Shown here piece by piece: positions 1 through 32,407 of a DNA stretch of 32,407 bases. Positions within the stretch are counted from its first letter, which is position 1. Each line of letters opens with the position of its first letter. The notes beneath the pieces are model-generated. The model did not search any database and was not told the origin of the DNA. It was given only the letters and a program-made list of their open reading frames with translations. Source of the stretch: SAR202 cluster bacterium (GTDB taxonomy: Bacteria > Chloroflexota > Dehalococcoidia > Lucifugimonadales > Lucifugimonadaceae); NCBI GenBank assembly GCA_008373165.1, contig RQOU01000075.1:1-32407 (forward strand), read 5' to 3'. The position numbers and the translations under genes were made by a program.

Positions 1-311
1 CGTCCGCCGCCACCGCCACCGCCGCCGCCGCGATATCCGCCTCCACCACCACCACCGCGAGGTGCTTGGTCGCGAGCTTCGTTTACAACGATAGGTCGAC
101 CATCGAGCTCAGTACCATTCATTTCTGAAATGGCCTGTTGCGTTGAACCTTCTTCAGTGAAGGTGACAAAACCGAAACCGCGTGACCTTCCGGTCTCACG
201 GTCGCTGATCACCTGCGCCTCTTCAATGTCACCGAATCGCTCGAAAGCTGCTCGGAGACCGGACGAATCTGTCGCCCAGGCCAGGCTACCAACAAATAAC
301 TTCTTACCCAT
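1..311 (-). CDS. RRM-type RNA-binding protein with Gly-rich C-terminus (3' end truncated by window edge)
   Basis: My own reverse translation from 311: MGKKLFVGSLAWATDSSGLRAAFERFGDIEEAQVISDRETGRSRGFGFVTFTEEGSTQQAISEMNGTELDGRPIVVNEARDQAPRGGGGGGGYRGGGGGGGGG. RNP2 (KLFVGSL) and RNP1 (RGFGFVTF) are present. Missing from the ORF track because no stop lies inside the window. Confidence 0.93.
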   Translation of the reverse strand, partial: MGKKLFVGSLAWATDSSGLRAAFERFGDIEEAQVISDRETGRSRGFGFVTFTEEGSTQQAISEMNGTELDGRPIVVNEARDQAPRGGGGGGGYRGGGGGGGGG

Positions 312-788
312 AAATCAAGCCTCGTACGTGGGAATCCAATCAATTGCTCGTTTTCGAGCATATCTAGCACCGTTCCGTACGGTTATCGTCCCACGATCTT
401 TGTTTAAGCACTCAGCCCTTTTCTAATCGCAAGACAACATCTCGGTGATGAAGTCGCACACTTAGCAAGCCGACTGCGCACTCAATGATAAACATTATTT
501 GCCGTTTGTGGGGTTATATTCAAAGTTATTAGTTCAGACTCCTGACTGATTTAGCGCACAAAACCCCAAAAAATGTTTTATTTCGAAATCCGGTATCTGA
601 TACTCCCAGGTTTATTTACTTTTGCCGCTTGCGGTTAAAAAAAACAATCTTTAGTGTTCACTTGTTGCATTGGAAGTAGGTGAATAATGTTCATTATTTT
701 TAATAATTATTTAATTGATTTTGCATAGAGTGATGGCTCTGGGCGGTTGATGTTAGATACAAAATGTTCGAATTGCTGGAGGAGTGAC

Positions 789-1529
789 ATGGATCCGATT
801 CAAGATATTAAGCGTCCATCGAAAAAGTTGATCGACACGTTATATGAACACGTGAGTGCGGCAACCGCATCAGGCGATCTCAATAAAATGGGTATACGGA
901 ACGCGTTTATACAGGGTCCATTACCTTTCACTCCTGGCAAGAAAGTGGTTGGCCCCGCGCTAACCTTGCAATTTATGCCAAAGCGCGACGATATATATCC
1001 GGATGGCGAGTATGTCGAACCTGAAACTCAACTTCATCGCCATGCCCTGTACAACACTCAGCCAGGTGATCTCATAGTTGTGGACGCGATGGGACGTCTC
1101 GATAGTGGTGTATTTGGAAACATGATGCTCACATATTTTCATGGTGCGGGTGGTATAGGCGCGATAGTTGATGGCTGTATTCGCGATTACGCTGAAAGCA
1201 GAGATATTGGATTAGGCCTTTGGTTGAAGGGTGTAACCCCTAACTTCCACACTCAAACAGAGATGTTTCCGTACGCGGTCAATGTCCCAGTAAATTGTTC
1301 AGGTACCTATGTCGCCCCTGGCGATATCATCATCGCTGATGATGACGGCGCAGTAGTCGTTCCCATTCACTTGGCCGAAGAGTTGGCTGAACGTGGCCAA
1401 GAGCATGCCGAGTGGGAAGAATTCAGTAGAGAAAAACTCGAAGCTGGAGGTGATTTAAGGCGATACTATCCTTTAACAGAGGAAGCTCGACCTGAATATG
1501 AAGAATGGAAAAGCAATCAGGGTAGTTAA
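789..1529 (+). CDS. RraA family protein (demethylmenaquinone methyltransferase-like / HMG aldolase-like fold)
   Basis: RraA-like pattern GDLIVVDAMG...GAIVDGCIRD...V.PGDIIIADDDGAVVVP. ATG at 789 is preceded by GGAGG (778-782), so the ORF-track start at 747 is probably too early. Confidence 0.85.
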   Translation: MDPIQDIKRPSKKLIDTLYEHVSAATASGDLNKMGIRNAFIQGPLPFTPGKKVVGPALTLQFMPKRDDIYPDGEYVEPETQLHRHALYNTQPGDLIVVDAMGRLDSGVFGNMMLTYFHGAGGIGAIVDGCIRDYAESRDIGLGLWLKGVTPNFHTQTEMFPYAVNVPVNCSGTYVAPGDIIIADDDGAVVVPIHLAEELAERGQEHAEWEEFSREKLEAGGDLRRYYPLTEEARPEYEEWKSNQGS

Positions 1530-1759
1530 AAACCCTAATTGAGTGGGCCTCCAGACTGAAAATTTTGTGTGTATATAAATATGCTCCTGCGATACGTTTA
1601 TTGGTTGTCCTGATAAATATTGCTTGATTCAATGTTCGTCATGTCGCTATGGCTGTCAGGTAGGTGGTAGTTTCCCGTTGAACTGATATCTCAACGAGTT
1701 AACGCGCACGGTCAGCCAAGGCGGTTTTCCGGGCGCCGTACATTACGGAGAAAGCAACC

Positions 1760-3622
1760 GTGTCGAAGTTACGTATTTTTAGAAATCGGAATCTTTTAAT
1801 ACTGGTTCCAATTATTTCCTCTCTGTTATTGGTAGTGCTCGCGTGTGGAGGGGACGATGGGGATACTGCCTCTGACTCTTCCGCTGCAGCTCCAGCAGCT
1901 AAACCTACCGCCACTACTGCTGCAGCGAAACCTGCTAAGGCTGCTGAGTCTAAGGCTCCTGCAGCGACTGGCGGACCCTCTGGAACCCTGACGGCAGCAT
2001 TGAAAACCGTTGGAACCCCGATAGGTACCCCTGGGCTTTGTGTACCTGGTTGTGCAAACGAGAAGTATTTTTACAGTGCTTTTGACACTATTTTGCAATG
2101 GCATGTTGATGGCAAGGTGGTTCCTGCAGTGGCGGAATCATGGGAGCTTGCATCAGATCTTTCAAGTTTCACCTGGCACATTAGGCCAGGGATACCCTTC
2201 CACACAGGTGGTGCTGGCGGAGGCGGTAAAGATTGGGGTGAAGTGACTGCCGAAGACGTGGCATTTAGCTTTGATCAAGTGAACTCAAATACCAATCCAG
2301 AATCTGTCCATGACGTTGCTGGTGATATGTCATGTTGTTACGGACCGACAACTGTGATTGACACCTACACTGCAGAGACCGAGATCATAGCCTACGACAG
2401 TAGGGCACCTGGTTGGTTGATGACAAACCTCAGGGATAGTTTCGGAATCAGCAGTAAGAAAGTTTACGACGAGTTTGGCAGTGATGGCATGAGGGAAGTG
2501 TTTGTTGGGTCCGGACCTTACCAGATACTGGAATGGACCCAGGGTGACAGAGTCGTGCTTGAAGCAGTTGATCATTATCGAAAGACTCCTGATGTAAAAA
2601 CTGTCACACTTCTTGAGGTACCTGAAGAAGCATCACGTATAGCGATGTTCAAAGCTGGCGAGGCTCATATAACCCACACATCTCTTCCGAACGTTAGTGT
2701 TTTAGAAGATGCTGGTGGTGTAAAACGTCTTCTTGAAGTTAGCATTAGACATATCGGTATGAATCCCAACTTCCTAGAGAAGATTAACCCGAAGACGGGA
2801 GAAAAGCTGGATAATCCAGGATTTGATCCTTCATTCCCATGGGTTAGTGACCCGTTTGCAGATGGCTGTAACTGGGATGTTCTCTTGGAAGTAGTTCCCG
2901 ATGAGGCGGATGTCTGTGATGAGATGAATAACCCAAGGAAAGTCCGGAGAGCCATGTCGATGGCTATCGACAGGGACGCACTGGTAGAAGGACTTTTGAA
3001 TGGGCTTGGTAAGCCTGGTTGTAACTGGGCGATATCAGTTGATAATGCTGCTCATAAAGACGAGTGGTGTATGAAACATGATCCAGATGGGGCAAGAGCG
3101 CTTATGGAAGAAGCTGGTCAAGGACCTTTCACCATAGGTATATGGGTAGGAAATGAGCCGCAAGAAATTCACCAGGCTGTGAGTAGCATGTGGGAACAGG
3201 AATTAGGAATAACAACTGAATACCACACTGGACCTTTCAGCGTATGGCAACCAACGTTCGTTGACCGTTCCTTCCAGCATCTGGTCTTTGACGGTGAGCA
3301 GGGTGGGATGCCAGCCCACTATGCAAAGGGACGAGAAGCTCAGGCATGGTTTGCCGGTGGAATAATGTGGAGTGGTGGAATACCGTTCTACCAGCGAATA
3401 TACGGCAATATGCTTGGTGAATCTGACGAAGGCAAGCGTACGGCTATGGCAATTGAGTTCGGGGATCACGAAGAGTTCTGGGACTGGGATCCAACCCTGT
3501 GGGAGGAACCGATATACACCGTATATACCGGTTCGTACATGGATTGGGAGCTAGAGAGCACCTCTATGCATACTCAGTCGTCTAACTTTATCTATCCGTT
3601 AGAAGACATTACGTTGAAGTAG
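1760..3622 (+). CDS. ABC transporter substrate-binding lipoprotein, peptide/nickel (SBP_bac_5) family
   Basis: GTG start, signal peptide with lipobox (LLLVVLAC|GG), low-complexity Ala/Lys/Thr linker, SBP_bac_5-like body (DTILQWHVDGKVVPAVAESWELASDLSSFTWHIRPGIPFH; VRRAMSMAIDRDALVEGLL); followed by two permease genes. Confidence 0.92.
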   Translation: MSKLRIFRNRNLLILVPIISSLLLVVLACGGDDGDTASDSSAAAPAAKPTATTAAAKPAKAAESKAPAATGGPSGTLTAALKTVGTPIGTPGLCVPGCANEKYFYSAFDTILQWHVDGKVVPAVAESWELASDLSSFTWHIRPGIPFHTGGAGGGGKDWGEVTAEDVAFSFDQVNSNTNPESVHDVAGDMSCCYGPTTVIDTYTAETEIIAYDSRAPGWLMTNLRDSFGISSKKVYDEFGSDGMREVFVGSGPYQILEWTQGDRVVLEAVDHYRKTPDVKTVTLLEVPEEASRIAMFKAGEAHITHTSLPNVSVLEDAGGVKRLLEVSIRHIGMNPNFLEKINPKTGEKLDNPGFDPSFPWVSDPFADGCNWDVLLEVVPDEADVCDEMNNPRKVRRAMSMAIDRDALVEGLLNGLGKPGCNWAISVDNAAHKDEWCMKHDPDGARALMEEAGQGPFTIGIWVGNEPQEIHQAVSSMWEQELGITTEYHTGPFSVWQPTFVDRSFQHLVFDGEQGGMPAHYAKGREAQAWFAGGIMWSGGIPFYQRIYGNMLGESDEGKRTAMAIEFGDHEEFWDWDPTLWEEPIYTVYTGSYMDWELESTSMHTQSSNFIYPLEDITLK

Positions 3623-3646
3623 TTAGATAGCTTCAGTTAGAAATTA

Positions 3647-3684
3647 GGGGGCATGCTTGAGCATTTTTCAGGCGTGCCCCCTTT
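3647..3684 (+). terminator. Hairpin between substrate-binding protein and permease genes (possible partial terminator/attenuator)
   Basis: Inverted repeat GGGGGCATGC (3647-3656) / GCGTGCCCCC (3672-3681), 10 bp with one G-T wobble, 15-nt loop, followed by TTT and a T-rich stretch. Confidence 0.6.
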
Positions 3685-3722
3685 AGCTTGTTACTCGTAC
3701 GATTTAGTAGACTCACGCTTAT

Positions 3723-4664
3723 ATGGCAAAAGTAATTCTTAGAAGAATAGTTCTTGGGTTCATTGCACTGTTTGTCGCGATGTTGATACTTTTTTCGTTA
3801 TCTCGAGCGACAGGAGATCCTCGTTATATTTTTATTGGTCCAGAGGGGATTGGGATCGACCCCGAAGTCTGGGATCTTATGGGTGAAAAACTCCATCTCG
3901 ACAAACCTGTTCCAGTACAGTTCGCTTACTGGGTTAGCGATATGGTGCGTGGAGATTTTGGTGAAAGCATAGCCCTTCAGAGACCTGTTTTACAGGTAAT
4001 AAAAGATCGACTACCCAACACACTAAAACTTGCCGTGGCATCCTGGATTTTGGGTACGATTATTGGCGTTCCGCTTGGCGTCTTTTCGGCAACTAATCGC
4101 GGTAAGTTCCTGGATTATTTGTTCAGAGGATTTGCGTTACTGGGGCAATCACTGCCAATTTTTTGGGTGGGAATTGTCCTGATCTTTTTTTTCGCCGCAC
4201 AACTTCAATGGTTACCTGCGGGAACCAAAGGAGAGGGTGGGTTTATTTCGTTCAAGCATCTATTACTTCCAGCCATTACTTTGGCCTGGTACCCAGCGGC
4301 ATCTTATCTGCGAATAACTCGTACAGCGATGTTGGAAGTATTGGATACGGAGTACGTAAAACTTGCAAGAGCAAAGGGTGTTGGGATGTATACAGTGTGG
4401 TGGAAGCATGCTTTTAGAAATGCGATTATTCCCCCATTAACTCTGTCCGTGTTTGTTCTTTTTGGCTTGGTGAACGGAACGGTTATAGTCGAGACAGTAT
4501 TTGCCTGGCCGGGTATAGGGCGATTGGCAATTGAGGCGCTGTGGGCCACCGATTTCCCGTTGCTTGCGGGCATAACGATCATATTTGGGGCCCTTTATTT
4601 ACTGATGATATTGATGTTGGATCTTGTTTATGCATTCTTGGATCCGAGAATCAAATACAGCTAG
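3723..4664 (+). CDS. ABC transporter permease, DppB/OppB-like
   Basis: DppB-type N-terminus (RRIVLGFIALFVAMLILFSLSRATGDP) and BPD_transp_1 EAA-like loop (EYVKLARAKGVGMYTVWWKHAFRNAIIP). Confidence 0.93.
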   Translation: MAKVILRRIVLGFIALFVAMLILFSLSRATGDPRYIFIGPEGIGIDPEVWDLMGEKLHLDKPVPVQFAYWVSDMVRGDFGESIALQRPVLQVIKDRLPNTLKLAVASWILGTIIGVPLGVFSATNRGKFLDYLFRGFALLGQSLPIFWVGIVLIFFFAAQLQWLPAGTKGEGGFISFKHLLLPAITLAWYPAASYLRITRTAMLEVLDTEYVKLARAKGVGMYTVWWKHAFRNAIIPPLTLSVFVLFGLVNGTVIVETVFAWPGIGRLAIEALWATDFPLLAGITIIFGALYLLMILMLDLVYAFLDPRIKYS

Positions 4665-4676
4665 TGATTCGAGTAT

Positions 4677-5585
4677 ATGAACACTTTCATAAGTAAAAAA
4701 AATATCGGGAACAAAACCGATCGGTCAATGTGGAACTTCCCCTTGCGTATGTTCTTCATTATGCGGCGTTACCCGATTATTCCTATGATGGTCATCGGGT
4801 TATTGATTATCACTGCGATATTTGGAACATGGATGGAACCGCATGACCCTATAAGAGCTGATGTACTTAGCCGTCATATCCCTCCTTTCTGGATGGAGGG
4901 CGGGGATACGAAATTTATATTGGGCACTGATGCCTTGGGTCGAGATGTGCTAAGCAGGATTATTGGTGGTGCCAGCGTAACTTTACTGGTGGTAACGGCT
5001 TCGGTGACAACCGGAGTCGTCGTCGGCACGGGATTAGGGCTGGTTACGGGGTATTTTGGGGGTCTTGTTGATGACGTCGTGATGAGAATAGTTGACGCTT
5101 GGGGCATTCTTCCTCAGCTTTTGATCATAATAATAATCGTATTAACGTTTGGCCAGGGACTTTTTGTGCTGATAGGTGTTCTCGCAATGCTTTCGTGGAC
5201 TGGCGCAGTACGCTTGGTCAGGGCAGAGACACTTTCTTTACGCAGCAGGGATTACGTACTGTTAGCCCAAATTGCCGGAGCGTCAAACACCCGGATCATT
5301 TTCAGGCACATTCTCCCTGGTGTTATCAATATGGTGATTGTTACTGCGACCCTCGGTACAGGTACGATAATTCTCACGGAAGCTAGTTTAAGTTTTCTCG
5401 GCGCTGGAATTCCTCCGCCTGATCCTACATGGGGGAAAATGGTCGGCGATGAGCGTATGTACGTAGGCGCGGCATGGTGGACATCGTTTTTCCCGGGGAT
5501 TGCTATAGCGATGGTAGTTATGTCCGGGAACTTTTTAGGGGACTGGATGCGAGATCGATTTGATCCCACTCTGAGGCAGTTGTAA
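4677..5585 (+). CDS. ABC transporter permease, DppC/OppC-like
   Basis: FILGTDALGRDVLSRIIGGASVTL, typical of DppC, and EAA-like loop RDYVLLAQIAGASNTRIIFRHILPG; 12 nt downstream of the DppB-like gene. Confidence 0.93.
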   Translation: MNTFISKKNIGNKTDRSMWNFPLRMFFIMRRYPIIPMMVIGLLIITAIFGTWMEPHDPIRADVLSRHIPPFWMEGGDTKFILGTDALGRDVLSRIIGGASVTLLVVTASVTTGVVVGTGLGLVTGYFGGLVDDVVMRIVDAWGILPQLLIIIIIVLTFGQGLFVLIGVLAMLSWTGAVRLVRAETLSLRSRDYVLLAQIAGASNTRIIFRHILPGVINMVIVTATLGTGTIILTEASLSFLGAGIPPPDPTWGKMVGDERMYVGAAWWTSFFPGIAIAMVVMSGNFLGDWMRDRFDPTLRQL

Positions 5586-5766
5586 CGATTCACCGAAATG
5601 ATCAGCCGTGTATGTAATCGCTGATTCTAGATTGGAAGTTTAAAGCGTGTAAGTACCTACAATATCCTGTCGGATTTTTTGTAGTTTATGATCAGATTGA
5701 CTATGAATAAGGCGTATCATCTTGAGCCTGATATAACAGATAAATCTTTATTAAGGCAGGCAAAAG

Positions 5767-6090
5767 ATGTATGTGATCCGCAGGGTGTATGAGGTTAAAC
5801 CTGGAATGGCTCGAAGGTACGCAACAATAGCGATGAAAATGTCAGAGGAGTATGAGGCATCGGGTCAACGGTCAACTGCCAGAATCTATTTTAATGGAGG
5901 AACCATCCCTGGTGAGCGTGACCGCGTTTACATGGAATGGACTGCCGACACACTTGAGTCGCCTTATCGTGAAGGAAATGTTATTCCTCAATCAGTTCGG
6001 GATGTTGGGGCGGAGGGACGAGGCATGGTTATCGACAATTGGATCGAGTTTTACGAACTTATGACCCCTGCAAAATTTGATAACGGTTAG
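5767..6090 (+). CDS. Small NIPSNAP / dimeric alpha-beta barrel-like protein
   Basis: 107 aa; N-terminus MYVIRRVYEVKPGMARRYATIAMKMSEEYEASGQ resembles NIPSNAP/EthD-type ferredoxin-like barrels; purine-rich region upstream of ATG. Confidence 0.5.
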   Translation: MYVIRRVYEVKPGMARRYATIAMKMSEEYEASGQRSTARIYFNGGTIPGERDRVYMEWTADTLESPYREGNVIPQSVRDVGAEGRGMVIDNWIEFYELMTPAKFDNG

Positions 6091-6248
6091 TTATCAGTTT
6101 GTCTTATTTGGCGAGCCTATGATTGACCGGCAACCTGTCTGCGCTTTATAAACTGTGCTGGCTTCACAGAGCATGATGATGTTTTCGGAACATGGCCAAG
6201 AATCTATGCAATGATTACGTTAGGTCTCGTAGTGGATGGAGATTTAGA

Positions 6249-6324
6249 TGGTACCCCTGGCGTGAATCGAACACGCGACACACGGTTTAGGAAACCGTTG
6301 CTCTATCCACTGAGCTACAGGGGC
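6249..6324 (-). tRNA. tRNA-Arg(CCT)
   Basis: Reverse complement GCCCCTGTAGCTCAGTGGATAGAGCAACGGTTTCCTAAACCGTGTGTCGCGTGTTCGATTCACGCCAGGGGTACCA. Cloverleaf fits, anticodon loop TTCCTAA (CCT), T-loop TTCGATTC, encoded CCA. Confidence 0.96.
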
Positions 6325-6500
6325 ACATTGACTATTCTAAGTTTAGAACTCGTTGATTGGCAGCTTTAACCAACATAGGTACATGACATTTAAGTGTTTA
6401 ACGGTTTTGATATTCAAACGCTGACAACAGATACACTAACCTGTAAGTTTTAGACAATATTAGTTTTCCGACCTTTATTACCTCGTTTTCGTAGCAGCAA

Positions 6501-7631
6501 ATGACTTCTGACAATTCAAATATATTTGATGATCTTGGACTTAATCCCGTTATCAATGGCAGGAGCTGGGTAACGATACTGGGTGGAAGTCGAATGGTGC
6601 CAGAAGTTAGCCAGGCTATGTACGAGGCGGCTGATAGATTCATTGACTTCAATGAACTGAATAAGCTTGCAGGTGAACGAATAGCCCAATATACCGGAGC
6701 AGAGTCAGGTCTTGTAGTCTCTGGTGCTTCTGGAGGTCTTTTGATGCAGGCAGCGGCTTGTATGGCAGGTTCAGATCCCGATTTGATTATGCAACTGCCC
6801 GATACAACAGGAATGAAAGACGAGATTCTAATTCATAACAAGCATCGCTTTGGTTATGAAGTTTGTTATCGTACTGCAGGCGCCAACCTTAAGGAATGGG
6901 GGGCTGGTGACAAACCACTTACAGAGCAGCTTAGGTCTGCAATTGATGATCAAACGGCTGCCGTAGCCTACGTATTCGGACCATGGTTGTCTTGTGAGTT
7001 ATCCCTGCAGGAAGTTGTGGCGATTGCACACGAACGTGATGTTCCAGTACTTGTTGATGGTGCTGCCATGTTGCCGCCAGCAGAGAATCTAAGAAGATAC
7101 ATTGTCGAAGGCGCAGATATGGTGACTTTCTCCGGAGGCAAAGGGGTGCGCGGTCCACAATCCACGGGAATATTGGCTGGAAGGGCGGATCTGATTGAGG
7201 CTGCTCGTTTGAACATGTCGCCTTATGCTGGAGTGGGAAGGGCGAGCAAAGTTGCCAAAGAGGAAATAGCCGGACTTTTAGCAGCCCTCGAGCGATTCGT
7301 CAGTATGGATCATGAGGAAGAATGGGCTACTTGGCGTCAGTGGTCTGAGACGATAGTTGATGCCGGTAAAGATATTATTGGCTTGAAGTCAGTTATTGAA
7401 GATGGGGATCCTAATCGACAAGGGCCTACAGCTGTTTTTTATTTTGAGGAAAATTGGGACGGTCCGTCTTCATCTGTAATTCAACAGAGGCTTGCCGCGG
7501 GATCTATATCGATCCATGTTGGAACAGGTAGTTATGCAGATGAACTCTACGTCAGCCCCGTCGCACTTGAACCGGGTGAAGCTGTGATCGTCGCTGAGGC
7601 CCTTAGGGCAGAATTTTCGTCTAATAATTAA
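6501..7631 (+). CDS. SelA-like / aminotransferase-fold PLP-dependent enzyme
   Basis: Fold-type I PLP pattern: ESGLVVSGASGGLLMQAAA, VPVLVDGAAMLPP, PLP-lysine region VTFSGGKGVRGPQSTGILAGR, as in SelA-related ammonia-lyase-like proteins. Confidence 0.75.
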   Translation: MTSDNSNIFDDLGLNPVINGRSWVTILGGSRMVPEVSQAMYEAADRFIDFNELNKLAGERIAQYTGAESGLVVSGASGGLLMQAAACMAGSDPDLIMQLPDTTGMKDEILIHNKHRFGYEVCYRTAGANLKEWGAGDKPLTEQLRSAIDDQTAAVAYVFGPWLSCELSLQEVVAIAHERDVPVLVDGAAMLPPAENLRRYIVEGADMVTFSGGKGVRGPQSTGILAGRADLIEAARLNMSPYAGVGRASKVAKEEIAGLLAALERFVSMDHEEEWATWRQWSETIVDAGKDIIGLKSVIEDGDPNRQGPTAVFYFEENWDGPSSSVIQQRLAAGSISIHVGTGSYADELYVSPVALEPGEAVIVAEALRAEFSSNN

Positions 7632-7877
7632 CGGTCATGTGGATGATCACGATTAGGTGTCTGGTTCGTATGAATCTGTGGTTGTATTCAGTTCATTTGG
7701 TGTGCTTTCATTAGAAGGCACCTAATTTGTACATATTCAGGAACTAATGGATGTCATTTTTAGTCTTTACTCATTTATCGTCACAAGGAGTACATCTTGC
7801 ACTTGGTTATATTGAACTGTAGATTGCGTACCAACGGATAAGCGAACTTAATATTCAATAATTTTGGTACCCAATTA

Positions 7878-8954
7878 ATGAAACCTGGATTTTTTACGAT
7901 GCCTCTGCACCCACCGGGTGCTGATATGACGGAACTTTTAAAGTCTGATCTTCATCAGATCGTCAAACTCGATGAATTGGGGTATGAAGAGGCTTGGATC
8001 GGTGAACACTTCACTGCGGAATGGGAACCAATTCCCTCGCCTGAACTTTTCATTGCTCAAGCATTAGGGGTAACAAAAAATATACGCCTTGGTACCGGTG
8101 TTACCTGTATGCCTAATCATGATCCTTTTGTTTTAGCTCACAGAATCGCTCAGCTTGATCATATGGCGGAAGGGCGACTTAATTGGGGTATTGGAACCGG
8201 GAGTTTTCCAGGTGACACTCATGTTTTTGGCTATGACGAAGACGGTGGTGTGGATGCGGGTGCGTATACACGCGAAGCACTTCAAACGATACTGAAAATT
8301 TGGGAAAGTCCCGAACCTGGGTTGTACGAGTCGAAATGGTGGAAGTTTAGAATTCCCGAACCCGACGATGTGATAGGAATGCGTGCGCATGTGCAGCCGT
8401 ATCAAAAACCACACCCTCCCATTGGAGTGGCGGGTGTATCGGCCAATTCTCCTACTTTGAAAATGGCCGGTCAACTTGGTTGGATTCCGATGAGCATCAA
8501 TCTTGCTCCTCCTAGTCAGGTTAAGACTCACTGGGATTCGATAGCTGAAGGAGCAGCGGAGGCCGGAAATGAACCAGACCGGTTGCTCTGGCGCGTAGCG
8601 CGCGAAGTGTTTATAGCGGACACAACTTCTGAGGCACGCCGTTTGGTTACAGAAGGCACAATGGCCCGTGATTTTGAGGGATATTTCATTCCGATGCTTT
8701 CGAAAAATGACAGATTGGGAATCATGAAGAATGATCCGGATATGCCTGATTCCGATGTGACAATTGATTACCTGATCGATAATGTTTTTATTGTAGGAAA
8801 CGTTGTAGAGGTCACCCAGAAGCTAAACGATTTATATGGTGAGCTTGGTGGATTCGGAACACTCTTGGCAATGGGACATGAGTGGAACCCTTATGAAGCT
8901 TGGCAGGAATCGATGACCGCACTCATCAAAGATGTTTTGCCTAATGTTGCTTAG
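7878..8954 (+). CDS. LLM-class flavin-dependent oxidoreductase (luciferase-like monooxygenase)
   Basis: LDELGYEEAWIGEHFTAEWEPIPSPELFIAQALGVTKNIRLGTGVTCMPNHDPFVLAHRIAQLDHMAEGRLNWGIGTGSFPGD is typical of the bacterial luciferase-like family. Confidence 0.93.
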   Translation: MKPGFFTMPLHPPGADMTELLKSDLHQIVKLDELGYEEAWIGEHFTAEWEPIPSPELFIAQALGVTKNIRLGTGVTCMPNHDPFVLAHRIAQLDHMAEGRLNWGIGTGSFPGDTHVFGYDEDGGVDAGAYTREALQTILKIWESPEPGLYESKWWKFRIPEPDDVIGMRAHVQPYQKPHPPIGVAGVSANSPTLKMAGQLGWIPMSINLAPPSQVKTHWDSIAEGAAEAGNEPDRLLWRVAREVFIADTTSEARRLVTEGTMARDFEGYFIPMLSKNDRLGIMKNDPDMPDSDVTIDYLIDNVFIVGNVVEVTQKLNDLYGELGGFGTLLAMGHEWNPYEAWQESMTALIKDVLPNVA

Positions 8955-8972
8955 GTCTATAGGTCGCAACTT

Positions 8973-9455
8973 TTATTCTATGTTGGCTATTAGTTGATCG
9001 CACCGTGTCCGGTCGAATTCACATAACAGAACAGCGTTACCGGCTACTAAGTAATCGGCGTATCCGGTGAATGAACCGCCACTGAAGTCTAAAAGTTTGC
9101 CGCCCTTTGAACGTTTTACCGCACCTTCAATTGAGCTTGTAGCCGCAGGAATTCCTAGTTCGATCGCCGCCTCATGAGTTTCGTAGAATCTTATTTCGAT
9201 GTCTTTTTGATTGAAGAATCCGTACCAAATCTCAGTTGACTCCGGAACGGTGGCGGTGTCGTACTGTTTGGATTTCTTCCAGCCTGCCTGTACGAATGAG
9301 TCAGGCGTGAAGTTACGATCCGAAAGAAGGATTGAAGAAGTGCCCCCCTCTTTGGCTGAAGGGTCCTCGCTTGTCGAATTTTGGCCTCCGCAGGCAATCA
9401 ATATTCCCAATGTTAACGTGAATGTTGCCAGCAATATTCGCTTTGTTATTTGCAT
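8973..9455 (-). CDS. Hypothetical lipoprotein
   Basis: ORF with signal peptide and lipobox MQITKRILLATFTLTLGILIAC|GG; no recognised domain. Confidence 0.7.
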   Translation of the reverse strand: MQITKRILLATFTLTLGILIACGGQNSTSEDPSAKEGGTSSILLSDRNFTPDSFVQAGWKKSKQYDTATVPESTEIWYGFFNQKDIEIRFYETHEAAIELGIPAATSSIEGAVKRSKGGKLLDFSGGSFTGYADYLVAGNAVLLCEFDRTRCDQLIANIE

Positions 9456-9549
9456 AGATTACTCATTAGCAATAGCAATTGATCGAATTCTTAACAGAAC
9501 ATATAAGAATTGCTTACCGCATTATTGATATGAACTTTTACTTGTTGTA

Positions 9550-11049
9550 TCAAATGAACCTTGAGCGTTCTTTAACCCCTGCTGAATGGTCTATATACAC
9601 GCTGATTGTTTCGGTGAAGAAATCGAAGCCTTCTGTTCCTTGTTCTCGTTGTCCTGTCCCTGAGGATCCAAGACCTCCAAATGGTAGGTGAACTTCCCCT
9701 CCGAGGGTAGGAGCATTAACGTGTACCATTCCTGTTTCAGCCGAATTTATATATTCGTAGGCTTGAACGAGGTCGCGTGTGTAAACCGATGAGGAAAGCC
9801 CAAAATCTACGTCGTTGGAGATATTCACAGCTTCTTCCAAGTTTGATACTTTGAACACGCTTAAAACTGGGCCAAAGATTTCTTCTTTAGCAATGCGCAT
9901 TTTAGGATCTACATCTGTGAAGATCGTTGGCTCAATGTAATACCCATCAGCAAACTCCTCACTCTCGAGTTGATGTCCTCCAAATGTCAGGCGTGCACCT
10001 TCTTCTGTGCCTATCCCGATGTATCGAAGAACGGTATCGAGTTGGTTCTTACTCGAAAGTGGCGCAACATCATTGGATTCATCCATGCCATCACCTATAG
10101 ATAAGGCTTTGGTCTGGATAATTAGGGTTTCCATGAACTCGTCGTAGATTCCATTTTCGACGATCACTCGTGATGTGGCCGTGCATCGTTGCCCGGTTGA
10201 GCCGAAAGCCCCTTGGACTACTCCAGGAATTGCTTTTTCTAGATCTGCGTCATTAAGAATTATTGCAGCATTCTTTCCGCCCATTTCGCACTGAACTTTT
10301 TTGAGTAACTCCGAACCCCTTGCTGTGATTTCGGTACCGATTTCGGTTGAACCTGTAAAGGATATCCCTTTGACACGTGGATCCTCCACTAAAGTATTTC
10401 CTACGGATCCTCCTGGACCTGTGATCAGGTTCAATACTCCTGGTGGTAGTCCGGCCTCTTCGAAAATTTCTACTAGTTTTACTGCAGAAAGCGGGGTTCC
10501 GGAAGCTGGCTTGTAAACAACAGTATTTCCAGAAACTAAGCAGGGAGCAAGCTTCCATGCTGGGATTGCCAACGGAAAATTCCATGGTGTGATGAGAGCT
10601 ACTACCCCGATTGGGCGCTTCATTGTGTATGCAACGGTGTCCGGCAGTTCAGAGGGTGTTGTATAACCATGCAATCGACGTCCTTCACCTGCTGAATATT
10701 CGATGATATTCATTGCACGTTTTACTTCACCGATTGCATCAGCGATTGGCTTACCTTCTTCAAGTGTTATCGTTTCAGCCATTTCGCCTGCACGCCGATC
10801 CATGATGTCGAGTGCTTTATACAGAATGGCCCCTCGTTTCGGCGCAGGCATGTTAGCCCAATCTTTAAAAGCCCCACTCGCAGCAGCGATAGCGTTTTCT
10901 GCATCTTGCGGGAGGCTGGACTGGAACTCCCCAACGATTTTAAAATTTTTCGCAGGATTTGTTATTGGGTAGGTTTGGCCGGAAATCGAGTCTTGCCATT
11001 TTCCGTTAATGTAATTTTGGCCGTTTTGGCGCAACGAGTTATCGCTCAT
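9550..11049 (-). CDS. NAD(P)-dependent aldehyde dehydrogenase family protein
   Basis: ALDH motifs: [83 protein letters not shown]. Confidence 0.96.
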
Positions 11050-11244
11050 ATTCCCACTCTCTGGTCAGTCTATCGAATGGCTAAGGTTCCCTCTTAACTG
11101 GATATTTTGAAATATCTCGCACTGATAGTACTCGTATGAGATGATTTCGGGCTGGCGTGCGAGGGTTTTCACAGATATTCTGTCGCCCTTGGACACGCTC
11201 GTAATTTGTATCCTTAAACCATTCGCAATGGAGTAACAAAACGT

Positions 11245-13797
11245 ATGTCAGCCAGCGGTAGTGCAGCCGTCACCATTCATTCTGCTTCTCTCAATCAAGT
11301 AGCCAGTTCCAGAACGGTTGAAATTCCTTCATATGACCGGGAACGTCTTGAAGATGTTGGCTTTCTGGCATCAATGACATTTGTATTGATGTGTAATTAT
11401 CATCAGACCGGTCACTTTGGTGGTCCCACAGCCTATATGCCTTATACGGTAGCTACTCATCTGGCGGGTCCCGAGAATGGCGGTATGACATTTGATTATC
11501 GTCGCCCAAAGCATCCTTTTGCAGATAAGTTCATGCTGGCTGGCGGGCATAACGCTCCTGCAACTTATGCTCTTTGGATGATCATGGGGGAAGCGCTCGC
11601 CCGAAAACATGCCATAACGGGTGATGAACGATATAAAGCCGATCCGAAGGCGTCAATGCTTTCAATAGATGCTCTCGGATTTCGTCGCGGTGCAGGCGCA
11701 TTAGCAACCATTTTGGAGGAAAATGATCTTGTGGACCATCCTACGATGGCTCAGGCAAAAATTCGTGGGATAAGGGCTTTATCAGGGCATTCAGAAACTA
11801 CAGACCTGACCAACGATGTAAACGGTGGTCCGTCGGGAATTGGGATAGCTACTGCAGCCGGCAAAGCGGCTTTCTGGGACATGATGGGAGCTGATCCATC
11901 TCTCAAAATTATTGCAATTGAAGGAGAATTTGCTCTCACATCTGGGCATTCACAGGAGTTCAAGACTCAGGCAGTAGCGCAGAGAGTTGGTAAACGACTG
12001 AGAGTACTGATGTCTTACAACAACGCAGGGATCGATGATGAGCTTGTGGGTAGTGTCGTAAAAGAAGATACCTACCGAATAGAGGATCAGTGGTCATCAT
12101 ATGGATGGAATGTGTTTAAGGTTGATGATGCCACAAATTATGATCAAGTCGTAGGCGCTTTGAAGACCATGGAAGATTGGGATGAGGATGATCGTCGCCC
12201 GATGATAGTAGTTGGTAAAACCGTAAAGGGGTTTTGGCCGGGGGCTAAAGACGGGATGATAGGGGAAGTGACCCAAGTGGTTGATCATGCCAGCCATGCA
12301 TATGGTATGCCGATGAATGGAGAGTATTTTCAGGCTCTTGCAGAGTCGTTTGAGCGTAAGTACGGTGTAACTTTTGAAGGAATTCGGTCGGGTGCCGTTT
12401 CGGATGATAGTGAAAGACTTCTTCAACTTAAAACGAATATTGACATCGCTATGTCCGTGCTTGATAAGGATGGTCTTGGGGACTGGCTTGCTGAGCGCCT
12501 GGTTGAGATTGGTGATCAGGTGAACGACAATCTTCCGCTGCGTGTGGATCCTAACTCTGATCCTTTTCAGGACGACCGATTGTTGGTAAAAAACCTTCCA
12601 ACTGAGGCAACTACGGTTACCGCTGCGAACCCTGTGACAGGGGAGAAGAAGGATATTGGGATAGCGCTTTTCGAGGAGCCCGGGGCAGTCAAAGGTACCC
12701 GTCGCGCTATTTCGGAAATCATAAAATGGGCTAATTACGTGACTGAAAACCGTTTTGTGATCGTTGCAGCTGATCTTGCAGAGTCGATAAACGTTGATCA
12801 TGGATCACTTTGGGGTCATTACGATCCGATTGACAATGTTGTAGGAACTCGGTTGAAGGCACCTATACAAGAGGCAGGAAATGCTTCTACTGCGGTTGGT
12901 TTCACGAGCCAGTCTCTGTCGATAGATCCGGACAGGCATAACGGGGTTTGGTCAATCTCCGGAACTTATGGTGCGTTCACTCCACTTATGTATCTCCCGT
13001 TACGCGTATGGAGTCAGCAGAATCAGGACAGTCCATTCAGGCTTGGGGTTGCACATGTTTTGGCTGGGCATTCTGGACCCGAGACTGCTGCTGACGCAAG
13101 AACTCATTTTGGAATTTTTGCTCCACAGGTTTGGAAATTATTTCCGAAAGGCCAAGTAATCGTACTAAGCTTCTGGGACTATAACGACGTGGCACCAGGG
13201 TACTTTGCTGCTGCTGAGATAGCCGCACGTGACTCAAAGGTTGGTGTGATAGTGCTTGAAGTTGCGAGGCCAGACTTCGCTGTAGCGGACCGTTCAACTT
13301 TTGCAGATTCAGATCCTCGTGCTGCTGCCAAGGGATTTTATTTGATCAAGGATTATGATCCTAATAGGCCTAAAGATGGAGTTGTTGTATCCCAGGGATC
13401 CAGTTCTACAGTGAATCTGGTGAGTGTTCTGGAAAAACTCGAAGAAGCGGGAGTGAATGTGAAGGTGATTGCTGCTATAAGCGAGGAATTGTTTGATAGG
13501 CAGCCTAAATCGTATCGAGATACTGTACTAACGGATGCTGAGAAGTTCGATCTAATGGTTGTTACGACCGGAACGCGCCGAGTATGGCCCGTGACCGGCG
13601 TCGGGCCACTAACCGATGAGTACTCTCTCACATCAGATTGGGATAATCAGTGGTTGAGTGGCGGGACTGAGGATGATGTTATAAAGGAAGCTCATCTCGA
13701 TAAAGATTCAATTTTTGAAGCAGTAAAACGGTTTGCTGCGGATCATGATGAAAGGCTTTCTAGACAGGCATCAGCCTTTAATGGTCATGCAGGCTAA
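11245..13797 (+). CDS. Transketolase-like thiamine-diphosphate enzyme
   Basis: 850 aa with transketolase/E1 layout: GHFGGPTAYMPYTVATHL...GGHNAPATYALW...GPSGIGIATAAGKAA...EGEFALTSGHSQE...SYNNAGID; Pyr domain with IQEAGNASTAVGFTSQSLS. Confidence 0.88.
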   Translation: MSASGSAAVTIHSASLNQVASSRTVEIPSYDRERLEDVGFLASMTFVLMCNYHQTGHFGGPTAYMPYTVATHLAGPENGGMTFDYRRPKHPFADKFMLAGGHNAPATYALWMIMGEALARKHAITGDERYKADPKASMLSIDALGFRRGAGALATILEENDLVDHPTMAQAKIRGIRALSGHSETTDLTNDVNGGPSGIGIATAAGKAAFWDMMGADPSLKIIAIEGEFALTSGHSQEFKTQAVAQRVGKRLRVLMSYNNAGIDDELVGSVVKEDTYRIEDQWSSYGWNVFKVDDATNYDQVVGALKTMEDWDEDDRRPMIVVGKTVKGFWPGAKDGMIGEVTQVVDHASHAYGMPMNGEYFQALAESFERKYGVTFEGIRSGAVSDDSERLLQLKTNIDIAMSVLDKDGLGDWLAERLVEIGDQVNDNLPLRVDPNSDPFQDDRLLVKNLPTEATTVTAANPVTGEKKDIGIALFEEPGAVKGTRRAISEIIKWANYVTENRFVIVAADLAESINVDHGSLWGHYDPIDNVVGTRLKAPIQEAGNASTAVGFTSQSLSIDPDRHNGVWSISGTYGAFTPLMYLPLRVWSQQNQDSPFRLGVAHVLAGHSGPETAADARTHFGIFAPQVWKLFPKGQVIVLSFWDYNDVAPGYFAAAEIAARDSKVGVIVLEVARPDFAVADRSTFADSDPRAAAKGFYLIKDYDPNRPKDGVVVSQGSSSTVNLVSVLEKLEEAGVNVKVIAAISEELFDRQPKSYRDTVLTDAEKFDLMVVTTGTRRVWPVTGVGPLTDEYSLTSDWDNQWLSGGTEDDVIKEAHLDKDSIFEAVKRFAADHDERLSRQASAFNGHAG

Positions 13798-13800
13798 CGT

Positions 13801-14046
13801 TTAACTGACTTCTATATCGTTGACATGTGGTGCGTGTATGTTGAGTGAAGCCGTGAGAAACTGGGTCACCATATCGTGAGTTGGCACGCATTCGGGGCAT
13901 TCTTCGTTGACCCCCGGTGTGTACTTGACTTTTAGGTTGTTACCGTCCAGAGAGACTGAATCCAGTGTGCCTCCTTCAGATGCCACTAATTTCTCTATCT
14001 GTTCCAGCACGAAATCCACCTGGCTATTGTTGGTGATTTGAACCAT
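13801..14046 (-). CDS. Small NifU (Nfu) C-terminal-domain-like protein with CxxC
   Basis: 81 aa: VDFVLEQIEKLVASEGGTLDSVSLDGNNLKVKYTPGVNEECPECVPTHDMVTQFLTASLNIHAPHVNDIEVS; layout resembles an Nfu domain with CPEC in the CxxC position. Confidence 0.55.
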   Translation of the reverse strand: MVQITNNSQVDFVLEQIEKLVASEGGTLDSVSLDGNNLKVKYTPGVNEECPECVPTHDMVTQFLTASLNIHAPHVNDIEVS

Positions 14047-14074
14047 TTTTTTCTCCGGAATTCGTGTATTGAAT

Positions 14075-14150
<76 letters not shown>

Positions 14151-14373
14151 TAATTCGGTTATTATTTTGCACAAAAACACTACGGAGTTAATTATTTGAT
14201 TAACTTTTAGTATCCAGAGCAAATTTAGCGTAACAAATGGTCCCATGTAAGTCTCAACCTTTTGTCAATAAGGTGCTACCATTTCGCCGTCTCACCATAG
14301 AAACTATGTTGCATACATTGTTGATACCGATAACTAGTGTTGGCGTTAGATCCATCAAATCGAGGGGTGAAAA

Positions 14374-15468
14374 TTGCTAAAGCATTTTCAAGTGCCTGAT
14401 GACATAGCGATCAGAGTAAACGTTGATAGTCTTCGAACTGTCACTGAGCGGATATTCATGAAATGCGGCGTGTCTGAATCCGAAGCCTATTTGGGTGCCG
14501 ATGTGCTCATGTTCGCTGATCAAAGTGGTATCGACACCCATGGTGTATCGAACATGCTTCGTTCTTATGTGTCGGCCTATAACTCTGGGACTTTAAATCC
14601 TGATCCTAGACTTGAGATCGTAAAAGAGACACCTTCCACAGCGACCATTGATGGTGATGGTGGTCTTGGGCTCATGATTGCGCCAAAGGCGATGGACATT
14701 GCTATCGCGAAGGCTAAGGAAGTTGGAACCGGTGTCGTTGCTATTCGAAATTCAGGGCATTTGGGGGCTGCTGGTTATCATGCAATGATGGCAGCTGATC
14801 AAGATATGGTTGGCTGGTGTATGACTGCTGGTGGAAAAGCAATGGTGCCTACATTTGGTGCCGAACCTCAACTCGGAACGAACCCCATAGCATTTGCGGC
14901 ACCGGGTAACAATGAACCTTCGTTTATGTTTGATGCTGCGATGACGTCAATAGCCGGTAACAAGATCGGCCTAGCAAATCGCATGGGCAAGGGTATGTCG
15001 CCGGGGTGGGTGGCAAATGAAGACGGAACACCAGATATGGACGGTGGAGCTGTAGCGGATTTTGCTGCTAACTCCGTGCGTATGCAATTACCGACAGGAT
15101 CTACACGAGAGCTAGGCTCGCATAAAGGTTACAGTCTTGGCGTGATGGTGGATATTCTTTGTGGCCAACTTTCATTTGCGCCTGGGTTTGGCACATTGTC
15201 TCGTACGCGACGAGCGCACTTTGTGGCTGCATACTCGGTTGAAGCCTTTGGTGATGTTAGTGAATTCAAAGAAAATATGGATGGAATGCTTAAGGGTCTT
15301 GCTGCAACAAAGCCCATGGCTGGGCATGATCGTGTTTACTATGCCGGATTACCTGAACACGAAGTGCGGATTGAGCGGAGGAAGAATGGTGTTCCATTGC
15401 ATCCTGAAGTGATCGATTGGTTTCGTGATATTTGTGCTGAGTTCGAAATCAAGTTCGATCTTGTATAG
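14374..15468 (+). CDS. Ldh family (malate/L-lactate dehydrogenase-like) oxidoreductase
   Basis: Ldh2/MDH2 family motifs: DQSGIDTHGVSNMLRSYV, NSGHLGAAGYHAMMA, GTNPIAFAAPG, GSHKGYSLGVMVDIL; TTG start with GAGGGG upstream. Confidence 0.92.
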   Translation: MLKHFQVPDDIAIRVNVDSLRTVTERIFMKCGVSESEAYLGADVLMFADQSGIDTHGVSNMLRSYVSAYNSGTLNPDPRLEIVKETPSTATIDGDGGLGLMIAPKAMDIAIAKAKEVGTGVVAIRNSGHLGAAGYHAMMAADQDMVGWCMTAGGKAMVPTFGAEPQLGTNPIAFAAPGNNEPSFMFDAAMTSIAGNKIGLANRMGKGMSPGWVANEDGTPDMDGGAVADFAANSVRMQLPTGSTRELGSHKGYSLGVMVDILCGQLSFAPGFGTLSRTRRAHFVAAYSVEAFGDVSEFKENMDGMLKGLAATKPMAGHDRVYYAGLPEHEVRIERRKNGVPLHPEVIDWFRDICAEFEIKFDLV

Positions 15469-15531
15469 CGCAATCATTAAGGTTGTATCGAACGAGTTGC
15501 ATGATTGGACAATATGGTGTGAGGAACCTAG

Positions 15532-15885
15532 ATGTTTAAAGGTGTAATGGTTGGGTTTGGGATAATGTTGGCATCTCTAGTGATTCCCGTTGTACATTAT
15601 GTTGCGGCTCCCTTGAGCCCATTTGTAGCCGGTTTTATCGGTAGTGGTATTGCGAATATTAATCAGGATGGGATTATTAAGTTTGGTGGACTTATGGCTG
15701 GGTTAATGTTCATCCCAGTTGTTGTTGTATTGATAATAAAATTTGTGTTTGGTGTAGATGAAGTTATGAGGATACCGACAACTTTGTGGGTGATTGTCGT
15801 TGTGGCTTTCATTCCATATACATGGTTCGGAGCCACGGTTGGTGCACTGGGCGGGTACATGATTCGCAGGAATGCGGATAAATAA
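15532..15885 (+). CDS. Small hypothetical membrane protein
   Basis: 117 aa with hydrophobic segments (MVGFGIMLASLVIPVVHYVAAPLSPFVAGFIGSG; GLMAGLMFIPVVVVLIIKFVFGV; LWVIVVVAFIPYTWFGATVGALGGYMI). Confidence 0.65.
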   Translation: MFKGVMVGFGIMLASLVIPVVHYVAAPLSPFVAGFIGSGIANINQDGIIKFGGLMAGLMFIPVVVVLIIKFVFGVDEVMRIPTTLWVIVVVAFIPYTWFGATVGALGGYMIRRNADK

Positions 15886-15914
15886 CCGGTTAAAGTCTGC
15901 GATCTCATAACCGG
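15886..15914. terminator. Possible bidirectional hairpin between convergent genes
   Basis: CCGGTTA (15886-15892) / TAACCGG (15908-15914), 7-bp perfect stem in the 47-nt gap between convergent stops; no strong T-tract, so tentative. Confidence 0.3.
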
Positions 15915-15932
15915 TGATGTCGTATTTGCCTA

Positions 15933-16907
15933 TCAGTGAACCGTAGTTAGAGCTTTCGTCGCTTTGTGTGATGCGTTTGCTCTTTGTTTAGTTATCTTGG
16001 AATCAGCAACCACCACTATGGGTCCTACTGCGTCTCTTGCAAGCTTGTCTGCGACGCTTCCTAGAATAGATCGCCGAATACCCGACCTCATTTTTGATCC
16101 TACCAATATCCAAGATCCAGGATCGTCGGCTTGTAACTTATGAATTTGGCGTGTGAAATTTCCGTCGGATCGTACTATTTCAGCATCTATACCCATATTC
16201 GAAAAATAATTGAAAATTTCTAATTCGTTCTTCCTGTTATTTTTTGATTTTTTTTCAACGATTTTGATCTTGGATCGGCTAGCACCCGCCATGGCGCTCG
16301 CAATAGGCAGTACGGAATCTGAACTACGGTGATGGCGCGGAATAATTAACGTTTTAGGTGCCTTTTGAGCGTGAGATATTAAGTCCGTATGATGTGGATT
16401 TATGATCAATAACGGAGCAGCTGTAGTTTTCCATAGTGCGTCTAATAATCCTGGTTTTATCAAACGTTGGAATCTTGATCGGGCAGCTGTTGCGATCGCT
16501 ATGATACCGAATGAACTAGTCGTAGCACGTGAAGTAATCATTGTCGCAGCATCACCAGTAGCGATTCCCCAGCGGCAACTTATACCATCGGGGCCAAGCC
16601 TGCTGACCACCTCTTCCAGATAGGCTGACGCAAGTATTGTTCCGCGATCATGAGGTGCATCGGGGTAGTGCACTTGTCGCGGTCTTGCGCCTCTTGCTGG
16701 GTGGGTTGGAGGAAGACTATGGAATAGCGTGATTTCACCAGAGAACCATTCAGCGAACATCGTTGCAAATGGAAGTATTTGTTCTGAATGCTGAGATCCG
16801 TTTAGTGGCACCAGGACTCGGTTTAAATTCAAAGAGTTTCCACGATTTATGGAATCGCGTCGAACATCTTCGTGAGTTTGTTGTATTGAATCTGTAAGTT
16901 GCGCCAT
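15933..16907 (-). CDS. Universal stress protein family, tandem UspA-like domains
   Basis: NRVLVPLNGSQHSEQILPFATMFAEWFSGEITLFHSL...GIIAIATAARSRFQRLIKPGLLDALWKTTAAPLLII; second half LIIPRHHRSSDSVLPIASAMA...WILVGSKMRSGIRRSILGSVADKLARDAVGPIVVV. Confidence 0.85.
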   Translation of the reverse strand: MAQLTDSIQQTHEDVRRDSINRGNSLNLNRVLVPLNGSQHSEQILPFATMFAEWFSGEITLFHSLPPTHPARGARPRQVHYPDAPHDRGTILASAYLEEVVSRLGPDGISCRWGIATGDAATMITSRATTSSFGIIAIATAARSRFQRLIKPGLLDALWKTTAAPLLIINPHHTDLISHAQKAPKTLIIPRHHRSSDSVLPIASAMAGASRSKIKIVEKKSKNNRKNELEIFNYFSNMGIDAEIVRSDGNFTRQIHKLQADDPGSWILVGSKMRSGIRRSILGSVADKLARDAVGPIVVVADSKITKQRANASHKATKALTTVH

Positions 16908-16926
16908 TATTCGCTGCTTTGACTGG

Positions 16927-18075
16927 TCAGGAAAGGGAGTTTATCGCTTTCATGAAAAGCGCTAGTCGATTGATTTGTTCCCTGATTTCAATGTTTTCGC
17001 CTTCAGCATGGGGATTTTCACCCATAGATCCAAGACCGTCGGCGGATGGAACACCCATAGCTGCAGTGAGGTTGGCATCGCTTCCTCCCCCAGTGGATTC
17101 CTCAGTCATTTTAAATCCAAGCTGGTTTGACCATTCGATCAGTTTTCCTGCTAAAGCGGCTATTTCTGGTGTCCGCTCCATTGGTGGACGATGGAATCCG
17201 CCTTCGATATTGATAGTAGTACCGTTCACGGTTTGCTTCAATGCACGGATTGATGTTTCGAGTTTTGTTGCTTGAATCGTGGTTCGAACTCGTACGTCAA
17301 TGATTGCTTCCGCGTAGGCAGGAATGGTGTTTCGGGCGGAGCCACCTGAAATGAGACCAGTGTTTACAGTGATACCGTTTTTCCAATCATTCATCGCTTG
17401 TAAATCTATTACTTTATGCGATAACTCGTGGATAGCAGATGCTCCTCGTTCTGGAAAAGCACCTGCATGGCTCGCTTTGCCTTCGACTGATATTCGAAAC
17501 TCACCAAGGCCTTTGCGTTCGGTTTTTAATGCCCCATTTGAACCTTGTCCTGGTTCCATTATTAGAGCGTAAGCAGCACCTTTTGCATAGTGTTCGACTA
17601 ATGGTCTGGATGAGGGGCTACCAACTTCTTCATCTGTATTGAAAAGAACTGTTAATGGTCTATCAGGCCAGAGATTATTGTGCTTTAGGGTTTGCAGGCC
17701 CACGATTGTAGTGGCGATACCGGCTTTCATATCAAGTACGCCTGGACCGTATAAGCGTCCTTCTTTTTCTGAATATCCCATTTGTTCTAGCGTGCCACGC
17801 GGCCATACAGTATCAAGATGTCCTACTACCAAGGCATGTTGTTTACCGTTGTTACCGTCTGGTGCTGGCCAATTAATAGCTATGTGATCACCAAATTCTG
17901 TCTCAGAATGGACAGTCACTTCACCTCCTATTGATCGCATCAAATTGGCGGTGAATGAAGAAATCTGATCATTAGCGGCCTTGTCTCTGGTGGGGGTTTC
18001 AATTGAGACAAGTTTTTCAATTAGATCAAATAAGTTGTCATTATTCGATTTGGCAAGCGATAGCCAATTGGTCAA
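16927..18075 (-). CDS. M20 family metallopeptidase (carboxypeptidase G2-like)
   Basis: M20 motifs: VVGHLDTVWPRGTL, GPGVLDMKAGIATTI, LFNTDEEVGSPSSRPLVE, MEPGQGSNGALKTERKGLG, STGGGSDANLTAAMGVPSADGLGSMGENPHAEGE; TTG start. Confidence 0.92.
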   Translation of the reverse strand: MTNWLSLAKSNNDNLFDLIEKLVSIETPTRDKAANDQISSFTANLMRSIGGEVTVHSETEFGDHIAINWPAPDGNNGKQHALVVGHLDTVWPRGTLEQMGYSEKEGRLYGPGVLDMKAGIATTIVGLQTLKHNNLWPDRPLTVLFNTDEEVGSPSSRPLVEHYAKGAAYALIMEPGQGSNGALKTERKGLGEFRISVEGKASHAGAFPERGASAIHELSHKVIDLQAMNDWKNGITVNTGLISGGSARNTIPAYAEAIIDVRVRTTIQATKLETSIRALKQTVNGTTINIEGGFHRPPMERTPEIAALAGKLIEWSNQLGFKMTEESTGGGSDANLTAAMGVPSADGLGSMGENPHAEGENIEIREQINRLALFMKAINSLS

Positions 18076-18154
18076 ATTGAAATCCTTACTAATAAATTTC
18101 TTATCTGCGATTGCATTTTTTAAAACTATGTTTATATGTTGGCACTGATCATGA

Positions 18155-19012
18155 TCATGTGAGGTGCTCTATTGGGCAAGAAGGAACTTCAGCCCATTCT
18201 CTCCATGATCCATCGTAATCCTTAACATTTTTAAATCCGACGAGCTTCAGGGTCCAAAATCCGTGCGCCGCACGGATACCACCCTGTCAGTATGTGATCA
18301 CATTTTTATCGGTTGTGATCCCCACATCAGCAAGTAGTTTTCTGATTTCCTCGGCTGATCTCAGAACGGGGATTTCACCTCCGGTATGAAAATTGGTCCA
18401 TTCGAGATGAACTGCACCTGGGATTCTGCCACCCCTGGAACCTCCCCGTTTGTTGGTTCCGTCCCATTCGTCATCGGCTCGAACATCAAGGAGTATTGTT
18501 GACTCCTCATCAATAGCCTTCAGGACTTGATTGCGTGAAGCGAAGATTTCTGAATTTGCACTTGATGTGAATGTAGCGCTGGGTGCAATAACAGACTCCG
18601 TACTGATTTCGCGCCCTTCAGCTTTCCACTTGGGTAATCCGCCATCCAGGAACTTCACGTTCGTGTGACCGTAATAGTGCAGTGCCCACATCAACCGAAA
18701 AGAGTAGACACCTCCCGAGCGATCATATCCAATCACCGTGGTATCGTCGCCAATCCCTAAATCTGACATCGTTTCTGCGAATTGTTCAGGGCCCTGAATA
18801 TGTGTCCGGTCTTCAAGGGAAGTTTTGTAGTAATGATCTATCGGATTTACTGAACCTGGGATGTGACCTCTCTCGTACTCTTCGGGCACATCAGTGTCGA
18901 CTACACGTACGTTGGGGTCCGATATATGTTCCGCAAGCCATTCGGTGGTTACGAAGATATCGGGCATTGTGTATCCACGTTCGGTAGGTGAAGTTATCGG
19001 TTTGTCTTTCAT
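18155..19012 (-). CDS. Candidate selenocysteine-containing rhodanese (two-domain sulfurtransferase); in-frame TGA at 18287-18289 proposed as Sec
   Basis: Two rhodanese domains (RVVDTDVPEEYERGHIPGSVN...; TILLDVRADDEWDGTNKRGGSRGGRIPGAVHLEW). At the active-site loop the frame reads KNVITY-TGA-QGGIRAAHGFWTLKLVGFKNVKDYDGSWREWAEVPSCPIEHLT*, so TGA replaces the Cys of the C-x-x-G-x-R loop. A 39-nt hairpin follows immediately. The ORF track reports only 18287..19012. Start may be 19012 or 18967 (MPDIF). Confidence 0.85.
18248..18286 (-). promoter_or_regulatory. Putative bacterial SECIS element
   Basis: Minus-strand CAGGGT GGT ATCCGTGC GGC GCACGGAT TTTGG ACCCTG directly after the TGA: 6-bp outer stem, 3x5 internal loop, perfect 8-bp inner stem, G-starting apical loop beginning 18 nt after the TGA. 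Confidence 0.82.
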
Positions 19013-19205
19013 CTGTAATGTTGGTTTCAGAAACTTTATGGTTGATAGGTTTAATGCAAGAGTGTTAAATGATGGTAGATGCTATCAGCTATCCTTATGT
19101 TCACTAGACGAACTCGATCAGGATTTGATTATTCGTGATAATGTTTTCGTTTGATAACTCATCAAAGTATGAGGCATCTAATACTTTAGCGGTACTTTTC
19201 ATTCT

Positions 19206-20474
19206 TTGAATTTCATATTCGCCGGCTTAAATATTGAACACGCACCAATGGAAGTATTGGAACGCGTAACTGTTCCTAATCAAGATCTTGAGATGCATCT
19301 CCAGCGACTGGCCACGCACGCTGGTGGGGGTGTAATACTTTCCACTTGTAACAGAATGGAGATTTATTCTGTTACCGAAGACGTCTCGATAGGGATCAAC
19401 CGCCTGAAGGAATATATCGAGACCACCTCCAAAAACTCTCGAGCAACCAAAATTGACCAATACATTTATACTCTCAGCGGAGATACCGTCGCCGAACACC
19501 TGTTCAGAGTAACTGCGGGCTTGGATTCCATTGCACTTGGAGAATCCGAAATCATCGGGCAGGTTACAAAGGCTCTGCAGGCTGCAGGTGAAGCGGGTAC
19601 GATTGATCCGTCTTTGTCACGTATGTTTCATGCAGCATTGCGAACCAGTAGACGTATTCGTAAAGAGACTGGTTTAGGAAGAAATCGTATTTCGATTTCT
19701 TCACTCGGGGTTAAAGAACTTCAAGATATTGTTGGAGATCTAAGAGGTTTGAAGGTTTTACTAGTTGGTGCAGGTAAGACCGGCAGGCTTACCGCTAATG
19801 CCTTAAGGCGCTATGGTGCTGACGAAATTGTCGTATCGAGTCGATCGTTCGAACGTGGCAGGGTTCTTGCCGAAGATCTTGGTTCTTCTCAGGTTCCGTT
19901 TGAAAAAGTTCCAGAGGCTCTCGTCGATTGTGACATGTTGATTACGTGTACTTCTTCTTCAGATCCGATCGTCTCGGCCGAAACTATTAGATTTGCTATG
20001 GATATGCGACCTGAGCGGCCCCTGAATATTCTTGATGTTGGGATGCCAAGAGATGTTGATCCGAATGTGGCGGAAGTTCGAGGGGTCATGCTTATAAGTC
20101 TTTCTGAGCTACAGTTGAAGTCCAGAGAGAATTGGGGTCTCAGGGAATCCGCAGCTTCGGAGGCTGCCGAGCTGATTGATGATGGAGTTTCACGTTTTAA
20201 AGAACGTTTGATTGGTATTGATAGTGAGCCGGTGATTCGTTCTCTTGGCGCACGTATCGAGCGTATGCGTCAGCAGGAAGTGGAACAAACACTGAACCGA
20301 ATAGACGGCTTGACAGACCGTCAGGCGCAGTTAGTAGAAAAGATGACCAGATCACTAGTTCGGAGGATTCTTGCAGATCCGATTAGTTTCCTCCGTAGCG
20401 AAGAAGCTCAAGCTGCTGAGTCAGTTCAAAAAGTTTTCGCCTTACTTGAACAAGATGAGGATAAAACCGATTAG
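19206..20474 (+). CDS. hemA: Glutamyl-tRNA reductase
   Basis: HemA motifs: ILSTCNRMEIYSV (catalytic Cys), HLFRVTAGLDSIALGESEIIGQV, LVGAGKTGRLTANALRRYGADEIVVSSR, ILDVGMPRDVDP; adjacent to hemL. Confidence 0.96.
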   Translation: MNFIFAGLNIEHAPMEVLERVTVPNQDLEMHLQRLATHAGGGVILSTCNRMEIYSVTEDVSIGINRLKEYIETTSKNSRATKIDQYIYTLSGDTVAEHLFRVTAGLDSIALGESEIIGQVTKALQAAGEAGTIDPSLSRMFHAALRTSRRIRKETGLGRNRISISSLGVKELQDIVGDLRGLKVLLVGAGKTGRLTANALRRYGADEIVVSSRSFERGRVLAEDLGSSQVPFEKVPEALVDCDMLITCTSSSDPIVSAETIRFAMDMRPERPLNILDVGMPRDVDPNVAEVRGVMLISLSELQLKSRENWGLRESAASEAAELIDDGVSRFKERLIGIDSEPVIRSLGARIERMRQQEVEQTLNRIDGLTDRQAQLVEKMTRSLVRRILADPISFLRSEEAQAAESVQKVFALLEQDEDKTD

Positions 20475-20589
20475 GTTCTCGTAGCCTCTGAGACTCCGGT
20501 TAAACATGTGCATCGGCACTGTTATCAGTTCAATTTTCGCGTCACAATGTCTGATCAAAGATAATTATGGGTTTCGTGGGAGTAATTAA

Positions 20590-21870
20590 TTGTCACGCGT
20601 TAGGTCCGAACAGCTATTTTCAGATGCCAAGCTGGTTATGCCTGGTGGAGTTAATAGTCCAGCTCGTGCGTGGGGTGCTGTGGGAGGCTCCCCGATTTTT
20701 TTTGAGAAAGCTGCTGGATCAAGTATTTGGGACGTTGACGGCAACGAGCTGGTTGATTACGTATGTTCCTGGGGTCCAATGATTTTGGGACATGCCAATC
20801 CAGCCGTGATTGATGCAGCGATTGACGCCGCACGTGCAGGCACATCATTCGGCGCTCCAACCGAGTTGGAAGTAGAGATGTCTCGGAGGGTTGTTGACGC
20901 CGTTCCATCAATTGAGGTAATTCGGTTTGTCAGTTCAGGGACCGAAGCAACTATGTCAGCGCTCAGACTGGCTCGTGCTAAGACCGGGAGAAATAAGATC
21001 ATCAAGTTTAGGGGTGGATATCATGGGCATGAAGATGCATTGCTTGTTGAGGCAGGTTCTGGATTAGCGAGTCAGGGGATTGCATCTTCATCTGGTGTTC
21101 ATCCTGGTTATGCCGCAAGCACACTTGTATCGGAATATAACGATCTTGAATCAGTTAAAAGCCTATTGGAGTCAAATCTTGGAGAAGTTGCAGCCGTGAT
21201 TGTTGAACCCATCGCAGGGAATATGGGAGTAGTTTTACCTGCTGATGGATTCCTCGAGGGTTTGCGGGGACTGACCCATGAGCATGGATGTTTACTGATT
21301 TTTGATGAGGTGATCTCGGGGTTTCGAGTTGCTTTCGGTGGAGCACAGTCGAGTTTGGGAGTAATGCCGGATATTACATGTCTCGGGAAAATAATTGGTG
21401 GCGGGTTTCCGGTGGGCGCTTACGGTGCAAGTGCAGAAATTATGTCTGAAGTAGCCCCTCTTGGCTCCATGTATCAAGCAGGAACTCTTTCTGGTAATCC
21501 AGTAGCTATGGCTGCTGGTATAGCTACGCTGGATGAGTTAGCTAGACCTGGAGTTTACGAAGATCTGCAAGATACCACCGACAAACTTGCCGATGGAGTC
21601 ACTAATGTATTCGCTGAAGCGGGGATTCCAGTGGTAATTAACCGGGCTTGCGGACTTATGACGGTGTTTTTCTCCAATATCCAAGTGACGGACATGGAGA
21701 CGGCGTCAGTATCTGACGGCGATGCTTATGGTAGATTTTTTCACCAGATGGTTGAAAATGGCGTTTATCTTCCGCCTTCACAGTACGAGGCATGGTTTAT
21801 TTCAACCGCTCATACAGCAAAAAACATTAAATCGACCCTCGAAGCTGTCGATCGTTCACTAATTGCTTAG
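20590..21870 (+). CDS. hemL: Glutamate-1-semialdehyde 2,1-aminomutase
   Basis: VMPGGVNSPARAWGAVGGSPIFFEKAAGSSIWDVDGNELVDYVCSWGPMILGHA...CLGKIIGGGFPVGAYG (PLP Lys); TTG start, downstream of hemA. Confidence 0.97.
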   Translation: MSRVRSEQLFSDAKLVMPGGVNSPARAWGAVGGSPIFFEKAAGSSIWDVDGNELVDYVCSWGPMILGHANPAVIDAAIDAARAGTSFGAPTELEVEMSRRVVDAVPSIEVIRFVSSGTEATMSALRLARAKTGRNKIIKFRGGYHGHEDALLVEAGSGLASQGIASSSGVHPGYAASTLVSEYNDLESVKSLLESNLGEVAAVIVEPIAGNMGVVLPADGFLEGLRGLTHEHGCLLIFDEVISGFRVAFGGAQSSLGVMPDITCLGKIIGGGFPVGAYGASAEIMSEVAPLGSMYQAGTLSGNPVAMAAGIATLDELARPGVYEDLQDTTDKLADGVTNVFAEAGIPVVINRACGLMTVFFSNIQVTDMETASVSDGDAYGRFFHQMVENGVYLPPSQYEAWFISTAHTAKNIKSTLEAVDRSLIA

Positions 21871-21922
21871 ATCAGGTTCGTCGGTTCGTGTGGAAAACGT
21901 TTTTGCCATAGGTCATTATGAT

Positions 21923-24376
21923 TTAGCTGAGATCGACCAGTGTTGCACCATTACCGCCCTGGTTCTTAGGCGCGGCGCTGAATGATCCGACAAGAGAATG
22001 ATTCGCTAACAGTAATCGAATTGCCGCTCTTAGTGCACCTGTACCCGTCCCATGGATGATTCGAATGCTCGTAAGCCCTTGCATCGATGCATTATCGATA
22101 AACTGGGTTACAAGTTGTTCAGATTCATCGACCCTTGACCCTCGTACATCTAACTCTTGTACGGGTTTTTCGCTTTTGGTCGTATTGACTGTGATACGAG
22201 CAGCTTCTTTTGAACTATTAGGAACATTAGGGGCTTTCATCAAACGTAATTGCCGTTCGTTTAATTCGATACGGGCATTGCCCATTTGCAGTTCAACGAT
22301 TCCATCTGGATTAACCTCTATAACAACGGCCTGAACGTCTAGGCCTTTAATTTCTACTTGATCCCCGGATTGCAGAGGTCGATTTAAGTCAGGATCTGTT
22401 GATATTTCGTTTTCTGGTGGTGGAGTCAGCGGTAGCCACGTAGGATCGGAGAACTGATTACGAATACGGCCAATCGCGCGTTGTGCGGTTGCAAGATCTT
22501 TATCGTCACGTACTTTGCTGACTATTTTTCTTAAGCTGCGTCGGATTTCTTCCGTCTCGCGCCGAAGTTCTACACGAGATTTTTCGATCATGTTTTCTTG
22601 TAAGCGAGTCACATTGCTTAGTTTGTTTTGGAGATCTTTTCTTGTTGTTTCAGCTTGAATCTTAGCTTTTTCTGCTTTTTCTCGAATTCGACTGGTTTCC
22701 TCTCGCTCTCGATGAAGTTGCTCCAGAATACTTTCAGCCTCTGCTCGACTAGGATCCATCATCGCTTCAGCCTCAGCGAGCATATGGCCAGGCATTCCTA
22801 GATGTCTGGCAACGTGAATAGCGTAGCTGCGCCCCGGAATGCCCATTAATACGTGATACGTGGGCATCATCGTATCGGGATTAAGCTCAACTGAAGCGTT
22901 TTGAAGGTTTTCGGACTCTGCAGCATACTCAGCGACTGTTCGGTAGTGTGATGTGATAGCGATTGGCATTTCGTTGGCAGCTGCATGCGCTAATACTGAT
23001 CGTGCGAGAGCAGATCCTTCTTCTGGGTCAGTTCCCGTTCCCAGCTCATCCAGAAGAATCAGCGAGCTTGAGGTTGCCTCATCCAAGATATTAACTACTC
23101 GACCCATATGGGACGAAAATGTTGAAACAGACCGTTCGATAGATTGTGAGTCTCCAATATCCGCGTAGACGGCGTCGAAAATGGCTATATCTCCATTGGT
23201 TACAGGCACTTGCATGCCTGCTTGATGCATGAGAGCGAAAAGGCCAATGGTTTTGATAGCTACAGTTTTTCCACCGGTATTGGGCCCTGTAATCACAAGT
23301 CCTCTGAATCCTGGGCCGATATTAATTGTGATGGGTACTGCATTATTCCCAAGGAGAGGATGCCGGGCACCAACAAGGTTGATAACGTTATCCGATCCGG
23401 CCGGCATAGTTCCCATACGCCTGCCTCCCATTGATATCGATAACCGAGCACGAGCTACGATGAGATCGATCGCAGCCGCAGCTTCTAAGGAGATCAGTGC
23501 TTCTTCTTCTCGATCCCCGATCAATCGTGAAGCTCGGCGCAAAATGCGCTCTTCTTCTCTTTGAGCTTCCGCAGCTGTTTCTCGCCATGCGTTGCAGAGA
23601 TCAACTGCTTTCAGTGGTTCCACAAAAAGTGTAGACCCACTACCCGATACGTCATGTACGATTCCAGGGACTGACTCTCTTGCATCAGCGCGTACTTCGA
23701 GAACAAGTCGCTCCCCTCTTGTTGCGATTGCTGTTGACTGGAGGGACTGCCTAACTGACTTACTATTCGCGATACGTTCCATCGCACGCATCACGCGCTG
23801 GAACGTTTTACTTACGTTCGTTCGTAATCTGGATAGTTTAGGGGTCGCTGAGCTCAGCACTTCTCCTTTACCAGATATTGACTTAAAAATTTCTTCACTC
23901 AGATCTCTCATGTTGGGGATATCTGAGGCTATTTCTTCCAGTAGGGGCGCTTTTCCTTTCATTGACACCACGGTGTTACGCGCTGTCCATATCGAGTCTA
24001 GTAAGAATAGGATCGATACAATTTCCTCTCCGGTCAGCATTCCGTCGATAGCGGCACGCCTAAGGACAGTACGAGGATCCCGAGTTCCCGCCAGGCCGAT
24101 GTCGCCGACCGTTGACAGCATTAACACCGCTTGTGCCGTCTCCTCCTGGAGTCTCTCTACATCTTCCATGTGAAGTAATGGTTCAGCTTTTATCGCCATT
24201 TCACGCGACATAAAAAACCGAGTACGCTCGGCTAAGAGTGCCCGGACATTAGTAAACTCGAGTAATTCCCAAGCTTGTTGCTGCAGTTCAGATTCTGTAG
24301 TGACCTGTTCTGGAAGCGTGCTTTGATCACCTCGAGATGTCGGTGTTATATCGGGTTTTTGATTAGGCGGGCTCAT
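21923..24376 (-). CDS. mutS2: Endonuclease MutS2 (MutS-family ATPase with Smr domain)
   Basis: Walker A ITGPNTGGKTVAIKTIGL, LILLDELGTGTDPEEGSALARSVL, coiled-coil region, C-terminal Smr LDVRGSRVDESEQLVTQFID...IRIIHGTGTGALRAAIRLLL. Confidence 0.96.
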   Translation of the reverse strand: MSPPNQKPDITPTSRGDQSTLPEQVTTESELQQQAWELLEFTNVRALLAERTRFFMSREMAIKAEPLLHMEDVERLQEETAQAVLMLSTVGDIGLAGTRDPRTVLRRAAIDGMLTGEEIVSILFLLDSIWTARNTVVSMKGKAPLLEEIASDIPNMRDLSEEIFKSISGKGEVLSSATPKLSRLRTNVSKTFQRVMRAMERIANSKSVRQSLQSTAIATRGERLVLEVRADARESVPGIVHDVSGSGSTLFVEPLKAVDLCNAWRETAAEAQREEERILRRASRLIGDREEEALISLEAAAAIDLIVARARLSISMGGRRMGTMPAGSDNVINLVGARHPLLGNNAVPITINIGPGFRGLVITGPNTGGKTVAIKTIGLFALMHQAGMQVPVTNGDIAIFDAVYADIGDSQSIERSVSTFSSHMGRVVNILDEATSSSLILLDELGTGTDPEEGSALARSVLAHAAANEMPIAITSHYRTVAEYAAESENLQNASVELNPDTMMPTYHVLMGIPGRSYAIHVARHLGMPGHMLAEAEAMMDPSRAEAESILEQLHREREETSRIREKAEKAKIQAETTRKDLQNKLSNVTRLQENMIEKSRVELRRETEEIRRSLRKIVSKVRDDKDLATAQRAIGRIRNQFSDPTWLPLTPPPENEISTDPDLNRPLQSGDQVEIKGLDVQAVVIEVNPDGIVELQMGNARIELNERQLRLMKAPNVPNSSKEAARITVNTTKSEKPVQELDVRGSRVDESEQLVTQFIDNASMQGLTSIRIIHGTGTGALRAAIRLLLANHSLVGSFSAAPKNQGGNGATLVDLS

Positions 24377-24471
24377 GACGTTGGTGATTGTATTGTGATT
24401 GGTTTGTTTATACTCGGTCTTGCGATTTGTATTTTCCGCAATAAATTTTCCGATAGGTAAAACCGTAACTC

Positions 24472-25380
24472 ATGCACTCTGAAGAATTTATAGGGGTTGA
24501 TCGACAGATCTTTCTAAGCATGTCAAAGTTGTTGGGTATAGCGGACCTGGACTATCAGGGCGGATTTATTGATCTGGGTGATCATCTGGTGCACTATCTG
24601 GATTACGGTGAAGGCCCACCGGTTTTGTTGCTTCATGGTGGTGGAGCAGGATCAGCGATCTGGTTTAAACAGATTCAGGTATTATCCAAAACCCGACGCG
24701 TGATTGCACCAGATCATCCGGTATTTGGCTTGTCGACTCAGGATGCGTATAAAGCGCCGTTTCTTCCAAATCTTGTGAGCTATATGGTTCGATTGTTTGA
24801 CGAGCTTGGTCTGGATCGTGTCGATGTCGTGGGACTTTCTATGGGTGCTCAAGCCGCTTTGGCCATGGCGCTCGAGGATCCTGATCGCTTGGGCAAATTG
24901 GTGGTTATTGATTCTGCTGGGCTGGGTCGGGCTTTCCCTTTAATTTTTAAGTTGGCGACTGTTCCACTATTTGGTCGATTGATTGTTAGGCCAAATCGAT
25001 GGGGGCAGGATAATTACTTTAAAACGATGGAAGTTGTCAATTCCGATTTTACTGGGGCTTCAGCATATAAGCAGTACGCTTACGATGTGACATTACCGGA
25101 TGGACATGGTCATGCAATGCGATCAAGCCTCGTTGCTATTACAAATATTTTGGGTCAAAAATCCATATTTACAGATGAAGAGTTGGCTTCCATAAGCGCT
25201 CCCACACTTGCCTTATGGGGTGCAGAAGATCGCGTATTCCCATTAGAACATGGTTATCGTTTAGCTCAACTCTTACCCAATGTGAGCATGCACATTATTG
25301 AAAATGCTCGGCATGTGCCCTTTTTGGATCATCCTGATGCGGTTAACGATCTTATTACAGGGTTCTTAAACGACCCCTAG
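24472..25380 (+). CDS. Alpha/beta-fold hydrolase
   Basis: Oxyanion region VLLLHGGGAGSAIW, nucleophile elbow VVGLSMGAQAAL, LALWGAEDRVFP, NARHVPFLDHPDAV. Confidence 0.94.
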   Translation: MHSEEFIGVDRQIFLSMSKLLGIADLDYQGGFIDLGDHLVHYLDYGEGPPVLLLHGGGAGSAIWFKQIQVLSKTRRVIAPDHPVFGLSTQDAYKAPFLPNLVSYMVRLFDELGLDRVDVVGLSMGAQAALAMALEDPDRLGKLVVIDSAGLGRAFPLIFKLATVPLFGRLIVRPNRWGQDNYFKTMEVVNSDFTGASAYKQYAYDVTLPDGHGHAMRSSLVAITNILGQKSIFTDEELASISAPTLALWGAEDRVFPLEHGYRLAQLLPNVSMHIIENARHVPFLDHPDAVNDLITGFLNDP

Positions 25381-26297
25381 GTGCCCAGTAAATCACCTAC
25401 TGCGAGTCCGACTGATTCAGCCCATTCAGATGACGTAACCTTCCCTGAACCTGATTCTCGTACTCGCCCTATGTTGACAGCACCGTCACCTGTCGATATT
25501 TGTATTCCAAACTCGCCTATGGAAATTACAGTGCCAGGAATAGCAGTATTGTCTGATGAAGCCGCCGCGTCGTATAAAGAAAGCTTTGTTCCATTGAAAG
25601 TAGTGTTGGCTCCTGGCTGTGGATCTGCACCACGGATCATATTGAAAACTGTGCTTGTATTTTCTTCCCATTTGACTTGGACATCATCAGCTTTGCACCA
25701 TCCTTCGTAGGTTGCCATAGATTCATCTTGGACTATTTTTGGTGCTTTTCCGGATCGAACTAGTTCAACAGATTCGATTATTGCCTCCACACCTAGTGGG
25801 AATAGTTTCTTGAAATAAAGATCACCGAGAGTCTCTTTTGTGGTGATTTCTACAGTTTTCTGCATCAATACTGGTCCTGTATCCAGACCATTGTCAGGCC
25901 AAAATATTGTTAGTCCTGTGGTGGATTCGCCATTGATTATTGGCCAGTTTATTGAACTGGGCCCGCGATGCAGAGGGAGAAGCGAGGGATGATACTGAAT
26001 AGTACCTAGAATCGGATAATTGATCATTTCCATAGGCACGATGTCGGTGACAAATGCCATGATGCAAAGTTCGGGTTGCACTGTTTTGAATTGAGTTATT
26101 GCTTCCTCGTCTCGCAAGCGTTTGAATTCGAACACTGGAACATTTAGTGCATGGGCTGACTCAGATATCGGATCATCTGGTCGTCCTTCTCTAGTGGGCG
26201 GAGCAAATACTCCTACGATCTCATCAACATTGTTCTTGGCTAATGCTTCTAAGACTGATTTACCAAATGCTGACTGACCGATAATAGAAATTCTCAT
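25377..26297 (-). CDS. Formyltransferase-family protein, resembling the N-terminal hydrolase domain of 10-formyl-THF dehydrogenase / Fmt
   Basis: LGTIQYHPSLLPLHRGPSSINWPIINGESTTGLTIFWPDNGLDTGPVLMQ...LYFKKLFPLGVEAIIESVELVRSGKAPKIVQDESMATYEGW...MIRGADPQPGA. Confidence 0.88.
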   Translation of the reverse strand: MRISIIGQSAFGKSVLEALAKNNVDEIVGVFAPPTREGRPDDPISESAHALNVPVFEFKRLRDEEAITQFKTVQPELCIMAFVTDIVPMEMINYPILGTIQYHPSLLPLHRGPSSINWPIINGESTTGLTIFWPDNGLDTGPVLMQKTVEITTKETLGDLYFKKLFPLGVEAIIESVELVRSGKAPKIVQDESMATYEGWCKADDVQVKWEENTSTVFNMIRGADPQPGANTTFNGTKLSLYDAAASSDNTAIPGTVISIGEFGIQISTGDGAVNIGRVRESGSGKVTSSEWAESVGLAVGDLLGT

Positions 26298-26433
26298 TTT
26301 TTTCTCTTGGACTGAACGAAATAAATTCTTCAGGGATGGCGTTTTTTTCTAACACCATTCCGGTTTGAGTGTTGGATTATCCGGCTTACGGGTTAATATT
26401 GATAGTGGCATCACAGTAATACGTCTATAAATA

Positions 26434-26883
26434 TTGTCACGGAGTTTCTCAGGCTTGACCATTTCCGACGATTCTCAAGATCAAGTTAATAAGTCAGATA
26501 TAGATTTCCCTCCAGAGACATCTGATGATTTTTTTCGACGCGGGCTGAAGAATGCTCAGCTGGGGATTTTAGATAAGGCAGTATCTGATTTTGAAGAGGC
26601 TGCATGGCTGGATCCTGAAAATCATGAAATTCAGTTCAACCTCGGTACTGCCTATCTCTCTATGGGCGATTTCGAGCAGGCAATCAGTAACTTTTCTAAA
26701 GCGATAAAGCTTAAACCTGATGTGGCTGATATTTATGGAAATCGTGCGGTCGCACATGCTGCTATCGGTCAGGACATAGAGTCTGAAAAAGATTTTGATG
26801 AAGCTGTGCGACTTGGGGCACCACCAGATGGGCTAGGTGTAGTAATCGATTATGTGAAGGACAAACACCGTAATCCTAGTTAA
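26434..26883 (+). CDS. TPR-repeat protein
   Basis: TPRs: FRRGLKNAQLGILDKAVSDFEEAAWLDPEN / IQFNLGTAYLSMGDFEQAISNFSKAIKLKPDV / IYGNRAVAHAAIGQDIESEKDFDEAVRLG. A second TTG at 26455, preceded by GGAG, may be the real start. Confidence 0.85.
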   Translation: MSRSFSGLTISDDSQDQVNKSDIDFPPETSDDFFRRGLKNAQLGILDKAVSDFEEAAWLDPENHEIQFNLGTAYLSMGDFEQAISNFSKAIKLKPDVADIYGNRAVAHAAIGQDIESEKDFDEAVRLGAPPDGLGVVIDYVKDKHRNPS

Positions 26884-27608
26884 TCTTTCGGAGCGCGCCA
26901 ATCCGGAAATGCTTCGTCTAATTTAAGGTTGCGTAGGTATCGTCGAACCGTATCGAAGGCTCCTACCAGATTTATTGGCTGGGTAGATGTGGATCGAATA
27001 GTTGCTGAATTCAGGTGTTCTGCAAGAAACAGGGCTTCTGCCCTAGATAGCGGAGAATATTCTGAGTGTCTCTCCAGCAATTGGTAGTTGATTCCAGCCG
27101 CTTTGAGTCTTGCAAATGCCCGAGCTGCCGTAAGGTCTCGCCTGTCATGTGCAGGGGTGTCATCTGGACCTAGGCGCGGGCGTCTTAACAGATCGGCTGC
27201 TATCAATTTATCGTAAAGATCGTCATCCAATCCACTTTGTTCAAGAAAATCTCGTATAGGAATTGGGCCGGTCGGGCTGGAACTGTTAGGCATCGCGGTA
27301 TGTTGTTCTGGTGATATCGCCCCAGCGAGGGGTGATGCTGGATCACCATTTATGACCTGTTTGATGCCGTTCAGGTTCAGTCCTGCCGCCTGGAGTTCCT
27401 TAATTTTTGAAATTAAACCTTCGAAGTTTGCCGGATAAAGTGCGCGCGTTTTGCTGGTTTTCCGTGGCTGTGGGAGAACCCCTATACGTACGTAATAATT
27501 GATCGTTGCGGTTGTAACGCCTGTGCGACGGGAAAGTTCTCCAACGGCGAGACTGGCGCCTTTACCGTCATTCGTATCTGGATTATCTGAGTTAGGTGTA
27601 TTGGTCAT
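26880..27608 (-). CDS. MerR-family transcriptional regulator, possibly with duplicated HTH module
   Basis: N-terminal MerR HTH LAVGELSRRTGVTTATINYYVRIGVLPQPRKTSKTRALYPANFEGLISKIKELQAAGLNLNGIKQVI; C-terminal half contains a second MerR-like stretch. Confidence 0.85.
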   Translation of the reverse strand: MTNTPNSDNPDTNDGKGASLAVGELSRRTGVTTATINYYVRIGVLPQPRKTSKTRALYPANFEGLISKIKELQAAGLNLNGIKQVINGDPASPLAGAISPEQHTAMPNSSSPTGPIPIRDFLEQSGLDDDLYDKLIAADLLRRPRLGPDDTPAHDRRDLTAARAFARLKAAGINYQLLERHSEYSPLSRAEALFLAEHLNSATIRSTSTQPINLVGAFDTVRRYLRNLKLDEAFPDWRAPKD

Positions 27609-27740
27609 AAAATCTACAAATAAATTTGGATTTGTTTTTTCATCCAGAAGGCATTCGCTATAGATCTGCTGATCTTGAAACCGTGCCGGTTCCCTTTTAA
27701 GTGAGAAGCTTATCTGAGAAATATCTTCTCGGTGTCAATA

Positions 27741-28850
27741 TCATTCCCAGCGGAAGGTTTTTGTGGCGATAGCGAATACCACGATAATCCATACAGTGAG
27801 ACCAATCAGCTCATTGCCTAGTGTTATTACCGTTGCGCCTTCAACCGTTATAGCTCTCATGCCATCTGCAAGATAGGTTAGAGGAAGATACTGTGACCAT
27901 CTGGTTAGCCACTCCGGCATTACAGAGAGTGGGAAAAAAACGCCTGAAAGAAACATCATTGGCATTGAGATCACGTTAGCCATCGGGGCTGCAGTTTCTT
28001 CACTTTTAGCCCAGCCCGATATGGCTAGTCCCATAGCGATGAATAGTGCCCCGCCCAGTAGTGCCAGAATCGTTAGGTCAAACCATGCACCAAGTCGTCC
28101 GGTGTTGACTGATACTCCAAGTGCCACTGCGCCGACAATAATCAGTACATAGGTTTGAATTACAACAACGATAGCTTTTGTGGTGAGTTGTCCGGCGAGA
28201 AAATGTGCCGCTCCGATAGGTGTCGCTTTCAAACGTCGTAAAACACCTTGCGATTTGAACCTGACTAAAGAAAATACAACTGTGAAAAGGCCGGTCTGCA
28301 TTATGGCCATAGCCGCAATGCCGGGAATTAACCAGCCTTTGAATCCCTGACCTTGACCTTGAATTAATGATTCATTGACGTTGATTGAGTTTTCGACTAG
28401 ATATTCATCCGGGACAGCTGCGTATTCTTTGAACAGGCCATCGGTCACTTGCTTTAGCACTGTTGATATAACTGCACGTTCTTGGGTATAACGTTCATCG
28501 TAAGTTACCTGGAGAACTGCCAATTCGCCTGGTACACCGTAATTTTTTGGGATGATAATTGCTGCACGTGATTCTCCAAATTCCAAATCGTGCAAAATCT
28601 CTTCGGGAGTTCCGATAGAGACTTTGAGCACCTCTTCTTCATCACCCTGAAGTGCCTTTATCAAATTACGGGATGCCTCACTCTTGGCTTCATCATGAAC
28701 GCCAACGCTCGGTGCGTTATAACCATTAAAATTCATCATCCCGAAAATAAGCATCACCAGCAACGGGAAAAAAAGCGCCCAGAAAAGCGCCTGTCTGTTT
28801 CGGAAATACATTTTCATAGAAACAACTGTGAGAGCCAGATAAATCTTCAT
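27741..28850 (-). CDS. ABC-2 type transporter permease
   Basis: MKMYFRNRQALFWALFFPLLVMLIFGMMNF... and GVLRRLKATPIGAAHFLAGQL...MFLSGVFFPLSVMPEWLTRWSQYLPLTYLADGMRAI. Confidence 0.93.
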   Translation of the reverse strand: MKIYLALTVVSMKMYFRNRQALFWALFFPLLVMLIFGMMNFNGYNAPSVGVHDEAKSEASRNLIKALQGDEEEVLKVSIGTPEEILHDLEFGESRAAIIIPKNYGVPGELAVLQVTYDERYTQERAVISTVLKQVTDGLFKEYAAVPDEYLVENSINVNESLIQGQGQGFKGWLIPGIAAMAIMQTGLFTVVFSLVRFKSQGVLRRLKATPIGAAHFLAGQLTTKAIVVVIQTYVLIIVGAVALGVSVNTGRLGAWFDLTILALLGGALFIAMGLAISGWAKSEETAAPMANVISMPMMFLSGVFFPLSVMPEWLTRWSQYLPLTYLADGMRAITVEGATVITLGNELIGLTVWIIVVFAIATKTFRWE

Positions 28851-28853
28851 CGT

Positions 28854-29684
28854 TTAGTCTCGGAGATCTCGGCCGGTTAGGTTTAAAAAGACATCATCAA
28901 GAGTTGCTTCTCGTAATCGCTTTTCAGGCTTGAAACCAGTTGCAAGAAGCTGGTCTATAAGAGCGTTAGGGGTATCTATGGCTATAATTTTGCCGCTTTC
29001 GATGACAGCAATACGGTCGCAAAGTTCTTCGGCTTCTTCCATGTAATGGGTTGTGAGCACTATCGTAGCCCCATCATCCCGAATCTTTTTGACCAATGCC
29101 CAAACCTGTCGACGCGCTTGAGGATCTAGTCCGGTTGTAGGTTCATCCAGAAATAAAATCACAGGGTCGTTAACTAGGGCTACTGCGATAGATAGTCTCT
29201 GTTTCTGACCTCCTGAAAGTTGTGCGTACTTACTATTTTTGCGACCCTCAAGCCCTACTCTTGAGAGAACTTCAATTGGATCCACCTTAGTCTCATAGAG
29301 TTGAGCATACATACCTACGATTTCAGAGAGTTTCAAATTGTCGAAGAAAGCGTTCTGCTGGAGTTGGACTCCTATAATGGACTTTACTGCGGTTGGATCT
29401 TTTTTCACGTTTATGCCATCGATGACAGCTTCGCCGGAGTCAGCGTTTCTCATGCCTTCGAGAATTTCTACGGTGGTGGTTTTGCCTGCACCGTTTGGTC
29501 CGAGCATTCCGAATATTTCGCCTCGTCGGACTTGAAATGAAATACCGTTTACGGCATCAATGTCTTCGTATTTTTTTCTGATGTCGTTCGCGATGATTAC
29601 CGGATCAATCAAGGTGTTATTTACCTGGCCTGCCTCTGGATGTTTGCTTAATAAATCCTCTAATCGACTGTAGAGTGCGGGCAT
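28854..29684 (-). CDS. ABC transporter ATP-binding protein (ABC-2 exporter)
   Basis: Walker A GPNGAGKTT, signature LSGGQKQRL, Walker B VILFLDEPTTGLD, LTTHYMEEAEELCDRIAVIESGKI; 3 nt from the permease gene. Confidence 0.96.
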   Translation of the reverse strand: MPALYSRLEDLLSKHPEAGQVNNTLIDPVIIANDIRKKYEDIDAVNGISFQVRRGEIFGMLGPNGAGKTTTVEILEGMRNADSGEAVIDGINVKKDPTAVKSIIGVQLQQNAFFDNLKLSEIVGMYAQLYETKVDPIEVLSRVGLEGRKNSKYAQLSGGQKQRLSIAVALVNDPVILFLDEPTTGLDPQARRQVWALVKKIRDDGATIVLTTHYMEEAEELCDRIAVIESGKIIAIDTPNALIDQLLATGFKPEKRLREATLDDVFLNLTGRDLRD

Positions 29685-29775
29685 GTTGTCGAGAACACGT
29701 TAGAATCTGCGCTCAGACAAATCGAAATTGGGCGCTCAATAGTCTATTTGAAATGCGTCTACAGGGGGTTTCTCA

Positions 29776-30789
29776 TTGAGCATTGAATATGTAAATTTTG
29801 GCACGGCTGGTGTAAAGGTCTCGCGTATGGCGCTGGGATTGGGTTTCAGAGGCCAGTTTGATCGAGACGATGCCAAGAGCGTAGTGCTGCAGGCACTTGA
29901 TTCGGGTATTAACCTCATCGATTGCGCCAACGTATATGGGTTCATGGACGATCGGCGCAATATCGGAAGCTCTGAAGAAGTTCTTGGGCAAGCCTTAAAG
30001 GGTCGACGAGATGATGTTGTCATCACATCCAAAGTTTTTAGCCCGATCGGTGAGGGACCAAATGACCGGGGTCCGTCACGATTTCATGTTATGCGTGAGA
30101 TTGAACGGTCACTCAAGCGTTTGCAAACCGACCATGTTGATGTCTACATTTTTCACGGTGTAGATGACATGTCTTTATTTGAGGAGCAGTTCCGTACGAT
30201 GGAGACCCTGATTCAGCAGGGTAAGATCCGTTACGTTGGAGTCAGTAATTTCCAGGCTTGGCAGGTGGTGCAGGCACTTCAGGTACAGAGGCGTATTAAT
30301 GCTCAGCCACTTATCGCTGTTCAGAACCCCTATTCACTGATGAACAGAACCCAGGAAGATGAACTTTTTCCGATGATTCGAGAGACCGGAGTAGGCCTCA
30401 TGGCCTACAGCCCTCTGGGTGTGGGACTCTTGAGCGGAACCTACAAACATGGAGAAGTGCCGGATGACAGCACATTGTGGGGGTCTCGGCGACAGGGGCA
30501 GATTGCGACTTATATGAGGGGCAAGGCCGGCAGGGTAATCACTGCTGTCAATGATGTGGCAAATGAATTGGGAGTTAGTATGCCGCAGGTCGCTATGGCT
30601 TGGGTGATGTCACATCCTGAAGTTACCGTTGCTATTTCAGGGGCTGATACTGTCGAGCAAATAACTGACGTGGCCGGAGCTCTCGAGCTTATATTGCCAG
30701 ATGAGATGATTGCAAAGCTTGACAATGTTTCTTATGGAATGCGTGCTGTTTTGGATGGCGCAGATGATGATTTTGAAGATGATGACTAA
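29776..30789 (+). CDS. Aldo/keto reductase family protein
   Basis: AKR pattern INLIDCANVYGFMDDRRNIGSSEEVLGQAL, VVITSKVF, LKRLQTDHVDVYIFHGVD, IRYVGVSNFQAWQV; TTG start. Confidence 0.93.
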   Translation: MSIEYVNFGTAGVKVSRMALGLGFRGQFDRDDAKSVVLQALDSGINLIDCANVYGFMDDRRNIGSSEEVLGQALKGRRDDVVITSKVFSPIGEGPNDRGPSRFHVMREIERSLKRLQTDHVDVYIFHGVDDMSLFEEQFRTMETLIQQGKIRYVGVSNFQAWQVVQALQVQRRINAQPLIAVQNPYSLMNRTQEDELFPMIRETGVGLMAYSPLGVGLLSGTYKHGEVPDDSTLWGSRRQGQIATYMRGKAGRVITAVNDVANELGVSMPQVAMAWVMSHPEVTVAISGADTVEQITDVAGALELILPDEMIAKLDNVSYGMRAVLDGADDDFEDDD

Positions 30790-30893
30790 CGAGTTATCGA
30801 CTTTTAATCGTTCGTATAAAAAATCGAAGTGTTTAGTTACAGATCAGTTGTCGTACGGCATTTTGCTTTTTCAGTGCAACAAAGGGGTATGAA

Positions 30894-31658
30894 TTGAAAG
30901 TGTTACTTGTAGGCGGTGCTGGAATGGTTGGCTCTTTCATCACCCCTTACCTACGAGAAAAACATGAATTACGAGTTCTTGACATTGCTCAACCTCGGCA
31001 TGAAGGCATCGACTTTGTTAAGGGTTCGGTTACTGATCCACAAGCGATTGAAAAGGCCGTTGCTGGTGTTGATGCTTTTATCTGGCTGGTAATGAAAAGC
31101 CCACAGGGTGGCATGGTCACTGATCAGGATCTTAAAGTGATACGTGAGAATTATGAGGTTAATTGTCTTGGGCTGCATACATTCCTCTGGCTGGCACACG
31201 GTGCGGGACTAACAAGAGGTGTGTATACGAGTTCTATGAGTGTTCACTACAGGGGTCGAAATTACTATAAGTCAGAAGATGAAATCCCATTGGATACTCC
31301 GACTGCCTATGGGCTCAGCAAAGGATTCGGCGAAGGTATTTGCAGATATTTCGCATCGTGGTTTGATATGAATATCACGGCGTTGCGTATTACGGGTCCT
31401 CGGGGGCGAGATGCCTACCTCGAAGAACGCGCTCAGCCTAAGTTTGTAAGACCTGATGGATCTAACATGCTTTTTGTTACAGATGAAGCAGACCTTGCCC
31501 GGGCCTATTTGGCAGCTCTGGAGAATGTCCAGATAGGTCATGGTCGTTTTGACCCTGTTTTTATAGCGGGGGATGAAAACGAAAAAGAACATAACCTGTC
31601 CCGAGCAAAGGCGTTACTGGGTTGGGCTCCTCAATCACATCTGGAAATTGAGTCTTAA
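30894..31658 (+). CDS. NAD-dependent epimerase/dehydratase (SDR) family protein
   Basis: MKVLLVGGAGMVGSFITPYL (Rossmann), YTSSMSVHY, TAYGLSKGFGEGICRYFA (YxxxK); TTG start. Confidence 0.92.
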   Translation: MKVLLVGGAGMVGSFITPYLREKHELRVLDIAQPRHEGIDFVKGSVTDPQAIEKAVAGVDAFIWLVMKSPQGGMVTDQDLKVIRENYEVNCLGLHTFLWLAHGAGLTRGVYTSSMSVHYRGRNYYKSEDEIPLDTPTAYGLSKGFGEGICRYFASWFDMNITALRITGPRGRDAYLEERAQPKFVRPDGSNMLFVTDEADLARAYLAALENVQIGHGRFDPVFIAGDENEKEHNLSRAKALLGWAPQSHLEIES

Positions 31659-32287
31659 TGCGGATAGCGATTTTAGGGAGTGGAAGTGTAGGATCCGGAC
31701 TCGCACGGGGATGGTCTCGCCTTGGGCATTCGGTGGTGATCGGATCGAGGGCTCCTGAATCTGAACGGCTTGGCGATCTTGTGGCTGAAATCGGGAATGG
31801 TGTTCAGGTAACAAGTCTTACGGAATCGGTGGTTAGGGCGGATGTTGTTGTTCTGGCTGTTCCTTGGCAGGCAGCTGAGGAGTCCGTTATGGTTCTTGGC
31901 GATCTTTCCGGATATACGTTGATTGATGCTACAAATCCCTTTGTAAAAGGCCTGAATATTGGAGTGAATCAAGACGAGTCTGGAGGAGAACTTGTAGCTG
32001 AATGGGCTACTGGAGCGAATGTGGTTAAGGCATTGAATATTGTCGATGCAAGGTTATTGGATGGTAGAAAGCTTGATAGCAGACAGATTTCAATACCCAT
32101 ATGTGGGGACGATGAAGACTCCAAGCAGATAGTCATACGACTCACAGCAGAACTGGGTTTCGACACAGTTGATGCTGGATCCTTATCGAATTCGATCTTG
32201 CTGGAAAATCTCGCACTGTTGATGATTCGGCTTTCAATGAAAAAGAATCTTGGTAACGAGATAGGTTTTCGCGTTTTAAGAGGCTGA
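31658..32287 (+). CDS. NADPH-dependent F420 reductase-like / NAD(P)-binding oxidoreductase
   Basis: MRIAILGSGSVGSGLARGWSRLGHSVVIGSR...VVLAVPWQAAEE...LIDATNPFVKGL...VVKALNIVDARLL; start overlaps the upstream stop (TAATG). Confidence 0.88.
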   Translation: MRIAILGSGSVGSGLARGWSRLGHSVVIGSRAPESERLGDLVAEIGNGVQVTSLTESVVRADVVVLAVPWQAAEESVMVLGDLSGYTLIDATNPFVKGLNIGVNQDESGGELVAEWATGANVVKALNIVDARLLDGRKLDSRQISIPICGDDEDSKQIVIRLTAELGFDTVDAGSLSNSILLENLALLMIRLSMKKNLGNEIGFRVLRG

Positions 32288-32353
32288 ATTCACGCGTGGG
32301 CAAGATGGAATTTTAAGGGCATATACCTTTTGAAAATTACTTGAGGTATACCA

Positions 32354-32407
32354 GTGTCATCGACTTTGGCTCACGTTATCCAATCGACGTCCCGTCCGCT
32401 TGTGTCA
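32354..32407 (+). CDS. Possible start of a further CDS (truncated by window edge)
   Basis: GTG at 32354 with GAGG at 32343-32346; 18 open codons MSSTLAHVIQSTSRPLVS. Too short to identify. Confidence 0.35.
   Translation, partial: MSSTLAHVIQSTSRPLVS

Follow-up and report, generated by a model that had tools for sequence, protein, structure and literature searches.

A probable selenocysteine rhodanese of SAR202 bacteria and the hairpin downstream of its in-frame TGA

Rhodaneses work through a catalytic loop residue that accepts sulfane sulfur and hands it on. Described relatives of solved structure, CysA2/CysA3 of M. tuberculosis and the rhodanese of T. thermophilus (3hwi, 3aax, 1uar), share with the gene considered here a two-domain fold with the active loop in the second domain, at about 35% identity over the length; in contrast, their loops, CRIGER and CRIAER, open with a catalytic Cys, where the present gene is predicted to carry selenocysteine (Sec) in the loop UQGGIR. 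Sec versions of rhodaneses are themselves an already known kind, seen in ocean metagenomes since 2005, when a Sargasso Sea survey reported a COG2897 rhodanese-related selenoprotein from three sequences with a predicted SECIS (PMC1088965). The GOS survey of 2008 added a cd01449 family of eight together with a COG2897 entry (PMC2398784), so that the original prediction was correct in pointing to rhodanese-like candidates in metagenomic surveys. A 2022 review lists a COG2897 SseA, MQG53192.1 (PMC9312934), and a 2026 review describes rhodanese-like selenoproteins with UxxG, forms 2 and 4 (MBM9537886.1 and MCY3690685.1; PMC13188914).

How does the present gene relate to these entries? The COG2897 selenoproteins likewise come from marine bacteria, contain Sec and have a predicted bacterial SECIS (PMC1088965; PMC2398784; PMC9312934), a likeness that rests on the COG assignment and on Sec in a rhodanese (reported as AACY01016424 and MQG53192.1). 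Whereas those surveys offered few sequences without an organism, here there are SAR202 genomes, covariation and reversions. The UxxG of forms 2 and 4 recurs in UQGG, as compared by accession and Pfam description alone (PMC13188914). We did not find a previous description of the Sec form as the usual one across the SAR202 order with repeated Sec-to-Cys reversions, nor of a SECIS that constrains active-loop residues and whose hairpin is shifted 9 nt downstream in one lineage. A literature search on SAR202 and selenocysteine returned no paper on a Sec rhodanese by title, and the paper on the cultivation of Candidatus Lucifugimonas does not mention selenium (PMC10444878).

A rhodanese frame that continues through TGA

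The window, i.e. the whole analysed stretch of 32,407 nucleotides (contig RQOU01000075.1), contains on its minus strand, from 19012 to 18155, a frame for a tandem rhodanese of 285 residues with U242. Reading starts with MKDKPITSPTERGYTMPD from the ATG at 19012, a start supported by the Met residues of homologues, which align at the same place; codon 242 is a TGA (18289-18287), which gene finders would take for a stop, and the 43 open codons past it, QGGIRAAHGFWTLKLVGFKNVKDYDGSWREWAEVPSCPIEHLT, lead to a terminal TGA at 18157-18155. The extended 285-residue product proposed in the original prediction was thus confirmed on the sequence. The features of the gene are the following:

18155 to 19012, minus strand: complete coding sequence of the candidate Sec rhodanese (product of 285 aa with U242), up to and including the terminal TGA, its start supported by the aligned Met of homologues
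18617 to 18949, minus strand: N-terminal rhodanese domain (Pfam PF00581), residues 22-132, D97 replacing the catalytic Cys
18170 to 18556, minus strand: C-terminal, predicted catalytic rhodanese domain (PF00581), about residues 153-281, limits approximate and taken from alignments
18287 to 18289, minus strand: in-frame TGA, putative Sec codon 242, at the catalytic Cys position (from 138 homologue loci and solved rhodaneses)
18272 to 18289, minus strand: codons of the predicted six-residue active-site loop UQGGIR (from frame, alignment and model)

The Pfam Rhodanese model (PF00581) matches two stretches of the protein (8.3e-42), with the catalytic residue in the second, as in tandem-domain rhodaneses of the TST/SseA type. 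In the AlphaFold2 model (pLDDT 95.2, pTM 0.93) U242 sits after strand 237-241 and before helix 246-257, and the top fold matches among solved structures are M. tuberculosis CysA3 and the T. thermophilus rhodanese; U242 aligns with the loop catalytic Cys of the thiosulfate sulfurtransferases. Loop residues U, Q and R are invariant across the alignment. The Asp noted earlier at the equivalent position of the first domain (YDRSGG) is D97, and D is the commonest residue of this column (107 of 122 Sec forms, loci fetched with a DNA pattern included). Two more specific labels were rejected: that of 3-mercaptopyruvate sulfurtransferase (NF008557), whose model matches over 265 residues but reaches only 144.4 bits against a curated cut-off of 250, and that of NF041203, rhodanese-related (seleno)protein (31.9 bits vs a curated cut-off of 115).

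A homologue is present in 59 of 60 relatives searched, and 17 of the 18 genomes of the genus group have a copy with one TGA, which on inspection lies at column 242. Among 138 protein-found loci of the order this column is TGA in 110, TGC in 18 and TGT in 10, with no other codon and not a single TAA or TAG. The original placement of the TGA on the catalytic Cys of a rhodanese is borne out by these 28 Cys codons and by the match to the Cys of solved rhodaneses. The TGA is shared at this column by at least dozens of genera, and one-TGA matches, scored by presence of the TGA and not by column, occur in other families of the class as well. A Sec-specific DNA-pattern scan of species genomes gave at least 80 loci, all of them Sec rhodaneses among the matches listed, with Sec at the column in 79 of the 80 (L201 being readable after an upstream frame break). 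Most genomes among the matches listed bear the label Chloroflexota, Dehalococcoidia or SAR202; a small number go under Binatia, Desulfurellaceae, Gemmatimonadetes, Deltaproteobacteria or Tectomicrobia. Since the pattern contains the hairpin stem, loci fetched in this way do not figure in the counts of codons, conservation and covariation; they enter the D97 count and the tree of 115 proteins described below. Copy number varies: two genomes have two Sec copies each (G015, on C67 and C30; G208, on C305 and C311), and in G013, of the same genus group, no Sec copy was seen, only a distant Cys homologue.

Might the TGA be a genuine stop in a truncated or decaying gene, read through by chance or not at all, and what follows in frame a relic? 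TGA is an ordinary stop too, terminating 6 of the 28 genes listed in the window. Against this reading, only TGA and Cys codons occur at the column, the column TGA recurs across genera, a covarying hairpin (see below) lies after it, and purifying selection acts more strongly on the 43 codons behind it than on those before it, with pN/pS of 0.134 after the TGA vs 0.217 upstream (18 genes, genus group). Related genomes thus keep the TGA and show no decay behind it, the outcome on which the original prediction had staked itself, and truncation or decay was rejected on the codon counts and the downstream selection as very improbable. Even less credit is due to a sequencing or assembly error for TGC/TGT, or to a genetic code in which TGA stands for another amino acid throughout the genome. 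The window does come from a draft assembly of 138 contigs, but independently assembled genomes share its TGA, as does CP046147, the closed PacBio genome of the isolate Candidatus Lucifugimonas marina JH1073, which is among the pattern matches listed (PMC10444878). Both the TGA and the hairpin recur in this cultured organism, a member of the same genus group (loci L016 and L180), so that the TGA is no assembly error. As to reassignment, genes in the window use TGA as a normal stop, and the genome has a tRNA-Sec with anticodon tca; both explanations were rejected.

The predicted SECIS and its relocation in one family

Bacterial SECIS elements are hairpins that directly follow the TGA on its 3' side and have a small, G-bearing apical loop (PMC1088965), and a predicted structure of just this kind follows codon 242:

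18260 to 18276, minus strand: predicted SECIS core hairpin, 7-bp stem UCCGUGC / GCACGGA with loop GGC (from fold, covariation and synonymous conservation)
18248 to 18286, minus strand: whole predicted SECIS fold, minimum free energy -22.3 kcal/mol

The hairpin, AUCCGUGC-GGC-GCACGGAU, is formed by the region of codons 246-250 and spans nt 13-29 when the T of the TGA is counted as 0, which places its loop 20-22 nt from that T; the whole fold adds to this core a lower helix, CAGGGU / ACCCUG, and one A-U pair. None of 1000 synonymous recodings of the window's 42 nt folds as well, and z against recoding, taken over all loci, averages -1.40 for Sec forms, +0.97 for Cys forms and -0.07 for upstream control windows. 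Pairing in the 7-bp stem reaches 94.6% across 29 distinct sequences of the usual type, three pairs have changed on both sides, and there are 8 both-side-changed cells vs 1.5 after shuffling; covariation is 0.201 vs 0.093 shuffled (0/500), and sliding the partner abolishes the signal. Synonymous sites agree: pS is 0.28 over the first 10 codons after the TGA vs 0.75 upstream (18 genes, genus group), and at codons 246-250 codon sharing exceeds expectation by 0.39-0.72 in Sec forms (baseline 0.06, sd 0.06), in contrast to -0.03 to 0.10 in Cys forms. Compensatory changes and this extreme synonymous conservation are seen in Sec forms, and Cys forms show neither.

The element lies within the codons of the active-site loop, and the stem change from G-C to U-A brings the protein changes A248S and H250N. 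A second observation comes from family f37, where 14 loci (L099, L101, L106, L246, L247 and L249-L257) have lost the usual hairpin and kept the TGA. Their predicted hairpin, GGCGAACA-GUN-UGUUCGUC, lies 9 nt further 3', and in these loci codons 248-251, 253 and 254 are invariant, as against variable codons 243-247. Probably the old 3' arm was taken up into the new 5' arm, with the TGA retained. On the f37 tree the hairpin-position trait needs at least three changes; L248, which has the usual hairpin type, is nested among the relocated rows. The relocation is less certain than the main SECIS result, since no compensatory change was seen in the relocated stem across the 14 loci and an equally good fold is reached by 15-38 of 1000 recodings. 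Taken together, the joint loop changes (A248S with H250N) and the 9-nt move make us lean, with some reserve, towards the view that a SECIS in active-loop codons steers the evolution of the enzyme. If the move is real, a recoding element would be able to relocate without losing Sec insertion; the open-access literature on bacterial SECIS and synonymous change yielded nothing on such hairpin relocation.

Selenocysteine machinery, proposed catalysis and neighbouring genes

The genome of the window (1.94 Mb in 138 contigs, 85% complete) contains the components that the original prediction had asked for. It has one tRNA-Sec, which at 67.7 bits is far over the Rfam cut-off and which ARAGORN calls tRNA-SeC with anticodon tca, the next three Rfam loci checked being tRNA-Ser; selB (337.7 bits) and selD (374 bits) are present, and selA is a contig-edge fragment (379.8 bits). 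The selD gene of this genome (L053, 1396-2487, minus strand) has a frame ACAGUAGK that runs through a TGA and is a second candidate selenoprotein. Across the order selA was found in 201 of 250 genomes, and in 97 of 109 Sec genomes vs 15 of 24 Cys genomes (Fisher p 0.003, a test that ignores kinship and completeness); most, though not all, of the 12 Sec genomes in which it was not found are incomplete.

With the machinery, the kept TGA, the selection downstream and the closed isolate genome all in its support, the proposed Sec rhodanese gains considerably. We assign a probability of about 0.92 to a tandem rhodanese of the TST/SseA type in which the catalytic Cys is replaced by Sec, inserted by way of the SECIS, and which serves as a sulfur-transfer enzyme. 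The evidence from sequence establishes the conserved TGA, the covarying hairpin, the Sec machinery and the predicted fold; Sec insertion itself, sulfur transfer as the reaction, the donor and acceptor involved and the reason why Sec is favoured are inferred. In the proposed sequence of events, the hairpin just 3' of the UGA would recruit SelB with Sec-tRNA, and the ribosome would insert Sec and so complete the C-terminal active site, U242 becoming the first residue of the six-residue active loop UQGGIR in the folded protein. Its selenolate would most likely be loaded with sulfane sulfur by a donor, for example thiosulfate, giving an enzyme-bound Se-S intermediate from which the sulfur would pass to an acceptor, and the N-terminal domain would have a structural role.

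Could a true selenoprotein have a main reaction other than sulfur transfer, redox or peroxide-reducing, or deliver selenium? This appears unlikely, if less remote than the alternatives weighed above. Sec proteins of known function are mostly redox enzymes (PMC9312934), rhodanese folds catalyse varied reactions, the ergothioneine enzyme EanB being among the fold matches, and the gene is followed, in most genera of the family, by genes for two predicted lipoproteins, the first of them thioredoxin-like with a CVNC motif. Yet the nearest enzymes by sequence and fold are thiosulfate sulfurtransferases, the loop is without a resolving Cys (UQGG, not UxxC), and a role as selenium carrier is at odds with Cys forms in genomes without detected selA. 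The thioredoxin-like gene, moreover, is absent beside the window's gene, and its genome has only a weak match (E 1.7e-5).

In the window's family the Sec rhodanese gene is divergent from hemA, and in most genera it is followed by the two lipoprotein genes on the same strand (the second without a Pfam match) and then by genes for an M20 peptidase and a Usp protein. The window has the M20 gene directly after the Sec rhodanese. The lipoprotein pair is seen downstream at L016, L128, L131, L154, L176, L180, L194 and others, and at no locus of many other lineages. The thioredoxin-like neighbour is weakened as a functional partner, being not adjacent in the window, weakly matched in its genome and not seen at the loci of many other lineages, and the gene neighbourhood points to no partner or substrate with any firmness. 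Elsewhere in the window (13801-14046, minus strand) there is an 81-aa ORF that contains a CPEC motif and matches no Pfam family.

Sec and Cys forms in the order and their meaning

A quick tree of 115 proteins requires at least seven Sec/Cys changes, a rough minimum, and nests the Cys forms of the window's family among Sec forms. This tree has many open forks and some long branches, and some of its distant Cys rows may be paralogues. Two Cys genes, L059 and L265, keep 5 of 6 stem pairs, as expected for recent Sec-to-Cys reversions.

What does the enzyme gain from keeping selenium? The Sec and Cys forms amount to natural replicates for this question, as the hairpin has decayed in the Cys forms and no selA was found in some of their genomes. 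The relocated hairpin, for its part, would test the range over which a bacterial SECIS can move. An ocean selenoprotein known from anonymous reads is now linked with the ubiquitous SAR202 lineage of the ocean and with an organism in culture, and the Sec rhodanese provides one clear use of selenium in the genomes of the SAR202 order.
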